Below, piece after piece: positions 1-64,000 of a stretch of 64,000 nt of DNA. The DNA comes from Fructilactobacillus ixorae. Its GTDB lineage: Bacteria > Bacillota > Bacilli > Lactobacillales > Lactobacillaceae. The number at the start of each line of letters is the position of its first letter. Positions within the stretch are counted from its first letter, which is position 1. A model generated the notes under the pieces. It searched no databases. It was not told where the DNA came from and saw only the letters and a list, made by a program, of their open reading frames with translations. The position numbers were made by a program, and so were the translations under genes. Location: positions 62,001 through 126,000 of the forward strand of contig NZ_CP097478.1 in the NCBI RefSeq assembly GCF_024029915.1, in the 5' to 3' direction.

Positions 1-528
1 CGGCCCGAAGCGTTTGTCGAACAGATCATCACCACTTTGAAGACGGAAACGGCCGCGGCCAACTTACCCTTACCTGCGGTCTGGATTGAACCAGGGCGTT
101 CGATTGCTGGACCGGCCGGGGTGAGCCTGTACCGGGTTGGTTCGCAAAAAACAATTCCAGCGGTTCGCAAGTACGTGGCAGTTGATGGCGGGATGGGTGA
201 CAACATCCGTCCCGCGCTCTATGGGGCTGCTTACGAAGCGGTCGCTGCTGACAACGTGGCACCGACCGAAACTGAAGTGGTAACGGTCGCCGGGAAGTAC
301 TGTGAATCAGGGGACATCTTAGTAAAGGATGCCACGCTCCCGCCCGTGCAAGCTGGGGACGTGATTGCGGTATTGGCCACGGGAGCCTACGGGTACTCAA
401 TGGCATCTAACTATAACCGGAATCCCCGGCCCGCGGTTGTTTTCGTTGAAAATGGCAGCGCCCAAGTCGTGGTTAAGCGGGAAACCCTAGCTGATTTAAC
501 CCGCCTCGACGTGAAACTAAGTGATTAA
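1..528 (+). CDS. lysA: Diaminopimelate decarboxylase, C-terminal part (5' end outside window)
   Basis: The frame is open from base 1, so the gene begins upstream of the window. The enzyme makes L-lysine by PLP-dependent decarboxylation of meso-diaminopimelate in the cytoplasm. The visible part is the C-terminal beta-barrel of the fold III decarboxylases. It carries the conserved EPGRSI segment, then the C-E-S-GD and GAYGYSM-NYN segments that complete the active site. The stop lies 38 bases before dapD and no terminator intervenes, so it is the first visible gene of the lysine/DAP operon. Family assignment is firm; only the length is unknown. Confidence 0.93.
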   Translation, partial: RPEAFVEQIITTLKTETAAANLPLPAVWIEPGRSIAGPAGVSLYRVGSQKTIPAVRKYVAVDGGMGDNIRPALYGAAYEAVAADNVAPTETEVVTVAGKYCESGDILVKDATLPPVQAGDVIAVLATGAYGYSMASNYNRNPRPAVVFVENGSAQVVVKRETLADLTRLDVKLSD

Positions 529-566
529 GGAAGCAAAACTACTACTGACAAGCAAGGAGACAGAAC

Positions 567-1274
567 ATGGCGGAAATGAACGCACAAGAAATCATTCAAT
601 TCATCGGAAATGCTGAAAAGAAAACCAACGTGAAGGTGTACCTGAAAGGCCAATTAGCTGACCTTGATTTTCCGGACGCGCTTAGACCATTTGTGAACGA
701 CCAAACCGGGGTTGTTTTTGGGGACTGGAAAGACGTGCAACCATTCTTAGCAGCTAACCAAGCCCACCTTACGGATTACGAAATTGAAACCGATGGTCGC
801 AACTCAGCGGTGCCGTTATTAGACACCAAGAACCTCGAAGCGCGGATCGAACCCGGTGCCATCATTCGGGACCAAGTTAAAATTGGGAAAGACGCCGTCA
901 TCATGATGGGCGCCCTCATTAACATCGGGGCTGAGATTGGGGACGACTCCATGATCGACATGGGGGCCGTCCTTGGGGGCCGGGCCATGGTTGGTAAGCA
1001 CTCGCACATTGGGGCAGGCGCTGTGCTGGCTGGAGTGATTGAACCGGCCAGTGCTAAACCAGTCCAAATTGACGACGACGTCTTGGTTGGGGCCAACGCG
1101 GTCGTGATTGAAGGCGTTCACGTCGGGAAAGGTGCCGTCGTGGCCGCGGGGGCCGTGGTAACTGAGGACGTGGCTCCGTACACGGTCGTAGCCGGCATGC
1201 CTGCTAAAAAGGTGAAGGACGTGAACCAAAAGACCCGCGCAAAAACCAAACTGGAAGACGATTTGCGGGGGTAA
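567..1274 (+). CDS. dapD: Tetrahydrodipicolinate N-acetyltransferase
   Basis: Transfers an acetyl group from acetyl-CoA to tetrahydrodipicolinate, the first step of the acetyl branch of DAP/lysine synthesis. The 235-residue protein has an N-terminal alpha/beta domain (about 1-80). It is followed by left-handed beta-helix hexapeptide repeats (about 90-205; runs such as [31 protein letters not shown] and [13 protein letters not shown]). The length is normal for the DapH-type acetyltransferase. An AAGGAGA ribosome site lies 8 bases before the ATG. The next gene starts 3 bases after the stop, so the two are probably translationally coupled. The presence of the acetyl rather than succinyl branch is typical of Bacillota. 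Confidence 0.93.
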
Positions 1275-1277
1275 ACC

Positions 1278-2432
1278 ATGACACTCGACTTACACAACCT
1301 CTACCGCGAATTACACCAGATTCCGGAACTAGCGCTCCACGAGTTTCAAACGCACGACCTCTTAATGAAGCAAATCACGACGTTAGCCACTGATTGCGGT
1401 TTCGTTGAGGTTCAGGTCCCAGAACAGTTACCGACGGCAATCTTAGTGTTACTGCACGGCACAGATCCGACCCGCACGATTGGGTACCGAACGGACATTG
1501 ATGCGTTACCGGTGACGGAAGCGACGGGCTTGCCGTTTGCTTCGCAGCATGAGGGACGGATGCACGCCTGTGGTCATGATGTGCACATGACCGTGGCAAT
1601 GGGAGTGCTGGCCCACTTCGTTGCGCATCAGCCCACCGATAACCTGTTATTCTTCTTTCAACCCGCTGAAGAGAGTCAAAACGGGGGCAAGCTGGCCTAC
1701 GAGGACGGCATCTTTACCGGTCAGTGGCGTCCTGATGAGTTCTACGGCCTTCACGATAATCCGCAACTTCCCGCCGGGGCGATTGGCTGCCGGATGGGAA
1801 CGCTATTTGCGGGGACCACGGAAGTGGACGTTCACTTTACGGGAACTCAGGGGCACGCGGCCTACCCGCAGTTTGCAAATGACATGGTGGTTGCCGCGAG
1901 CCAGTTCATTGGACAGGTGCAGACGATTGTGTCGCGAAGCGTGGATCCCATCGAAGGGGGCGTGATTACCTTCGGGCAGTTTAACGCCGGAACGATTCGG
2001 AACGTGATTGCCGGAGAAGCAGAGCTTCACGGGACGATTCGGGGGTTAACCCAGAAAATGATTGAACACATTGACGATCGCTTACGGGCGGTTGCCAATG
2101 GTATTGCCGCGAGCTATGGCTGTCAGGTAGACCTTCAGTTAAACCAGGGGGGCTACCTGCCGGTGGAAAATAATCCCCATCTCACCGCGGACTTCATTAA
2201 ATACATGCAGAGCGCGCCGGATGTTCAGTACCTTGAAACGGAACCAGCCATGACAGGCGAAGACTTCGGGTATTTACTGTCTAAGTTTCCCGGAACCATG
2301 TTTTGGCTGGGAGTGGGAGATCCTAACCACCAGTTGCATTCGAGTGAATTAGTACCGAGTGAGGCCGCCATTGAACCGGGGATTAGGGCGATTACCGGCT
2401 GGTTACAACAACGCATGACAGAAAAGGAGTAA
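1278..2432 (+). CDS. dapL: N-acetyldiaminopimelate deacetylase (M20 metallopeptidase family)
   Basis: Removes the acetyl group from N-acetyl-LL-diaminopimelate. The 384-residue protein has the M20 amidohydrolase signature residues: ACGHDVHM (metal His/Asp), the DIDALP strand, PAEES (catalytic and metal Glu), a lid domain from about 180 to 290, and MTGEDFGY near the C-terminus. The general M20 family also holds hippurate and indole-acetyl-amino-acid hydrolases. The position directly after dapD and before dapA decides for the DAP role. The ribosome site is weak (the GGGGG at the end of dapD), consistent with coupling to dapD. The symbol follows the Gram-positive usage for this deacetylase. Confidence 0.9.
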   Translation: MTLDLHNLYRELHQIPELALHEFQTHDLLMKQITTLATDCGFVEVQVPEQLPTAILVLLHGTDPTRTIGYRTDIDALPVTEATGLPFASQHEGRMHACGHDVHMTVAMGVLAHFVAHQPTDNLLFFFQPAEESQNGGKLAYEDGIFTGQWRPDEFYGLHDNPQLPAGAIGCRMGTLFAGTTEVDVHFTGTQGHAAYPQFANDMVVAASQFIGQVQTIVSRSVDPIEGGVITFGQFNAGTIRNVIAGEAELHGTIRGLTQKMIEHIDDRLRAVANGIAASYGCQVDLQLNQGGYLPVENNPHLTADFIKYMQSAPDVQYLETEPAMTGEDFGYLLSKFPGTMFWLGVGDPNHQLHSSELVPSEAAIEPGIRAITGWLQQRMTEKE

Positions 2433-2437
2433 GCAAA

Positions 2438-3316
2438 ATGACTGATTTTACACAAACTGACATTATTACCGCATTAATCACTCCGTTCACTGCGGAGCAA
2501 GAGATTAACTATCCAGCGTTAGAAACGTTGACGGAGCGGCTATTGCAAGCAGGGGGCAACGGTTTTCTAATCGGGGGCACGACCGGGGAAATCCCCACGC
2601 TTACCCACGATGAAAAGCTGAGTTTGTACACGAACTTCGCCCAGTTTGTGAACGGCCGGGTTCCGGTCATCGCCGGAACTGGGAGTAATAACACCCAGGC
2701 CACCATTGATTTTACCGAAGAAGTGAGCCACATTCCGGGCATTGACGCGGCTTTAGTGGTCGTTCCTTACTATAATAAGCCCAACCAGGTGGGGATGAAG
2801 GCCCACTTCCGGGCCGTAGCGCGTGCCACGAATTTCCCAATCATTATCTACAACATTCCCGGCCGGACGGGCGTTAACATGGACGTCGAAACGGTCGTCG
2901 AACTCAGTCAGGAACCAAACATCATTGGCATTAAACAGTGTGGTTCAATGGAGGATTTTGAAGCAATTGTGGCACAAACTCCCGCTGACTTCCTGGTCTA
3001 CACTGGTGAAGATCCACAGAGTTTGTTTGCAAAGAGCGTGGGTGGCAACGGGGTTGTTTCCGTCGCTTCCCACCTCTACCTGCCCGCTATGCGGCAAATG
3101 TATGATTTGCTGGATCAAGATTTAGCCCACGCTGGTCAATTACAACGAGAATTAACGCCGAAGATGCAGGGCTTATTCCTCTACCCCTCACCATCGGCCG
3201 TGAAGTTTATGTTGACTAGAAATGGCTTAGACGTCGGGGGCTGCCGGTTACCAATCACGGATCTGACTGCCGTTGAACAAAGCTATGTTTTAGAAGCCCT
3301 CGGAGAAAAGGAGTAA
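2438..3316 (+). CDS. dapA: 4-hydroxy-tetrahydrodipicolinate synthase
   Basis: Condenses pyruvate with aspartate semialdehyde, the committed step of DAP/lysine synthesis. The 292 residues form one TIM barrel with the family marks: GGTTGE near residue 47, YNIPGRTG with the proton-relay Tyr near 138, and the Schiff-base lysine in GIKQCGSM near 166. The ribosome site AAAGGAG overlaps the stop of the upstream deacetylase gene, and dapB starts 3 bases after this stop. Function is as certain as sequence alone permits. Whether lysine feedback operates cannot be read here. Confidence 0.95.
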   Translation: MTDFTQTDIITALITPFTAEQEINYPALETLTERLLQAGGNGFLIGGTTGEIPTLTHDEKLSLYTNFAQFVNGRVPVIAGTGSNNTQATIDFTEEVSHIPGIDAALVVVPYYNKPNQVGMKAHFRAVARATNFPIIIYNIPGRTGVNMDVETVVELSQEPNIIGIKQCGSMEDFEAIVAQTPADFLVYTGEDPQSLFAKSVGGNGVVSVASHLYLPAMRQMYDLLDQDLAHAGQLQRELTPKMQGLFLYPSPSAVKFMLTRNGLDVGGCRLPITDLTAVEQSYVLEALGEKE

Positions 3317-3319
3317 CCC

Positions 3320-4102
3320 ATGACAACGACCGTTTTAGTAGCTGGTTTTCAAGGAGCGATGGGCCAAAAGGCCACCGCGATGATTGAACGCGATCCCGAG
3401 TTAGCATTAGGCGCTGTTTATAGTCCCCATGCGTCCACGACCAACCCGGCTGCTTATGACTTACCAGCCACCACGCAGGTATTTACTGATTTAACTGAGC
3501 TTAAGACTACCGCCACGGTGTGGGTCGACTTTTCGACGCCCACGGGCGCCTTTGCCAACGCTCAGTTTGCGTTAGAACACGAAATGACCCCCATTATTGG
3601 CACCAGTGGGCTCAGCGACGAACAGGTTGCCCAGTTAACGAAACTGGCGGATGAACAGCACCAGGCCGGGTTGTTAGTGCCGAACTTTGGGCTCTCGGCA
3701 GTCTTGTTGATGCAATTTGCAAAGCAGGCGGCGCAGTACTTCCCGGATGCGGAAATCATCGAAATGCACCACGCCGATAAGCAGGATTCCCCGTCGGGAA
3801 CGGCCATTAATACGGCGAAAATGATTGCTGCGGGGCGGACGCAAGCGCCAGAAACGGTGGCAAATCCCGTTGAAACGTTGCCGGGAGCACGGGGAGCTAA
3901 CTACGAAGAAGTTCCCATTCACGCGGTCCGGTTACCGGGGTACGTTGCCCACGAACAGGTCTTGTTTGGTGGTCCCGGTGAAGCCTTGACGATTCGCCAG
4001 GATTCCTTTGACCGGGAATCATTTATGCACGGGTTAAACATCACGATTAAACAAGTGGGCCGGCTATCGGGGTTTGCCGTTGGCTTAGAAAACGTGTTGT
4101 AA
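3320..4102 (+). CDS. dapB: 4-hydroxy-tetrahydrodipicolinate reductase
   Basis: NAD(P)H-dependent reduction of the DapA product to tetrahydrodipicolinate. The 260-residue protein starts with a Rossmann GFQGAMGQ nucleotide-binding loop (about 9-16). It has the catalytic segment EMHHADKQDSPSGTA (about 145-160) in the substrate domain and the C-terminal F-R-SF-G family end. The start follows an AAAGGAG site that overlaps the end of dapA. It sits in the middle of the lysine operon, 18 bases ahead of asd. Confidence 0.95.
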   Translation: MTTTVLVAGFQGAMGQKATAMIERDPELALGAVYSPHASTTNPAAYDLPATTQVFTDLTELKTTATVWVDFSTPTGAFANAQFALEHEMTPIIGTSGLSDEQVAQLTKLADEQHQAGLLVPNFGLSAVLLMQFAKQAAQYFPDAEIIEMHHADKQDSPSGTAINTAKMIAAGRTQAPETVANPVETLPGARGANYEEVPIHAVRLPGYVAHEQVLFGGPGEALTIRQDSFDRESFMHGLNITIKQVGRLSGFAVGLENVL

Positions 4103-4120
4103 GGAAAGGATTTTTTCATC

Positions 4121-5203
4121 ATGAAGCAGTATAATGTAGCAATTTTAGGGGCCACGGGGGCTGTGGGAACGCGCCTAATTCAGCAATTAGAACAGTCTAC
4201 GATTCCCGTGAACCAGGTTAAGTTATTGGCGTCGCCGCGGTCGGCCGGAACCGGCTTACAATTTAAGGGTCAGGATATCACGGTCGAAGCCACGACGCCC
4301 GAGTCCTTTGACGACGTTGACATCGTCTTGGCCTCCGCTGGGGGAGCAGCTTCCAAGCAATTCCTCCCGGAAGCCGTGAAACGTGGAGCCGTAGCCGTTG
4401 ATAATACCAGTGCCTTTCGGATGGATCCAGAAGTCCCGCTGGTGGTTCCCGAAGTAAATGAGGAAGCGCTCCAACAACACAAGGGCATCATTGCGAACCC
4501 AAACTGTTCAACCATCCAAATGGTGGTGGCGTTGAAGCCCATTATGGATGCGGTGGGGTTGAAACAAATTATTGTGTCGACCTATCAAGCTGGTTCAGGA
4601 GCCGGGCAAATGGCCATTAAAGAGTTGGATGAGGAAGCCCAACAGCACCTCAATGGAGAACCAATGACGGCCAACATCTTCCCGGTCAAGGGCGCAGCAC
4701 ACCATTATCCATTAGCCTTTAACCTGCTGCCCCAAATCGATGTGTTTGAAGAGGACGGTTCCACGCACGAAGAGTGGAAGATGGTGCACGAAACGAAGAA
4801 GATCATGGCTGGCGATATGAACGATCCTAAGCTTAAGGTTAACGCCACCTGTGTGCGGGTTCCGGTCGTGATTGGGCACGGAGAATCGGTCTACTTTGAA
4901 GTCGAAGATAACGCTAACTTGGATGCACATAAGGTGCAAGCCTTACTACAAGCGGGCGCAGGCGTGGTACTGGAGGACGATCCAGCCCAACAACTTTATC
5001 CGCAACCAATTAACGCGGCTGGGCACACCGAAACGTACGTTGGGCGGGTGCGCGCTGATCCCGAAAATCCAGGCGCTTATAACCTGTGGGTTGTGGCCGA
5101 TAACTTGCTCAAGGGAGCGGCTGCAAATACCGTCGAAATTGCCGAAAAACTGGTGGAACATGATTTAGTTCAGGTGCCAGCTGATTACTACGGGAAAGAA
5201 TAA
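4121..5203 (+). CDS. asd: Aspartate-semialdehyde dehydrogenase
   Basis: Reduces aspartyl phosphate to aspartate semialdehyde, supplying dapA and also the threonine/methionine branch. The 360-residue protein shows the GATGAVGTRL NADP-binding loop at about 10-19, NPNCST with the catalytic Cys near residue 128, and QAGSGAGQ plus the substrate-binding His segment further on. An AAGGAAAGG site precedes the ATG. It is the last gene of the operon: a promoter and T-box leader for the transporter follow within 40 bases. No lysC is visible in the window. Confidence 0.95.
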   Translation: MKQYNVAILGATGAVGTRLIQQLEQSTIPVNQVKLLASPRSAGTGLQFKGQDITVEATTPESFDDVDIVLASAGGAASKQFLPEAVKRGAVAVDNTSAFRMDPEVPLVVPEVNEEALQQHKGIIANPNCSTIQMVVALKPIMDAVGLKQIIVSTYQAGSGAGQMAIKELDEEAQQHLNGEPMTANIFPVKGAAHHYPLAFNLLPQIDVFEEDGSTHEEWKMVHETKKIMAGDMNDPKLKVNATCVRVPVVIGHGESVYFEVEDNANLDAHKVQALLQAGAGVVLEDDPAQQLYPQPINAAGHTETYVGRVRADPENPGAYNLWVVADNLLKGAAANTVEIAEKLVEHDLVQVPADYYGKE

Positions 5204-5238
5204 CGAAGGTTTCGTTCCCCGAAAATAGCAACAAATGG

Positions 5239-5268
5239 TTGACACGAACAATCAACAGGGTTTAAGAT
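5239..5268 (+). promoter_or_regulatory. Promoter of the T-box leader
   Basis: A perfect -35 TTGACA (5239-5244) is followed by an 18-base spacer and a -10 TAAGAT (5263-5268). It is placed correctly to start the T-box leader RNA shortly before position 5280. Seen directly; not tested. Confidence 0.7.
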
Positions 5269-5274
5269 ACACGA

Positions 5275-5540
5275 TAAAGATATGCACGAAAGAGTAACCT
5301 AACTTTCAATCTACAGAGAATCGCGCTGGAGTTGAGAAGCGATAATTGGAACTAGGTGAACCACACTCGTGTTCGTCAGGAACTTTCTAGAAAAGTCTCG
5401 GGTTGCTCCGTTACGAGCTGTGCCTCACCGCGGTGAGGTGCCTGAGTGGCTAGTAGTAATGCTAACCAAAATAGAGGTGGGAACACGAGTCGGAATCGTC
5501 CTCAAGTTATCAATGTTGATAACTTGGGGACTTTTTTTAT
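5275..5540 (+). promoter_or_regulatory. T-box riboswitch leader, probable histidine specificity
   Basis: Stem I closes with CACGA (5285-5289) and TCGTG (5367-5371). The specifier loop has an AGTA S-turn on its 5' side (5292-5295) and GAAC-CAC-A on its 3' side, giving specifier CAC (5362-5364, His) followed by the usual purine. The T-box sequence AGGTGGGAACACG (5475-5487) contains TGGG at 5478-5481. The bulge TGGN pairs with the tRNA NCCA end, so N = G calls for discriminator C, which is characteristic of bacterial tRNA-His. The terminator hairpin pairs 5498-5513 with 5516-5531 (16 bp, one G-U) and ends in seven T. Uncharged tRNA would favour the antiterminator and switch on the transporter. 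A shifted reading of the specifier as CCA (Pro) is possible but would leave a pyrimidine after the codon and mismatch the discriminator. Confidence 0.88.
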
Positions 5541-5585
5541 GGCCAGCCGACTGGTGGCAGCATCCAATCATCAAAGGAGGAAATC

Positions 5586-6230
5586 ATGAATTACATTAAC
5601 CAAGTTTTACCCAGTTTACTAGCGGGGTTAAAAATGACGCTGGGCGTGTTCGCTTTGACGTTAATTGGGTCATTACCACTCGGGGTGGTGGTTGCGATCT
5701 TACAGAAATCACCACTAAAGGTGCTCCGGTGGCTAATCGACGGCTACATCACGGTAATGCGCGGGACACCCCTGTTATTACAAATCGTGTTTGTTTACTA
5801 CGGGTTGAGTTTGGCCAACCTGGTGACGTTGCCCCGGTTTGAAGCGGCTGTTTTCACCTTCATTTTGAACTATGCAGCCTACTTCGCCGAAATCTTTCGG
5901 GGAGGGATGCAAGCCGTTCCAGCCGGACAGTACGCCGGGGCCAAGGTACTCGGATTCAGCCGCCTCCAAACCCTGTGGTACATTACACTGCCCCAGGTAG
6001 TTAAGACGGTGATGCCGTCGGTTGGAAACGAAGTGATTAACCTGGTCAAGGACACCTCCTTGGTATACGTAATTGGACTGGGGGACTTAATGCGGGCCGG
6101 AAACATCGCTGTTTCGCGGGATGTAACGCTCGTTCCCTACCTGCTCGTTGGGGCAATGTACCTAGGCTTAACCATCATTTTGACAATTGCAATGCGCTAC
6201 ATCGAAAAACGGCTAAACTATTATCGGTAG
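5586..6230 (+). CDS. Polar amino acid ABC transporter permease (probable histidine)
   Basis: Inner subunit of an amino acid importer of the PAAT/HisMQ family. The 214 residues form about five membrane helices. They include the YITVMRGTPLLLQ segment near 55-67 and the cytoplasmic EAA loop (EIFRGGMQAVPAGQYAGAKVLG near 100-120), which docks on the ATPase. Only one permease gene is present, so it probably works as a homodimer. The start follows an AAAGGAGG site. It is the first gene after the T-box leader, and this leader is the main ground for proposing histidine as substrate. Confidence 0.9.
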   Translation: MNYINQVLPSLLAGLKMTLGVFALTLIGSLPLGVVVAILQKSPLKVLRWLIDGYITVMRGTPLLLQIVFVYYGLSLANLVTLPRFEAAVFTFILNYAAYFAEIFRGGMQAVPAGQYAGAKVLGFSRLQTLWYITLPQVVKTVMPSVGNEVINLVKDTSLVYVIGLGDLMRAGNIAVSRDVTLVPYLLVGAMYLGLTIILTIAMRYIEKRLNYYR

Positions 6231-6242
6231 GAGGGAAAGCAC

Positions 6243-6881
6243 ATGTTAACGATTAAAAACCTTAAGAAATCGTATGGCGATCAGGTGGTCTTTCAAAAGC
6301 TCAACATTACCGTTCCAGACGGGGGCATCCTGACCGTGGTGGGACCTTCTGGAATTGGGAAAACCACCTTTTTAAATATTTTAGCCGGGTTAATTGCGGC
6401 CGATGCCGGGACCATTACCTTGAACGGCAAACAACTGGAACTGAGTCCCAACCGGAAGGGTACAGACGTTGGGGTCATCTTTCAGGACTTCAACCTGTTT
6501 CCCCAGTACACGGTCGCTGAGAACGTCACCCTAGCTCCCAAAGTGGTTAAAAAGGAAAAGAAGGCGCAGTACCAGGATCAGTGCCAAGCATTGCTGGACG
6601 AGTTGGACTTAACTAGTAAGCAGGACGCCTATCCGTTCCAACTCTCGGGAGGCCAGAAGCAACGGGTTGCGATTGCCCGGGCCCTGGCTATGAAACCAGG
6701 GGTGTTGGCTTACGATGAACCGACGTCCGGGCTTGATGAAGCCTCGACAAAGCGGGTAACGGAAGTGATCCAGAAGTTACAACAACGCGGGGTGACCCAG
6801 ATCGTGGTGACTCACGATTTACCCTTTGCCCACAGCTTGAACGGCCAGGTTTTGGACTTTGGCACGGACGTTGACCGTTAG
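6243..6881 (+). CDS. Polar amino acid ABC transporter ATP-binding protein
   Basis: Energises the amino acid importer. The 212-residue ATPase has Walker A GPSGIGKTT near residue 34, the Q-loop IFQDFNLFP, the signature LSGGQKQRVAIARAL near 134, Walker B VLAYDEPTSGLD and the switch His in VTHD. It is slightly shorter than the roughly 240 residues usual for GlnQ/HisP, the C-terminal tail being reduced. It begins 12 bases after the permease stop behind an AGGAGGG site and belongs to the same transcript. Confidence 0.93.
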   Translation: MLTIKNLKKSYGDQVVFQKLNITVPDGGILTVVGPSGIGKTTFLNILAGLIAADAGTITLNGKQLELSPNRKGTDVGVIFQDFNLFPQYTVAENVTLAPKVVKKEKKAQYQDQCQALLDELDLTSKQDAYPFQLSGGQKQRVAIARALAMKPGVLAYDEPTSGLDEASTKRVTEVIQKLQQRGVTQIVVTHDLPFAHSLNGQVLDFGTDVDR

Positions 6882-6896
6882 AAAGGAGGGCCTGAG

Positions 6897-7724
6897 ATGA
6901 AGGCAAAACAAAAGCTCATCATTGGTAATCTCCTGGTGTTGGTGCTTCTCGGGGTATTCCTCGGGGGCGCCTACTACCGGTTTAACCACCGGACGGATAG
7001 CTGGCAGAGCTTGCAGCACGAAAAAACCCTGAAGATTGGAATTGATGATACCTTTGTCCCGATGGGCTTTCGGGATAAAAATAACCACCTAGTGGGTTAT
7101 GACGTTGAAATGGCCAAGGCTGCTTGTCAAAAACTCGGTTTGAAGCCCGACTTTCAGGTGATTGACTGGTCCATGAAAGAAACGGAGTTAAATACCCACC
7201 ACATTGATGCAATCTGGAACGGGTACACGGTGACGCCCCAACGAAAGGAACACGTAGCCTTTACCAAGGGTTACCACCGGACTGGTCAGGTGTTGCTAAC
7301 CCGCGCGGATTCAGGGGTTAACCAACCTGCTGATCTGCGTGGAAAGCAGCTTGGCGTGCAGTCTGGCTCCTCCGGGTATACGCTGTTTCAAGCGCACCCG
7401 CAGGATTTAAAACGCTTCTTAACGAAGGCCCCGATTCAGTATGATACCTTTGATAAGGCCATCAATGATGTTCAAGTTGGTCGGCTCGGAGCTGTTTTAA
7501 TCGATGAAGACTACGCGCGTTATTACCTAGCGCACAGTCATCAGAAGGTTCCGTTAAAGATTGTTTCAACCAACTTCCCGCCGGATGAAATGGCGGTTGG
7601 GGTGCGAAAGGAAGATAAGACGCTCCGTCACAAGTTGAATTGGGCAATTGCAGAATTACACCGGGATGGAACGGAACAACGGTTGGCAAAGAAGTACTTT
7701 GGGACGCCGCAACCACAACGGTAA
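6897..7724 (+). CDS. Polar amino acid ABC transporter substrate-binding protein
   Basis: Extracellular solute-binding protein of family 3 (SBP_bac_3). The 275 residues begin with one hydrophobic helix (about 7-25). The binding domain follows, recognisable by TLKIGIDDTFVPMGF, GYDVEMAKA and the YYLAHSH hinge region, and a DEMAVGVRKED segment lies near the end. There is no Cys after the hydrophobic stretch, so it is not a lipoprotein and is probably held by an uncleaved N-terminal helix. The strong AAAGGAGGG site and tight spacing make it the third gene of the transporter operon, followed directly by a terminator. Confidence 0.9.
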   Translation: MKAKQKLIIGNLLVLVLLGVFLGGAYYRFNHRTDSWQSLQHEKTLKIGIDDTFVPMGFRDKNNHLVGYDVEMAKAACQKLGLKPDFQVIDWSMKETELNTHHIDAIWNGYTVTPQRKEHVAFTKGYHRTGQVLLTRADSGVNQPADLRGKQLGVQSGSSGYTLFQAHPQDLKRFLTKAPIQYDTFDKAINDVQVGRLGAVLIDEDYARYYLAHSHQKVPLKIVSTNFPPDEMAVGVRKEDKTLRHKLNWAIAELHRDGTEQRLAKKYFGTPQPQR

Positions 7725-7728
7725 GCTA

Positions 7729-7764
7729 AAACAACCACCAATTACATGTAATTGGTGGTTGTTT
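7729..7764. terminator. Bidirectional terminator, perfect palindrome
   Basis: All 36 bases form one perfect palindrome (18-bp arms centred on CATG), with A-rich and T-rich ends on both sides. It separates the transporter operon on the + strand from the permease pseudogene on the - strand and can serve both. Confidence 0.85.
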
Positions 7765-7769
7765 ATTTG

Positions 7770-9146
7770 CTATGCTTGTTGTTTTTGTTGGTGATTGCGA
7801 TGCAACTTAACCGCGTACAGCGTGCCAATCCAGATTAGGGAGCCAATCAAGGCAAGTAACGAACTAATCCGGAAGAGCAGGACAATGGCGACAAAGACTA
7901 AGAAGATTAACACGATGTAACTAGAAAATGGGTACCACGGCATTTTGAAGGTGAGTTGAGCTTCCTTACCAGCGGCATCGACTTTGCGCCGGTATTTCAT
8001 TTGGGCCAGAATAATTAAGGACCACATGAAGAGGAAGAGCGTTGTGGAAATACTAGCGATAAAGACGAAGACCCCCTTGGGAATGAAGACGTTTAGGAGG
8101 GTCGCCGCCGCAACGACTAACGTGGAGAAGGTAATCGCATTTTGCGGAATCCGGCGGTTCGAGAGGGTGCCCAGTTTCTTCGCTAGTTTTCCGTTACTCC
8201 CGTTGGTCAAGCTGAACATCATCCGACCAGTCGTGTAAATAGACGAATTACAAGCGGAGGTGGCGGCCGTTAAGACCACAAAGTTCACGATTCCGGCAGC
8301 CCCATTGATTCCAATGTTTTTAAACACTTCCACGAACGGACTTTGGTTTGGAGTAATCGTTTGCCAAGGAATCACACACATAATGGCAGCCAGGGCTCCA
8401 ATGTAGAACAAGATGATCCGGAACGGCACGGCGTCGATTGCCTTGGGAATCACGTGAACGGGATCCTTGGTTTCTCCAGCGGTCATTCCGACCATTTCGA
8501 CCCCGGTCAGGGAAAAGACGACCATTTGAAAGGAGAGGGCAAAGCCCTGCCACCCGTGACCAAAAAACTTGTGTGCGTACAGGTTTTAGAGGGAAGCGTG
8601 CCCAGCGGGAGTCTTGTAGTTAATGAGGACGAGCACGCTTCCCACGATAATGATGGCAACGATGGCAATCACCTTGATGAGGGCGAACCAAAATTCGGTT
8701 TCCCCGTAGGCGGCCACGTTAATCGTGTTGAGCGCGTAAATGATCCCGAGGATGACTAATCCTGTAAACCACGAGGGAATCCCAGGGAACCAAAAATTAA
8801 TGTAGATTCCCGCGGCGGTAACCTCTGCGATGGCTCCAATGATCCAACACATCCAGTAGGTCCACCCAGCCACAAAGCCCGTGGTGGTGCCGAGAAAATG
8901 GGCGATGGGTTCAATGAAGGAATTCGCTTCTAGGTTTGAGAGCAGTAGGGTTCCAAGCGCCCGCATGATGAAGAAACAAATAACTCCAGTAATTGCGTAG
9001 GCCAAGAGGATGGACGGTCCAGTTAAACTAATCGATTCTCCGGACCCTAAGAAGAGTCCCGTCCCAATCGTCCCTCCGAGGGCAATCAGTTGAATGTGGC
9101 GGTTTTTTAGGCCCCGATGCAACTTACGATCATTTTGTTCTGGCAT
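7770..9146 (-). pseudogene. cycA: CycA-like amino acid permease interrupted by one in-frame stop
   Basis: The frame encodes about 458 codons of an APC-superfamily permease of the D-serine/D-alanine/glycine transporter type, with about 12 membrane helices. Visible marks are LKNRHIQLIALGGTIGTGLF at the N-terminus, MRALGTLLLSNLE, GEEFWF-like TEFWFALIK, and GVEMVG-T-AGETKDP after the break. A TAA at 8586-8588 ends the frame after residue 186. Translation continues in the same frame, without any shift, with NLYAHKFFGHGWQGF and the rest. One substitution (for example AAA or CAA to TAA) would explain it. Either the gene is dead, or a sequencing error is present, or two fragments are made. An internal ATG exists at 8525. 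The ribosome site AAAGGAG and start at 9146 are intact. Confidence 0.88.
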
Positions 9147-9190
9147 AATGATGCTCCTTTGATTAGTAGTAAAATTTTGTACAGTTTGAC

Positions 9191-9219
9191 GTTATACGAT
9201 TAATTTTACCATTTACCAA
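9191..9219 (-). promoter_or_regulatory. Promoter of the cycA-like pseudogene
   Basis: On the - strand TTGGTA (9214-9219) and TATAAC (9191-9196) are separated by 17 bases, about 45 bases ahead of the start codon. The promoter looks intact even though the gene is broken. Confidence 0.55.
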
Positions 9220-9338
9220 GGGCTCGTGTGATGGATTGTGACATAAAACTAAAAATGTTGAAATTTATTACTAAAGCAATGACCTTTAACCATGCAGAGC
9301 GTCCAGCAGACGGATTGGATACATGTGATGGTAACGAA

Positions 9339-9372
9339 AAAAGGGCCTCGTAAGTAATTACGAGGCCCTTTT
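9339..9372. terminator. Terminator of the LPXTG surface protein gene
   Basis: A 15-bp hairpin (AAAAGGGCCTCGTAA with TTACGAGGCCCTTTT, loop GTAA) lies 12 bases beyond the stop of the surface protein gene. The arms are A/T-flanked and could act in both directions. Confidence 0.85.
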
Positions 9373-9384
9373 GGGGTGATGATG

Positions 9385-12354
9385 TTACTGGCGTTTCTGT
9401 AACTTACCGAACCCGAAGAGTCCAGCTAGGGTCGTTAGTAGCATTCCAAGGAAGCCAAGGAAGTGATTTTGGCTTTGTCCCGTTTGCGGTAACTGCGTTT
9501 GCGGTTGAGCGGCTTTTGTTGGTTGTGAGGCAACCTTGGCGTACACGGCGAAGGTCTGCCCCGCTTTAGTTTGAAATTCTATGAACTGGTAGCCTGGAAT
9601 CGTTGGGGCTTGGGGATGCTTCGGATCCGTTGGGTAAGCGGGTCCTACTGGATTCCCCTGTTCATCGATTGGTTGAATGGTAATTTGATCATCTTTGGTG
9701 ACCGGGGTGTCGTCCTTGGTGTAAACGGCAAATGTCTTACCATCCTTGGTTTCAAAGTGATTAAACGTGTAGCCCGGAATCGTTGGAGCCTCGGGATGCT
9801 TCGGATCCGTTGGGTAAGCAGGTCCTACGGGGGTCCCATTCTTATCGATTGGTTGTACAATCAAGGGGTTCTGGGTGTAGGTGACTGTTTGGTCACGGTT
9901 TTGGCCGAGCGTGGCAGTCATGGAAACCTGGGCTTGATCCGGTGTGTAACCATCAATCGTCGGCGAAGCAATTGTAACGTCAGGACTATCGACGGGGGTC
10001 CAATCACTGTAGGTTACTTGACCAGTTACCATGTCAACTGTAACTGTCCGAGTGAATTTAACCGTTCGGGTAGAATCTGGGGCAGCTTGACGACCATCGT
10101 CATATTTGTAATGAACGGTAATCGTACTTTCCGACTCTAAGTCTTCAGCAGCAGTCTTTTCGGGCCATTTGGGTCCGTCAGGATTGTTTGGATCAATGGG
10201 TTGACCCGGGTTTCCAGGCTTGTCTGGCGTTCCTGTAACTAAATCATGGGTTACGTGAATTTCATAAGTTTGTTCCGCATCAGGGCCGAAGGTCGTTGGC
10301 ACGTTGTTATTGCCAATCACATAACCCTTGTTTTTCAAAGCCTGCAGGTCAACTGGGTTAGTTAATTGCTCCCCAGTTTTACCCGTAAGCGGGTGAGTTT
10401 CAATGGTTTGACCAGTTGTGTCGTCAATGACCTTTACGGTTGCTTTGACGTCGTTGGCTTGGTAAGTAACCGTTTGGTCATTGTTTTGTCCAGCCGTGGC
10501 CGTTACGGAAATCTGACCTTGATCCGGCGTGTAGCCAGAGATTGCTGGGGAATCAACGGTCACGTTAGTGCTTTCAACTGGGGTCCAGTCACCATAGGTA
10601 ACTTGTCCAGTAACCGCATCTACCGTAGCCGTCCGGGTAAAGTGTACCGTTCGAGTAGCATCTGGAGCCGCTTGGCGACCATCTGCATACTTGTAATGAA
10701 CGGTAATGGTACTTTCCGTTTTCAAATCTTCGGCAGTGGTTTTTTCGGGCCATTTCGGACTATTAGGATCACTAGGATCAATTGGTTGCCCGGGAACACC
10801 CGGATTATCGGGGGTAATGGTTTTAATGATGTGTTTTAATCCGATAGTGAAAAGCTGATTTCCGTTACTATCAATGGGGGAACCTTCACCAATTTTGTAA
10901 ATCAAGTTGGGATTGGTTAGTTCATAGCCACTTGGAATTCCGGTTTTAATTTGATTGGTGATATCAGTTCCTAAATCGAGATAACCAAGGTCATTGGTCG
11001 TTCCGACCTGGACATTATTATTATCGTTATCAACATAGATAACATGCGTGTTAACGGTTTGAGCCCAAACATATTCATATGGATGCGGTTGGCCATCTAA
11101 TAATCCCTCGGCCGGAATCCAGGCCCCCTGTGGATTTAATTCTGAGCCAGTGCCAACTAATTGCCAACTAGGACCAGCGACTTTCTTAGTGGTGCCAGGA
11201 ATCGTTTGCCCAGTAGTTGGATTTACAAGTCCGGCATCGGAGGAGAGAATGGTATCTGCTCCAAGTTTGATTTCCCAAAGATTAGGCATGTTATTAAACA
11301 TATTAGTCATCCCATTATTGGAGAAATCAGTTTTTCTAGTGTTAAACATGGAAATATCTAAATGAGTTAGACTAGTTGCACCATCAAACATGTTGTTAAA
11401 GTACGTAGCATTAGCAGTATTCCAACCGGCAAAGTTAACGCTAGTTAATGAACTACAGTTAGCAAACATTGCTCCAAATGCTCCGCGCCAGGAATCTAAA
11501 TCGGTCCCAACTTTAGAAACATCCCAGCCTGACAAGTCTAAAGTCTTTAAAGCAGTATCATCAGCAAACATGCCCGTCATATTGGTTACATCTGAAACAT
11601 CCAGGTTACTAATATTAGTAATATCTTCTAGATTTTTTAACCCTGCAAAAACATATGAGGCAACACCAATACTATTAGGTTCTTTGGTAATGCCTACTTT
11701 TCCGTTGAAAATAATGTGTTGAACATCTTTAAAGGGGATGGTACTAGTTTTAGTAGCACGATCTCCGGTGGCAATTTGACCACCGCCTAAAAGAGTTAGC
11801 GTTTTTGTAGCATCATCGTAGGTATATTGAGCCGTTCCCCACGTTCCGGTTTGGATTGCAGCCGGCGTAGGGGCATTCGCTGCTAAATTAGTAGTGATAT
11901 TAGCAACTTGTGGTTGATTTGTGGTTGCATTTTGTTCAGGCTGCGTTACTTTTACCTGGTTCATTGAAATTTGATTCGAATTTGGTGTTTCAGAATTAAT
12001 TTCTTGTGAATTAGCAGTACTTTCTAGCTGATTGGTACTATTCATTGAAAATGAAGTCGTTGATTGAGTTGTTTGTGAAGTGGCATTCTTTTCATTATTA
12101 TTTGCTACTTCAGTGGCAGAAGTGCTTGTTGTGGTTGACGTAGGTTCGGTTGCAAAGCTTGGCTCACTAGGAGTCTGGGGATTAACTGACTTATTTGCAA
12201 TCGTTGTTGACACTGGTTGCGCGGTTGACGATTGATAAGCATCAGTTGTAGTTACGCTGGGTTTGCTAGTTTCTTGATTTGCTTGACTTTGATTAGAAGT
12301 GGGATAAGTGGGTTTACCCAGATTTCCCATTATTAACGTAATAAAGGGAAGCAT
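9385..12354 (-). CDS. LPXTG mucin-binding/BspA-like surface protein, 'tail' without signal peptide (phase OFF)
   Basis: The frame has 989 codons. Residues 19-130 are Ser/Thr/Gln-rich. Then follow a BspA-type leucine-rich DUF285 region (about 230-370; repeats like LDVSDVTNMTGMF and LDLSGWDVSKV) and two mucin-binding type repeats (each with TVHYKY-DGRQAAPD and SGYTPDQ-like motifs). Two about 60-residue C-terminal repeats (GPAYPTDPKHP, PTIPGY) come next, and the protein ends with LPQTG, a membrane helix and a basic tail for sortase. It lacks any signal peptide, and no ribosome site precedes the nominal ATG at 12354. The codons for GKPTYP at residues 13-18 lie in a 20-bp inverted repeat shared with the head gene at 13213. 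Inversion of the intervening DNA would give a secreted protein of about 1048 residues. An intact long frame without its start suggests recent or frequent switching. Confidence 0.85.
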   Translation of the reverse strand: MLPFITLIMGNLGKPTYPTSNQSQANQETSKPSVTTTDAYQSSTAQPVSTTIANKSVNPQTPSEPSFATEPTSTTTSTSATEVANNNEKNATSQTTQSTTSFSMNSTNQLESTANSQEINSETPNSNQISMNQVKVTQPEQNATTNQPQVANITTNLAANAPTPAAIQTGTWGTAQYTYDDATKTLTLLGGGQIATGDRATKTSTIPFKDVQHIIFNGKVGITKEPNSIGVASYVFAGLKNLEDITNISNLDVSDVTNMTGMFADDTALKTLDLSGWDVSKVGTDLDSWRGAFGAMFANCSSLTSVNFAGWNTANATYFNNMFDGATSLTHLDISMFNTRKTDFSNNGMTNMFNNMPNLWEIKLGADTILSSDAGLVNPTTGQTIPGTTKKVAGPSWQLVGTGSELNPQGAWIPAEGLLDGQPHPYEYVWAQTVNTHVIYVDNDNNNVQVGTTNDLGYLDLGTDITNQIKTGIPSGYELTNPNLIYKIGEGSPIDSNGNQLFTIGLKHIIKTITPDNPGVPGQPIDPSDPNSPKWPEKTTAEDLKTESTITVHYKYADGRQAAPDATRTVHFTRTATVDAVTGQVTYGDWTPVESTNVTVDSPAISGYTPDQGQISVTATAGQNNDQTVTYQANDVKATVKVIDDTTGQTIETHPLTGKTGEQLTNPVDLQALKNKGYVIGNNNVPTTFGPDAEQTYEIHVTHDLVTGTPDKPGNPGQPIDPNNPDGPKWPEKTAAEDLESESTITVHYKYDDGRQAAPDSTRTVKFTRTVTVDMVTGQVTYSDWTPVDSPDVTIASPTIDGYTPDQAQVSMTATLGQNRDQTVTYTQNPLIVQPIDKNGTPVGPAYPTDPKHPEAPTIPGYTFNHFETKDGKTFAVYTKDDTPVTKDDQITIQPIDEQGNPVGPAYPTDPKHPQAPTIPGYQFIEFQTKAGQTFAVYAKVASQPTKAAQPQTQLPQTGQSQNHFLGFLGMLLTTLAGLFGFGKLQKRQ
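12300..12319 (-). repeat. Left inverted-repeat recombination site (IRL)
   Basis: Read on the - strand it is GGGTAAACCCACTTATCCCA, identical over 20 bases to 13425-13444 on the + strand. Flanking bases differ on both sides. The repeat is partly symmetric (GGG..AA...TT..CCC), as serine-recombinase crossover sites usually are. It encodes GKPTYP in frame with the LPXTG tail. Confidence 0.88.
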
Positions 12355-12451
12355 GGTGATATACTTTAGAATAGGTCTTAAGGCCCCATTTAGTGATACT
12401 TTCTACTTTGGGAAAATAGGATGGATAACAATTAAATTTTAGGAGTAAAAG

Positions 12452-13063
12452 ATGAAATTTGGTTATGCACGAGTTAGCTCAAATAGTCAAAATTTAAGTC
12501 GCCAAATTAAAGCTTTACGGCAAAATGGATGTGAATACATTTATCAAGAAAAAATATCGGGAAAAGATTTAGCACGTCCCAAGTTAATGGAATTATTGGA
12601 TACCATCCACGTTGGAGATGAAGTAGTTGTCCTCGACTTAGATCGGTTAGGTAGAAATAATAATGATATTACAATCGTGATGAATCAAATCCGCGAAAAA
12701 CAAGCAGTGTTTAAAGTACTTTCCTTGCCATCATTTGATGGAATCTCTGATCCCAATTTAAAGGCCTTGTTAAATAATTTGATTATTGAAATTTATAAAT
12801 ATCAGGCTGAAGCGGAACGAATTAAGATTAGAGAGCGACAGCGACAAGGAATTGAAATTGCTAAAAAAAAGGGAGTTTACAAGGGTGGCGTCAGTAAGTA
12901 TTCTTTACGTTCGAAAAATCCGCAGGGCAGACTGGTTGCCAAAGAAATGATAAAGATGTTTCGCGAGGGAATTGGCAACAGTGAAATCGCAAGAACCTTA
13001 GGGATTAGTCGTAAAACGGTATTTTTAAAACGAAAGCAGTATATAGATAATCACACCTTTTAG
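12452..13063 (+). CDS. Serine recombinase (DNA invertase/resolvase family)
   Basis: The 203-residue protein is a small serine recombinase of the Hin/Gin/Tn3-resolvase type. The nucleophile is Ser9 in YARVSS; the catalytic DRLGRN segment lies at 64-69; the long E-helix follows near 105-140; a C-terminal helix-turn-helix (EIARTLGISRKTVF, about 178-195) binds the site. Length is typical. The ribosome site AGGAG is well placed. It lies entirely between two perfect 20-bp inverted repeats, together with the signal-peptide head gene, so it is the obvious enzyme for inverting this segment. It would itself change orientation. Action on other sites in the genome cannot be excluded. Confidence 0.92.
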   Translation: MKFGYARVSSNSQNLSRQIKALRQNGCEYIYQEKISGKDLARPKLMELLDTIHVGDEVVVLDLDRLGRNNNDITIVMNQIREKQAVFKVLSLPSFDGISDPNLKALLNNLIIEIYKYQAEAERIKIRERQRQGIEIAKKKGVYKGGVSKYSLRSKNPQGRLVAKEMIKMFREGIGNSEIARTLGISRKTVFLKRKQYIDNHTF

Positions 13064-13116
13064 AATCCACTGATAAAATAATTTAATCTTTACAGTCGTT
13101 TTATGATTATCACCAT

Positions 13117-13144
13117 TTGTTTTCATTTATAAATGTATTATAAT
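13117..13144 (+). promoter_or_regulatory. Promoter of the head gene inside the invertible segment
   Basis: TTGTTT (13117-13122) and TATAAT (13139-13144) are 16 bases apart and would start transcription near 13151. Because the promoter lies inside the inverted repeats, it travels with the head and would drive the LPXTG tail after inversion. Confidence 0.55.
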
Positions 13145-13150
13145 TATCAT

Positions 13151-13173
13151 ATACAAATAGATAATATTTGTAT
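13151..13173. repeat. Short inverted repeat in the head gene leader
   Basis: ATACAAATA and TATTTGTAT are separated by five bases (GATAA). It starts at the expected transcription start, so it is either an operator or a 5' leader hairpin. Purpose unknown. Confidence 0.5.
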
Positions 13174-13212
13174 GCTAACTTTTATTTTTGATTTCCTATA
13201 AGGAGGAAGAAA

Positions 13213-13458
13213 ATGGAAAACAAAATTCATTACAAGATGTATAAAGCTGGTAAAATCTGGCTGTTTGCGTCAATTTCAACTGTTGCTTTGGGAATTGGGT
13301 TATTTGGAACTCCTAATGCAAGTAAGGTTCATGCTGATGTTTCACCGGTCACAACTAATCAGGAACCCGGGACTACTTCAACAGAACCAAAATCACCTAA
13401 TTCTGTTACTAATGAGAGTAGTCAGGGTAAACCCACTTATCCCAACAAAAACCTCTAA
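13213..13458 (+). CDS. Signal-peptide 'head' of phase-variable surface protein (stub in present orientation)
   Basis: The 81-residue product starts with a KxYKxGKxW-type signal peptide (HYKMYKAGKIW at 6-16, hydrophobic stretch to about 34, likely cleavage near VHA-D). A Thr/Ser/Pro/Asn-rich segment follows and then GKPTYP at 72-77. In the present orientation only NKNL and a stop follow the recombination repeat, so a short secreted peptide with no anchor is made. The ribosome site AAGGAGG is strong. If the 12300-13444 segment inverts, residues 1-77 join in frame to residue 19 of the LPXTG protein. The signal type is normally linked to surface adhesins exported by accessory or canonical Sec, and the GH70 enzyme in this window carries the same type. 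Confidence 0.85.
   Translation: MENKIHYKMYKAGKIWLFASISTVALGIGLFGTPNASKVHADVSPVTTNQEPGTTSTEPKSPNSVTNESSQGKPTYPNKNL
13425..13444 (+). repeat. Right inverted-repeat recombination site (IRR)
   Basis: Identical to the left site in inverse orientation; 1106 bases lie between the two. It encodes GKPTYP (after a GG from the previous codon) in frame with the head. Crossover anywhere in the repeat keeps the reading frame. Confidence 0.88.
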
Positions 13459-13869
13459 ATTAATACATAATTTGCATACCAGCTTCTAGCAATCACCACG
13501 GAGTTGGAGGAATTTCAAACAATTAAAATTGAACACGCACATTTTGGATGTTAAAAGTTAGCGGAAGTTAAATCATGATTATGAATGTTTTTTGTTAATG
13601 GTGGGATTTAATTAATTAACACACCTTGAATATCCTAATGGGAATTTTAAATTGAGGCTGATTAGTGCTTTAAAAGTAATACTTCCCCAATTAGGAAACA
13701 TTTATTAAAAAATGGGGTTTCATAAGAACTGGATAAAGTTTAATTTTGGGTTCTGACCACCGTCACTTAGTAACGGCGGTCAGAACCCTTTTTGTATAAT
13801 TAGTGCAAATAAAAAAGAACATATTGCTCGTCACCGATAGATTCGCCCGTCAAGAAGGAGTTAATGATC
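13459..13869. other. Intergenic flank right of the invertible segment, no long gene
   Basis: No convincing gene. The sequence is AT-rich with stops in all frames. A short open stretch after the head stop (around 13480-13525, with SNHHGVGGISNN) may be the remains of an alternative tail, but it is too short to judge. It ends in a terminator and a short A-rich stretch. Confidence 0.5.
13748..13794 (+). terminator. Strong rho-independent terminator
   Basis: GGGTTCTGACC-CCGT pairs with ACGG-GGTCAGAACCC, followed by TTTTT. It would end transcripts entering from the head promoter in the OFF orientation. Confidence 0.85.
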
Positions 13870-14016
13870 ATGAATGAAATAACAAACAAAGAGATATTAG
13901 GTTGTGCAGAGCCTAACATCATCGTTGCTGATATTACGAAAGCAAGCACACTTGTTAAAGTAAATGGTGTTAGTAAAAATGCTGGGTCATTAATTCTAGC
14001 TTACAAATTAAGATGA
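13870..14016 (+). CDS. Small ORF of unknown function (48 residues)
   Basis: An ATG 7 bases after AAGGAG opens 48 codons. The product is mildly acidic at first, then Lys/Val-rich (TKASTLVKVNGVSKNAG). I do not recognise a family. Its TGA overlaps the ATG of the next small frame (ATGA), a pattern of translational coupling. It may be the start of a decayed larger gene, since KLR is followed after the stop by a further plausible reading (KIAEIAGIRML) in the same frame. Confidence 0.35.
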   Translation: MNEITNKEILGCAEPNIIVADITKASTLVKVNGVSKNAGSLILAYKLR

Positions 14017-14129
14017 AAAATTGCGGAGATTGCTGGAATAAGAATGCTGTAAACTTATTACCCGCAGGCTTAGCAGGGAGAGTCCACATTGTTAACATTG
14101 CCTATACAACCTTAAACAAAAAGCGATAG
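14013..14129 (+). CDS. Small ORF overlapping the previous one (38 residues)
   Basis: Opens at the ATGA overlap and encodes 38 residues (starts MKNCGDCWNKNAV, ends in a basic NKKR). There is no own ribosome site beyond coupling, and its 3' end lies within the gnd terminator hairpin. Two Cys are close together. Function unknown; a chance frame is quite possible. Confidence 0.22.
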   Translation: MKNCGDCWNKNAVNLLPAGLAGRVHIVNIAYTTLNKKR

Positions 14130-14151
14130 AATCCGTTAAGGATTCTATCGC
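14123..14151 (-). terminator. Terminator of the zwf-gnd operon
   Basis: GCGATAGAATCC pairs perfectly with GGATTCTATCGC (loop 5). On the - strand it is followed by TTTTTGTTT. It lies about 75 bases beyond the gnd stop. Confidence 0.85.
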
Positions 14152-14228
14152 CTAAGGAAGACTCATTTATTAAATTATTTACTTATAGGACTAATTGATA
14201 AAGAACTTTTTCAGCTTGGCGCTGATGG

Positions 14229-15659
14229 TTATTGTTCTTTGTACCATGGATAGTGGAAGCTTCCTGGACGGTCAACCCGTTCGTAAGTGTGAGCACCGAA
14301 GTAGTCACGTTGAGCTTGTAACAGGTTAGCAGGAAGAATTTCAGCCCGGTAAGAATCAAAGTAGGAAACAGCACCGGCCAATGATGGAACTGGAATTCCG
14401 TATTCAGTTGCGAATGCCAGAATTTGACGAGCTGCATCTTGGTACTTGTTGGCGATGTCACCGAAGAATGGATCCATTAACAAGTTGTTCAAGTCAGGGG
14501 TCTTTTCAAAGGCTTTCGTAATTTCGTCTAAGAATTGAGCCCGGATGATACAACCTTCACGCCAAATTTGGGCTAATTCGCCGTACTTTAAGTTCCAGTT
14601 GTGACTGTTAGAAGCCATCCGCATTTGTTCAAATCCTTGCGCATAACTCATAATCTTACCGAAGTAGAGGGCTTGACGCATGTCTTCAACGATATCACTA
14701 CCGTTGTAAGCTGGTTTGTTAGCTGGTCCGTGTAATACCTTGGCAGCGGCCATCCGTTCGTCTTTCAACATTGAAACGAAGCGGGCGTAAACTGATTCGG
14801 TAATTACGGATTGTGGAGCACCTTCATCTAAGGCATCCTCTGAAGACCACTTACCAGTTCCTTTGTTAGCACCCCGGTCGAGAATCATGTCAACGATTGG
14901 CTTGCTCTTGTCAGCGCCTAAGTCGTCTTTACGAGTTAAGATGTCAGCCGTAATTTCGATTAGGTAACTGTTCAATTCACCCTTGTTCCAGTCGGCGAAG
15001 ATCTTAGCCAGGTCATCAACGGAGTATCCAGCGGCGTTTCTTAGGATGTTAAATGATTCGTCAATTAACTCTTCATCACCGTATTCGATTCCGTTGTGGA
15101 CCATCTTAACGTAGTGACCAGCACCATCAGGACCAATGTAAGCCACACATGGCTTGCCATCTTTCGCCTTTGCAGCAATTTTTTCCAAGATGGGAGCAAC
15201 CCGGTCATAAGCTTCTTTTTGACCACCAGGCATCAAGGAAGGACCTTCTAGGGCACCTAGTTCACCACCAGAAACTCCCATTCCGATAAAGTTAATTCCC
15301 GATTTAGCTAATTCCTTGTTCCGGGCAATCGTGTCGTGGAAGTTCGTGTTCCCACCATCGATTAACGTGTCACCCTTATCAAGTAATGGGAGAATTTCGT
15401 TAATGACGGCGTCGGTTGGAACACCAGCTTTCACCATTAATAAAATCGTCCGGGGAGCTTCAATGGAGTTCACGAAGTCCTTGATGTCGTATGAAGGAAT
15501 CAAGTTCTTGTCACCGTGATCTGCCATTACTTTTTCTGTTTTCGCAGCAGAACGGTTGTAGATGGCAACCGTGTAACCGCGGCTTTCGATGTTAAGGGCA
15601 AGGTTCTTACCCATAACGGCCATTCCAACAACTCCGATGTTTGCTTTCTTGTCAGCCAT
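14229..15659 (-). CDS. gnd: 6-phosphogluconate dehydrogenase, decarboxylating
   Basis: Oxidises 6-phosphogluconate to ribulose 5-phosphate, CO2 and NAD(P)H. The 476-residue product has the N-terminal [20 protein letters not shown]ossmann loop, the substrate segment [20 protein letters not shown] (catalytic Lys/His/Asn) and [16 protein letters not shown] chose the ATG at 15659 (MADKKANIG) because GGAAGG lies correctly before it; the frame extends 16 codons further upstream without support. It is downstream of zwf, 108 bases apart. In heterofermentative species the two enzymes carry the main flow of hexose into the phosphoketolase pathway. Confidence 0.95.
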
Positions 15660-15732
15660 AATATACCTTCCTTTTTGGATATCAGTTTTGTAAAATCCTA
15701 CAATCATAGTTTATCATTAGAAATTACATTTG

Positions 15733-15768
15733 TGAAATGGTTTTCATTATATTTTGAAACCGCTTTAT
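15733..15768. promoter_or_regulatory. Two near-cre sequences between zwf and gnd
   Basis: TGAAATGGTTTTCA (15733-15746) differs from the cre consensus TGWAANCGNTNWCA at one position, and TTGAAACCGCTTTAT (15754-15768) differs at one position from the longer consensus. They lie before gnd and at the end of zwf. CcpA binding is a guess. Confidence 0.25.
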
Positions 15769-17258
15769 TAGTGAACGTTGTGAGGCCAATACCACTGGTT
15801 TCCGTCGCGAGCGAGCAGGTCATCAGCAGCCTGTGGACCCATTGAGCCCGACTCATAGTTGGGAAAGTCACCGGGTTCTTGATCCCAGAGTTTTTGAACG
15901 GGATCCACAAACTTCCAAGCAGCAGCAACTTCTGGCCAACTAGCGAAGTACGTTCCGTCGCCAGTTAAAATGTCATGGAAGAGACGTTCATATGGAAGTG
16001 GGACTTGAGCGGCCCGGTCGGCACCTTGCAGGTAATTAAGGTCAATGGTTTCCGTGTGGAGGCCCTGTTCCGAATCCTTGGTGTTAACACTCAGCGTTAC
16101 GCCGATTTTAGGATCGATGTAGAAGGACAACACGTTGCCTTGTAACTCTGCTGGTTGCTTAGTGCCCTTGGCAAAGATGTCCACCAGCGGCTTTTTGAAC
16201 TCGATGTCAATCCGGCCTTGCTTGTCAGCTAACTTCTTTCCAGAACGAATGTAGAACGGTGTGTCACCCCAGCGGTGGTTGTTGAAAACAATCTTACCAG
16301 CTGCGTAAGTATCGTTGTTAGAGTCACTAGGCACCCCTGGTTCTTCACGATAGGGAACGGAGGCTGGACCAGCGCCATACTGACCCCGGACAAAGTTTTG
16401 TTTAACGCCTTCGGCATCGTAGATTTCCATGCTTTCTAAGGCCTTCACCTTTTCCCGTCGAATCTCCGTATCCACAAAGGAGTTTGGTTGATCCATCGCT
16501 AGATAACTCACAATTTGGAGGGTATGGTTTTGAATCATATCCCGCAGGGCACCCGCCGTGTCATAATAGCCGGCACGATCTTCCACACCAAGCTTTTCGG
16601 CGAGGGTTACTTGCACGTCTTTAATGTATTCGTGATTCCAAACGGCTTCTAACATCGGATTCCCAAACCGAAGCACGGGAATGGCTTGGGTCGTTTCCTT
16701 CCCGAGGTAGTGGTCAATCCGGTAAATTTGATTTTCGTTAAAGGCACTGGTAAGGGCATCATTTAGTTCTTTGGCGGAAGCATAGTCCCGACCAAATGGT
16801 TTTTCAATGACTAAGCGGTTGAAGCCCCCGTTGGTTGAGAGGACTCCTTGGTCATGTAGACTTTGAGCAACGATTCCAAAGAACCGGGGAGCCATTGATA
16901 CGTAGAAGATCCGGTTTCCTTCAGTAGCGTATTTTGCCTCTAGTTGGTCAGCTAAATCGCTTAATTCGGAATAGTGATCGTTGTTAGTTACGTCATGAGA
17001 TTTCCAGTAAAAGTGACTAGCAAATGCTTGTGCTTGTTCGGGTTGGTCAGCTTCACTTGAAACTGACTCGATAATCTTAGCCCGAAATTCATCATCGGTT
17101 AGTTCTTTTCGGGAGAGACCTATCAAAGCGAAGTGGTCGTTACTTAAACTGCCCTTTTTGTAAAGATTAAAAATGGCAGGGTACAACTTTCGCAATGCTA
17201 GGTCACCAGTCCCACCGAACAGCATGAATAATGCTCGAGTTGGTGTTCCAGTTGCCAT
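15768..17258 (-). CDS. zwf: Glucose-6-phosphate 1-dehydrogenase
   Basis: Oxidises glucose 6-phosphate to 6-phosphogluconolactone with NAD(P)+. The 496-residue protein has the nucleotide loop GGTGDLALRKLYPA, the VIEKPFGRD segment and the catalytic RIDHYLGKE. I chose ATG 17258 (MATGTP) because GAAGGAG is 8 bases ahead; an ATG three codons earlier is too close to that site. First gene of the zwf-gnd unit. A perfect cre-consensus sequence lies about 95 bases upstream. Confidence 0.95.
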   Translation of the reverse strand: MATGTPTRALFMLFGGTGDLALRKLYPAIFNLYKKGSLSNDHFALIGLSRKELTDDEFRAKIIESVSSEADQPEQAQAFASHFYWKSHDVTNNDHYSELSDLADQLEAKYATEGNRIFYVSMAPRFFGIVAQSLHDQGVLSTNGGFNRLVIEKPFGRDYASAKELNDALTSAFNENQIYRIDHYLGKETTQAIPVLRFGNPMLEAVWNHEYIKDVQVTLAEKLGVEDRAGYYDTAGALRDMIQNHTLQIVSYLAMDQPNSFVDTEIRREKVKALESMEIYDAEGVKQNFVRGQYGAGPASVPYREEPGVPSDSNNDTYAAGKIVFNNHRWGDTPFYIRSGKKLADKQGRIDIEFKKPLVDIFAKGTKQPAELQGNVLSFYIDPKIGVTLSVNTKDSEQGLHTETIDLNYLQGADRAAQVPLPYERLFHDILTGDGTYFASWPEVAAAWKFVDPVQKLWDQEPGDFPNYESGSMGPQAADDLLARDGNQWYWPHNVH

Positions 17259-17352
17259 AACATTCACTCCTTCAAAAATTGGTTAGATACATAACCAAGA
17301 ATAACCCATATTTACCTAGAATGAAAGGGGTTTGTTTCCCCGCCCACTCTAA

Positions 17353-17367
17353 ATGAAACCGCTATCT
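17353..17367. promoter_or_regulatory. Candidate catabolite-responsive element (cre)
   Basis: ATGAAACCGCTATCT fits the consensus WTGNAANCGNWNNCW at every defined position. It lies between zwf (- strand) and the GH13 remnant (+ strand), so it could serve either. CcpA binding is inferred from the sequence only. Confidence 0.5.
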
Positions 17368-17492
17368 TAAAGGCCAAAATTACCGGTGAATGTGTCTCCA
17401 AGAGAACAAAGATCGAGGAAGAATAGTAGCAGGCAAGAGTGGTTATAAGATTAGCTAGCTAATATAGAAGAAAGCTTGCGAAAGGATGGCTT

Positions 17493-17749
17493 ATGCAAAC
17501 ACAACACCTGGTCTGGTGGCAGGACGAAGTGATTTATGTAATTTAGCTGCGTGCCTTTGAAGACATTGCTTCATTGAAATGACTGTTATCGGTAACGGGT
17601 CCACGACCAGGCTGGCAATCTCTAACTGGGAAACCTAGGATAACGTGTAGGGGGATGAAACCGCGACGGGTTGGTTTAATTACACTGTTGCACCACCGGT
17701 AACAACGCAAGCAATTACGAAATTGCCCTACCAGGCGCTGGGTTTATGA
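17493..17749 (+). pseudogene. Decayed GH13 alpha-glucosidase remnant
   Basis: An ATG after AAAGGA opens MQTQHLVWWQDEVIYVI, then a stop, then LRAFEDIAS in the same frame. This resembles the conserved N-terminus of GH13 oligo-1,6-glucosidases and trehalose-6-phosphate hydrolases (WWQ..VIYQIYPRSF.D). About 80 bases later another frame reads GDETATGWFNYT and TKLPYQALGL, which resembles a GH13 C-terminus. Nearly all of the roughly 550 codons in between are gone. The N-terminal match is fair, the C-terminal one weak. Confidence 0.45.
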
Positions 17750-17904
17750 TAACTGTAATCTAAGATGAACCGAGGTACCGGGCTGTAAACTAGTGGTTTG
17801 ACTGGATGAGAGCGGGGTTGCAGGAATTTAACGTAGGTTTCGTAATTACAGAATGTGTTATGAATGTTACAGCATTACAAAAGTAGCTGCTTTTTTAAAC
17901 CGGC

Positions 17905-17921
17905 TGTAACATCACTGTAAC
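17905..17921 (+). promoter_or_regulatory. WalR-type direct repeat upstream of the LysM gene
   Basis: TGTAAC-ATCAC-TGTAAC matches the WalR (YycF) consensus TGTWAH-N5-TGTWAH exactly. WalR controls cell-wall hydrolase genes in Bacillota, which fits the LysM wall protein 113 bases downstream. A further TGTTAC is found at about 17870. The identity of the regulator is inferred. Confidence 0.6.
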
Positions 17922-18034
17922 AATGAGCCGTTAGTATAGGTACCGTTAACTGATTCAGTAATCACTTAACGGAACTCAAGAATTCGTAACTTAATGTTGA
18001 TAATTATTTATTTAATTAAGGAGAGATTTACTCA

Positions 18035-18760
18035 ATGAAATTTAAAGGACTAAAAACTGCTGCTGCCATTACCGCTGTTTCCGCTGGTGTTTTGTTTGCC
18101 GGTGCTAACAACGCTGACGCTTCTACGAACGTAACGGTTAAAGCTGGAGACACGCTTTCACAAATCGCCCAAGACTACAACGTAACGGTTCAAAGTTTAA
18201 AGGAAGCTAACCAGATCCAAGACATTAACCGGATTTACGTTGGTGAAACGTTTGTAATCGGTGACAATGGTGACGTTCAAGTGGCTGCTCCGCAAGCCCC
18301 AGCTGCTCAACCTCACTACGAAGTTAAACAAGCAACTGCTCAACCAGCTGCTCAAACTGAAACTCCAGCTGCGCAACCGGTTCAAGCACAAGCCCCAGCT
18401 AAGACTGAAGCCCCAGTTGCGCAACCAGTTCAAGCGCAAACTCCAGCTCAGCCAGCTGCAAAGCCAGCCGTAGCTGCCCAACCAGCACCAACGCAGGCTC
18501 CAGTTGCTGCTTCACAAGCAAGTAACAGTGCTGCGGTTGAAAACGATGGTTCCTTAGACTCCATCGCTGCCGTTGAATCTGGTGGTTCATACGCGGCTCG
18601 GAATGGTCAATACATTGGTAAATACCAATTGTCTTCAGCATACTTGAACGGTGACTACTCACCAGCTAACCAAGAACGGGTTGCTCGTCAATACGCAATC
18701 AGTCGTTACGGTTCAGTTGCAAACGCCGTTGCTTTCCGGAGCACTCACAACTACTGGTAA
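18035..18760 (+). CDS. Secreted LysM protein with C-terminal transglycosylase-like domain
   Basis: Peptidoglycan-binding wall protein of 241 residues. Signal peptide 1-29 (cleavage after NADA). One LysM domain at about 32-75 (VKAGDTLSQIAQDYNV, INRIYVGETFVIG). Residues 85-165 are a repetitive Ala/Pro/Gln/Thr linker. The C-terminal domain (about 175-241; SLDSIAAVESGGSY, GKYQLSS, AISRYGS, RSTHNYW) is the lysozyme-like/resuscitation-promoting type domain found in lactobacillus wall muramidases. The Glu in AVESGG is the likely catalytic acid. A strong AAGGAGAG site precedes the ATG. It is monocistronic, followed by a terminator, and probably controlled by the WalR-like box upstream. Confidence 0.88.
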   Translation: MKFKGLKTAAAITAVSAGVLFAGANNADASTNVTVKAGDTLSQIAQDYNVTVQSLKEANQIQDINRIYVGETFVIGDNGDVQVAAPQAPAAQPHYEVKQATAQPAAQTETPAAQPVQAQAPAKTEAPVAQPVQAQTPAQPAAKPAVAAQPAPTQAPVAASQASNSAAVENDGSLDSIAAVESGGSYAARNGQYIGKYQLSSAYLNGDYSPANQERVARQYAISRYGSVANAVAFRSTHNYW

Positions 18761-18780
18761 AAAGTAAATTAAACTAACGA

Positions 18781-18811
18781 AAAGGACGCTACTTGAGTAG
18801 CGTCCTTTTTT
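18781..18811 (+). terminator. Terminator of the LysM gene
   Basis: AAAGGACGCTAC pairs with GTAGCGTCCTTT (loop TTGA), followed by a T run. Confidence 0.9.
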
Positions 18812-18835
18812 GTGGGTTAACTTTAGGAGAAATTC

Positions 18836-19171
18836 ATGATTAAACAAAGTCTATCGATTTTAGCTAAAATTTTTAGCGTTGTAAAACCTTCAAGCACTAA
18901 TGTTTTTTTAGTTATCTTACTTTCTATTATTATTTGTTTTCAAGGATTTATGCCCAATTTTTATAATACTAAAATTCACTTTTTAGATTTTATGAATTCT
19001 AATAGATATGGAGTTAATGTATAGGTTTTTGTGATTTTATTGTCAATAATTATATTTGAAATATTTGATATCATTTTTTACTATCTAAATTTAAAAAGAG
19101 CGTTAAAAAAGCTCCCCCACATAGAATTAGATGGTTGGCTAATCTTGTGGGAGAGCTTGTTTTTTATGCGT
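18836..19171 (+). pseudogene. AT-rich small membrane protein with an in-frame stop
   Basis: A start after AGGAG opens 62 codons with one hydrophobic helix (about 22-40), ending at a TAG (19022-19024). The same frame stays open past the stop: VFVILLSIIIFEIFDIIFYYLNLKRALKK (described in parts: a second hydrophobic helix, then a basic end), until about 19171. Together this would be a two-helix protein of about 110 residues. Base composition is far more AT-rich than neighbouring genes, which suggests foreign origin. I do not recognise the family. The 62-residue form alone may be functional. Confidence 0.4.
19109..19163. terminator. Hairpin between the AT-rich ORF and degV
   Basis: AAGCTCCCCCACA pairs with TTGTGGGAGAGCTT, and the T run following on the + strand suggests termination of + strand transcripts. 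A-rich sequence on the other side lets it also end degV transcripts from the - strand. Confidence 0.65.
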
Positions 19172-19175
19172 AAAT

Positions 19176-20015
19176 TTATTTATAAATAATGGCAAAGCCG
19201 CCAGGGCCTACGTGCGTCATAATTACTGGGCAGGTGAGGCGTACCAACACGTGAATGTCCGGCCGGGCTTCCTTAATCCGGTTGGCAACTACGTCAACGT
19301 CTTCCGTCGAGTCCACGTAAGAGAGACCGACTTCCTTCACCTTCGGATCCTTGATCAGGGTTTCGGTAATTTCGTCCCGAATTTTGTGCATTTTCTTGGC
19401 GCCCCGACACTTAGCCATAATGGCTAGCTGGTCATCCTTGAGTTCTAAGACCGGTTTGAGTTGAATGAGGGAAGAAATAAAGCCAACGGCACGACTAGCG
19501 CGGCCTCCCTTGACTAGGTAGTCAAAGCTATTTACGAACACGTTGAGGCTGATTTCTGGAATCATGGCCACCACCGCTTTTTCAATTTCATCCGGGGTGC
19601 TACCTTGCTGGGCTAAGTTAGCGGCTGCTAAGACTTCAAACGCCATCCCCCGATCGGTGGATTGACTATCGATAACCCGGATGTCGCCATTCACTTGTTG
19701 GGCCGCTGACCGGGCCGTTTCCACCGTTCCACTGATAACGTGAGTGAGGTGAATCGAAATAATGCTACCGTTTGGATCAGCTTTGAGAATTTGTTCGTAA
19801 GTTTCTACGAACTGCCCTAATGCAGGTTGACTGGTTTTGGGAAATTCCGTTTTATCATCCTTTAGCATGTCGGAAAACTGTTGCCGGGTGATGTCAACGT
19901 TATCACGGTAGGTCTTTCCTTCAAAGCTGACCTGTAAGGGAATGACGTGTAAATCATTTGCGGTGATCTCTTCTGGAGTTAGTTGGGCGGTTGAATCTGT
20001 AACGATATGAATCAT
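19176..20015 (-). CDS. DegV family fatty-acid-binding protein
   Basis: The 279-residue cytoplasmic protein belongs to the DegV/FakB family. Members bind a fatty acid and present it to the FakA kinase for phosphorylation and use in phospholipids. Marks: IVTDSTAQL at the N-terminus, FPKTSQPALGQF, the Ser/His-binding IHLTHVISGT (usually HLSSGLSGT) and VKGGRASR. The last residues give the GPGGFAIIYK end. AAAGGAAG precedes the ATG. Several DegV paralogues are usual in lactobacilli, so the lipid preference cannot be named. It is divergent from the MFS gene. Confidence 0.88.
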   Translation of the reverse strand: MIHIVTDSTAQLTPEEITANDLHVIPLQVSFEGKTYRDNVDITRQQFSDMLKDDKTEFPKTSQPALGQFVETYEQILKADPNGSIISIHLTHVISGTVETARSAAQQVNGDIRVIDSQSTDRGMAFEVLAAANLAQQGSTPDEIEKAVVAMIPEISLNVFVNSFDYLVKGGRASRAVGFISSLIQLKPVLELKDDQLAIMAKCRGAKKMHKIRDEITETLIKDPKVKEVGLSYVDSTEDVDVVANRIKEARPDIHVLVRLTCPVIMTHVGPGGFAIIYK

Positions 20016-20177
20016 AATGGGGACTTCCTTTCGGATGGTTAATTTTGCTTAAAGTGTGGCTGGGTTGCTAACTAAGTAATCATATTTTACCACGCTTTAA
20101 AGCGCGGGCTGTTCCTTTTTAAACCAGCTGGTTTATGCGAAAATAGAAATAATGATCAATGATAGGAGGAACTGCGT

Positions 20178-21359
20178 ATGAGCCGAGCACCTCGTTCTGA
20201 AATTCGGTTAACTTCGGTCTTAATTTATTCGTTACTACTTAATTCGGGGGCGTCCTTGATGTGGCCGTTAACGACCGTTTATATGCACGATACTCTGCAC
20301 GAGTCGCTCACGGTCGCGGGCACGGTGTTATTCATCATGTCCTGCTTCATGGTGTTAGGTAACTATCTGGGAGGACGGTTGTTTGACCGCTGGTCGCCCT
20401 ACCAAACCGCCATCATTAGTATTTCGATTGCATTAATTGCGGTTATTTGGTTAATTTTTGCGCATGGCTGGCCCATGTTCGCCATCCTCCTGTTTGTTTA
20501 CGGGTTGGGCGAGGGATCCAGTCTGACCTTGTTAAATGCCTATGCAGCCAAGGTACAAAGCAAAAGTACCCGCCAGGTGTTTAACTCCGTTTATATTGGT
20601 GTGAACCTGGGCGTGGTAATCGGCACCACGGCAGTTGGTTACCTCATGAAGTATGGCGTGGCCGTCGTCTTTACGGTCGCCGCGTTCTTCTACATCATCC
20701 TGCTACTCATGACGATTCTTGAGTTTAACGTTAAATTTCCTCCGGTGCAAGCCCATTTGCATGCGGCAGGTGACCACGAGGTTGATATGGGAACCACTCC
20801 CAGCCCGCAGCCACGCTTAATCTGGTTAATTTGCGGCATGGTCTTTTTTGTCTATTTAAGTTACACATTGTGGGAAAGTGTCATGCCAGTTCACATGGGG
20901 GACTTGCACATTTCCTTTGAAAAATATAGTTTAATTTGGCCCATCAACGGGTTGTTAATTGTAATTGGGCAACCAATCGTGAATCGGATTGGGTTACATT
21001 TCCGCATGGTTCCCCAAATTGCGTTTGGGGTAACGGTATTTGCGGCAACCTTCTTTATGTTAATCTGGGCGCGTGACTATTACTGGTTTGTGATAATCAT
21101 GGTCGTCTTAACCCTTGGAGAAATGAACGGACTCCCCGCTATTCCAGCCTGGATTGATAGTTTGGCGGATGCACGGTCAAAGGGTCAGTATCAGGGCATG
21201 TTTAACATTTTCATGTCGCTGGGGCGGGCGGTAGGTCCCTTGTTTGGCGGACTAATGGTAGAATGGTTTGACTATTCGATTCTATTTGCGGTTGCTGGGA
21301 GCTCGATTTTACTGGCCTTAGGCGCGGTCTTATTCGCTAATCGGCGGACGACGACATAA
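20178..21359 (+). CDS. MFS transporter (multidrug-type)
   Basis: A 393-residue membrane protein with about 12 helices and the major facilitator fold. The loop 2-3 motif is present as GNYLGGRLFDRW (family G-xxxDrxGrr). A central cytoplasmic loop at about 190-210 divides the halves, and the second half repeats the pattern. It resembles the YceJ/MdtG-like drug exporters of Bacillota. The substrate is unknown. The start after AGGAGG at 20178 is well supported. It is monocistronic and divergent from degV. Confidence 0.85.
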   Translation: MSRAPRSEIRLTSVLIYSLLLNSGASLMWPLTTVYMHDTLHESLTVAGTVLFIMSCFMVLGNYLGGRLFDRWSPYQTAIISISIALIAVIWLIFAHGWPMFAILLFVYGLGEGSSLTLLNAYAAKVQSKSTRQVFNSVYIGVNLGVVIGTTAVGYLMKYGVAVVFTVAAFFYIILLLMTILEFNVKFPPVQAHLHAAGDHEVDMGTTPSPQPRLIWLICGMVFFVYLSYTLWESVMPVHMGDLHISFEKYSLIWPINGLLIVIGQPIVNRIGLHFRMVPQIAFGVTVFAATFFMLIWARDYYWFVIIMVVLTLGEMNGLPAIPAWIDSLADARSKGQYQGMFNIFMSLGRAVGPLFGGLMVEWFDYSILFAVAGSSILLALGAVLFANRRTTT

Positions 21360-21792
21360 TTACGGGAATAGATGCAGAAACCAGTAACGTATTTTAACTT
21401 ATTGGAGCCAAGCAACAGTTCTTTGGAAAAATCAATTAAATTTCGACTCGGATCTTTAGTTAGAACCGGAAGGGGATTTGATTGCGCTGTTAAGCTGCAC
21501 TTGTCTGAGCGAAGCCCACCTGATTCCCACACTGATGGTTCGAGCTTTGACAACCTATTTACAATATAAAAAATAATTAAAAACAACAACTAGCATAAAG
21601 TCATCACTTAAAATTATGGAAAAGCTGATTTTAACGATTGACGCACTGCAGTTGTTGCTTTTTTAGTTATTTATCATAACATAAACTAATTTCACACAAT
21701 TTTAACGCAATTTTTATTTAATTATAAAGATTGTTTAATTAATCCAAGTGTGCTACTTTTAAGTAAAGAACTGAAGGGAGAGCTGGCAATTA
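21360..21792. other. Intergenic region with no supported gene
   Basis: Short frames occur on both strands (for example about 65 codons at 21372-21569) but without a ribosome site or a recognisable product. The part at about 21430-21545 is richer in GC than its surroundings and could be a relic of another gene. Inverted CAACAACT/AGTTGTTG arms (about 21583-21657) followed by TTTTTT may be a long-looped terminator. The last 100 bases are AT-rich leader for the next gene. Confidence 0.4.
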
Positions 21793-23952
21793 ATGCAAGA
21801 TCAACGAATAAAATTGACAATAAAAGGAAGAAAAAAATGGCTACTTAATGCACTGACATTAACCATTTTCAGCTCAGGAATTACCGGAATGGGCTTCATT
21901 GTAAATGCTAAAGCTGACTCGGAACCAGTTGCTACTATCGCTAAGAATGAAGCTCCAAATCCACAGTACAATAGTCAGATGGCTGAAAATCAAGTCGCTG
22001 GTGAAACGAATTCAATTCAGACAGGGGGAGAAAGTAATAATCAAAATTCTCCCGTTAGTACAGTGACTTCTGCAAACGATGCAGGAGCTTCCGAATCGAT
22101 TAGTAATACGAGTGCAACTACGACCAGTACCAGTTCTTCAGTTCTAACAACACAACCAACACCGGCCTCATCAATGGTGACAACTCCAGCAACTTCGGAT
22201 AAAGCATCGATGGCTTCAATGTCAACTCAAGATAATCGGGAGGGCGCTGCAACGGCTGGGTCAACTGATGACCAACAGGTTAACCTCGATGGTTCTTCAG
22301 CACAGCAAGTGAGTGCTGCATCGTCATTACAGGGCAGTGTTCAACAGTTAGATAACAATGATCATCTATTTCAAACCTTGGTTACTAATCAAGATGGTGA
22401 TTATAAGGCAGTAATTAATGATCCCAATTATCCCAATGGAGTCTGGTTGGATCCAGATCCAAATCATTATAATTTTGGTTGGATTGATGTTGTAAATGGT
22501 GGGAAAGTTAGTTATCTAAATTTTTCGACGAATCGTGCTGGTGATGGAGTCGTTTTTGTTCATGAAATTGATGCAAATGGGAATTTACTACAAACGTATA
22601 CGTTAAATCAAAACGGACAAAAAATCACCTCTAGTAACTATGGTGGACTTTACTCTAAATTTGATAATTCTTCTTTTAGTGTTTCTAATTCTAATGGTGG
22701 TGTTTCGTTTAAAAGACGCTGGATGTACAATAACTATGATAGTTCTAGTGCTTACAGTGGGGTTTCGTTTTTTGCCCCAATCCAAGTTAATCAAGTTGTA
22801 AGTTTCAAAGATCAAAAAACTGGGCAAATTGTTGCCAGTCGAACACAAACGGGGATTTCAGGTCAAACTTATCAAGTTGATGGGGTTCCAAGTGAAATAT
22901 CTGATGATTATATTGTTAATACACCAGCGAATGCTACCGGCGAGATGTCCTCCTTTGGGGTGGTTGGTAATACTTGGACTAATTATTTTGGCGGTGGCTC
23001 GATTAGATTAGTTTTTACGGAAACAGATAATCATGGTGGAATGGATGTACGACTGTATAATAACAATGGACAGCTAGTTAAAACTAAAAGTGGGCAGGAT
23101 TTTTATCATATTGATGCGAACTATGATGGAAGTAAAGGAACCGAGTACTGGGAACTTCCACAAGGTGGTCGGATTTCATTGGCTAAAATCTATGTTCCCC
23201 AGTCGCGGGACGTTGTATTTACAGTTAGTCAAAAAGCCAGTTCAATCCCAGTTGATGCAAGCACCGGTCAAGAACTCCCGCATTCTGGTCAAGACTTTCC
23301 TAAATTTAGTAGCAATCCAGGGGATCAAGTGACGATTGATCCGAAGGATTTACCGGATTTGCCTGGCTACACGAAGCCGCGCGCCCCGTTTACGGTCACG
23401 ATTCCGACAGACGGGAGTCCAGTGAACATTCCATACGTAAAGGATACGCCCACGCAACCCGTAGATGGACAGGGGAATTTAATTCCGACGGATGCGAAGT
23501 TCCCGGATGTTAGTGGAAATCCAGGGGATCAAGTGACGATTGACCCGAAAGATTTACCGGATTTGCCTGGCTACACGAAGCCGCGCGCTCCGTTTACGGT
23601 CACGATTCCGGTTGCTGGTCAAGCGATTATGGTGCCATACATTAAGTTGAAAGAATTTATTTCAGTAACACCATTTAATGAACAAGGCCAAATTATTGCG
23701 CCAGCTTTCAGGATTAAAGAACTAAATCCACCAGAAGTTAAGTTGATGGGTTATCAGTTTGTTGCGTTTAAAAGTGAGAATGGCAAAATAATGGCAATTT
23801 ACCGGCAAGTTGAACAGCAACCGAACAAAGGCGGATCTGAAGCCAGATTACCGGAGACGGGGCAGCAGGTTAACTTGTTGAACTTAGTAGGAATATTTTT
23901 AATGACCATCATGAGCTGGTTGGGCTTTAAAAAATTTAAACAAAACAAATAG
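21793..23952 (+). CDS. LPXTG-anchored surface protein with duplicated beta repeat
   Basis: The 719-residue protein starts with a long signal peptide (basic KLTIKGRKKW, hydrophobic 17-41, cleavage near NAKA). Residues 45-195 are Ser/Thr/Gln-rich. A predicted beta-rich adhesive region covers about 200-480, with many Asn/Gly/Tyr. Two almost identical repeats of about 68 residues follow (GDQVTIDPKDLPDLPGYTKP, about 510-620), then a MucBP-like module. The sortase signal LPETG, a hydrophobic helix and a basic tail lie at the C-terminus. Role: probably adhesion or wall architecture. The binding partner is unknown. GAAGGGAGAG precedes the ATG; a terminator follows. The N-terminal Lys-Trp motif resembles degenerate KxYKxGKxW. 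Confidence 0.82.
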   Translation: MQDQRIKLTIKGRKKWLLNALTLTIFSSGITGMGFIVNAKADSEPVATIAKNEAPNPQYNSQMAENQVAGETNSIQTGGESNNQNSPVSTVTSANDAGASESISNTSATTTSTSSSVLTTQPTPASSMVTTPATSDKASMASMSTQDNREGAATAGSTDDQQVNLDGSSAQQVSAASSLQGSVQQLDNNDHLFQTLVTNQDGDYKAVINDPNYPNGVWLDPDPNHYNFGWIDVVNGGKVSYLNFSTNRAGDGVVFVHEIDANGNLLQTYTLNQNGQKITSSNYGGLYSKFDNSSFSVSNSNGGVSFKRRWMYNNYDSSSAYSGVSFFAPIQVNQVVSFKDQKTGQIVASRTQTGISGQTYQVDGVPSEISDDYIVNTPANATGEMSSFGVVGNTWTNYFGGGSIRLVFTETDNHGGMDVRLYNNNGQLVKTKSGQDFYHIDANYDGSKGTEYWELPQGGRISLAKIYVPQSRDVVFTVSQKASSIPVDASTGQELPHSGQDFPKFSSNPGDQVTIDPKDLPDLPGYTKPRAPFTVTIPTDGSPVNIPYVKDTPTQPVDGQGNLIPTDAKFPDVSGNPGDQVTIDPKDLPDLPGYTKPRAPFTVTIPVAGQAIMVPYIKLKEFISVTPFNEQGQIIAPAFRIKELNPPEVKLMGYQFVAFKSENGKIMAIYRQVEQQPNKGGSEARLPETGQQVNLLNLVGIFLMTIMSWLGFKKFKQNK

Positions 23953-23955
23953 ACC

Positions 23956-23998
23956 AAAAGATCCTTTAAATTGGAGAATCCAATTTAGGGGTCTTTTT
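23956..23998 (+). terminator. Terminator of the LPETG surface protein gene
   Basis: AAAGATCC-TTTAAATTGG pairs with CCAATTTAGGGGTCTTT (loop AGAAT), followed by TTTTTG. Confidence 0.85.
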
Positions 23999-24067
23999 GT
24001 TTAATTTAAAGATAGATTTTTAATTTGATAAGATATAATTATGGCAGAAACTAAGGAGGAAAAAAGC

Positions 24068-25480
24068 ATGGAACCTGATCAGCACCGAATGCCGCAAGTC
24101 ACCAACTCACGTTTTCAGCAGCACTATCATTTGATTCCACCCCAGGGTTGGATGAACGATCCGAACGGCTTTACTTACTTTCAGGGTTACTATCATCTGT
24201 TTTATCAGTATCATCCCTATGGAGTGGAATGGGGACCCATGCACTGGGGGCACGCCCGTAGTCGTGATTTAGTTCACTGGGAAACGTTACCACCAGCACT
24301 GGCACCAGATAGTGCCGCCGATGAATCCGGTTGTTTTTCGGGCAGTGCAATTGTGAAAGATAACCGCTTGTTCCTCATTTACACGGGGCATCACGTTCCA
24401 GATGCCGACCATCCTGATGACTTTTGGCAGACCCAAAACGTGGCTGTGAGTGACGATGGGCTTCATTTTTATAAGCTGGCTACGAATCCAGTCATTGCGG
24501 AGCCACCGGCGGACAACAGCCACCATTTTCGCGATCCGAAAGTGTTTGAACACGATGGAGCTTACTACCTCGTGTTAGGCAGTCAAGTGGCGCAGACCGC
24601 CACCGGCCGGGTGTTGCTCTATCGGTCGCAGAACCTCGTGGACTGGCAATTTCAGGGGGTCATCACGGCCGCCGAGTCCCCGACCGCGGGCTTTATGTGG
24701 GAATGTCCTGACCTGTTCCGCTTGAACGGGCAGGACGTCTTAATGATGTCACCCCAGGGGATTCCGGCAGGAAAACAAACTAATTTAAACCTCTACCAAA
24801 CGAGCTATTACATGGGACAATTCGACTTTGCCACGGCTCATTATACGCATGCTCAACTTCGGGAACTGGACCACGGTCATGATTTTTATGCCGCCCAAAC
24901 CATGCTGGCTCCCGATGGGCGGCGGATCGTGATTGGCTGGCTGGATATGTGGGAAGCGCCCTTTCCAGAACAAGCCGACGGGTGGGCCGGGACAATGACC
25001 CTCCCGCGCGAACTAACCAGCCACCATGACCAGTTAATGATGTTTCCGGTGGCTGAGGTGCAACAACTGCGTACGCAACAGCTCCTGGATGAACACTGGC
25101 AGGGCACAGAACGATTGTTAGCGGTTCCAGACGCCCGGCACTTAGAACTGCACCTACAAACTGAATTGAATCAGTGGCAAGGGACTCAGATTACTTTGCG
25201 GTTGCACGCGGGACAACCGGATTTACAGCTCACGTACTACTCTCACACGCAGCAATTAGTGTTACAACGGGCCGGGGCGGATGCACAACGTTTTGCGCAA
25301 CTCCGGCCGACAGCGTTGCTTGACGTGCACGTCTGGACCGATACCAGTTCGGTCGAGATCTTTGTAAACCATGGAGAAGCGGTGTTTAGCGAACGATTTT
25401 ATCCCGAAGTGAATCCGCAGGTGACCCTCACGGCGGATGCACCAGTGAACGTAGACCTAACTGCTTATCAATTAGAATAA
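24068..25480 (+). CDS. Glycoside hydrolase family 32: sucrose-6-phosphate hydrolase/beta-fructofuranosidase
   Basis: Cleaves fructose from sucrose 6-phosphate, sucrose or small fructans. The 470-residue protein has GH32 marks in order: GWMNDPNGF with nucleophile Asp31, HWGHARSRDLVHW, GCFSGSA, FRDPKV (transition-state Asp) near 159, and WECPDLF with the acid/base Glu near 212. A C-terminal beta-sandwich follows. No signal peptide, so cytoplasmic. ATG 24068 was chosen because AAGGAGG lies 9 bases ahead; an ATG nine codons earlier has none. No sugar transporter or LacI regulator is next to it, so scrB or invertase cannot be decided from context. Confidence 0.9.
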   Translation: MEPDQHRMPQVTNSRFQQHYHLIPPQGWMNDPNGFTYFQGYYHLFYQYHPYGVEWGPMHWGHARSRDLVHWETLPPALAPDSAADESGCFSGSAIVKDNRLFLIYTGHHVPDADHPDDFWQTQNVAVSDDGLHFYKLATNPVIAEPPADNSHHFRDPKVFEHDGAYYLVLGSQVAQTATGRVLLYRSQNLVDWQFQGVITAAESPTAGFMWECPDLFRLNGQDVLMMSPQGIPAGKQTNLNLYQTSYYMGQFDFATAHYTHAQLRELDHGHDFYAAQTMLAPDGRRIVIGWLDMWEAPFPEQADGWAGTMTLPRELTSHHDQLMMFPVAEVQQLRTQQLLDEHWQGTERLLAVPDARHLELHLQTELNQWQGTQITLRLHAGQPDLQLTYYSHTQQLVLQRAGADAQRFAQLRPTALLDVHVWTDTSSVEIFVNHGEAVFSERFYPEVNPQVTLTADAPVNVDLTAYQLE

Positions 25481-25481
25481 A

Positions 25482-25512
25482 AAAGACCTTGAGGGCTCCC
25501 TCAGGGTCTTTA
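25482..25512. terminator. Terminator between GH32 gene and small ORF
   Basis: AAAGACCTTGA pairs with TCAGGGTCTTT, flanked by A and T runs; convergent genes on both sides may share it. Confidence 0.75.
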
Positions 25513-25518
25513 GATTAC

Positions 25519-25782
25519 CTAGTCACCTAGGTGGTGGGCCACCGTTTTGACCGTAACGGCAGTATGTCGATTTCGTTTGTCCGTGATGAAGTAGACAAAG
25601 TCACCGATGGCGTACCGCCCGGCGCGATCCGGTCCCGTAACCGTGGCACGGTTAAGCTGTTCGTCGATCGCAATTACATTATTACCAATTACTTTAGCAA
25701 TAATCTGACCGCCATCGGATTGGATTGCTATCGTGACCATACCAACGCTGACACTGCGGTAGGTGGGTTCGTGATTCCGCAT
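25519..25782 (-). CDS. Small protein of unknown function (87 residues)
   Basis: Starts at ATG 25782 (MRNHEPTYRSVSVG) after AAAGGAG with suitable spacing. The frame is open for 15 more codons upstream without support. The product is alternating and hydrophobic in a beta-strand manner (SVSVGMVTIAIQ, IIAKVIGNNVIAID, YAIGDFVYFITD). It reads like a small SH3/OB-like barrel. No family is recognised. An open frame on the opposite strand overlaps it fully but has no ribosome site. Confidence 0.5.
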   Translation of the reverse strand: MRNHEPTYRSVSVGMVTIAIQSDGGQIIAKVIGNNVIAIDEQLNRATVTGPDRAGRYAIGDFVYFITDKRNRHTAVTVKTVAHHLGD

Positions 25783-25856
25783 CGTATCAAGCTCCTTTCT
25801 GCAGTTTTCAAAGAACAATTGGGCCACGGTTTCGTGGCACCCTCATTATAGCATGA

Positions 25857-25894
25857 AAAAACCCGGCGCGCGCTGAGCGTGACGTCAGGTTCTT
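25857..25894 (-). terminator. Likely terminator of the GT8 gene
   Basis: On the - strand AACCTGACG-CACGC folds imperfectly with GCGCG-CGCCGGGTT, followed by six T, immediately after the GT8 stop. Confidence 0.5.
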
Positions 25895-25896
25895 AG

Positions 25897-26736
25897 TTAG
25901 TTAAACTGGGTATTAACGATTTGTTGGTAATTAAGCCAGAGAGCCGTATAAGGCGTACTACTGCCGGACTGCCAAGGTTTGGGTTTCCCGCAAAAATGGA
26001 TGATGGCGGTCTTGGACATGACCCAAGCCAGGTTTTCGGTGCCCCCGCTGCGGGTTAGATAGAGCAATGATTTACGGGCGTCAAAGTTCCAAAGCGCTTC
26101 TGAAAGCTCCTTGGTATCATTACTATAGAGGTAGTTTAGGATGTCTTGATCCGGTAGAATGAGGTAATCATGATACTTCTCAATCGTATGAACGAGCTCG
26201 GCAACCTGAACCTTGTGGCGCATCTGATCTAAGTCCATCAGCATGACACCTGAATTGTAGTAGCCACCGTCCGTTCCGAGGCGGAGGTTGTTGACGGAGC
26301 GCATGATGTCTGTGAGTCCCTTATGGACAGCGGCAGCGAACATTTTGCCGTTTAAATCAAGGTTCCAGAGCGGACGCAGGTCGTTTGTGACCAGCAGGTC
26401 AGGATCTAGGTAGAGCACCCGATGAAGCGTAGCGGGTAACGCGTTGGCACACAGAAGCCGGAAGTACATTTCTTGTGGATAATGATAGGCACTCAAAAAG
26501 GACGCGGGGAGTTCTAGGTGTTCGTCCATCTGGATGATGTGAAGCTCCAACTCAAGCTGGTTAGCATAATTGTGAAGGGGTTCGTTCGTGGTAGCATCGG
26601 GGTCTGACTGTAAAAACCAGACTCTAACGGGCACCCTCGGATTATTTAAGCGTAGCGAGTATAACATTACCCGCAGGGGAGGAATGTAGCTTTGGTTACA
26701 AGTAACCAAAATATCAAGTGGATTAGTGGTAGACAT
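25897..26736 (-). CDS. Glycosyltransferase family 8
   Basis: Transfers a hexose from UDP-sugar to a surface glycan, glycolipid or glycoprotein. The 279-residue protein has the GT-A fold with ILVTCNQSYIPPLRVML at the N-terminus, the metal-binding LYLDPDLLV (DxD) near 103, YYNSGVMLMDL near 155 and the C-terminal IIHFCGKPKPW. The start at 26736 follows GGAAG with proper spacing; earlier ATGs lack a site. No membrane helix. It stands alone, divergent from the PAP2 gene. The sugar (glucose or galactose) cannot be read. Confidence 0.88.
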   Translation of the reverse strand: MSTTNPLDILVTCNQSYIPPLRVMLYSLRLNNPRVPVRVWFLQSDPDATTNEPLHNYANQLELELHIIQMDEHLELPASFLSAYHYPQEMYFRLLCANALPATLHRVLYLDPDLLVTNDLRPLWNLDLNGKMFAAAVHKGLTDIMRSVNNLRLGTDGGYYNSGVMLMDLDQMRHKVQVAELVHTIEKYHDYLILPDQDILNYLYSNDTKELSEALWNFDARKSLLYLTRSGGTENLAWVMSKTAIIHFCGKPKPWQSGSSTPYTALWLNYQQIVNTQFN

Positions 26737-26881
26737 GGATAGACTTCCTTTCGTTCGGCCGTTGCTTGCAAACTTGTTCCCCATTATTATTACCAAATGT
26801 TGCTGAGAAGACAACTACGACTTTCAGAAGGGCTGATTGAGAACAACCGGACGCAGGTATAGCAGAGACTGGAGGATGAAA

Positions 26882-27781
26882 ATGATGAAACGACAAGGGG
26901 TGCTGTTGGGTGCGAGCCTAGTCATGGTGGGACTTATGCTTGGTTCATTGTGGTGGGATTTACCCCTGAGTCAGGCCGTAGTTAACTACCAGAGCTTCTG
27001 GGGAACGGTGGGACAGACCATTGGTTCAGCTCCCCTGTATCTCGTGTTAGTGGTAAGTGGTGAAATTGGAATGGCCGTGGGATTTCGCGAGCGCCGACGT
27101 TGGGTGGGTTTATTCGAGTTGCTTGGCGGTTGGGTACTGGTTGTCTGGCAGGTAAGGAAACTAGTCAACGAAACCAGTTCCTATGGATTACTGGCGCTTA
27201 CCAACGTCCGGTTCGGCTTGCCAGTGGGAACGCCCAGTCAGGCTTTAAACGATGGCAGTCAGAGGGTCGCTAGTTGGGAACTTAACCTTATTTGGGCGGG
27301 GCTCGTGCTCTTGGTAACGTTACTGAGTCAGCGGTGGTTAGCTCACCAGTCAGAAGCGCGGCTGCGCCAGTTATTTTTGGTCGCCATTTGGGCCAGCCTA
27401 ACCGTGGTCCTAGCGGCAGCCGTCAACGTGGGTTTGAAAACCATCTGGGGTCGGTATCGGCCGTATGAAGTGTTCGGCTACCTTCAGCATTTTACCAGTT
27501 GGGATCACATTAACGGTCCTAACGGTCATCATTCATTTCCCTCCGGTCATACCATGGCCGCCACGCTGTCCGTGGTTTTTTCCTGGTTTGTTTCCGGAAG
27601 ATGGCGTCGGTGGGTCTGGGTTCTGGGCGTCAGTTACGGCATTGGGATTGGAATTAGTCGGCTTGTAATTGGAGCCCATTTTCTCTCAGACATTACAGCG
27701 TCGTTCTTTTTAACCTTGGCAATTGTGGATCAGATGGCGAATTGCTTGCAATGGCAATTAAACAACCGGGCTCAGAAGTAG
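26882..27781 (+). CDS. PAP2 superfamily membrane phosphatase
   Basis: Integral membrane lipid phosphatase of the phosphatidic acid phosphatase 2 family, 299 residues with about 7 helices. All three signature motifs are visible: K-IWGRYRP (motif 1), FPSGHTMA (motif 2) and SRLVIGAHFLSDI (motif 3), containing the catalytic His residues. Likely substrate is undecaprenyl diphosphate or phosphatidylglycerol phosphate. Start: ATGs at 26876, 26882 and 26885 follow GGAGG; 26882 has the best spacing. It is 43 bases from the MetF-like gene, and the pair is probably co-transcribed. Confidence 0.87.
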   Translation: MMKRQGVLLGASLVMVGLMLGSLWWDLPLSQAVVNYQSFWGTVGQTIGSAPLYLVLVVSGEIGMAVGFRERRRWVGLFELLGGWVLVVWQVRKLVNETSSYGLLALTNVRFGLPVGTPSQALNDGSQRVASWELNLIWAGLVLLVTLLSQRWLAHQSEARLRQLFLVAIWASLTVVLAAAVNVGLKTIWGRYRPYEVFGYLQHFTSWDHINGPNGHHSFPSGHTMAATLSVVFSWFVSGRWRRWVWVLGVSYGIGIGISRLVIGAHFLSDITASFFLTLAIVDQMANCLQWQLNNRAQK

Positions 27782-27823
27782 TCGATTAAGAAGAGCACGA
27801 TGTTTGGAAAAGGAGGAACCGGA

Positions 27824-28639
27824 ATGGCATTTCCAGTGGGCGTTGAAATTTCAGCCCAAGCAACGCCGGCAGCGAACCAAGCCTGGCTAGCTCGGAGTGG
27901 GCTTGGAACAACGGTACGTCCGACGTTTGTGACTGTAACGGACCGTACTGGAGGTCAAGTATTAGCGCCGGAATGGGTTGACATGGTTGCGCGACTTACA
28001 GCTGTCCAACTCCCGGTGATGCCCCATCTAACGGGATTATACCAAACCCCCTGGGGTCTGAAGCAACGCGTTCAGACTCTGGCAGGATTAGGAGTGCATC
28101 ACTACTTGGTGTTACGAGGTGATCGGAACTCCAACTGCCGGCCAACCGGATATTATCCCCATGCTACGGACTTACTCCGCGTACTTCACCGAGTTCCCCA
28201 GTTAGAACTCGGTGCGGCTGCGTACCCGATGCGCCATCCGGAATCGGGAACTTGGGGGGCGGAATTGTTTTACTTGCGCGCCAAGGTTCAGGCGGGAGCT
28301 CAGTTTTTGGTGACCCAGTTTTGCTTTGATGACTCTGCCCTCGTGGCATGGTTGGATCGACTACAGACAGCTCAGCTGCGGGTCCCGGTAATTGTGGGGG
28401 TTTTACCGCTGACCAGTCGGATGCGCTTACGCCAGGCTGAGCAGTTATTGGGGGAACCGTTACCCGCAGCGATTCAACAACAATTTGCTACTTGTCTCGA
28501 TGAGCAAGCTGTTTTCACCCAAGGGCTACGTCTAGCAAGAGCTCAAATTAACACTTTACGTCAGTACGGAGTAGGGGTGCAGGTCTACACGTTTAACGAC
28601 GTGGCACTAATTCGTTCCTTAAATGAGTTAATTAATTAG
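27824..28639 (+). CDS. Methylenetetrahydrofolate reductase-like protein
   Basis: A 271-residue flavoprotein-type TIM barrel related to MetF, which reduces 5,10-methylene-THF to 5-methyl-THF. Marks that can be matched to the family: GVEISA at the start (family FEFFP/xEixP), PHLTG-Y (family HLTC), LVLRGDRN (family LRGD), AAYPMRHPES (family YPEGHPE), KVQAGAQFLVTQFCFD (family KV.AGAdFi.TQ.fFD) and VYTFND. The AYP-HPE region is altered, and the protein is divergent. AAAGGAGG precedes the ATG at 27824. No metE/metH lies nearby. The role in methionine synthesis is inferred. Confidence 0.75.
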   Translation: MAFPVGVEISAQATPAANQAWLARSGLGTTVRPTFVTVTDRTGGQVLAPEWVDMVARLTAVQLPVMPHLTGLYQTPWGLKQRVQTLAGLGVHHYLVLRGDRNSNCRPTGYYPHATDLLRVLHRVPQLELGAAAYPMRHPESGTWGAELFYLRAKVQAGAQFLVTQFCFDDSALVAWLDRLQTAQLRVPVIVGVLPLTSRMRLRQAEQLLGEPLPAAIQQQFATCLDEQAVFTQGLRLARAQINTLRQYGVGVQVYTFNDVALIRSLNELIN

Positions 28640-28641
28640 TT

Positions 28642-28680
28642 AAAAAGCGTCCCGCGAGAATTTCTCGCGAGACGCTTTTT
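28642..28680. terminator. Bidirectional terminator
   Basis: AAAAAGCGTC-CGCGAGAA pairs with TTCTCGCG-GACGCTTTTT. It lies between the convergent MetF-like gene and the WxL operon and serves both. Confidence 0.9.
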
Positions 28681-28701
28681 AATTGTGCTGATGAATTTGC
28701 T

Positions 28702-31431
28702 TTACGGAGTACCAGTGGAATTAACCGTCCAGTTTAGGGTTGCGCCGTAATCCTGATGTCCATTCTCGGGAACATTCGGGGTTTTTCTAACGTTTAGTTT
28801 TAAACCGGTGCGATCGTTCCAAACGACACTCTTTAAGTCGGGTAAGTCATCACCAGATGAGTAGACCAACACGTTATCGTTATTACCAGGCGTTAGCGGA
28901 TGCTTGGTCCCATTACCATCAAAGAAGAATAACTGGAACGGGGAGGCATCGTTGCCGATAATATCAGCGGTCTTGAGTTGGTTCCGACCAGCGCTTTGGC
29001 TATTATCATTAGCCTGTGAGAGACTAACTTTGAAGTCTTTGCGCGCAGCGCCCTTTCGGGTATCTTTAATCGAGAAAGCTTGGTAACCGCGACGAGGATT
29101 GATGCGCGGTGTAGTTGGAACGGGATTTCCAGCTTCGTCAAAGGTATAGGTATTTTGTGGTAACATATACGAATTTTCTTCGAAGAAGGCGTGGGTCCCA
29201 TATTCAAAACTATTCGGTGTAATCTGAATGCTTCCGGAATTCAAGTTATAGATTTCCTTGTTTCCGTAGTATTTAACAAGTTCTGAATTACCATTAACCT
29301 GCCCAGTTAACGTAGGGGTGCTAGCAAAAACCTTTCCTTCATTAGCGCCCAGATTCACATTGGCAGTAATGTTTTTGATGGAATAGGCATCGAGCGTTGG
29401 TAAGCCTTTAATCACGATTTTTTTAGCATTTTTGTAGGTCTTTCCATCGGTTTGCTTCACGTTTTCATTACTGATGGTGTAGTGTAAGCCGGTTGCGTTA
29501 TCACTGGCATCATAAGGAATGTCTTGACCTTCAAATTGTAACTTTAGATTGTTTGGATCGTTGTTCTTAACGCTTGGTAGGAAGAAGGTATACTGACCAT
29601 TAGTTAAGGGAACCTGACTAATGTTGTATAAAGGAATTCGGTAGTTAACGTTATCGAAGTCACCAACGTTATTTAACGTAGTAGACCAATCGGTCATGTT
29701 TTGGGTGACATCTTGCATCTGGTTATTAATGTAAAACGAGGGCCTTCCAGGCGGACGGTGACTAGGAATTACTTGAACGTCACTTGATTCAATCGGGGTC
29801 TTATCGGCAAAGTTTGAACCAGAAGCCTTAACGGTGTTAATAACGGCTTGTTGTTGTGGATCATCAAATTGGTCAGAAACCAAGGCGGCCTTGAACCCAT
29901 GTGATTGAGGCGTTGGACTTTCAGTATCTTTTTTAATCGGCGGAATATCCGGATAGTACAAATCAACATCTTTGCTTCCATCCAATAGCCGAAGCTGTGG
30001 GGGAAGATCATCAGTAACATGAACATTGTACCAATGATTGCCAAGATCCGGATTTTTTTCATTGAAGATACTGTCATAGTAGTTATAGATATCAGACCGA
30101 TATAAGAAGATATCACCAACGTCCGCATCGTAAATTTTATTCCGAAAGACGGGATACTTATTGCCATCATCACCCGTAAACTGCGCATCAAACGGTAGCG
30201 CGTGCATTAACTCTTCGGACGTTAATGATTGATCATCCGGCATTAAGGCGCCAGGATCGTTTTTAGAAACAACTTTTCCACCGTCGGCCTTACTAATCCG
30301 TAATCCTTGCTTCCCAAGTTTAGTTAAATCGGCAGCGGTTTTACTTACCCCGGGAGTTCCCGGAATATTAGAGGCTGAAATAGCACTAACCATGTAGTTA
30401 GCCCCCGTCGATCCAGTCATCCCCCAGTAGGCTTTTTTTTCGGGTCCAAAGGTGTCGGCAATGTTAACCATTGGAGAAGAAAGATTTAATTGGGAGAAGC
30501 CTTTCGTATTTTTACTTGCATTCGAATATCCAAAGGTAGTTGTTGCTTGCCCAATAACTCCGTTTTTATCCGGGACCCAATTATATACTACAGGTTCCCA
30601 GCGTGCTTTTCTGTCAGAATAATCATTTGTGCTTCCAACTATATAGGGAGCTGATGTTGCACCATACCCATCATTTTTTGCAGGATAGGGATATAAGGAA
30701 TCATTGGCATCTGTAGCGGGATCATTAAACCATATATTATTATTACTATAATGATTAATACCCATGAAATAATTTTTGGAAGACTTATGAACATTAATGT
30801 GATTAGCGTCCGGTATTGTGAAAGCAATATGTGATCTATCATCGGAATTTCCAGGTAATTGATATGCATCTGAATAGTCCGAGTTAAAATATGTGTCGAA
30901 TTCTAATGAAAAGGAATTTTTAATTCGCTTTGACGAGTTATATGAATATTGGGCCTGATTTAGTCGAGTAGTATTACTGAATCCTTCTCCTAAGATAGGT
31001 TTACGCAAATCACCATAAGCCCCTAGAGATTCTCCATTAGTACCAACTGCAACTGATCCTTCCGGTGCTAATTGTTCTTGATCATTTTGTAATGTGAAAG
31101 TCAAGCCATCAGCTGCTTCCTCTGGTTTTTCAGAAGCTATATAAATGTAGAATTTTAGAGTAAATGGTCGTGTTAAATCTACTTTATTCTTCCACCATAT
31201 TCCCCTAGATTGGTTCTGAATATTATCAGTTATTACCTGTACGTTTGGATAATCAACCGCAGCGGGTGGATTACTCTTATACGTAAAGTTGCTCATACTA
31301 GGACCGGATTCTGGGGGCGCCGGGATGTTTAACGTGTTACTAGCCTGAGCCGTTAAGTTAGCGCCCCCCGAAAGTAAACTACCCACGGTGACGAGTGCGA
31401 GCGCAGTGCTCACTAGAAATTTTTTCAGCAT
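28702..31431 (-). CDS. Large WxL-domain surface protein with L-type lectin-like domain
   Basis: The 909-residue secreted protein begins with a signal peptide (about 1-30, ending TAQA). An N-terminal L-type (legume-like) lectin fold covers about 45-350 (ADGLTFTLQND, LGAYGDLR, SFSLEFDTYFN). A long region with Ig-like or adhesion modules follows. The C-terminus has a WxL domain (VVWNDRTGLKLNV near 880 and the terminal LNWTV). WxL domains attach non-covalently to peptidoglycan, often through DUF916 partners. It is the last gene of the operon after two DUF916 genes. AAAGGAGG precedes the start. The glycan ligand is unknown. Confidence 0.85.
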   Translation of the reverse strand: MLKKFLVSTALALVTVGSLLSGGANLTAQASNTLNIPAPPESGPSMSNFTYKSNPPAAVDYPNVQVITDNIQNQSRGIWWKNKVDLTRPFTLKFYIYIASEKPEEAADGLTFTLQNDQEQLAPEGSVAVGTNGESLGAYGDLRKPILGEGFSNTTRLNQAQYSYNSSKRIKNSFSLEFDTYFNSDYSDAYQLPGNSDDRSHIAFTIPDANHINVHKSSKNYFMGINHYSNNNIWFNDPATDANDSLYPYPAKNDGYGATSAPYIVGSTNDYSDRKARWEPVVYNWVPDKNGVIGQATTTFGYSNASKNTKGFSQLNLSSPMVNIADTFGPEKKAYWGMTGSTGANYMVSAISASNIPGTPGVSKTAADLTKLGKQGLRISKADGGKVVSKNDPGALMPDDQSLTSEELMHALPFDAQFTGDDGNKYPVFRNKIYDADVGDIFLYRSDIYNYYDSIFNEKNPDLGNHWYNVHVTDDLPPQLRLLDGSKDVDLYYPDIPPIKKDTESPTPQSHGFKAALVSDQFDDPQQQAVINTVKASGSNFADKTPIESSDVQVIPSHRPPGRPSFYINNQMQDVTQNMTDWSTTLNNVGDFDNVNYRIPLYNISQVPLTNGQYTFFLPSVKNNDPNNLKLQFEGQDIPYDASDNATGLHYTISNENVKQTDGKTYKNAKKIVIKGLPTLDAYSIKNITANVNLGANEGKVFASTPTLTGQVNGNSELVKYYGNKEIYNLNSGSIQITPNSFEYGTHAFFEENSYMLPQNTYTFDEAGNPVPTTPRINPRRGYQAFSIKDTRKGAARKDFKVSLSQANDNSQSAGRNQLKTADIIGNDASPFQLFFFDGNGTKHPLTPGNNDNVLVYSSGDDLPDLKSVVWNDRTGLKLNVRKTPNVPENGHQDYGATLNWTVNSTGTP

Positions 31432-31485
31432 TGTAATTAATTAACCTCCTTTCTGTAAGATGTTGCGAAATCACGAGCATTCGAA

Positions 31486-32361
31486 TCAGTTCAGGCTCTG
31501 TTTCAGCACGAGGTTCCGATGTAACGTAGTGGCTTGGGTCTTGTTATGAAGCTTCAGCACCACTTGGTATTTTCCTGCGGCCATGTGCTTTGGTGGCAAG
31601 GTGAATTTTACCGTTGAATTGGGTGCAATGCTAACATCTTGGAGCGGTTGGGTAAGAATCGTTCGCGTTCCTTGGCGCACCATGATTTTTCCACGGAGAT
31701 GTTGAAATAATTGAGGCTTAGCGTTTTTAACTTTTGCCACGATAATGGTCCCATCTGAACGTGGTTCAACCGTGGCTTGTTGGAACGTTAGCGTCTTTAA
31801 AACAGGCCGCTTCGGGTTATGATTCAATGCAACTCCGGTGACAAAGGTCACGTTATTTTTGATTTCTTCTTTGCGGTCAACCATGGAGGTTGCGGTAATG
31901 CCACCCAATGTAACCCCAGCCCCTTGGCGACCAGTGTTAATTTTATAAGTAACGACCTGGTTCGAATGGGGGGCTAACGTGAGTTTTTGTGTGCGGGGAC
32001 CAATTAGTTTGTTAGTTAGGCTGTCACGACCCCGAGGTTCAGCGCGTCGGTCATTGTAACTAATGGTTCCATTGTCCGCGGTAATCGCATTATTGAAGCT
32101 CGTAGTTACTTTCATTGGGAGGTCACTATCGTTTTTCACTAGGATGGGAAGCTGGTACGTCGTATGGTCAAGAGACCGAAGCGCAAAATAACGCTGCCCT
32201 TTTTGTAACGGTAAATCGCCTAGGAGGGGACTCACCGAAAAATTATCGGGAGCATTCGGCTGACGGTTTGCAAAGGCCAGCGCTGGGCTACCAACTAGGA
32301 ACAAAACGGTGCAGAGCAAACCAATGAAGTACTGGATCCGGTTATTGGTCATTTTGGTCAT
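31486..32361 (-). CDS. DUF916/DUF3324 WxL-interacting protein lacking the C-terminal membrane helix
   Basis: The 291-residue exported protein has a signal peptide or N-terminal anchor (about 8-30), a DUF916 beta-sandwich (about 40-155; FSVSPLLGD, YQLPILVKND) and a DUF3324 domain (about 160-280). Usual members (about 340-370 residues) end in a membrane helix and a basic tail. This one ends at LKQSLN with none. Its start overlaps the end of the LPQTG gene by 20 bases, and the ribosome site is weak, so coupling is likely. It may be released, or held by the LPQTG protein or the neighbour WxL proteins. Confidence 0.82.
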   Translation of the reverse strand: MTKMTNNRIQYFIGLLCTVLFLVGSPALAFANRQPNAPDNFSVSPLLGDLPLQKGQRYFALRSLDHTTYQLPILVKNDSDLPMKVTTSFNNAITADNGTISYNDRRAEPRGRDSLTNKLIGPRTQKLTLAPHSNQVVTYKINTGRQGAGVTLGGITATSMVDRKEEIKNNVTFVTGVALNHNPKRPVLKTLTFQQATVEPRSDGTIIVAKVKNAKPQLFQHLRGKIMVRQGTRTILTQPLQDVSIAPNSTVKFTLPPKHMAAGKYQVVLKLHNKTQATTLHRNLVLKQSLN

Positions 32362-32764
32362 ATAAGGCTTTTAACTTTGCCTGAAAGTGACTGTTGATCA
32401 CAATCAAACTGACTAGGAACAGAACCACAATCCCAGTTGCGGTCACGCCAACGTGTAAAAATTGACCGGTTTGGGGCAATTGAGCCGCTGGGGCTGGTTT
32501 AACACTGGCCATCGGGTTCTCCTTAACCTCGTTGTCATGGTTAGTGGCTGGTTTTTTTGGTGATGGTTGATGTTCATCCTTTTTTGGGTGGTCCTTCTTT
32601 TGATGCTTTTCGTTGGGACTAACGGCTAGGGCCGCTGAGCTCTGCTTGGAAGTCCCACTACTAAATTGGTTATCAGCGTAAATACTACTAGTCCCAAAAA
32701 TCACCGCAATTAAGGCTAATCCCAAAATGGCAAATAAGAAAGCTTTTTGTTTATCAAATTTCAT
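32342..32764 (-). CDS. Small LPXTG-anchored wall protein of the WxL operon
   Basis: A 140-residue protein with an N-terminal signal (hydrophobic 10-28), a strongly charged Lys/His/Asp/Pro middle (about 45-85), LPQTG near 95, a hydrophobic helix and a short polar tail. It matches the small LPXTG component (CscD/CscA-like) found in WxL (csc) clusters. Probably it fixes the surface complex covalently to peptidoglycan. AGGTGAT precedes the ATG. It lies 12 bases from the upstream DUF916 gene. Confidence 0.82.
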   Translation of the reverse strand: MKFDKQKAFLFAILGLALIAVIFGTSSIYADNQFSSGTSKQSSAALAVSPNEKHQKKDHPKKDEHQPSPKKPATNHDNEVKENPMASVKPAPAAQLPQTGQFLHVGVTATGIVVLFLVSLIVINSHFQAKLKALYDQNDQ

Positions 32765-32776
32765 CTAATCACCTAT

Positions 32777-33805
32777 CTATTTAGTTCGGTCGTTTAGAAG
32801 CTCTTTTTGTTTGCGCTTTTGTCTGTAAATTAAGTACAGCAGTAGCAAGATGATTAAGAAGAGGGCGATAAGCAGTGCAATCCACCACCAGTTGTTGTTG
32901 TTGTAAATGACTGAATCCTTGATGGAAACATTAAAGTCCTTTTCAATTTTCCAGTGATTACCGTTCATATCGTGAGCCCGAAGACTTAAGTGATATGTAC
33001 CTGGCAGTAAAGCGTTCTTTCCAAAGTCATTTTGCATTTTGAAATTGGAGTTCGGTGCCATACTTAATTGATATTGATGGTTTTTAGCGAGGGTCTTTTT
33101 CGGGTTGCCCTTCCGGTAAATTCGGTCTTTGACTTCCAATCCCTTGATCGTGGTTGGCCGTTCGTTGGCTAGCGTGGTGTCAATAATGGTTTGAGCACCA
33201 CTCTTATTTGGCGCAATCTTTGGAACGGTTAGTTTAGGATTAACTTTTTTATCTTGGGATTTGATCATTAGTGGCATTACCAGAGCCACTTTGTTGTTTA
33301 AGTTCACATTGTTGGAGTTGACATTGTCGTTTTTGTTTTCTGTTTTAATGTACAAAGCACCAAGAATGATTCCTTTGTAATCCTTTTTAGGTGGATTGAC
33401 GGTAAAACTAACCGTCTTGGTTTGGTTAGCGCCAAGGGTCACGGTCTGCTTCTTTTCTTTCACTAAATTTCGCATTTTGTACTTTAAAGTACGATCGTAC
33501 GGCATTTTACCTGGTTTATAAGTAATCGCACCATCCTTAGATGTATATGCTGTCGTGGGTTCGATGCTTAAAGTCTGCGAGTAGTTAGCCAAGTTTGCTA
33601 GATCCACAGTAATTACCTGAGGTTCACCCGGCTTAGTCTTAAAAAAGAACGATCCACTGTTTTGGATTTGGGTACTGGGATAGTTCGGTTTTACCGCCAC
33701 TCCAGGTCCGGGGGTCGCGTGGGCGATTGGTACGAACAAAGCAAACAGGAAGGAAAAGAATGCAAAGCCAATTAATAAGCGTAATTTATGGTTTTTTAAA
33801 ATCAT
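32777..33805 (-). CDS. DUF916/DUF3324 WxL-interacting membrane protein
   Basis: The 342-residue protein has a signal peptide (about 8-30, ending AHA), DUF916 (about 35-160; GVAVKPNYPS, FFFKTKPGE), DUF3324 (about 165-295), one membrane helix (about 308-332) and a basic Lys/Arg/Gln tail. In known systems such proteins bridge peptidoglycan and WxL proteins. Start: ATG 33805 after GAGGAAG; an in-frame TTG four codons earlier is less likely. It is the first gene after a terminator that follows the small WxL gene, so it is either read through or has an unseen promoter. Confidence 0.87.
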   Translation of the reverse strand: MILKNHKLRLLIGFAFFSFLFALFVPIAHATPGPGVAVKPNYPSTQIQNSGSFFFKTKPGEPQVITVDLANLANYSQTLSIEPTTAYTSKDGAITYKPGKMPYDRTLKYKMRNLVKEKKQTVTLGANQTKTVSFTVNPPKKDYKGIILGALYIKTENKNDNVNSNNVNLNNKVALVMPLMIKSQDKKVNPKLTVPKIAPNKSGAQTIIDTTLANERPTTIKGLEVKDRIYRKGNPKKTLAKNHQYQLSMAPNSNFKMQNDFGKNALLPGTYHLSLRAHDMNGNHWKIEKDFNVSIKDSVIYNNNNWWWIALLIALFLIILLLLYLIYRQKRKQKELLNDRTK

Positions 33806-33835
33806 ATTCTTCCTCAATTTCTATCTAAATTATTA

Positions 33836-33875
33836 AAAAAGGGAAACACTCATCCTAATAAGTGGTTCCCTTTTT
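33836..33875 (-). terminator. Internal terminator after the small WxL gene
   Basis: AAAAAGGGAA-CACT pairs with AGTG-TTCCCTTTTT; on the - strand it ends in a T run. It lies between the small WxL gene and the rest of the operon and would make the first gene more abundant. Confidence 0.75.
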
Positions 33876-33901
33876 GTAACTATTGAAACATTAGTTAACT
33901 C

Positions 33902-34597
33902 TTATTCTGTAGGGTTAGTAGGTGTTCCAGCAGCTAACGTCCAAGTAATTGGGGCGTTGTATGCACCTGGGGTAGTACCAGCAGGAACTACTAAACTTGC
34001 AACGTCTCTACCTTGACGACTGTAGTCAATCGTCGTGTTTCCAAGCCCTTGACCGTTAGTAGCAGTAATTACGTTTGCACCTTCGCCACCAGCAGTAATC
34101 CGGGCGTTTGAGTTAATGTTAACCCGTGAACCTTGGCTGTTAGTGTAACCAGTGTTGTTCAAGTTAATTGCCCATGCAGCAGGGTTAGCAGCAGCTTGGC
34201 CAGCTTCGTTGTTGAATTGACCTAAAGCAGCATCTAACGTCCAACCGTTTTGAGCTTCTTTAGTGTTCCGGCTATCAGTAACTGAGATGACACTTTGACG
34301 GGAACCAGTGTTGTTGTTCAACAAACCTTGAGTTTGGTTTGAATCTGATTGACTGGTTGGGGCAAAGTTCAAGTCAGGAACTGAGTTTAAAGATAAGTAA
34401 CCAGTTTGAACGGCTACGTGAGCGTTTGAAGTAGCAGATACACTACCTTTTGTATCGTTCATCGTGGTACTAGTATTTTGTGGCAGTTCGCTATTGTTAA
34501 CTGCTGGAGCGGCGTGTACAGCAGGAGCTGCAGCGGCTAAACCAAGCATAGCAGCAAATGAAGCAACTCCACTAAGGATAAGCTTATTCTTCTTCAT
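33902..34597 (-). CDS. Small WxL-domain surface protein
   Basis: The 231-residue secreted protein consists of a signal peptide (1-29, cleavage after VHA) and one WxL domain: LNSVPDLNFAP near 72, ISVTDSRNT near 105, NGWTLDAALGQF near 117 (first W-x-L) and ITWTLAAGTP near 218 (second). This is the canonical one-domain WxL protein that coats peptidoglycan. The AGGAGG site and own promoter, plus a terminator behind the gene, suggest high expression. It opens the WxL cluster. Confidence 0.92.
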   Translation of the reverse strand: MKKNKLILSGVASFAAMLGLAAAAPAVHAAPAVNNSELPQNTSTTMNDTKGSVSATSNAHVAVQTGYLSLNSVPDLNFAPTSQSDSNQTQGLLNNNTGSRQSVISVTDSRNTKEAQNGWTLDAALGQFNNEAGQAAANPAAWAINLNNTGYTNSQGSRVNINSNARITAGGEGANVITATNGQGLGNTTIDYSRQGRDVASLVVPAGTTPGAYNAPITWTLAAGTPTNPTE

Positions 34598-34634
34598 AAA
34601 TGAAGACCTCCTAAAATATTAAAATGTAGTTCAG

Positions 34635-34650
34635 CCTTGAAAATTCAAGG
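34635..34650. repeat. Palindrome in the WxL gene leader
   Basis: CCTTGAAAATTCAAGG is a perfect 16-base palindrome between promoter and ribosome site of the small WxL gene. It is either a leader hairpin that stabilises the mRNA or an operator. Confidence 0.5.
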
Positions 34651-34684
34651 CACAAGTAAAGATTGACTTGTAAAGCACGTAATT

Positions 34685-34713
34685 ATTATAACCTATAAAA
34701 TTAAAAATGAAAA
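34685..34713 (-). promoter_or_regulatory. Promoter of the WxL operon
   Basis: On the - strand TTTCAT (34708-34713), 17-base spacer, TATAAT (34685-34690), about 85 bases ahead of the start. Confidence 0.6.
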
Positions 34714-34801
34714 TAAAAACATTAAAAAGTTGAATGATTCTTTCTAATTAAGTTGTTCATTAATGAAATTAAAATAAAGCACCCGATTTATGGAAGGGTA
34801 G

Positions 34802-36931
34802 TTATTCACTTTCAGTCTTGTAATCATTCAACAAGATGGTCTCTTCATAGTTAACGTTTTGTCGAAGGTGTAAGCCCATATTACGCGAAATGTGGCCATT
34901 TTCGATCAACAGTTCAATGGCCTTACGTTCCGCTTCGAGGGCTTGAGTTTTAAGTTCCAGAACCTCGCGTTCGTACTTTTGTTCTTCTTGCTCTGTATCA
35001 CCAAACGATTTTGCTTCTTGAATTTGGTTTTGGTAATACACCTGTAAGAAATGGACGTTTTGAGCTGAAAAATCCTTCCGGTTGATGTCATCCCGGTTCA
35101 AGAAGCGGTTTAAGGCAGTAATGGCTCCTTGGGAACCAACCTTTTGGATCAAGCGTAAATCGGCCTTGGTTTTTTGACTTTCTTTTTGGTTGGACTGCCA
35201 AAATTTAATAATTCGTAAGAACCGTAGTAACGAACTCAGATGATGAATCTTGATTTTGGTTTGTTTAGTTCCAGTGGCCTGGGAAAGCCGGAATTCCTCT
35301 TGGTTCAGCCGACGGGAGGAAATCCAGTAGGCATCTGATCCAATTAGCTTTTGTTTGTACAGTTGTTCAATTGAATTCCGTTCGCCCCGCAGGGCTACCC
35401 GCCTCAGGGCGATGGTTTCGTTTAGATTCTTGGTCATTTCGGGCCGGTTATTAAAGCGGCGTTGTTGCTTACGAATTGCCATTTCGTAGTCCATGATGAT
35501 ATCAAAAACGGCGCGTTGGTTTGATTCGGTTTTGTTCGATTCCAAGTATGCAATTGCGGAATTCATCATGTAGAGTTTTGCTACCCCGTAACTAACATAT
35601 TCATTGTTGGCTTTTTCGCTTGCTTCCTCATTATCGTCTTCTGGTTCATCGTCTTTGATGCTTGAGGCTCGGGTTTCAAGTGTTCCTTGCCCCGGTGCAA
35701 TTAACGGAATGGTCACTGCGGCCGCCACTAAACTAATCACGATCACTCCGGCGGCAATGAAGAGCATCAAGGCGCGATCAGGGAAGGGGGCGCCGGTATT
35801 GATGATGGTGGGAACGGAGAGCACCCCGGCCATGGTAATGGCGCCCCGCACGCCGGAGAGTCCGGCTAACAGGCCGGTCTTAAACTTCGGTTTTTTCTTT
35901 TCCTTCTTGGTAATGTAGTATGAAAAGGATTGGTAACCTAAGATCCAAATAACTCGAATGGCCAGAATCAAGAACCAAATTAGAAAAGCATACCCAATGG
36001 ACTGGAGGGTTCCATACTTGTTCCCCTTAATCACACTCTTCATGGCCAGGGGTAACTCGATTCCGAGGATCAAGAACACTACTCCGTTTAGACAGTACAC
36101 AATGATGTCCCACGTCCGGTTGGTAAGCAGGGTAATTTCAGGCGTTTGGCCCGCCACCCGTTTATTTTGGACGTGATCCAAAATTCCAGCCGTCACCACC
36201 GCGATTACACCGGAGGCATGGAGGAAGTCTTCAGCGACCACGTAGATTAAAAAGGGAGTTAGTAACTGCAGGACCACGCTAAAGATGGCGTCATGGAAAT
36301 GAACACTGTCAAGTTTGTTACGAACCCACAGGAGGACCAGCATGAGGAGCCACCCGATAAAGAGACCCATTAGGGACATATAAATGAAGTCACCCGCGGC
36401 CTTGTAGATGGAGAAATAGCCGGTGACCACGGCAGCCACGGCGTATTTAAAGGCAATCAGCCCACTGGCATCGTTGATTAAGCTTTCACCACTAACTAGA
36501 TGCAGGATGCTTTTGGGTAAGTTAACTCGTTTGGAAATTGACTGCACCGCCACCGGATCGGTCGGTGAAAGGATCGCAATTAGGGCAAAACAAACGGCCA
36601 GGGGCATCGAGGGAATTAACCAGTTGACGACAAACCCACCGACAAACGTGGTTAAAAAGACGAGCCAGATGGCATTTTCAAAGATGGGACCCCGGAGCTC
36701 CCAAAGTTCCTTTTTGGGGAATTCACGGCCATCGTTATAGAGCAGTGGGGCGATGAAGAGTAAGAGGAACCAGGCGGTATTGAGCTCAATTTTAAAGTTG
36801 AAACAGAGGGCCATTCCAACCCCTAGTGCGATTTGAAGCAAACTAACTGGCACCAAGGTGATGTAATGACTGGCGACGTTGGAAATTAACACTAGACCGA
36901 GCAAAATAAGCACGGCTTCTAAAATGCCCAT
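34802..36931 (-). CDS. Na+/H+ antiporter, CPA1 (NhaP/YjcE-like) family
   Basis: The 709-residue protein has a 12-13 helix CPA1 membrane domain (about 1-410). Visible marks are FALIAILSPTDPVAVQSISKR (ion-binding Asp in the family's TDPV segment), the helix pair with LVSGESLINDASGLIAFK and LSGVRGAITMAG. A long charged cytoplasmic tail (about 430-709), partly coiled coil, follows. It exchanges Na+ (or K+) for protons for pH and salt tolerance. Ribosome site AGGAGG. Single gene between guaA and the WxL cluster. Confidence 0.92.
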   Translation of the reverse strand: MGILEAVLILLGLVLISNVASHYITLVPVSLLQIALGVGMALCFNFKIELNTAWFLLLFIAPLLYNDGREFPKKELWELRGPIFENAIWLVFLTTFVGGFVVNWLIPSMPLAVCFALIAILSPTDPVAVQSISKRVNLPKSILHLVSGESLINDASGLIAFKYAVAAVVTGYFSIYKAAGDFIYMSLMGLFIGWLLMLVLLWVRNKLDSVHFHDAIFSVVLQLLTPFLIYVVAEDFLHASGVIAVVTAGILDHVQNKRVAGQTPEITLLTNRTWDIIVYCLNGVVFLILGIELPLAMKSVIKGNKYGTLQSIGYAFLIWFLILAIRVIWILGYQSFSYYITKKEKKKPKFKTGLLAGLSGVRGAITMAGVLSVPTIINTGAPFPDRALMLFIAAGVIVISLVAAAVTIPLIAPGQGTLETRASSIKDDEPEDDNEEASEKANNEYVSYGVAKLYMMNSAIAYLESNKTESNQRAVFDIIMDYEMAIRKQQRRFNNRPEMTKNLNETIALRRVALRGERNSIEQLYKQKLIGSDAYWISSRRLNQEEFRLSQATGTKQTKIKIHHLSSLLRFLRIIKFWQSNQKESQKTKADLRLIQKVGSQGAITALNRFLNRDDINRKDFSAQNVHFLQVYYQNQIQEAKSFGDTEQEEQKYEREVLELKTQALEAERKAIELLIENGHISRNMGLHLRQNVNYEETILLNDYKTESE

Positions 36932-37041
36932 GGAAAGTCCTCCTATTTAAAGATAATTAATAATTCAATTATACCGAAGAATGCTGGGTTTATGAAATAT
37001 AATTGTGGGGAAGCGATTTAGCCGCGAATGATTGGAACATA

Positions 37042-37074
37042 AAAACCCTCATCTTACGTTACGATGAGGGTTTT
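37042..37074 (-). terminator. Terminator of guaBA
   Basis: AAAACCCTCATC pairs with GATGAGGGTTTT; on the - strand it ends in T5. It lies 39 bases after the guaA stop. Confidence 0.85.
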
Positions 37075-37112
37075 AAGGTCATACAGATTTAGAAAATGAG
37101 GCTACTTTTTGA

Positions 37113-38666
37113 TTATTCATATTCAATGGTTGCAGGAGGCTTGCCCGTGATGTCATAGAGCACGCGGTTAACGCCGGCAACGTCGTCGACGATGCGTTTG
37201 GATACTTTTCCCAGCACTTCCCAAGGCACTTCCGCAAATTCAGCCGTCATCCCATCGACCGAGGTAACGGCCCGAATCGTCACGGCTTCGTCATAAGTTC
37301 GTTCGTCCCCCATGACTCCCACGCTGCGGATCCCAGGCAGGGCCGTGAAGTATTGCCAGACGGTTTGGTTCAGTCCAACTTTTGCAAATTCGTCTCGAAG
37401 AATAGCATCGGAATCACGCACCATCCGTAGGCGTGCGGGAGTAACTTCTCCGATCACCCGAATGGCTAAGCCTGGTCCAGGGAACGGTTGCCGCCAAACG
37501 AGTTCCTTTGGCATCCCCAATTTTTCGCCGAGTTCGCGAACTTCATCCTTAAAGAGCTTGTTGAGTGGTTCAATTAGTTGGAACTGGAGGTCAGCTGGTA
37601 ACCCCCCCACGTTGTGGTGCGATTTGATGGTTTGTGCTGTATCGGTCCCTGATTCAATTACATCAGTATAGAGGGTTCCCTGCGCTAAAAAGTCCACGGC
37701 TTTAAATTTACGGGCTTCATTGGAAAAAGTGTCGATGAATTCTTTGCCAATGATTTTCCGTTTTTGTTCGGGATCAGTAACGCCCTTGAGCTTCGTGAGA
37801 AAATGGTCGCTAGCATCGACGAAGTCAATGTTGAGGCCGAAGTCTTCACCCAGGGATTTGAGCACTTGACGGGCTTCGTCTTTTCGTAACAGACCATGAT
37901 CGACGAACACGGGGATTAACTGATCACCGATAGCCCGGTGTAACAGGACTGCCACTACGGAGGAATCCACTCCACCAGAAAGACCGAGCAACACCCGTTT
38001 GTCGCCCACGGTGTCCTTAATGGTTTGAATTTCATCTTCGATAAAGTCATCCATCGACCAGTTGGCTTGAGCCCCGGCAATGTCAAAGACAAAGTGCCGG
38101 AGCATTTCCCGACCTTTAGCGGTTAGGTTTACTTCGGGATGGAATTGGACGGCGTAAAAGCCTCGTTTTGGATCAGCCATGGCGGAGATTGGACAGTTGG
38201 CACTAGTAGCAGTTGCCGAGAATCCATCAGGCACCTTGGTAACAAAGTCCCCGTGGCTCATTAAGACCCGTTGGGTGTTGTCCATGTCTTTGAAAAATTC
38301 GGAATCATGGTCGGTGACATCGATGTTAGCTTGCCCGTACTCGCTGTTTTCAGCAGTGACGGTTTCGCCACCAGGAAGATCGTGAGCCATCAATTGCATT
38401 CCGTAACAAATCCCTAGAATGGGAATCCCCAGCTTGAAAATTTCTGGATCCACCCCTAGGGCGTTCGGGCCGTTAACGCTGTTGGGTCCTCCGGAGAAGA
38501 TGATGGCTTTCGGGTCCATTTTTTGGATGGCTTTAGCCGACATGGTGTGGGGTTTGAGTTCGGAATAAACCCCCATTTCCCGAATCCGGCGGGTAATTAA
38601 CTGATTATATTGACTCCCGAAGTCTAACACAACGACGGAGTCATATTTTTTAGTCGGGTTTGGCAT
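37113..38666 (-). CDS. guaA: GMP synthase (glutamine-hydrolysing)
   Basis: Aminates XMP to GMP with glutamine and ATP. The 517-residue protein has an N-terminal class I glutamine amidotransferase ([19 protein letters not shown]; nucleophile Cys in GICYGMQ; FHPE catalytic dyad), the ATP pyrophosphatase loop LSGGVDSSV near 233 and the dimerisation domain ending [10 protein letters not shown] chose ATG 38666 because GGAGG is 6 bases ahead. It lies 10 bases after guaB. Confidence 0.96.
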
Positions 38667-38676
38667 CTCGTTCCTC

Positions 38677-39822
<1,146 letters not shown>

Positions 39823-40023
39823 CTAAGTATTAAGTTGTCGTTATTAATATCTTAGAATAGCAGAAAGGGTGGGGAAAATCAAAGAAAATCACGAACACTA
39901 ATTTCTATTTTACCAAAAAATGTACGTCCCCATTTTGACGGGTTCAGCGGTGGAATTTGGGAATGGGATTATTAAAAACGGTAGAATAATGGTAGAATTT
40001 AACTAAACAGTTCAAAAAGAAAG

Positions 40024-41223
40024 TTGGTTGAAGGAATGGACGGAAAATTTAAAAGAGTCCGTGGAATGGAAGACATCCTGCCGGCGCAGACGGCAATTTG
40101 GCAACGGATCGAAGATACAGCTCGGACCGTTTTCGCCCGGTATAACTATGCCGAAATTCGGACGCCCTTAGTGGAAAAGACGGATGTTTTTAGTCGTACA
40201 TCTGGGGATTCGTCTGATATCGTGACAAAACAAATGTATTCATTTGAAGACAAAGGGGGGCGGAACATCACGTTACGTCCAGAGGGAACTGCGGGAATTG
40301 TGCGTTCCTTTGTGGAAAACAAGTTGTTTGGTCCCGAGCACCCGAAACCCGTTAAAACGTATTATATGGGACCAATGTTTCGATATGAACGTCCCGGAGC
40401 CACCCATAATCGGGAATTTCATCAGATTGGTTGTGAAACGATTGGGGCGGTTAGTCCCCAAATCGATGCTGAAGTCATTCGTCTGGCGCTTGACATTTTT
40501 CAAGGATTAGACATCCAGGATCTTCGGGTAGAGCTTAACACCCTGGGGGATGATGAAAGTCGGGCTGCGTACCGAGCGACCCTGGTGGAGTACTTTCAAC
40601 AGTATCGAGATGAGCTTAGTTCAGACTCACAGCGGCGCTTGACGCAGAACCCACTGCGGATTTTAGACAGTAAGGATCGGCATGATCAAGCAATCGTGGC
40701 GGGGGCCCCGAAACTAGCGGCGAGCCTGAATGAACGGTCACAACGGTACTTTGCAGCTTTAAAGCAGGCCTTAGACGTGTTACACGTGAACTATACCGTT
40801 GATGACCGCTTGGTTCGGGGATTAGACTACTACACCGACACGGTGTTTGAAATCCAAGCGAAGGCCCCAGCCTTTGGGGATGGATACACCACGATTTGTG
40901 CTGGCGGTCGGTATAACAACATGGTTCAGGAATTTGGGGGCCCCGAGATGGGTGGAGTTGGGTTCGCGTTTGGAGAAGAACGGCTCGCGACGGTGGTCCA
41001 AGCTACTGCAAAGGAACATGTCGTTGACTACTTTATTTGTACCGACACGAAGGGTCAGGATCCAGAAACCATCAACCGAATCTTCGATGATGCGTTAGCA
41101 CAGGCCGCCCAGTTACGAGCAGCTGGAAACGTGGTCGAGGTTAACTTTCAGGTTCGTAGTATGAAGAGTCAAAAGAAGGAAGCATTCAAATTGAATGCTA
41201 AAAACATTGTGGTCGTTGACTAA
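40024..41223 (+). CDS. Histidyl-tRNA synthetase-like protein with shortened C-terminus
   Basis: Class II synthetase fold. The 399 residues include the RGMEDILPAQT N-terminus, motif 1 around YAEIRTP, motif 2 GPMFRYERPG...NREFHQIG, histidine motif A LVRGLDYYTDTVFE, histidine motif B CAGGRYNNMV and motif 3 GVGFAFGEERL. Motif 2 lacks the usual QxGRxR and reads GATHNR. The anticodon domain stops at AKNIVVVD, about 25-30 residues before the normal end, without later coding sequence. It may be a second, specialised HisRS or a sensor-type paralogue; alternatively it is the only hisS. TTG 40024 is taken as start; ATG 40036 has its AAGGA too close. Confidence 0.75.
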   Translation: MVEGMDGKFKRVRGMEDILPAQTAIWQRIEDTARTVFARYNYAEIRTPLVEKTDVFSRTSGDSSDIVTKQMYSFEDKGGRNITLRPEGTAGIVRSFVENKLFGPEHPKPVKTYYMGPMFRYERPGATHNREFHQIGCETIGAVSPQIDAEVIRLALDIFQGLDIQDLRVELNTLGDDESRAAYRATLVEYFQQYRDELSSDSQRRLTQNPLRILDSKDRHDQAIVAGAPKLAASLNERSQRYFAALKQALDVLHVNYTVDDRLVRGLDYYTDTVFEIQAKAPAFGDGYTTICAGGRYNNMVQEFGGPEMGGVGFAFGEERLATVVQATAKEHVVDYFICTDTKGQDPETINRIFDDALAQAAQLRAAGNVVEVNFQVRSMKSQKKEAFKLNAKNIVVVD

Positions 41224-41260
41224 GAAGCCACCCGGCTTAGTTAGACCCTAAGTAAATCGA

Positions 41261-41293
41261 AACCCCCACCTAAGAATTTAGGTGGGGGTTTTC
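41261..41293. terminator. Bidirectional terminator between hisS-like and GH70 genes
   Basis: AACCCCCACCTAA pairs perfectly with TTAGGTGGGGGTT (loop GAAT), T run on the + strand; it serves the convergent genes on both sides. Confidence 0.88.
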
Positions 41294-41319
41294 AGTTGGC
41301 TTCGTAACAATCGAAAAAG

Positions 41320-44300
41320 TTACTTAGTAATGTTAATGGAATTAGTGGGTTTAATTAAGTCACCAGAATTAGGGTCATAATAGCTGGTGGTTCCATCAGG
41401 GTTAGTAACGGTTTGGCCCTTTGCTTGGATTCCATTTTGATCGAAGTACAGGTGGTGACCGTCAATGACCTGCTCTCCGGTGACCGCGTTTCCAAGTTGG
41501 TTCAGGTACATCCACCGGCCGTCGGGCAGTTCAGCAAATTGATTGCTTAACTTTTCACCGGTTTGACCTTCGTAGTAGTTAATCGAACCATCCGGATTAA
41601 CCACGCGGTCTCCCTTGACTTGGATTCCGTTTTGGTCGAAGTATAGGCGGTGACCGTTTATGGTTTGGGCGCCAGTGACGGCGTTCCCATTGTGGTCCAT
41701 GTACATCCACCGGCCATCGGGGAGTTCGGCAAATTGGTTGGTTAACTTGGTCCCGTTTTGGCCTTCGTAGTAGTTAATCGAGCCGTCCGGATTAAGGACT
41801 TGATCTCCCTTGACCTGGATCCCAGCCTGGTTAAAGAACATCTTCTGACCGTTAATGGTCTGGGCTCCGGTGGCCATACGACCGTCACTTAGGAAGTAGC
41901 GCCACTGGTTACCATCGATTTGGAGGAAGCGGGATGCGACCCGTTCTCCGCGTTGGTTGAAGTAGAAGGTACCATCCTGGTTACGAAGGTAGGAATCCCG
42001 TAATTCAGCGCCACTAGGTAAAAAGAAGTAGGTTTGGTGATTAATCGTTTTTTCACCAGTAACCATTGCTCCATCAGCATCGAAGTAGTACCAGTTTCCC
42101 TTGGCTTGAATAAATTGATTTTTGGCTTCGTAGCCACTGGTTGAGAAGTAGTGCAGCTGGCCGTTAATTTGTTTAAAGCCAACGTCCGATTTTTCTCCCT
42201 GAATTTGCTTAGGAAGAAAACTACTGTCACCAGTCACCGTAAAGTACTGGTTCGTGGCTTCGTCTTTGAGCACGTATTCTGCCCCCCGGTGTTGAATGTT
42301 AGAATCGTTAAAGTACTTGGCGGACCATTCGGTGATGCGTTGGCTCGGATCCATGGGTTGGCCCGTAGAAATTTGCTTTACTTTAAACAGTTCTGGGTAC
42401 TTGGCTTGCAGTTCTTTCAGGAATTTGCCTCCATATTCTTTTTGATACTTTCCACCACCAACGGTTTTTGAGTCGTATAACGTATGGTTGATGGAGGCAT
42501 CGGGGATTTGATTTCCAAAGTTATCGGTTCGACTCGCCGTGACAATTTCTTCTCCAGGAAGATTGTAAATTTGATCGGGAACCCAGTCATTGATGGCTTG
42601 CAAACCTTGTTGATGGAGAGCCCGCAGCGCATTCAATAGGTCATCAGTAGTTCCGTATTTAGTTGGCGTGTCAAAACCAACGTCATAACGATCCGTAAAG
42701 GCGTAGCCATTTTGAACAATGGAATCCAGAAAACTAGTGTCAGTACTCGAGCGGTACTGGGGCGCAAGTTCAAAACTAGTAATTCCTAAGTACTTAAAGA
42801 ATCCAGCATTTTGGGCAATCAGGCGGTTAGTTCGTTCTGCTTCCGTGGTAGGCATGGCTTGAAAATTCGAAAAGCCTTCGTAGATTAGTTGTGAATCAAG
42901 CGCAGCGTTGGAATGAAAGACTTTGCCGTCGGTTACTGGAGCCGTTGAACTTTCCGTGCGGGCGTCTTGGTCGGCTGGAGCGCCCACTGGAACCCAAACT
43001 GAGAGATAGCCGGATACCTGCGGATCAGTTACGCTGAAAAGTTGCGCGCCCGTTAAGATCAATTGCCCCTGATCGTTAGTGTAGAGAAGGGGGGCCTGAT
43101 CATCGGTTTGATAAATCCCGAGACCGGTTCTCGTTGTGTTTAAGAGGGCCCGATAAGCCTGGTTGCGATGAGCTAGTCCCATTTCTAAGATAACCCGAGC
43201 GTTTTGATCAAGGATCAGATGCGGGTCATTACTAATAACTACTCCGATTCCCTCGGTGCGGCTGGTAGCCGGTCCCAGTTGGGTGCTCGTTTCAATGCCC
43301 TTGCCGTAGCGAACAGACGTTAAAATTCCCGTGGGCGTGCCCGTCTTGGAGTTAACGTATTGCACGTTCATCCGTTGGCCACCAGCGACGTATTTAATTC
43401 GGTTTTTCAATAATGCGACTAGGGCCTCATAGTATGGTGATTTAGTTGCCATGTACTGGCCATCGTCACTGTAAAGGTCACCGTAGTAAACGCGCGGCAC
43501 CGTGTCCTTGTTAGTTAACATCAGCGCATAGGAAGCGGGGATGTTGTAGGCAGTGTATTCCTTATTGGCCTTCTTTTGGTCGGCATCATAAATCTCAAAG
43601 GCCTGTTTAATTTCTGCAGGGGTCACGGTTAACCCGTCTGAATTGGGATTGATTTTGTCCTTAATAATTTGGGCAATGACGGTTTGCACTTCACTATCAT
43701 GAGCTCGAATGAACGAGTAGTTTGGTTGAGCCTGGTTTTCAGTCTTGTTTTCACCAGTCCGATTGACAATGCTGGTGGTTAAATTGGGTTCGAGGCCACT
43801 CCGTTGGTTTGCCGGGATGTTAAGGGAATATTTCCAAGCCAGGTGCATGGGGAAATCCATGGTTAATTGATTATTATCGTGTTGTTTAACGTAATCGGCA
43901 TCATAATTTTCCCAGTCTTCAAGGATGGATAGGTGGTGGTTTGCGGTCGCTTCGTCAGCCTGTAAATGATAGGCAGCTTTGGCATAGTCAGCGGCAATTT
44001 GTAATAAATCAGCGTCAACGTTGTCAACCGCATCCACCCGGTAACCGTCGAAGTTAGCGCTCGGATCATTGGCCACGATGGAACCAATGTTCATCATGTA
44101 GTGCAACCAGTTTAACTGTTCGGCCTGCACCACCGGATTGGAATTATCAACGTCATTGGCTAGTAGGTATTCAAAACCACCGGTACTGCCAGTTTGTGAG
44201 CTTCCAGTTTGGTTGGAAGGCGTCCGGTTAAGGAGGCGGTAATCTGAATTAGCGTAGGGGGTTAAGTCACTATTTTCATAGCGTAATGCTCCACCTTGGA

Positions 44301-45570
44301 GGTGATCGCTTCCCTGGTTTTCGGATTCAATGTTCCAACTGGGTTGGGAATTAATGAAGTCATTGATCAAGTCATGAAACCACACGGTGTCTCCGTGGTT
44401 CGCGCTGATTCTGCGTTCAATGTTTTTTTGAATTTGAAAGGCATAGGCGCTTAGTAAGCGTTGATTATTGGGAGTGATTTTGAACTGCCGGCCCAGGAAG
44501 TTATTAGTTTGCATGTAACTGAGATAGTTCATTTGAACTAGTTGGTTGGGCCACCAGGTCATTAACAGGGGCCGAAAGTCAGTGACCTGTGATGCCTGCC
44601 AGGGTGTTCCGTCACGGAGGATTTCCTTTGGTCGGTACCAGGTGTTAGCGGTTAAGTAGCCGTTGACATTGGTAAATGATTCGGCATGAGCAGAATAGGC
44701 CGCGTTGTTCGGAATGAAAATGGGATTGAGCTTATTAATTTCCGGCATGGTTTGGGGAACCAGTTTTCCGGTCTCACGATCAAAGGTGAAGGGGTGGCCG
44801 TTGTCGTAGACGGTCAGATTTTTAACCACCTGGCCCTGATCATCGATGTAATAGTAATCATTTCCCCGTAATTGAATGTGGGAGTCAGTTGGCTTGAATT
44901 GGGGCGTGGCGTTCGCCGCTGGTTGTGCGGAACTTGGTTGGGCCACTAGTGTTATCACTGGTGATTCCTCTGGTCCAGCAGGTTGCGGTGCAGGTTGATC
45001 TGGATGCGTGGTAGCCTGCGTTTCAGTCTGTTGTGACTGGTGATCAGTAGTCACTGTGTCGTGGTGCTGGTCCGAATGATCTGCTTGGTCGGTGGTTACA
45101 TCCTGGTGATCTGACTGATCTGAAACTGGAGCAGGGGCCTGTGGCTGACTAGCTGGTTCCTGCTTAGTCGAGGTGCCGGGCTGCTCCGTTGGTTTTAGAC
45201 CAGGATTTGGAGTTTGCGGGTCCTGGTTCTGGGCAATAGTTGTCGTTGGTGCCGGGTTATGGTCTGGCTGGGCCTGCTGTTGCACTTTTGAGTTTGTAGC
45301 AGTTTGCTTCTCTGGGGCTGCTTGCTTTGGCTGCGCGGTGGAAAGTTGCGCAGGGTTTTGTTCTGATTGGGTCGTTGGTTGCTCAGCTGGTTGTGCTGGG
45401 GCAGTCGCCACCCCGGCGGTCTTAGGGATGGTCGTCTCGGCATGGGCATCACTAGTCAGTAAGACGCCAGTAGTCAGGATTGACATGCTGGAGAGGAGGA
45501 TGGCTCCAAAAACCAGCTTTTTGCCGGATTTATACATCTTGTAATGTAAATTAGTGTTAGTTCTTTTCAC
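41320..45570 (-). CDS. GH70 glucansucrase (dextransucrase type)
   Basis: Extracellular enzyme that builds alpha-glucan from sucrose. Of 1416 residues, 1-45 are a KxYKxGKxW signal ([13 protein letters not shown]). Residues 46-220 are a variable Gln/Pro/Thr-rich region. The circularly permuted catalytic core shows motif [18 protein letters not shown] (nucleophile Asp513), motif [14 protein letters not shown] (acid/base Glu551), motif [15 protein letters not shown] (Asp625) and motif [15 protein letters not shown] further on. The Ser-Glu-Val after Asp625 is usual in alpha-1,6-forming enzymes. The last 280 residues are glucan-binding repeats of about 65 residues. The start is GTG after AAAGGAG. 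No LPXTG; retained by glucan or wall binding. Confidence 0.95.
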
Positions 45571-45651
45571 GATTAGCTCCTTTAAGTGGGATAGTTACCA
45601 AGATTAATTCAGTTCGGATCGATCCAGATTTGAATTATTCCAAGCGTAGCA

Positions 45652-45679
45652 ATTTTATTTGGATAACTGAATTTGATAA
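45652..45679 (-). promoter_or_regulatory. Promoter of the glucansucrase gene
   Basis: On the - strand TTATCA (45674-45679), 16-base spacer, TAAAAT (45652-45657), about 80 bases before the GTG start. Confidence 0.5.
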
Positions 45680-45758
45680 ATTCTAATTGTCCGCGTTAAT
45701 TTTTATAATGATTAAGTAACTAGAAAGGAGCGAGTCGCAACCGGAGACTAATCGCAAA

Positions 45759-45790
45759 AAGCCCCCGCACGGGCTAAACCATGCAGGGGC
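45759..45790 (-). terminator. Terminator behind the LysR gene
   Basis: AGCCCCTGCA pairs with TGCGGGGGCT on the - strand, followed by TTTTTGCG. Confidence 0.8.
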
Positions 45791-45846
45791 TGGGGACTAC
45801 TGGTGCTACTAGAAATTAGGAACGTTATGGAGACGCACGAATTGGG

Positions 45847-46685
45847 TTAAATTTGCTGGAGGAACTTCGTTAACTCCCTTTCAAAAATCTCGATTTCGCG
45901 GGTTTCCGTATATTTGATTGTGTACATTGCTTCAGAAATCGTGGGGATCATGGTGCTTTGAATTTGTTTAATGTTTGTTTCATCTGCTTCAAGGGAGAAA
46001 TCCGGGAGGTAGGCCATTCCGTCTCCATCGGCAATGATCGATTTAATCACCTCTAAGTCATCAATCCGGATGAAGTTCGCCTTGGGATGAAGCTGGTGCA
46101 GGGTTTTTTGAGCGCGGGCGAGTGAAAGTGGCTAAAGACGATGTCGTACTTAGTAAAGCCTTCGTTGATGTTTGTTAACCCAGCCGGAACGGCGAGTTTC
46201 ATGTCGTACTCATAGATTTTTTGGACGTTTTGCTGACTCTGCTTGCTAATTGATTTGGTGATGTAAATATCGCATTCACATTCGTTCATGTTGCAATCAT
46301 TTACAATCATCGAAATCTCAATCTGCGGGTTTTTCCGAATGAAAATGGGGATGAATTTTTTCATGAGGGGGACAAATAGCGAATAGGTCGAGATGTACAA
46401 ACAGGAAGCCTTCTGCTCCTTGAAGAGCTTCATTTCGAGATAACCATCGTTATAACTTGCCACGATTTTTTCAGCAATCGGAATCAAGCGGTTTCCAGAG
46501 GCGGTGAGGCGAAGGTGGCGGCCCTGTTTGGCAAAGAGGGTGACCCCTAAGTGAGCTTCCAGGTTTTTAATTTGGTGATGTAGAGATGGCTCGGAGAGGT
46601 GGATTTGTTCGCTCGCTTTTCGATAATTCAAGATGCGAGCCATGGTTAAAAAAGTTTTGTACCAGTCGATATTCAAAAATATCAC
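45847..46685 (-). pseudogene. LysR-family regulator with a frameshift
   Basis: The first 190 codons (from a GTG at 46685) encode the LysR winged helix (YRKASEQIHLSEPSLHHQIKNLE at 22-44, then FAKQGRHLRLT) and part of the ligand domain. Near 46115 the frame is lost after SHFHS. A shift by one base restores ARAQKTLHQLHPKANFIRIDDLEVIKSIIADGDG and the rest to 45847 (read in segments). Total about 280 residues, normal for the family. Loss of one base is the simplest cause; it is either real inactivation or an assembly error. No obvious target gene lies beside it. Confidence 0.82.
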
Positions 46686-46857
46686 GCTTTCTAGAAATTG
46701 GTTGTGCAGAATACAACTACACCCAAGTAATCATGTATTCTATATTAACGTATATTTTTTAAATTAGTATTAGAAATAAACTTGATAATCATTAGTTAAT
46801 TACTAATTGTTTTTTGATCGTTTTTGTACCAAGGTTACAATTAGAGCCAACCAAAAA

Positions 46858-46885
46858 AGCAAACCCCTTCGAAAAGGGGTTTGCT
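46858..46885 (-). terminator. Terminator of the ClC gene
   Basis: AGCAAACCCCTT pairs with AAGGGGTTTGCT (loop CGAA); T6 on the - strand. Confidence 0.88.
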
Positions 46886-46918
46886 AATGCTAAGAACGTG
46901 GTTGACCAGTAGGCACAA

Positions 46919-48469
46919 TTAAATTTTTTCTTGTTGGTTGGTAGTCATGTGATTTAATTCCTGATATAAATAGCCACGGGTATCTTTGTGGACTAGAAAA
47001 ATTAGATTATCACCCGGTTTAATTACCGTGGCGCCGTGGGGCAGAATGGTTAGGTTTCCCCGTTTAATCGTAATTAAAATGGTATTCGCCGGCCAGGTAA
47101 TGTCTTTGACCTGGTGGTTAGCGACCTCACTGAAGTCAAAGACGGGAACCTGTAGTTGGTCGGTGGCTTCCAGGGAATCTAAGTAGCGTTTGACGCTGGT
47201 TAACCGTTCGGCGAGAACCTGATAGATGGGTTGGGTTCCCAGTAGGTCACTCGTGAGGTAGGCAATTAAGACCACGATGGTAAGCGACATAAAGTTCCGG
47301 GTACTACCGACTAGTTCCGTGATCAAAATGATTGAGGTGAAGGGATCCTTACAAACGGCCGTTAGACAGCCGGCCATGCCAAAGATCAAGAGGTTGTTCA
47401 TTAAGCCCGCTGAGAGTAGGCCGAACTGATTCATGACGCTCCCGTAGATGACCCCAATTAACGCTCCCAGGGTCAGGATGGGCATGAAAAAGCCCCCTGG
47501 GAGTCCGGCTCCGTAAGAAACGAGTCCAAAGCCAAACCGGAGGGCCAACCAGGCTAACAGCAAGATTACGGCGTAGTGGTTGTGGGCCACTAACATGATT
47601 GTTTGACTTCCCCCTCCAATGGTTTCTGGGAAAAACACTCCAATGGGGATGATTAAGAGGAGGGGAACCACGCAGTACAACCAGCTCGGGATAACTTTGA
47701 GCTTGGCATACCAACTCCCCGCGTTCAGGATACCGAGGTTATACCAATGCCCTAACAGACCTAGGAGCATGCCTAGAGGCAACAATTGCCAGTACATATT
47801 CGGCTGAAAGAGCATGTGATAAGAAATTGGGAGGACGGGAGTTAGCCCAAACACCTTTTCAGAAACAAAGTTCGAGCATAAGGAACCGGTTAAGCACGAG
47901 ATCCAGATCGACGGTTGAAAATTCCGATAGATTCCCTCCAGCACAAAAAAGGTCCCAGCCAAAGGAGCACTGAAGGTGGCCGATAGACCTGCCGCTGCGC
48001 CCGTGGCGATTGAAAGCCGGCGCGCCCCACCTTGTTGCTTTAGTCCCGCTGCGATTCCCTGACCGAGTGCGCCCCCTAATTGGATGGAAGGACCTTCCCG
48101 GCCCATGAAAACCCCGGTGGAGTTCGTGAGCACCCCTGCGACGAATTTTTTCCAGAGAATTTGGGGCCACGACATTTCTAAATTACCTGCCAGTTGGGCT
48201 TCAACTTGGGGAATCCCCGATCCCCGGATGTTTGGTTCCGAGCGGACGAGGAGCCCGACTATGCAGGCGATGATCAGGGCCGCCGGAATGACGATCAAGA
48301 GGGCGGTCCACTGCTGATGCAGGCTTTGATAGAGGGAACTGCTAAGCCGCATGCCGTGATCAATTAAAATTCGGAAAGCAGAGATGATTCCTCCGGTAAT
48401 GATCCCAATGATGGCACTGATTCCAACTAACTTTAGATTTGTAAATGAGAGTTGGGACGATTTTTTCAT
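46919..48469 (-). CDS. ClC-type chloride transporter with RCK-C domain
   Basis: The 516-residue membrane protein has about 10-12 helices with the ClC selectivity motifs GSGIPQ (near 95), GREGPSIQLGG (near 135; the Glu is typical of H+/anion exchange) and GAGLPGGFFMP (near 330). A C-terminal TrkA_C/RCK-C regulatory domain (about 420-510) follows. Role: chloride/proton exchange in acid resistance or ion balance. ATG 48469 was chosen after AAGGGG; an in-frame start eight codons upstream is less supported. Confidence 0.9.
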   Translation of the reverse strand: MKKSSQLSFTNLKLVGISAIIGIITGGIISAFRILIDHGMRLSSSLYQSLHQQWTALLIVIPAALIIACIVGLLVRSEPNIRGSGIPQVEAQLAGNLEMSWPQILWKKFVAGVLTNSTGVFMGREGPSIQLGGALGQGIAAGLKQQGGARRLSIATGAAAGLSATFSAPLAGTFFVLEGIYRNFQPSIWISCLTGSLCSNFVSEKVFGLTPVLPISYHMLFQPNMYWQLLPLGMLLGLLGHWYNLGILNAGSWYAKLKVIPSWLYCVVPLLLIIPIGVFFPETIGGGSQTIMLVAHNHYAVILLLAWLALRFGFGLVSYGAGLPGGFFMPILTLGALIGVIYGSVMNQFGLLSAGLMNNLLIFGMAGCLTAVCKDPFTSIILITELVGSTRNFMSLTIVVLIAYLTSDLLGTQPIYQVLAERLTSVKRYLDSLEATDQLQVPVFDFSEVANHQVKDITWPANTILITIKRGNLTILPHGATVIKPGDNLIFLVHKDTRGYLYQELNHMTTNQQEKI

Positions 48470-48514
48470 GATTTTAAACCCCTTCATTTTCAACTGGTAT
48501 TCATTGTATCATTT

Positions 48515-48543
48515 TTAGTTGGGGTTCATGGATGTGGTAAAAT
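48515..48543 (+). promoter_or_regulatory. Promoter of the structured RNA/hydrolase unit
   Basis: TTAGTT (48515-48520), 17-base spacer, extended -10 TGG-TAAAAT (48535-48543). Expected start is near 48550, just before the RNA structure. Confidence 0.55.
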
Positions 48544-48558
48544 GGGACTTAGTCAATT

Positions 48559-48670
48559 AAAAGTGCCGTGGCTCGTTGTCCCCAAAGATTGCTAGCTTGA
48601 ATCAGCAACTTGGACCGGGGGAGCAGCCGGCAACATCACTAAAGTGGGCGTACGGAAGGAGTGCGCTTTT
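48559..48670 (+). ncRNA. Structured RNA of about 112 nt, possibly the small SRP RNA; identity open
   Basis: AAAAGTGC (48559-48566) pairs with GCGCTTTT (48663-48670). Inside, CCGT pairs with ACGG and GTTGTC (48575-48580) with GGCAAC (48629-48634). Then CCAAAG-TTGCT folds with AGCAA-CTTGG (48582-48613). An unpaired ACCGGGGGAGCAGCC (48614-48628) remains. The TTGGACC...GGAGCAGCC stretch resembles the conserved apical part of Bacillota small SRP RNAs, and the GTGCCGT 5' end also fits. The alternative is a cis-regulatory leader of the hydrolase gene 22 bases downstream: the closing helix followed by TTTTT can act as a weak terminator. A covariance search would decide. Confidence 0.45.
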
Positions 48671-48692
48671 TCGATTAGAAAGATAGGTAGAC

Positions 48693-49628
48693 ATGACAAC
48701 AACTAAGCAGCCAAAACCAAAACGGATCTGGCCCCGGGTCCTAATCAGTGTCCTGGTTATTTTGATCATCATTGGGGGCGTGATGATCTATTTCCTCTTT
48801 AACTTTGCCTTCCAACGGGGTGGATTTGCCTCGCGTCAGGAACAAAACATTAACACTGAATTTTATGACCGGACGCCTTCCCAAACGTGGACGCAGAAAA
48901 CCAAAGATGGCTTAACCCTCAAGGCTCACTACTTCACGGCGGACCAGCCGACAAACAAGACCATCGTGGTGGTGCATGGCTATGGGGGTTCAGCGCGGAA
49001 GATGAGTTCCTACATTCGGATGTTTCATAACGATGGTTACAACGTGCTAGCTCCTGATAACCGGACGTTTGGCCAAAGTCAGGGGCATTACATTGGGTAC
49101 GGATGGTTAGATCGAAGCGATTTGGCCCACTGGATGAAGCAGTTAAACCAGTATAATCCGCATGCAGAAATCGGAATGTTTGGGGTCAGCATGGGCGCCG
49201 CCGAGGTGTTGTACACTTTGCCACTGGCTCCACATAACGTCAAGTTTGCGATTGCCGACTGTGGGTACACGAGCATTAGTGCCGAGTTAGCCTACCAGCT
49301 AAAGACCATGTTTAAACTGCCGGCGTTTCCAATTCTGCAGATTGCCAGTGTGTACTCCAAGCTCTTTGCTAAATATAACTTCCAACGGGCTGATACCAAG
49401 CAAACGCTACGGCAGAATCAAATTCCGCTCTTCATCATCCATGGGGATCAGGATACGTTTGTGCCCACTAAGTTCGCGTACCAGAACTTTCGTAATAACG
49501 GTGGGAAAAACAAGGAACTGTGGATTGTGAAGGGAGCGGGTCACGCCCAATCCCGCTCGATGGAACCCGAACAATACCAACAAAGAACCCAGGCCTTCGC
49601 AGAACGGTGGTTTAACTCCCAGCCCTAG
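48693..49628 (+). CDS. Membrane-anchored alpha/beta hydrolase
   Basis: The 311-residue serine hydrolase has one N-terminal membrane helix (about 14-36) with the body outside or at the membrane face. The alpha/beta hydrolase order is visible: VVVHGYGG oxyanion loop near 90, nucleophile elbow GVSMGA near 165, HGDQDTFVP with the acid near 250, and the catalytic His in GAGHAQS near 285. It resembles YqkD/S33-type proteins. Substrate unknown. No separate promoter between the RNA structure and the start, so they share one transcript or read-through. Confidence 0.85.
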   Translation: MTTTKQPKPKRIWPRVLISVLVILIIIGGVMIYFLFNFAFQRGGFASRQEQNINTEFYDRTPSQTWTQKTKDGLTLKAHYFTADQPTNKTIVVVHGYGGSARKMSSYIRMFHNDGYNVLAPDNRTFGQSQGHYIGYGWLDRSDLAHWMKQLNQYNPHAEIGMFGVSMGAAEVLYTLPLAPHNVKFAIADCGYTSISAELAYQLKTMFKLPAFPILQIASVYSKLFAKYNFQRADTKQTLRQNQIPLFIIHGDQDTFVPTKFAYQNFRNNGGKNKELWIVKGAGHAQSRSMEPEQYQQRTQAFAERWFNSQP

Positions 49629-49661
49629 AAGCAGTCCGGTAAGTAGCGCCGCGAGCCAATA

Positions 49662-49690
49662 TTTACAAAAGGGCTGAGAATTGGTATGCT
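49662..49690 (+). promoter_or_regulatory. Promoter of galU
   Basis: TTTACA (49662-49667), 17-base spacer, extended TG-G-TATGCT (49685-49690), 85 bases before the start codon. Confidence 0.65.
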
Positions 49691-49774
49691 AAAAGAAAGT
49701 TTTTGAGGTTCAAACAGCATTGTGGCGTGGTTTAGCGCTGATGATTGCTAGAAAAATAAAAGGTGGATTAGAAA

Positions 49775-50653
49775 ATGAAAAAAGTTACCAAAGCGGTGAT
49801 TCCCGCCGCGGGATTAGGAACCCGGTTCCTCCCAGAAACCAAGGCCGTACCGAAGGAAATGTTACCGGTCATTGATACCCCAACGATTCAATACATTGTA
49901 GAAGAAGCCAAGGCTTCCGGGATTACGGACGTTGTCATCGTGACCGGAAGTGGCAAGAATGAAATCGAAGACCACTTCTCACCGAACTTCATGTTAGAAG
50001 ATAACCTGGAACGTAAGGGCAAACTCGAGATGCTAAAAGCAGTTCGGGCGACTGACGACGTCAAGGTTTATTTCGTCCGGCAGGGCTATCCTAAGGGCTT
50101 AGGCGATGCCGTGTTAACGGCGAAGAGTTTCATCGGAGACGAACCGTTTGTAGTAATGCTCGGTGATGACCTGATGACTGACCAAGTTCCGTTAACGAAG
50201 CAACTCATTAATAGTTACGAAAAGACGGGAGCTTCAACGTTAGCCGTGATGCGGGTCCCACACGAAGATACTTCAAAATACGGGGTGATTGATCCCGTAG
50301 AGAAGCTCGATGATGAAACGTATCAAGTCCGGCAATTCGTGGAGAAACCGAACCCTGATGATGCCCCGAGTGATTTGGCCATTATCGGTCGTTACCTATT
50401 TACCCCGGAAATCCTCGATGTGTTGGAAACAACGAAGCCGGGGAAGGGGAATGAAGTCCAGTTAACGGATGCGATTGATACTTTAAACAAGTCCCAAAAG
50501 GTCTATGCGCACGAGTTTAAGGGAGAACGGTTCGATACTGGGAACAAGCTGAGTTGGTTAGAAACGAACATCCGCTTTGGATTGAAACGGCCCGAACTAA
50601 GTGCTGATTTGAAGGACTACATTATCAAGTTAGCGCACGAATTAGATCGCTAA
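49775..50653 (+). CDS. galU: UTP-glucose-1-phosphate uridylyltransferase
   Basis: Makes UDP-glucose from UTP and glucose 1-phosphate, the sugar donor for wall glycans and, via GalE, UDP-galactose. The 292 residues show [25 protein letters not shown] at the N-terminus (read in parts: nucleotide loop G-GTR and catalytic Lys), LGDDL metal site near 130, VEKP near 190 and FDTGNK near 250. Length is normal. It is monocistronic with its own promoter and terminator. Confidence 0.95.
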
Positions 50654-50659
50654 CCTAAC

Positions 50660-50696
50660 AAAAAAGCCAATTGTGAAATTCACAATTGGCTTTTTT
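50660..50696. terminator. Bidirectional terminator between galU and the SDR gene
   Basis: AAAAAAGCCAATTGTG pairs perfectly with CACAATTGGCTTTTTT (loop of five). Confidence 0.9.
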
Positions 50697-50714
50697 AGTT
50701 GAAAAATAAGAAGT

Positions 50715-51506
50715 TTAGCCCTTACCGTCTTTGAAAGCAGGGTAAAGAGTCATTCCACCATCAATGTAGAGGGAAACTCCAGTGATGTAACTAGCTTGAT
50801 CAGAAGCTAAGAAAGCGGCACCAGCAGCTACTTCAGCAGGGGATCCAACTCGGTTCATTGGAACCATGGAAACCGTTGAAGCGTATTGTTCTGGATCAGC
50901 AAATTTTTTGGCGTTAATTGGAGTATCAATCGCACCGGGACAAATTTGGTTAATCCGAATGTTTTGGTTCGCGTATTCCATTGCAGTTGTTTCAGTAAAG
51001 AGCTTAACCCCACCTTTACTTGCAGCATAGCTTGCGAAGTTAGGCCAAGGAATTTGTTGGTGCACGGAAGAAGTGTTAATCACAACTCCCTTTTTCTTGT
51101 TAGCTAACCAGTAGTCAAGAGCAGCTTTGGTTCCTAAGAAAGTCCCCGTTAAGTTAACGCCTAAGACAGTATTCCAGTCGTTAAGTTCAATTTGATCAGT
51201 AGGACAACTTTTTTCCATTCCAGCGTTGTTGAAGAAGACGTCCATGCCACCAAAGGTATCAACGGCTTTTTTAACTAACGCATCAGCAGCGGCTTCGTTA
51301 CTGATATCGTGTTGGATGATGGTTGCTTTACCACCGGCAGCTTCTACTTTAGTAGCGGTGTCATTAGCAGCGGCTTCGTTTTTGTGGTAGTTGATTACCA
51401 CGTTCATGTGTTCTTGGCCGAGTCGTTCAGCAATTGCTGCTCCAATCCCAGAGTCTCCTCCGGTAATTACAGCAGTTTTGCCTTCAAGATCTTTGTACAT
51501 AACCAT
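50715..51506 (-). CDS. Short-chain dehydrogenase, glucose 1-dehydrogenase-like
   Basis: The 263-residue NAD(P)-dependent oxidoreductase has the classical SDR marks: TGGDSGIG cofactor loop (about 13-20), NNAG near 94, the catalytic Ser in NTSSVH, YAASKGG with catalytic Tyr and Lys near 160, and PGAIDTPIN. It is closest in pattern to the glucose 1-dehydrogenase/general stress SDR group. The physiological substrate is not certain. ATG 51506 was chosen after AAGGAG. Single gene. Confidence 0.88.
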   Translation of the reverse strand: MVMYKDLEGKTAVITGGDSGIGAAIAERLGQEHMNVVINYHKNEAAANDTATKVEAAGGKATIIQHDISNEAAADALVKKAVDTFGGMDVFFNNAGMEKSCPTDQIELNDWNTVLGVNLTGTFLGTKAALDYWLANKKKGVVINTSSVHQQIPWPNFASYAASKGGVKLFTETTAMEYANQNIRINQICPGAIDTPINAKKFADPEQYASTVSMVPMNRVGSPAEVAAGAAFLASDQASYITGVSLYIDGGMTLYPAFKDGKG

Positions 51507-51682
51507 ACTAGTTCTCCTTTTCTGTTTGAGATAGCCTAATTTTAACACATTTAATTTTGGAATGGAGCGGGGAGCCGTTAGAATTTGAATTGTTGAAAAT
51601 TAAATTTTGTGAGCTAAATATTAGGGTTCAGAAATAGAAGCTGTTAGAATAAATTAGTAAGCTATTTAAAGGAGGAATTATT

Positions 51683-52066
51683 ATGAACTTAACGATTACG
51701 GATGCAGCAATGGACTACATCAAAAAACGGTTAGCAAACGCAAAATATTACCTATTAGCAACTGACGATGGCTCCAACCAATACTCTAAAGGTGGCGGTT
51801 CTTGTACAGTTGGTGATACTTTCCAAGTGGTCGGGGTATCAGAATTAGCAGATCCTTATAAGATTAAAATGGACAACAACCAGGATGCGCCATTCTACAC
51901 GAGTGAAAATGATATGTCCTTCTTTGATAAGGGAATGAAGATCGACTTTAACCACAACTGGTTACAACTAAAGAGTGACAGTGAGTTGTTAGATGGTCAA
52001 ATGACCACGAACGACGCTACCAAAGGCGTTGATGACACCAAGATGGACGGTGTGATTGGCTGCTAA
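51683..52066 (+). CDS. Iron-sulfur cluster biosynthesis (IscA/HesB-like) family protein
   Basis: The 127-residue protein fits the Fe-S_biosyn domain form found in lactobacilli: LTITDAAMDYIKKRL at the N-terminus, GGGSCTVGDTF near 37 and a DKGMKIDFNHNWLQLKS strand near 83. A polar tail ends in VIGC. Only two Cys are present, not the three of classical IscA, so the role in cluster handling is inferred from the family. AAAGGAGG precedes the ATG. Confidence 0.72.
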   Translation: MNLTITDAAMDYIKKRLANAKYYLLATDDGSNQYSKGGGSCTVGDTFQVVGVSELADPYKIKMDNNQDAPFYTSENDMSFFDKGMKIDFNHNWLQLKSDSELLDGQMTTNDATKGVDDTKMDGVIGC

Positions 52067-52106
52067 TCGATTAACTACCAGCTACTAGTTGGTGGTTTGT
52101 TCAACT

Positions 52107-52136
52107 AAAAAGACGATGCCACGGCATCGTCTTTTT
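52107..52136. terminator. Bidirectional terminator
   Basis: AAAAAGACGATGCC pairs with GGCATCGTCTTTTT; it lies between the IscA-like gene and the convergent VTT gene. Confidence 0.88.
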
Positions 52137-52817
52137 TTATTTGGTTGCCAGTTTTTGCAGGAGCCAATTAGCACCGCTGAAAAAGATGGCCATAAAGACT
52201 AGTAAACAAATTATTTCCAACCAGTTTCCCTGGAAGATACTATTTCCACCTAGCGCATAGATGATGGAAAGTGGAATGGTTCCTAAACAAGCGGCCACCG
52301 CAATTAGTTGGGGACCGAATTGTTTCTCACCATTAGCAGCCTGTAAATCGACGAGGTAGGAAGGGATGATGGGAAGCGCATAGCCAATCACAAGCGCCAT
52401 CAGGGGGTTCTTACTGTGCTTAAGATGATTAGCGAAACGATTGTGGCGGTACTGTTTTTCCAAATCGTTTTTCATGAAGGTGATTAGCCGTAATGCGGTT
52501 AGGTTCCCTAGGCCAATGCTGATGGCATTCATGATTGTGCCCGGGAGGGTTCCAAAGCATAAGCCTGCCAAAATAGCGATCGGTGCAACTGGAAGCCCCG
52601 GAACCACCGTTCCAAGGTAGAGTAGCAACATTAAAAGACCGAGGTCAGTTGCTCCATGGTTCCGAATTTCATGAATGGCCTCGGGACGTTCCGCGGGATT
52701 GAACATCATCTTAAGCTGGGGCTGATAGTCTTTAAAGACTATCAATAACAGTAGGAGCCCGAGTAAAACGGCGCCCGTTTTTAAGAGGGTAAGTTTACGA
52801 AAATGGGGAAAATGCAT
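52137..52817 (-). CDS. VTT-domain (TVP38/TMEM64 family) membrane protein
   Basis: The 226-residue protein has about 6 hydrophobic segments. The VTT/SNARE-associated core shows PGLPVAPIAILAGLCFG near 75, GTIMNAISIGLG near 95 and GYALPIIPSYLVDLQAA near 145. Family members act as lipid scramblases or transporters in membrane and envelope maintenance. It begins 21 bases after the OatA-like gene and is probably in one operon with it. AAAGGA precedes the ATG. Confidence 0.85.
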   Translation of the reverse strand: MHFPHFRKLTLLKTGAVLLGLLLLLIVFKDYQPQLKMMFNPAERPEAIHEIRNHGATDLGLLMLLLYLGTVVPGLPVAPIAILAGLCFGTLPGTIMNAISIGLGNLTALRLITFMKNDLEKQYRHNRFANHLKHSKNPLMALVIGYALPIIPSYLVDLQAANGEKQFGPQLIAVAACLGTIPLSIIYALGGNSIFQGNWLEIICLLVFMAIFFSGANWLLQKLATK

Positions 52818-52838
52818 AACTAATCCTTTGGGTCTTCG

Positions 52839-54716
52839 TTATTTAACGGCGTGTTGTAAAACTTGTTTGGCAATGAAGGTAGCATACTTCGGGCTCCCAG
52901 CTTGGTTGGGATGAGCCTGGTCATCATAGAGCCAGTCAGGATGCTTAGCAACGTAATCATTCCAATCAATAACATAGAAGTGAGGCTGTTTTTGTTGCGT
53001 TTTTTGGAGCAACTCGTTGTTTTGATTTTGCCAAGGTTGGGAAGGAATGTGATTATTAATCCAGAAAATGTGGCGGTTGGGGCCGGCAATTTGACAAACT
53101 TCACTAAGCGTTTCTGGTTTAATTGCTCCATTAGTTCCTAATCCAATGATAATATTCTTTCCCAGTAATCCCTGGCTTTCCATTGCTTTTAGGGAAGCAA
53201 TGGCGGCATCCGGCTGGCGTGAAACCTGCGCATCAATGTAGAGTTGCGGGAAAATCTTTTGAAGCTCATCGCGTCCCGCTAACATGACGGAGTCACCAAC
53301 GGCACTTCCGGAAAGTTGCTGAGCCTGTTTTAACTGTGCCTTAGTCAGGCCGTCTTTTTGAATCTTGGCTGCGTCAGTTGAGGTCCGTTGAACCTTTTTC
53401 CCGCTTTTAATTTGCTGGGCCAGCTTTTGGTTATACTGCTGTTCCTGTTTGCTATTCTTCTGAATGTGCTTGGCAAGGGGGGAGTGGTTGGCAACCTTTG
53501 GATCCACAGTGGTTGATTGGATGACACCCACGCTTCCACACACCAGAATGAACGCTAGGAGAGCCCGTCTGAAGGTGATTTGGGTAAAGAAAGCGGATAA
53601 GCGACGGAGGGCACTACGGTAGTCATAGTGACTGAAGGGCACCTCCACGTACCGATATGATAGTTCTGAGATAACGAGGATAAGCGCTACTTCAATTCCG
53701 GCGTACAGCCACTGGTGAGCGGCGAGGTTTGGCACCTTATCACCGAAAAAGACAAAGACGGGGAGCTGGTAGACGTAGATTTCATAGCTGCGTGACCCAA
53801 TCCAGTTAAAGACCGGATTAGTTAAAGCGCGGTTCCACATGCCAGTGATGGCAATCATGGCCCACATCGCGAGCAGCGTTAAAACCGAGAAGAGAAACAT
53901 CCCACTCCGGTAGAGGAACGCCGACTGAGCGCCGACCGTGAGGATGATGAGCGCCATCCCACCGATTCCAAGGCCACCAACCAGGGCAAAGAAGCGGCGT
54001 TGGTGGCGGTTGGGGTGCGCAAGCACGTGCTTACTAGGCCAGAGCACGGCGAACCCGGCTCCGAGTAGCAGCGAGAACATTCGGGTATCCGTTCCGTAAT
54101 AAACCCGACTAGGGTCCACGCCCGGGTGGAACAGGAGCGCCATTAACAGGCTGGATCCGAGAGAAAGCAGGAGCGCCATTATGAGGACACTCCGATTGCT
54201 TTGGCGCCGGTTTTTAAACCAGCGGAGCAGGAATAAGACGATCAGGGGCCAGATTAGATAAAATTGACCTTCGATTGAGAGCGTCCAGAGGTGCGTAAAC
54301 GGAGACTCGGAACCAGCGAATTTTTGAAAGTAGGATTGCCCGTTGGCGATCTCAAACCAGTTGTAAACGTAAGTTAAGTTGGTTAAGATACTCTGCCACA
54401 GGTTGGCAAGTAGATTCCGTTGAAAGAACGTAATGTAACTGGCAGTTGCCAATAACATGACGATCAAAGTGGGATAGAGCCGTTTCAGACGTTTATACCA
54501 AAAATGACCGTAATGAAATTGCCCCGTGGTGTGGTATTCATTTAAAAGGTGATCGGTAACTAGGTAACCGGACAGGGTTAAAAAGACCGGGACCCCTAGA
54601 TAACCACCACTAAAAATGGTGGGATTAAAGTGATACAGAAGCACGCAAATTACTGCTAGTGCCCGCAGGCCGGTAAATCCAGTAATAAAGCGATAGTTAG
54701 GACGCTCGGTTGGCAT
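52839..54716 (-). CDS. Acyltransferase 3/SGNH protein, OatA-like
   Basis: The 625-residue protein adds acetyl groups to an envelope polymer; peptidoglycan (OatA) is the first guess. An N-terminal acyltransferase-3 membrane domain (about 1-370, about 10 helices; FTGLRALAVICVLLYHF with the conserved His near 25, GVPVFLTLSGYL, LWTLSIEGQFYL) is followed by an extracytoplasmic SGNH hydrolase domain. It has Ser476 in GDSVML, GTNG near 540 and the DxxH pair Asp599/His602. All catalytic residues are present. It conveys lysozyme resistance in related species (family knowledge). Confidence 0.9.
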   Translation of the reverse strand: MPTERPNYRFITGFTGLRALAVICVLLYHFNPTIFSGGYLGVPVFLTLSGYLVTDHLLNEYHTTGQFHYGHFWYKRLKRLYPTLIVMLLATASYITFFQRNLLANLWQSILTNLTYVYNWFEIANGQSYFQKFAGSESPFTHLWTLSIEGQFYLIWPLIVLFLLRWFKNRRQSNRSVLIMALLLSLGSSLLMALLFHPGVDPSRVYYGTDTRMFSLLLGAGFAVLWPSKHVLAHPNRHQRRFFALVGGLGIGGMALIILTVGAQSAFLYRSGMFLFSVLTLLAMWAMIAITGMWNRALTNPVFNWIGSRSYEIYVYQLPVFVFFGDKVPNLAAHQWLYAGIEVALILVISELSYRYVEVPFSHYDYRSALRRLSAFFTQITFRRALLAFILVCGSVGVIQSTTVDPKVANHSPLAKHIQKNSKQEQQYNQKLAQQIKSGKKVQRTSTDAAKIQKDGLTKAQLKQAQQLSGSAVGDSVMLAGRDELQKIFPQLYIDAQVSRQPDAAIASLKAMESQGLLGKNIIIGLGTNGAIKPETLSEVCQIAGPNRHIFWINNHIPSQPWQNQNNELLQKTQQKQPHFYVIDWNDYVAKHPDWLYDDQAHPNQAGSPKYATFIAKQVLQHAVK

Positions 54717-54859
54717 AATTGGGGGAACCTCTTTTGCAAAATTTATTCGACACGCCTTTAATGATATAACCGTACGAACGCCGTTACAATAGCAAACGGA
54801 AAATTAAGGAAAAAAAGAACCCGTCGCGAGACGAGTTCTTTTTCAAGTAATTTTAATCA

Positions 54860-57007
54860 TTATTTAGTTGCTTTTTCAGCAACGTGGTCTGCTTCAATTC
54901 GTAACGTATTGTTTTCCTTATCAAGAACGGCCTTGATGTCTTTCACATCTTGGTGATCAAGGTAGTACATGGCAATCTTGTCACGGAGTTGTTGTTCAAT
55001 GACACGCCGCATGGGACGAGCACCCATGGCTTCATCGTAGCCTTGTTCCATCAACCAATCCTTCACGTCTTGGGAGATAGAAAGCTTCATACCCTTACGT
55101 GCTAACGTGTTGTTAAGGTCTTCAATCATCAAGTCGACAATTTGACTCAAGTCTTCCTTAGATAGGTGCGAGAACTCAACAATGGCGTTAAACCGGTTTA
55201 GGAATTCAGGACGGAAGAAGGGAGCTAAGCGATCCATGATGCTTTGGTTCTTAGCTTCGTCATTTGACATGGCGTTGTTACCAAAGCCGGCGTTGGAAGT
55301 AGCAATAATCACGGTGTTCTTAAAGTCCACCACGTTTCCTTGCCCATCAGTTAACCGACCATCATCCATTACTTGGAGGAGGAGTGTGATTACTTGTGGG
55401 TTCGCTTTTTCAATTTCGTCCAGTAACACGATTGAGTATGGATTCCGACGAACCCGTTCCGTTAATGTGTTACCGTTATCGTTGTAACCAACGTATCCAG
55501 CGGTTGCTCCAATCATCTTAGATACCGCAGTTTCGTCTTGGTATTCTGACATATCAAGGCGGATGATGGAGTCTTGGTTGTTAAACATGTCCTTAGCTAA
55601 TTGCTTAACCAATTCCGTTTTACCAACTCCAGTCGGTCCAACGAAGAGGAAGGAACCAATTGGACGGTTGCCTTCGTCAAAGCCCGCCCGGTTCCGACGA
55701 ATAGCGTTAACTACAGCATCAACGGCTTCATCTTGACCAATGATGTGTGATTTGAGCCGGGAACCCATGCCTTTCAGCCGTTCCATATCATCAGAAGTCA
55801 TTTGTGAAACTGGAATTCCAGTTAATCGTTCTACTGATTCAGCGATGTCAGCTGGTTTAGCAACGGGAGTTTCGGAGTTGTCAGATTGATTATTGAGTTG
55901 TTTTTCTAACTCTTCAATCTTTTCCTTATCCTTAGCCGCAGCTTCGTAGTTTTCAGCCTTAGCATCAGCGTCTTTTTGTTCTTTAGCGGCCTTGAGTTCT
56001 TTTTCAAGACTAACCTTGTCAGTAACCGGGTGCTTAGCAGCTAGGTGAGCAGCCGTCATATCAACTAGGTCAATGGCCTTATCTGGTAACGAACGCTGGG
56101 GAATGTATTGTTCGGAGTAATCAATCGCAGCCTTTAGAGCGTCATCGGGTAATTTAACCTGGTGGTGATCTTCGTAAGACTTACGGATGCCTTGCAAGAT
56201 TTCAAAGGTAGTTTCTTTGCTAGGCGCGTTCACCGTAACATCGTTGAACCGCCGCGCTAAAGCAGCGTCCTTCATGATGGTGTTTCGGTATTCGTCTTGG
56301 GTAGTAGCACCGATTACGGAGATATCACCACGCGACAATGCTGGCTTCAGAATATCTGACAGGCCCTTGCCTCCGTTTTCATCGCCAGAAGCACCAGCCC
56401 CAACGATTTGGTGAATTTCGTCAAAGAAGAGGATGACGTTTTTACGTTGTTCAACTTCTTTGACTAACTTTTGAATGTTTTCTTCGTAAGCACCCCGGTA
56501 TTGAGTGCCCGCTTCTAACGAAGATAAATCAATCGAAATGATGTCCTTGTCCTTAATCGTAGCAGGAACTTCACCCTTCACAATCTTTTGGGCTAAGCCT
56601 TCGACAATCGCGGTCTTACCAACTCCGGCATCACCAACTAAAATCGGGTTGTTTTTAATCCGACGACTTAGAATTTCTGCCGTTTCTTGAATTTCTTGAT
56701 CACGGCCAATAACAGGATCTAATAAGCCCTGCTTAGCTTCATCAGTCAAGTTACGACCGATTTTATCAAGGTAACTTTCTTGTTTTTGATTTGTTTGATT
56801 GGCTTGGTTAGTAGTAGCGTTATGCTGACCAGTTTGGCCGGGAATCCGGCCCGTCCGGCGCATTTCGGCAACTTGTTCAGGGGTAAGCTCGTGCCCGTTA
56901 ACCACGTAACGTGCGTTCGGGTTGTTACCCATGTTGTTAAAGAAGCTGTTAAATAAGTCATCCATTCCACTGTTTCCAAATGGATCGTTTCCAAAATTGC
57001 TTGCCAT
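54860..57007 (-). CDS. clpL: ATP-dependent protease-family chaperone ClpL
   Basis: A 715-residue Clp/Hsp100 ATPase for heat and stress tolerance. It has the short Asn/Gly/Phe-rich N-terminus of ClpL ([17 protein letters not shown]) with [10 protein letters not shown], instead of a double Clp-N domain. AAA+ domain 1 (Walker A GDAGVGKT near 125), a short coiled middle region (about 325-395) and AAA+ domain 2 (GPTGVGKTE near 455) follow. No IGF-type ClpP loop is recognised, fitting a ClpP-independent chaperone. ATG 57007 was chosen after AAGGA. A CtsR box lies upstream. Confidence 0.93.
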
Positions 57008-57133
57008 AGAAAAATCCTTCTTTCCTAAGTTAGTTGCCAGGCAGCTTTTAAGCACTGCCGTCTGAGGTTTATCTCAACCTCTGATATAATTTTAACCAAT
57101 TTTAACCAAAAAGAACAGGATTTAGCTCAAAAA

Positions 57134-57150
57134 GGTCAAAAAAGGTCAAT
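57134..57150. promoter_or_regulatory. CtsR operator of clpL
   Basis: GGTCAAA-AAA-GGTCAAT is a direct heptad repeat matching the CtsR consensus GGTCAAANNNGGTCAAA except for the last base. A degenerate third copy (GCTCAAA) lies just before it. CtsR would repress clpL until heat shock. Confidence 0.82.
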
Positions 57151-57288
57151 TTTTTTGGAATGGTAAAAATAACACAAGTTGATGAGGCTCGCAAGACCCG
57201 CGGGAATTGAATGTTTTAAAAAGTGCCGTAGTTTGGTAAACTGTAAGTATTGTCGTTTACAGATAAGTAGATAAAGGAGATTTTCAGG

Positions 57289-58278
57289 ATGGAAGAAAGT
57301 CGGTTACAGCGAGATCAACAGCCGAAGGAATCGCATCATACTAGAAATATTATTTTGACAATTATTCTGGTCCTGTTGTTAGGGATAGTAGCATTTGGAT
57401 CCTACAAATATTTCGCCGTTAAGAACGCCGTTGACAAATCTTATACCAGTGCAGGAATGAAAAAAGAACGGGACACAAAGGCCCTCCTTAAGAACAAGCA
57501 ACCCATTTCAATTTTATTGATGGGAACGGATACCGGTGAACTAGGCCGGACGTACAAAGGGCGAACGGATACCATGATGGTGGTAACCATTAACCCGCAG
57601 CAACACAAGACGTTAATTACCAGTATTCCCCGGGATACGGCCGTTAACATCCCCGGCTTTGCTGATCAATCACCCGCTAAAATTAACGCGGCTTACGCAT
57701 ACGGAAGCACCAAAACTGCCATTCAAACGGTGCAGCAAATGTTAAACGTGCCGATTGATTACTACGCCATGATTAACATGAGAGGCTTGGTCCAAATCGT
57801 TGATCAAGTTGGGGGCGTAACCATCGAACCGGAATTAACCTTTGATTACGAAGGCTATCACTTCACGAAGGGCCAACCAACCAAGATGAACGGGAAAAAG
57901 GCGCTCGCTTACTCCCGGATGCGGTACGATGATCCCCGGGGAGACTTTGGCCGGGAACAACGCCAACGCCAGTTGCTGGAGGCAGTCGTTACCAAGAGTG
58001 GTTCGGTTACATCATTGTTAAACCAAGGTTTCATTGATTCAATCGCGAAAAACACCCAAACTGATTTACAGTTTTCTGATTTATCGGCAATTGCGACCGG
58101 TTACTTATCCGGACGGAAAAACATTGAGAATACTTATTTAAGCGGTCAATCAGGTGAAATGATTGATGGGCAGGATATGGAAGTTACCCCCCAAAATGAG
58201 TTGCAAAAAACTACCGACCGGATCCGTAACAGCCTTGATTTGCCATACGCAACCACTGGAAAGATTGCTTTGAATTAA
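57289..58278 (+). CDS. LytR-CpsA-Psr (LCP) family wall glycopolymer ligase
   Basis: Attaches undecaprenyl-linked polymers (teichoic acid or capsule) to peptidoglycan. The 329-residue protein has one N-terminal membrane helix (about 22-42) and the LCP domain outside. Marks: ILLMGTDTGE, GRTDTMMVVTINP, SIPRDTAVNIPG (phosphate-binding Arg/Asp), KINAAYAYG and YSRMRYDDPRGDFGREQRQR. AAAGGAG precedes the ATG. As the first gene of the cluster with 17 bases to the next, it probably handles transfer of the polymer made by the following genes. Confidence 0.92.
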   Translation: MEESRLQRDQQPKESHHTRNIILTIILVLLLGIVAFGSYKYFAVKNAVDKSYTSAGMKKERDTKALLKNKQPISILLMGTDTGELGRTYKGRTDTMMVVTINPQQHKTLITSIPRDTAVNIPGFADQSPAKINAAYAYGSTKTAIQTVQQMLNVPIDYYAMINMRGLVQIVDQVGGVTIEPELTFDYEGYHFTKGQPTKMNGKKALAYSRMRYDDPRGDFGREQRQRQLLEAVVTKSGSVTSLLNQGFIDSIAKNTQTDLQFSDLSAIATGYLSGRKNIENTYLSGQSGEMIDGQDMEVTPQNELQKTTDRIRNSLDLPYATTGKIALN

Positions 58279-58295
58279 AGAGAGGTTAGTAACAA

Positions 58296-59051
58296 ATGGA
58301 ATATTCAAAATTTCAGTATTTATTGTTTCGATTGGGTGGACTGCTTAATAATAAGCTGTTCATCGCGGCCGTCTTTTTAGTTATCATTGCTGGTTTTCTG
58401 CTCTTTTTGTTCTATGATTACAAAACTAACGGACCAATTTTAGCTAGTTCTGACGTTGATAATGACCAAAAACGACCGGGATTAACTGGCAAGCACGCTA
58501 AAAAAGAGTGGAAAAATAGTAAAGTGACGGAAGTTATCTTAGCACTGATTCCGTTGGTACTATTGTTACTACTGTTTATCTTTAAAGGGAAATTAAGTAA
58601 CGTTGATGCACCGAACCAACTGGTTACAAGTGGAAAACCGGTGAAAGTAGCCACTGGGAAAGTAATTTGGATTAATAATGAAAATGGGAAAGTAGGAATT
58701 ACAACTTCTGATCTTGACCCTAGTAATCCAATTGTAGCCGGAGTCAATGCACGCACAGTTGGTCCAAACGATAACTTGATTACAATGTACGAAGGAACGC
58801 ACATTAGCAATAACAATCTGTTGGATTTACACGTTGGCGATTCAGTTGAAATTAAAACCGATAAATTTAACTGGAAGTACCAAAATCACGACCAGTACCC
58901 AGATCCAACCAACATGAGTAGTAAAAAAGCGTTGTTGAACAAAGCTGATGTTAATGGTGAAGTTTTTAAGGTTAAACAGAAACAACGCGCGACCGAACCC
59001 GAATTACGGACGCCCAGAAGTGCCGGAATGAGTGTTAATAGAGCAGAATAA
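58296..59051 (+). CDS. Unknown membrane protein of the polysaccharide cluster
   Basis: The 251-residue protein has two membrane helices (about 20-45 and 85-103) with a charged loop between them. A polar, probably extracytoplasmic domain follows (about 115-215; KVIWINNENGKVGIT, VGDSVEIKTDKF) with beta-strand character, and then a basic C-terminal tail. No family recognised. The GAGAGG site and its position between an LCP ligase and a polymerase-like gene suggest a role in polymer export or chain control; this is inference by context only. Confidence 0.6.
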   Translation: MEYSKFQYLLFRLGGLLNNKLFIAAVFLVIIAGFLLFLFYDYKTNGPILASSDVDNDQKRPGLTGKHAKKEWKNSKVTEVILALIPLVLLLLLFIFKGKLSNVDAPNQLVTSGKPVKVATGKVIWINNENGKVGITTSDLDPSNPIVAGVNARTVGPNDNLITMYEGTHISNNNLLDLHVGDSVEIKTDKFNWKYQNHDQYPDPTNMSSKKALLNKADVNGEVFKVKQKQRATEPELRTPRSAGMSVNRAE

Positions 59052-59096
59052 CGATAACTTCCGACGGAAGATTAATTGTAGGGAGATGGTTGATTT

Positions 59097-60266
59097 TTGA
59101 TTAACTTTAAACGTTCCATTAATTATAGTAGCCTAATCTTTTTAGTGGCGTTCGTGATGTTGATTTTAAGTGGAACCCTGCGCATGACCATGTTTGTGCC
59201 ACAATATCGTATGATTGCCAGAATGTGTACCTTATTTGATTACTTACCATTACTGCTGGTAACCGCAAAGGTTTTACTGTTAGATAAGCTCGCTAATCGC
59301 AAAAAAATGGTCTTTGTGCTACTCGGGTTAATCTTGTTGTACTCCTCCTATGTCTCTAAATATCATGATTTGACGAACTCCTATTTCATGATTTGGGGGT
59401 CCCTAGGGGTCAGTTTGAAAAGAATTTTTAAAACCTCATTTTTTACAATGTTAAGCGTCCTAGTCCTGACCGTGTTAGGGTCACTACTAGGTTTGATTCC
59501 GGATTTAATTTACCTACGAGACGGAAACTTTCGAATTGCGGCGGGGACCATCTACCCCACCATTTTTGCTTCAATGGTCTTTTTCACCATGGTGGCTTAC
59601 CTCTGTTGGCAGTTTAAAACGACCAATAAAAAGGTGATTATGGCTGGCTTTGGGGCGATGGCCTTGGTAGGATTAATTGTGTACATCATCACTGATACGC
59701 GGAATGACTTTATCTGTATTGAATTGTTGGCGCTGGTAACGCTGTGGCGTTACTACGGAAAGGCGCTTAAATTTAATCTGGTTAGAATGATTATCTTAAT
59801 CATGCCTACCGTGGTCTTTTTATGGACGGCAGTTTCGGCCTTTTTCTTTAATCCCAGCAGCATGCTCTGGAACTTTTTTAACCAACTCTTTAGTAATCGC
59901 TTGTCGTTGGTTGCTTATGCAGCCAACCGGTATTCGGTGCAATTGTTAGGTCAAAGCTTGGTCGAACATGGAAATGGGTACAGTTTAAAGCCCGTCCGAC
60001 ATTATTTTTTTATTGATTCATCCTTTTCAAGGGTCATGCTATTAAATGGAGTAATCGCATTTATCATCGTTTATTTAGCGATTCAAGTGGCTTTTTATTT
60101 AATCATCAGTAAAAAACAAGTCTTTTTAACGGCCTTTCTGTTGATTTTTGTCGTTACCATGATTGAAGGAACATTTTCCACATTATTTATGACGGTGGCA
60201 TTTAACGTTACCCTGTTTGCTTTGAAAGTTTTATTACCTAGTAAGGAGAAATTTGGTTATGACTGA
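59097..60266 (+). CDS. Polysaccharide polymerase-like membrane protein (Wzy/O-antigen ligase type)
   Basis: The 389-residue protein has about 10-11 hydrophobic helices and a larger loop at about 270-310. This is the usual shape of Wzy polymerases and O-antigen ligases, whose sequences diverge strongly. The TTG at 59097 is the only workable start near a GGGAG site; an ATG upstream closes at once. Its end overlaps glf by 8 bases. The call rests on topology and neighbours. Confidence 0.7.
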   Translation: MINFKRSINYSSLIFLVAFVMLILSGTLRMTMFVPQYRMIARMCTLFDYLPLLLVTAKVLLLDKLANRKKMVFVLLGLILLYSSYVSKYHDLTNSYFMIWGSLGVSLKRIFKTSFFTMLSVLVLTVLGSLLGLIPDLIYLRDGNFRIAAGTIYPTIFASMVFFTMVAYLCWQFKTTNKKVIMAGFGAMALVGLIVYIITDTRNDFICIELLALVTLWRYYGKALKFNLVRMIILIMPTVVFLWTAVSAFFFNPSSMLWNFFNQLFSNRLSLVAYAANRYSVQLLGQSLVEHGNGYSLKPVRHYFFIDSSFSRVMLLNGVIAFIIVYLAIQVAFYLIISKKQVFLTAFLLIFVVTMIEGTFSTLFMTVAFNVTLFALKVLLPSKEKFGYD

Positions 60267-61377
60267 TTATCTAGTAGTTGGTTCGGGATTATTCGGCTCA
60301 ACATTTGCATACGAAGCAGCAAAACGCGGCAACCACGTGGAAGTGATTGAAAAACGGGATCACGTGGCCGGCAACATTTACACCAAAGAAGTAGAAGGAA
60401 TCCAGGTCCACCAGTTTGGGGCTCACATTTTCCACACTAAAATGAAAGATATCTGGGAATACGTGCAGCAGTTTGCGGAATTTAATAACTACATCAACAG
60501 TCCAGTGGCCAACTATCATGGCGAAATTTACAACCTACCTTTTAATATGAACACCTTTAACAAACTGTGGGGGGTCCGGACGCCCGCCGAAGCCCAGGCT
60601 AAAATCGAAGAACAAAAGCAGAGCGCTAACGTACCGGAGAAACCGACTAACCTCGAAGAACAAGCGCTCTCCTTAGTGGGAACGGATATCTACGAAAAGT
60701 TGATCAAGGGGTACACCGAAAAGCAGTGGGGACGCAGGGCAGTTGACCTGCCGTCGTTCATTATTCGGCGGATTCCCGTCCGGTTTATTTATGACAATAA
60801 TTACTTTAGCGATCCTTACCAGGGAATTCCCAAGGGTGGGTACACGCAAATCATTGAAAAAATGTTAGCCAGTGATCTAATTGACGTAAAGGTTAACACG
60901 GATTTCTTTGACCACAAAGATGAGTATCTGCAGTCCGGGAAACGGATTATTTTCACAGGCATGATTGATCAATTCTTTGAATATGCCCTCGGTGAATTAG
61001 AGTACCGGAGTTTACGGTTTGAAACCGAAGTGAAGGAAGTCGATAACTACCAAGGGAACGCGGTCGTTAACTATACGGATGCAGAAACGCCCTTTACGCG
61101 GGTGATTGAACACAAGCACTTTGAATTTGGCAAAGGGAACAAGGGCAAAACGGTGGTTACCCATGAATACCCGAAAGACTGGAGTCGGGGTGACGAACCA
61201 TACTACCCAATTGATAACAAACAGAATCGCTCTTTATACAAGCAGTATACAGATTTAGCCAATCAGGCAGCTGAGAACGTGGTCTTTGGGGGTCGCTTAG
61301 GGCAATACCGGTACTACAACATGGACCAAACGATTATGTCAGCCTTACGCTTGGTCAAAACGGAATTTGGTGAGTAA
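60259..61377 (+). CDS. glf: UDP-galactopyranose mutase
   Basis: Converts UDP-galactopyranose to UDP-galactofuranose with reduced FAD. The 372-residue protein shows VVGSGLFGSTFAYEAAKRG FAD loop, EKRDHVAGNIY, HQFGAHIFHT near 55, GYTEKQWG near 160, FTGMIDQFF near 235 and VVTHEYP, plus GGRLGQYRYYNMDQ near 350. The length is standard. ATG 60259 follows AAGGAG. Presence means the polymer carries galactofuranose. Confidence 0.95.
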   Translation: MTDYLVVGSGLFGSTFAYEAAKRGNHVEVIEKRDHVAGNIYTKEVEGIQVHQFGAHIFHTKMKDIWEYVQQFAEFNNYINSPVANYHGEIYNLPFNMNTFNKLWGVRTPAEAQAKIEEQKQSANVPEKPTNLEEQALSLVGTDIYEKLIKGYTEKQWGRRAVDLPSFIIRRIPVRFIYDNNYFSDPYQGIPKGGYTQIIEKMLASDLIDVKVNTDFFDHKDEYLQSGKRIIFTGMIDQFFEYALGELEYRSLRFETEVKEVDNYQGNAVVNYTDAETPFTRVIEHKHFEFGKGNKGKTVVTHEYPKDWSRGDEPYYPIDNKQNRSLYKQYTDLANQAAENVVFGGRLGQYRYYNMDQTIMSALRLVKTEFGE

Positions 61378-61382
61378 TTAGG

Positions 61383-62816
61383 ATGAAAGTAATTAAAAAT
61401 TACTTATATAATGCTTTTTATCAAATTTTTATCTTACTGGTACCATTGGTCACTTCCCCTTATCTAGCCCGGGTTTTAGGACCAAAAGGGGTCGGAATCA
61501 ATGATTTTACGAATGCCGTCATTCAATTTTTCATTATTTTCGGAAGCGTGGGGGTGGCCCTCTATGGGAATCGCCAAATTGCCTATGTGCGCAATAACCG
61601 GGCGAAGCTGACCAATACGTTTTATGAAATCTTTTTCATGCGGTTAATCACCATCGGGGTAGCCTACATTGCGTTCTTCATTTTTCTATCCCTGGTGCAC
61701 CGCTTTCAGGTATATTACCTGGCTCAGTCGTTTTCGCTGTTAGCAGCCGCCTTTGATATTTCGTGGTTTTTCCAAGGAGTGGAGAATTTTTCGATTACGG
61801 TTTTACGGAACCTGTTGGTTAAAATTATCACCCTGATTAGTATTTTCACCCTGGTAAAATCATATAGTGATTTAGCGACCTATATTTTAATTTTGTCACT
61901 ATCTGCATTAATCGGGAATCTGACGTTATTTCCAAGTTTACGCAAGTATATCGGCTTGCCAGATTGGAAGCATTTCAATTTGTTCAAGCATTTTTATCCC
62001 ACGTTTGCGCTTTTTATTCCCGAAATTGCCACGCAGATTTACCTGTATGTGAATAAGTACATGCTGGGAATCATGACTAACGTGACCCAGTCAGGGTACT
62101 TCGGCCAGTCTGACAAAATTGTGAAGATGTCGTTAGCGGTTGTTACCGCAACCGGAATGGTAATGTTACCGCACGTTGCGAATGCCTTTCAAAAGGGTGA
62201 ATACGAGAAAGTACGTCGGTATCTATACACCACGTTTGAGTTTGTAACGGCCATTTCAATTCCGTTAATGTTTGGAATTGCCGCAGTGGCACACACTCTA
62301 GTTCCGTTGTTCTTTTCTCCTAAGTTCACGCCGGTGATTCCGCTAATGATGTTGGAATCGGTGGTTATCGTTCTAATTGCTTGGAGTAATGCCATTGGAG
62401 TGCAGTACCTAGTCCCCACGGGACAAAATAAAGCGTATAACTATTCGGTAATTATTGGAGCAATTGTGAACATCATTGCAAACGTGCCCCTGATTTTAAC
62501 GATTGGAACGGTGGGCGCCACGTTAGCTACGGTGCTTTCTGAAGTTTGTGTAACGGTCTACCAAGTTTATTCCATCCGCAATCAGGTTAGTTTAACCGAT
62601 TTGTTTACAGGGTACTTCAAATATTTTATCGCCGGGTTGGTAATGTTTATAATCGTGTTTGTGATTGACATAAAATCCCAGGATACTTGGTTGGTCTTAA
62701 TTGAAGAAATTTTCATTGGGATGGTATGTTACGCCATCATGTTGTTATGTTTACGACCACGGTTGATCAAAACTACGTTAGCACAAGTAACCCATAAATT
62801 AAGTCAGCGCCATTAA
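61383..62816 (+). CDS. Oligosaccharide flippase (Wzx/PST family)
   Basis: Flips lipid-linked repeat units across the membrane. The 477-residue protein has about 14 helices. The N-terminal pattern NYLYNAFYQIFILLVPLVTSPYLARVLGPKGVGIN (in parts: LVP-TSPYLARVLG) is typical of RfbX/polysaccharide biosynthesis proteins of Gram-positive bacteria. It starts 5 bases after glf. Ribosome site weak (GGTGAG), so coupling is likely. Confidence 0.9.
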   Translation: MKVIKNYLYNAFYQIFILLVPLVTSPYLARVLGPKGVGINDFTNAVIQFFIIFGSVGVALYGNRQIAYVRNNRAKLTNTFYEIFFMRLITIGVAYIAFFIFLSLVHRFQVYYLAQSFSLLAAAFDISWFFQGVENFSITVLRNLLVKIITLISIFTLVKSYSDLATYILILSLSALIGNLTLFPSLRKYIGLPDWKHFNLFKHFYPTFALFIPEIATQIYLYVNKYMLGIMTNVTQSGYFGQSDKIVKMSLAVVTATGMVMLPHVANAFQKGEYEKVRRYLYTTFEFVTAISIPLMFGIAAVAHTLVPLFFSPKFTPVIPLMMLESVVIVLIAWSNAIGVQYLVPTGQNKAYNYSVIIGAIVNIIANVPLILTIGTVGATLATVLSEVCVTVYQVYSIRNQVSLTDLFTGYFKYFIAGLVMFIIVFVIDIKSQDTWLVLIEEIFIGMVCYAIMLLCLRPRLIKTTLAQVTHKLSQRH

Positions 62817-62902
62817 GCGAGCAAAGTTACTAACTAGTCCGGCTGGGTGCTGGAATGAGTACTTTTGCCAGATCTAAGGAAGAATAAAGAAGAGGTTTTG
62901 CG

Positions 62903-63736
62903 ATGAAAGCCAGCGTTTTTATTGATAAAGCGGTTAACGATATCGTGTATATCCCCATTTATCAGGTTAAATATAAGCGTAAATATAAAGAGTTTGCGAT
63001 TGCAACCATCCAACAAACAATTGATGCAATTGTGGATAAGCAAGTTTCGTTAAGTCGGTTTGGCGACGGTGAATTTAAATGGATTCACATGATCGAACAA
63101 AATTCCTATGAAAAGGAATCCCCAGAGCTTAGTAAACGATTGCTGGAAGTGATGAATACCAAGGACCCACGAGTGCAGGTTGGACTTCCCCAAGCCTTTC
63201 GTGATCCCACCGTTTTAACGGCGAAAAAGTACTGGGAACGAGAAATGGGAAAGTATGGAAAGCAGTGGACGAGTGATCCGGATCCCAACAAGCAGTACTT
63301 GAACACTTCGGTAACCCGACCGTACATGGACTTAATTGATAAGTCTGTGGCAGATTATGTTTTTGCTAAATTCAAGGGATACCTAAAGCACAAAACGGTC
63401 CTAATGATTGAAGGAAGCGCAACCAAGTTTGGCGAAAATAATGATTTATTAAGTCAAGCTAAACGAGTGGTTCGGCTTACCTGTCCGGACCGCAATGCCT
63501 TTGAATCCTACGCCACCATTTTTTCTACGGCTGTTCAGAAAATGAAAACGGAGGGCATTGACTTGGTACTGGTCGCGTTGGGACCGACTGCTACCATCCT
63601 CACGTACGATCTAGCCCGATCCACCACCCAACAAGTTTTAGACGTTGGTCACATGGATATTGAGTATAGTTGGTATTTAAATGGTGACACCAAGCGGGTT
63701 CCGGTTGCTGGCAAAGCGGTTAATGAAGTTGAATAA
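62903..63736 (+). CDS. GT-D fold glycosyltransferase (DUF1792-like)
   Basis: The 277-residue protein has the pattern of the GT-D fold glycosyltransferases first seen in streptococcal serine-rich protein glycosylation: LSRFGDGEFKW near 52 (the DxE metal site), GLPQAFRD near 94, MIEGSATKFGENNDLL near 170, VALGPTATILTYDLA near 228 and DVGHMDIEYSW near 250. No membrane helix. AGAGG precedes the ATG. It probably adds a sugar to the cluster's repeat unit or to a surface protein. Confidence 0.8.
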   Translation: MKASVFIDKAVNDIVYIPIYQVKYKRKYKEFAIATIQQTIDAIVDKQVSLSRFGDGEFKWIHMIEQNSYEKESPELSKRLLEVMNTKDPRVQVGLPQAFRDPTVLTAKKYWEREMGKYGKQWTSDPDPNKQYLNTSVTRPYMDLIDKSVADYVFAKFKGYLKHKTVLMIEGSATKFGENNDLLSQAKRVVRLTCPDRNAFESYATIFSTAVQKMKTEGIDLVLVALGPTATILTYDLARSTTQQVLDVGHMDIEYSWYLNGDTKRVPVAGKAVNEVE

Positions 63737-63749
63737 GCGTTAAAAAGAA

Positions 63750-63801
63750 CTTAATGTAATGCGATGAGCTAGCTAAAAAACACTACATTAGGTTTTTATT
63801 T
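63750..63801 (+). terminator. Possible terminator after the GT-D gene
   Basis: AACTTAATGTA pairs with TACATTAGGTT across a loop of about 25 bases, followed by TTTTT. The long loop lowers confidence. Confidence 0.5.
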
Positions 63802-63872
63802 TGGAGTAAAGTGGGTTAAACAAGGACGAAGCAACAACCGTAATTTTTAACTGTTTTTTCTTTTACCGATTT

Positions 63873-63885
63873 TGTATGATATAAT
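63873..63885 (+). promoter_or_regulatory. Extended -10 promoter of the last gene
   Basis: TGATATAAT (extended -10, core TATAAT at 63880-63885) with only a T-rich -35. It lies 68 bases before the TTG start at 63953. Confidence 0.5.
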
Positions 63886-63952
63886 TAGAGCGCTTTACAT
63901 CGGTAATTATTAGGTTACTGAGGACTGATTTTTAAGAAAAAGGTGATTAGAT

Positions 63953-64000
63953 TTGACTGATGAACAGATCTGGCTTAATCCAGCAAAAGTACAAAATCGA
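63953..64000 (+). CDS. Partial gene running off the window
   Basis: A TTG start after AAAAAGGTGAT opens a frame (MTDEQIWLNPAKVQNR) that continues past the window end. Sixteen residues are too few for identification. Confidence 0.55.
   Translation, partial: MTDEQIWLNPAKVQNR

Follow-up and report, generated by a model that had tools for sequence, protein, structure and literature searches.

Fructilactobacillus ixorae carries a likely surface adhesin gene in two pieces, with a small recombinase-bearing segment between them, and this arrangement raises the question of whether the gene is broken or can be rejoined by inversion of the segment. We analyzed a stretch of 64,000 nucleotides that contains this locus (the window, to which all positions refer). 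The data presented below suggest that the locus is likely to be a self-contained on/off inversion switch for adhesin display.

Layout of the locus and predicted product of an inversion

The segment of 1.1 kb is bounded by perfect 20-bp inverted repeats and holds an intact serine recombinase gene together with a signal-peptide head of the KxYKxGKxW type. The repeats had been proposed in a first-pass annotation of the sequence, and the coordinates bear this out, with perfect arms at 12300–12319 and 13425–13444 that extend to 23 nt at 96% identity (12300–12322 and 13422–13444). Within the 64-kb window, they constitute the sole perfect inverted repeat of at least 20 bp with an arm spacing of 0.1–5 kb. 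A search of the whole genome with up to three mismatches allowed found the 20-mer at these two places only. Eight first-order Markov shuffles, in which 16-mer pairs and not 20-mers were counted, yielded 0 or 1 such pair each. The recombinase gene (12452–13063, plus strand) encodes 203 amino acids. Downstream of it, a candidate promoter for the head was recognized by eye (TTGTTT-16-TATAAT, 13117–13144, plus strand, with the TATAAT box at 13139–13144 and a weak −35 box); a promoter scan, which did not list it because of this −35 box, returned 9 sites compared to 7.8 expected and thus adds nothing. A ribosome-binding site, AAGGAGG, is present at 13200–13206 (plus strand), followed by the head open reading frame (13213–13458, plus strand, 81 amino acids), which consists of the KxYKxGKxW signal peptide (PF19258) and a short Ser/Thr-rich linker. 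As had been read before, the head at present runs through GKPTYP (13427–13444, plus strand) into NKNL and a stop codon. The tail lies on the minus strand (9385–12318) and comprises GKPTYP (12318–12301) plus 971 codons with a BspA/DUF285 domain, Muc_B2/MucBP domains, and an LPQTG anchor; its full open frame in the ORF list is 9385–12354. It contains no KxYKxGKxW motif, and sequence inspection showed no Shine-Dalgarno-like run in front of ATG 12354 or ATG 12330, in agreement with the earlier view that the tail has neither a signal peptide nor a ribosome site.

When the predicted inverting segment between both central dinucleotides (12316–13428) was inverted in silico, one unbroken open reading frame of 1048 amino acids was obtained (9385–12531 of the inverted window, junction ...SSQGKPTYPTSNQSQ...), with the KxYKxGKxW head at its start and the LPQTG anchor at its end, while the recombinase gene stayed intact. 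The secreted-type LPXTG protein of 1048 residues that had been predicted is therefore encoded by the flipped arrangement, and only in this arrangement do signal and anchor share one protein. The sequence and the in silico flip also confirmed that both repeats encode GKPTYP in one codon phase. According to the proposed mechanism, the recombinase encoded in the segment would cut both sites at the central AA/TT and flip the segment. The crossover would be located in the Lys codon (AAA) of GKPTYP, with the frame being preserved. The sequenced orientation would represent the OFF state, in which the head transcript would give a stub of 81 residues and the tail would be left with no visible start signals. 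In the flipped orientation (ON), the BspA/MucBP/LPXTG tail would come under the head promoter and ribosome-binding site and be directed to the surface by the KxYKxGKxW signal. We infer from the sequence that the segment flips in living cells.

The disconnected tail appears to be under purifying selection, which supports the reading as an OFF state. For the C-terminal 244 codons, dN/dS amounts to 0.105 and 0.128 relative to genes A and B of Fructilactobacillus myrtifloralis, respectively, and for the BspA domain to 0.141 relative to gene B (reference value for A against B, 0.169); since these values of 0.10–0.14 average over divergence that predates the species split, a recent permanent disconnection would stay invisible in them. 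SecA2-like genes gave three matches in the genome, two of them above the family cut-off, which was counted in favor of a switch. The window proteins are each known from a single contig, with one genome per species, and no read, strain, or contig in the flipped orientation was encountered. The protein database contained no similar head stubs besides the window's own.

The recombinase and its predicted crossover sites

The first-pass annotation had regarded the recombinase as an invertase of the Hin/Gin type, and this assignment did not hold. Among solved structures, the resolvase Sin (2r0q) is closest with 141.7 bits (E 2.4e-40), whereas the best-scoring "DNA-invertase" chain reached 70.3 bits (E 2e-18) and gamma-delta 65.7 bits. 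Membership of the Hin/Gin branch was therefore rejected, also because the NCBIfam model for the Mpi invertase scored only 45.3 bits, far below its cut-off of 272. The protein matches the resolvase N-terminal domain (PF00239, E 1.6e-30), with HTH_7/HTH_23 slightly under the curated cut-off; the nucleophile Ser9 as well as Arg7 are conserved in the alignment to Sin, and none of the defense-system models match. Judged by these matches, the enzyme is a Sin-type recombinase of the plasmid-resolvase family.

Sin exchanges strands at the center of its crossover site with 2-nt overhangs (PMC2428073) and works on two 86-bp res sites in direct orientation, with participation of HU and of site II, which is arranged head to tail (PMC2764113, PMC2428073). 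The regulatory sites of wild-type Sin favor resolution and reportedly block inversion (PMC2764113), whereas the beta recombinase has been reported to invert as well as to resolve (titles cited in PMC8493755). In contrast to the direct sites of Sin, the window presents two inverted sites and a coding junction, and we infer that its enzyme inverts rather than resolves. No accessory site was recognized: a half-site scan for the Sin-type arrangement (site II head-to-tail motifs and an HU spacer) gave nothing above chance, the best hit of 10/14 being reached or exceeded by 34 of 200 shuffles. An activating residue as known for Sin was considered as the cause of inversion and rejected. Position 77 is V here and I, L, V, or T among relatives, so V77 is nothing peculiar to the window recombinase.

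Based on its sequence, the predicted left crossover site is more aptly described as an imperfect dyad of 30 bp (12300–12329), which has the form TGGGATAAGTGGGT-TT-ACCCAGATTTCCCA around a GGGT-TT-ACCC core and whose first 20 bp are the left repeat. Its dyad symmetry is 11/14. The predicted right site (13415–13444) is an inverted copy with 25/30 identical positions, compared to 18–21 for the best match of the left 30-mer per window in 20 shuffled windows. By itself, the right site shows poor symmetry. Its AA center (13429–13430) does not coincide with either of the two highest-scoring dyads in this stretch, the better of which is 8/14 at a different center, and the dyad scan found it weak on the inner half.

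Upstream of 23 of 42 Sin-type recombinase genes, including that of the window, the core GGGTNNACCC is matched at seven or eight of its eight fixed positions, where the count refers to distinct upstream regions of 220 bp each after removal of five duplicate rows, some of the remaining ones stemming from near relatives. Such matches averaged 1.3 and did not exceed 5 of 42 in 200 shuffled upstream sets. Perfect 8/8 matches occurred in 7 of the 42 regions (shuffled mean 0.055, maximum 1). In these 23 regions, the core is located between −79 and −160, with the left core of the window at −142. Because cores are this common upstream of the recombinases, the repeats look like the enzyme's own crossover site, and the core would presumably be the crossover site of Sin-type recombinases.

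Two related lactobacillus recombinases, L147 (same place as L076) and L151, are likewise located between inverted sites, here of the form T-CT-ACC with arms of 17 and 15 bp, respectively, and both adjoin sortase genes. By eye, the L147 sites fit GGGTNNACCC at only 5/8 positions and the L151 sites at 6/8 and 7/8. Of 67 related loci scanned, duplicates included, 60 had no spanning repeat of at least 14 bp, and only one of the other seven showed a core-like site. Close recombinases also occur in F. frigidiflavus (P0125 and P0128). Near the closest recombinases compared, which are 75–78% identical (F. lindneri, F. carniphilus, and an F. cliffordii plasmid; 16–19 kb each), no convincing second inverted copy of the site was found, the best match of 21/30 in F. 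carniphilus being within the shuffle range. The F. ixorae genome itself contains two broken related recombinase copies: around L043, 16–19 kb yielded no convincing second inverted copy of its own site, and the other copy, L044, was covered by the search for repeats. We tentatively put forward a wider reading, which is possible: a plasmid resolvase would have turned invertase, with its own promoter-proximal crossover site as the junction of an LPXTG adhesin, and the locus would be the coding-fusion member of an unrecognized group of Sin-type cassettes, flanked by their own sites, through which Lactobacillaceae would control surface display, with other members flipping beside sortase genes.

The F. 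myrtifloralis locus and alternative histories

F. myrtifloralis, the closest genome compared, carries at the same locus two intact divergent KxYKxGKxW-LPXTG genes (A and B), and one contiguous relative of this type is P0002. A search for such a recombinase (hits with E 1e-30 or better) was negative in this genome, and the crossover site has no close copy there. The first-pass annotation had held that a contiguous head-tail gene without the repeats in a related strain would make the arrangement of the window a one-off breakage. F. myrtifloralis presents such genes at the species level, which corresponds to this case in part, but its pair of intact divergent genes is equally compatible with an ancestral source and with a breakage. 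Over 87 bp, the window head shares 90% identity with gene A but points in the opposite direction. The front part of the tail resembles B, and its back as well as the 3' flank match A. In the right flank of the window, a relic of a repeated element, presumably IS-like, is found at 13742–14204 (13742–14053 and 14113–14204 match other places in the genome), where F. myrtifloralis carries its second adhesin gene. Plasmid matches of 13000–14300 were two in number and covered the signal-peptide region only; a phage match was not obtained. Presumably, the recombinase descends from a plasmid resolvase and captured a locus that contained two divergent adhesin genes.

A somewhat unlikely variant, which is compatible with the on/off switch and overlaps with it in probability, is that the segment originally had a tail on either side and inversion chose the displayed one, until the right tail was lost and an on/off remnant was left that still flips. 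The two divergent genes in F. myrtifloralis would fit such a history, as would the repeated-element relic within the interval of the right-hand gene. Against it, no second-tail remnant was recognized in 13445–14205, and F. myrtifloralis lacks recombinase and site. Less probable still, and in our view improbable, is that the locus is a relic that does not flip today. Here, homologous recombination between the divergent adhesin genes would have flipped their 5' halves, deletions and the IS-like insertion would have removed one head and one tail, and the recombinase would be a stranded plasmid gene. One such inversion would account for both the mosaic tail and the reversed A-type head, and the element relic and the two broken recombinase copies agree with it. 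However, it leaves unexplained why a perfect 20-bp repeat is positioned exactly at the head end and tail start in one codon phase and why this repeat matches the core upstream of related recombinases; moreover, all three open reading frames are unbroken and the tail retains its low dN/dS. Finally, it is very improbable that the recombinase merely resolves or self-regulates at the left site, with the right copy a by-product and the adhesin silent: two of the plasmid relatives examined do adjoin genes for replication and partition, which is the expected place of a plasmid resolvase, and the regulatory sites of Sin disfavor inversion (PMC2764113), but with two inverted sites on a chromosome there is no resolution to be carried out, and inverted sites also flank two related recombinases. 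The on/off switch is the preferred reading, and the OFF state and the head-tail fusion upon inversion, as originally suggested, draw support from the repeats, the core motif, L147 and L151, the F. myrtifloralis locus, and the purifying selection on the tail.

Relation to known inversion systems

In the tail-fiber switches Gin and Cin of phages Mu and P1, a serine recombinase acts on a crossover site within coding sequence. These Fis-dependent invertases belong to another branch and swap alternative 3' ends, whereas the window would move a 5' head and has one state with no full product. Closer in design is the vsa locus of Mycoplasma pulmonis, where inversion places a promoter, a ribosome-binding site, and the 5' end of an open reading frame in front of silent 3' ends of surface-protein genes (PMC3047005). 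A vsa-like inversion has been suggested for mba/UU172 of Ureaplasma, and several phase-variable loci of mycoplasmas use tyrosine recombinases of the XerC/D type (PMC3047005). The window likewise shows a mobile 5' head with candidate promoter, ribosome-binding site, and signal peptide, in-phase coding repeats, and a silent 3' tail. It differs from vsa, which concerns surface proteins of wall-less bacteria, in the serine recombinase inside the segment, the LPXTG anchor, and the single tail; with the 20-mer present only twice in the genome, there are no sites for several alternative tails.

Among the other systems, the msa locus of Lactiplantibacillus plantarum involves DNA inversion before an adhesin operon. 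There, the promoter region inverts, and the account in PMC8493755 describes, as far as it was compared, neither a head-tail fusion nor a recombinase inside the segment. In Clostridioides difficile, inverted repeats and a recombinase control the large cell-wall protein CwpV, whereby the cwpV segment is 195 bp long and contains no promoter or coding sequence, and the OFF state is proposed to depend on a terminator (PMC2784873). On plasmid pLPX of Apilactobacillus kunkeei, an LPXTG surface-protein gene adjoins a serine recombinase gene and the authors suggest phase variation; in this comparison, which is by description only, a split gene, repeats, or a fusion do not appear (PMC9648514).

A coding repeat serving as protein junction, which the first-pass annotation did not know as described for lactobacilli, is not novel by itself: gene fusion by inversion is known from vsa (PMC3047005), whereas the recombinase type, the LPXTG target, and the host group are new compared to the known gene-fusing inversions. 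The literature search yielded no paper joining Fructilactobacillus, a recombinase, and an adhesin, and a head-tail LPXTG switch in lactobacilli was not among the best matches as judged by titles, abstract starts, and passages.

If the proposed reading is true, lactobacilli gain a fusion-type adhesin switch, and a cassette of 1.1 kb, with the recombinase inside and the protein free of a scar, suffices for adhesin switching among the cells of one clone. It would also show how a relative of a resolvase in which regulatory sites block inversion can be made to invert. This is a question of topological control in serine recombinases, for which two short sites and a protein of 203 residues could serve as test system. 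Among 151 genomes of the family, the best matches listed for further split KxYKxGKxW heads included seven frames shorter than 220 amino acids and no convincing case. Five of these are no more than 0.5 kb away from the end of a contig, and for the two internal ones (L133 and L136) the ORF lists contained no marked recombinase and no suitable repeats were found. For annotators, the proposed reading would mean that a short signal-peptide stub and a nearby headless LPXTG gene can be one gene.

Inverted repeats and the predicted head-tail fusion

The segment 12300–13444 is bounded by inverted repeats of 23 nt with 96% identity, of which 20 bp are perfect (12300–12319 and 13425–13444). Within the 64-kb window, these represent the sole perfect inverted pair of at least 20 bp with arms 0.1–5 kb apart, and the 20-mer has no further copy in the 1.42-Mb genome when up to 3 mismatches are allowed. 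These window-wide and genome-wide searches bore out the perfect 20-bp inverted repeats around a recombinase and a signal-peptide head that had been described in the first-pass annotation. The segment carries a recombinase of 203 aa (Pfam match: Resolvase) and a head ORF of 81 aa (Pfam match: KxYKxGKxW signal peptide). Outside of the segment, on the other strand, lies a tail ORF of 989 codons with BspA/DUF285, Muc_B2, MucBP, and LPXTG domains, for which domain searches yielded no KxYKxGKxW signal. Reading of both repeats confirmed that each encodes GKPTYP in the same coding phase, and inversion of the segment in silico at the central dinucleotides gave the anticipated 1048-residue head-tail ORF, whereby the recombinase is left unbroken. 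The predicted cut would fall inside the AAA codon of GKPTYP. The arrangement of the locus is real, and the predicted switch is most likely functional. Each protein of the locus is known from a single contig, and the flipped form was not seen.

Recombinase identity and candidate crossover sites

Among solved structures, the window recombinase is closest to that of the plasmid resolvase Sin (2r0q, 141.7 bits), and the best DNA-invertase chain (70.3 bits) and gamma-delta (65.7 bits) are far below it, which argues against the Hin/Gin-type membership suggested earlier. Ser9 and Arg7 are retained. In excerpts of the literature, regulatory sites of wild-type Sin are described to favor resolution and prevent inversion (PMC2764113), and Sin-like sites are described for beta recombinase (PMC2428073), which reportedly inverts too (titles cited within PMC8493755). 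A half-site scan for an accessory site of the window recombinase gave nothing above chance. The nearest named recombinases (73–78%) are from F. lindneri, F. frigidiflavus (two), F. cliffordii, and F. carniphilus. The one from F. cliffordii is plasmid-borne, with an LPXTG gene on one side and a Fic-family gene on the other; the plasmid carries conjugation genes and is typed as non-mobilizable in PLSDB. Two broken related recombinases occur in the genome of the window (G000:C1:244122–244695 and 1326683–1327256), the first of which is followed by a protein that shares 84% identity with the plasmid-encoded Fic-family protein of F. cliffordii. Due to this Fic-like protein, it is likely that the genome contains plasmid-derived islands.

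The core GGGTNNACCC was present with 7 or 8 of its 8 fixed bases in 23 of 42 distinct regions upstream of related recombinase genes (the window's own included, 5 duplicates dropped, some rows being mutually near relatives), always between −79 and −160, compared to a mean of 1.3 and a maximum of 5 (of 42) in shuffled sets. The left repeat of the window contains the full core at −142 with TT as its centre, and the left site (12300–12329) forms a 30-bp dyad around it with 11 of 14 positions symmetric. The right site (13415–13444) is poorly symmetric in itself and identical to the left one at 25 of 30 positions, whereas the best match in each of 20 shuffles reached only 18–21. Judged from the family pattern, 12300–12329 is a predicted crossover site and 13415–13444 its inverted copy, and the repeats look like the recombinase's own site. 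Another match to the left site (22/30, full core, centre TG) is located at 10188–10217 within the tail coding sequence and is probably a coincidence of the tail's PGQPIDP motif. At an F. carniphilus locus (L041), a full core (6460–6469) precedes an LPXTG gene that is itself immediately upstream of the recombinase, which looks like the insertion of an adhesin gene into the stretch separating the site from the recombinase.

Comparison with the F. myrtifloralis locus

The DNA flanking the locus on both sides is 94–95% identical to that of F. myrtifloralis, the closest of the genomes compared, and the gnd protein shows 99% identity there vs. 80–96% in eight other genomes of the genus. In F. myrtifloralis the same neighbors enclose a divergent pair of KxYKxGKxW-LPXTG genes, both intact: A on the left (minus strand) and B on the right (plus strand). 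At E 1e-30 its genome lacks a recombinase of this kind, and no close counterpart of the site was detected either (best match with 6 mismatches of 21). Intact genes without the repeats in a relative, which the first-pass annotation had connected with a one-off breakage, were found in part, since A and B are whole and lack a near site copy but belong to a different species. At the same locus, the ORF lists of four other genus genomes (G001, G002, G005, and G006) contained no adhesin gene.

The window head resembles gene A (90% over 87 bp) in the opposite direction. The BspA part of the tail is B-like (29.5% to A), and for the C-terminal part and the 3′ flank the match is with A, at 82% DNA identity. 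The comparison shows that head and tail derive from one kind of gene, which is whole elsewhere. This mosaic could also stem from a single inversion by homologous recombination between A and B, and thus the comparison alone is no proof of site-specific inversion. The two F. myrtifloralis genes (L114, 7473–15057) have C-terminal sequence in common in inverted orientation, so that they might be inverted or mixed by homologous recombination.

No stop codon interrupts 977 codons of the tail. For its last 244 codons, dN/dS was 0.105 vs. A and 0.128 vs. B, for the BspA domain 0.141 vs. B (with synonymous sites near saturation), and for A vs. B 0.169. These values span a long divergence and thus demonstrate past selection on the tail, without bearing on whether it continues.

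Related loci and known systems

Perfect inverted repeats of at least 14 bp span the recombinase in 7 of 67 related loci (duplicates included), and a core-like site is present in only one of these 7, L076 (the same place as L147). After refetching 15 places with longer flanks, some repeat was found in 5. In L147 (2599–3355) and L151 (7454–8246), both from Lactobacillaceae genomes, short perfect arms of 17 and 15 bp, respectively, with the motif T-CT-ACC close tightly around a lone Sin-type recombinase, and a sortase gene adjoins. Compared by eye with GGGTNNACCC, these sites agree at 5/8 bases in L147 and at 6/8 and 7/8 in L151. A third locus with an adjoining sortase gene, L148, carries a core-like site on its upstream side, and the downstream side offers at most a diverged inverted one. 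The top promoter-like match in L151 (10/12) lies inside the segment and is directed away from the sortase gene, towards which a flip would direct it; shuffled versions of this stretch give such matches at least as often. The sortase gene of L147 (1776–2418) appears to be split into two overlapping ORFs, with the sortase-domain match in the downstream one only.

According to excerpts of the respective papers, the M. pulmonis vsa system brings a promoter, a ribosome site, and a 5′ end in front of a silent 3′ tail (PMC3047005), which is the same logic of a mobile head joined to a silent tail as in the window. Control of an adhesin by inversion is already known from L. plantarum msa (PMC8493755), and the A. 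kunkeei plasmid pLPX likewise has a serine recombinase beside an LPXTG gene, for which phase variation was suggested (PMC9648514). Among the literature matches listed, none described a Sin-type recombinase that fuses head and tail of an LPXTG protein.

Two further features of the genome were observed. The window region 13742–14204 is a relic of a repeated element, whose better-preserved relatives elsewhere in the genome have the two matched parts ~1.1 kb apart; this middle is missing in the window copy. Furthermore, this small genome harbors three SecA2-like genes (G000:C1:1262245, 431529, and 381992), two of which are over the family cut-off.
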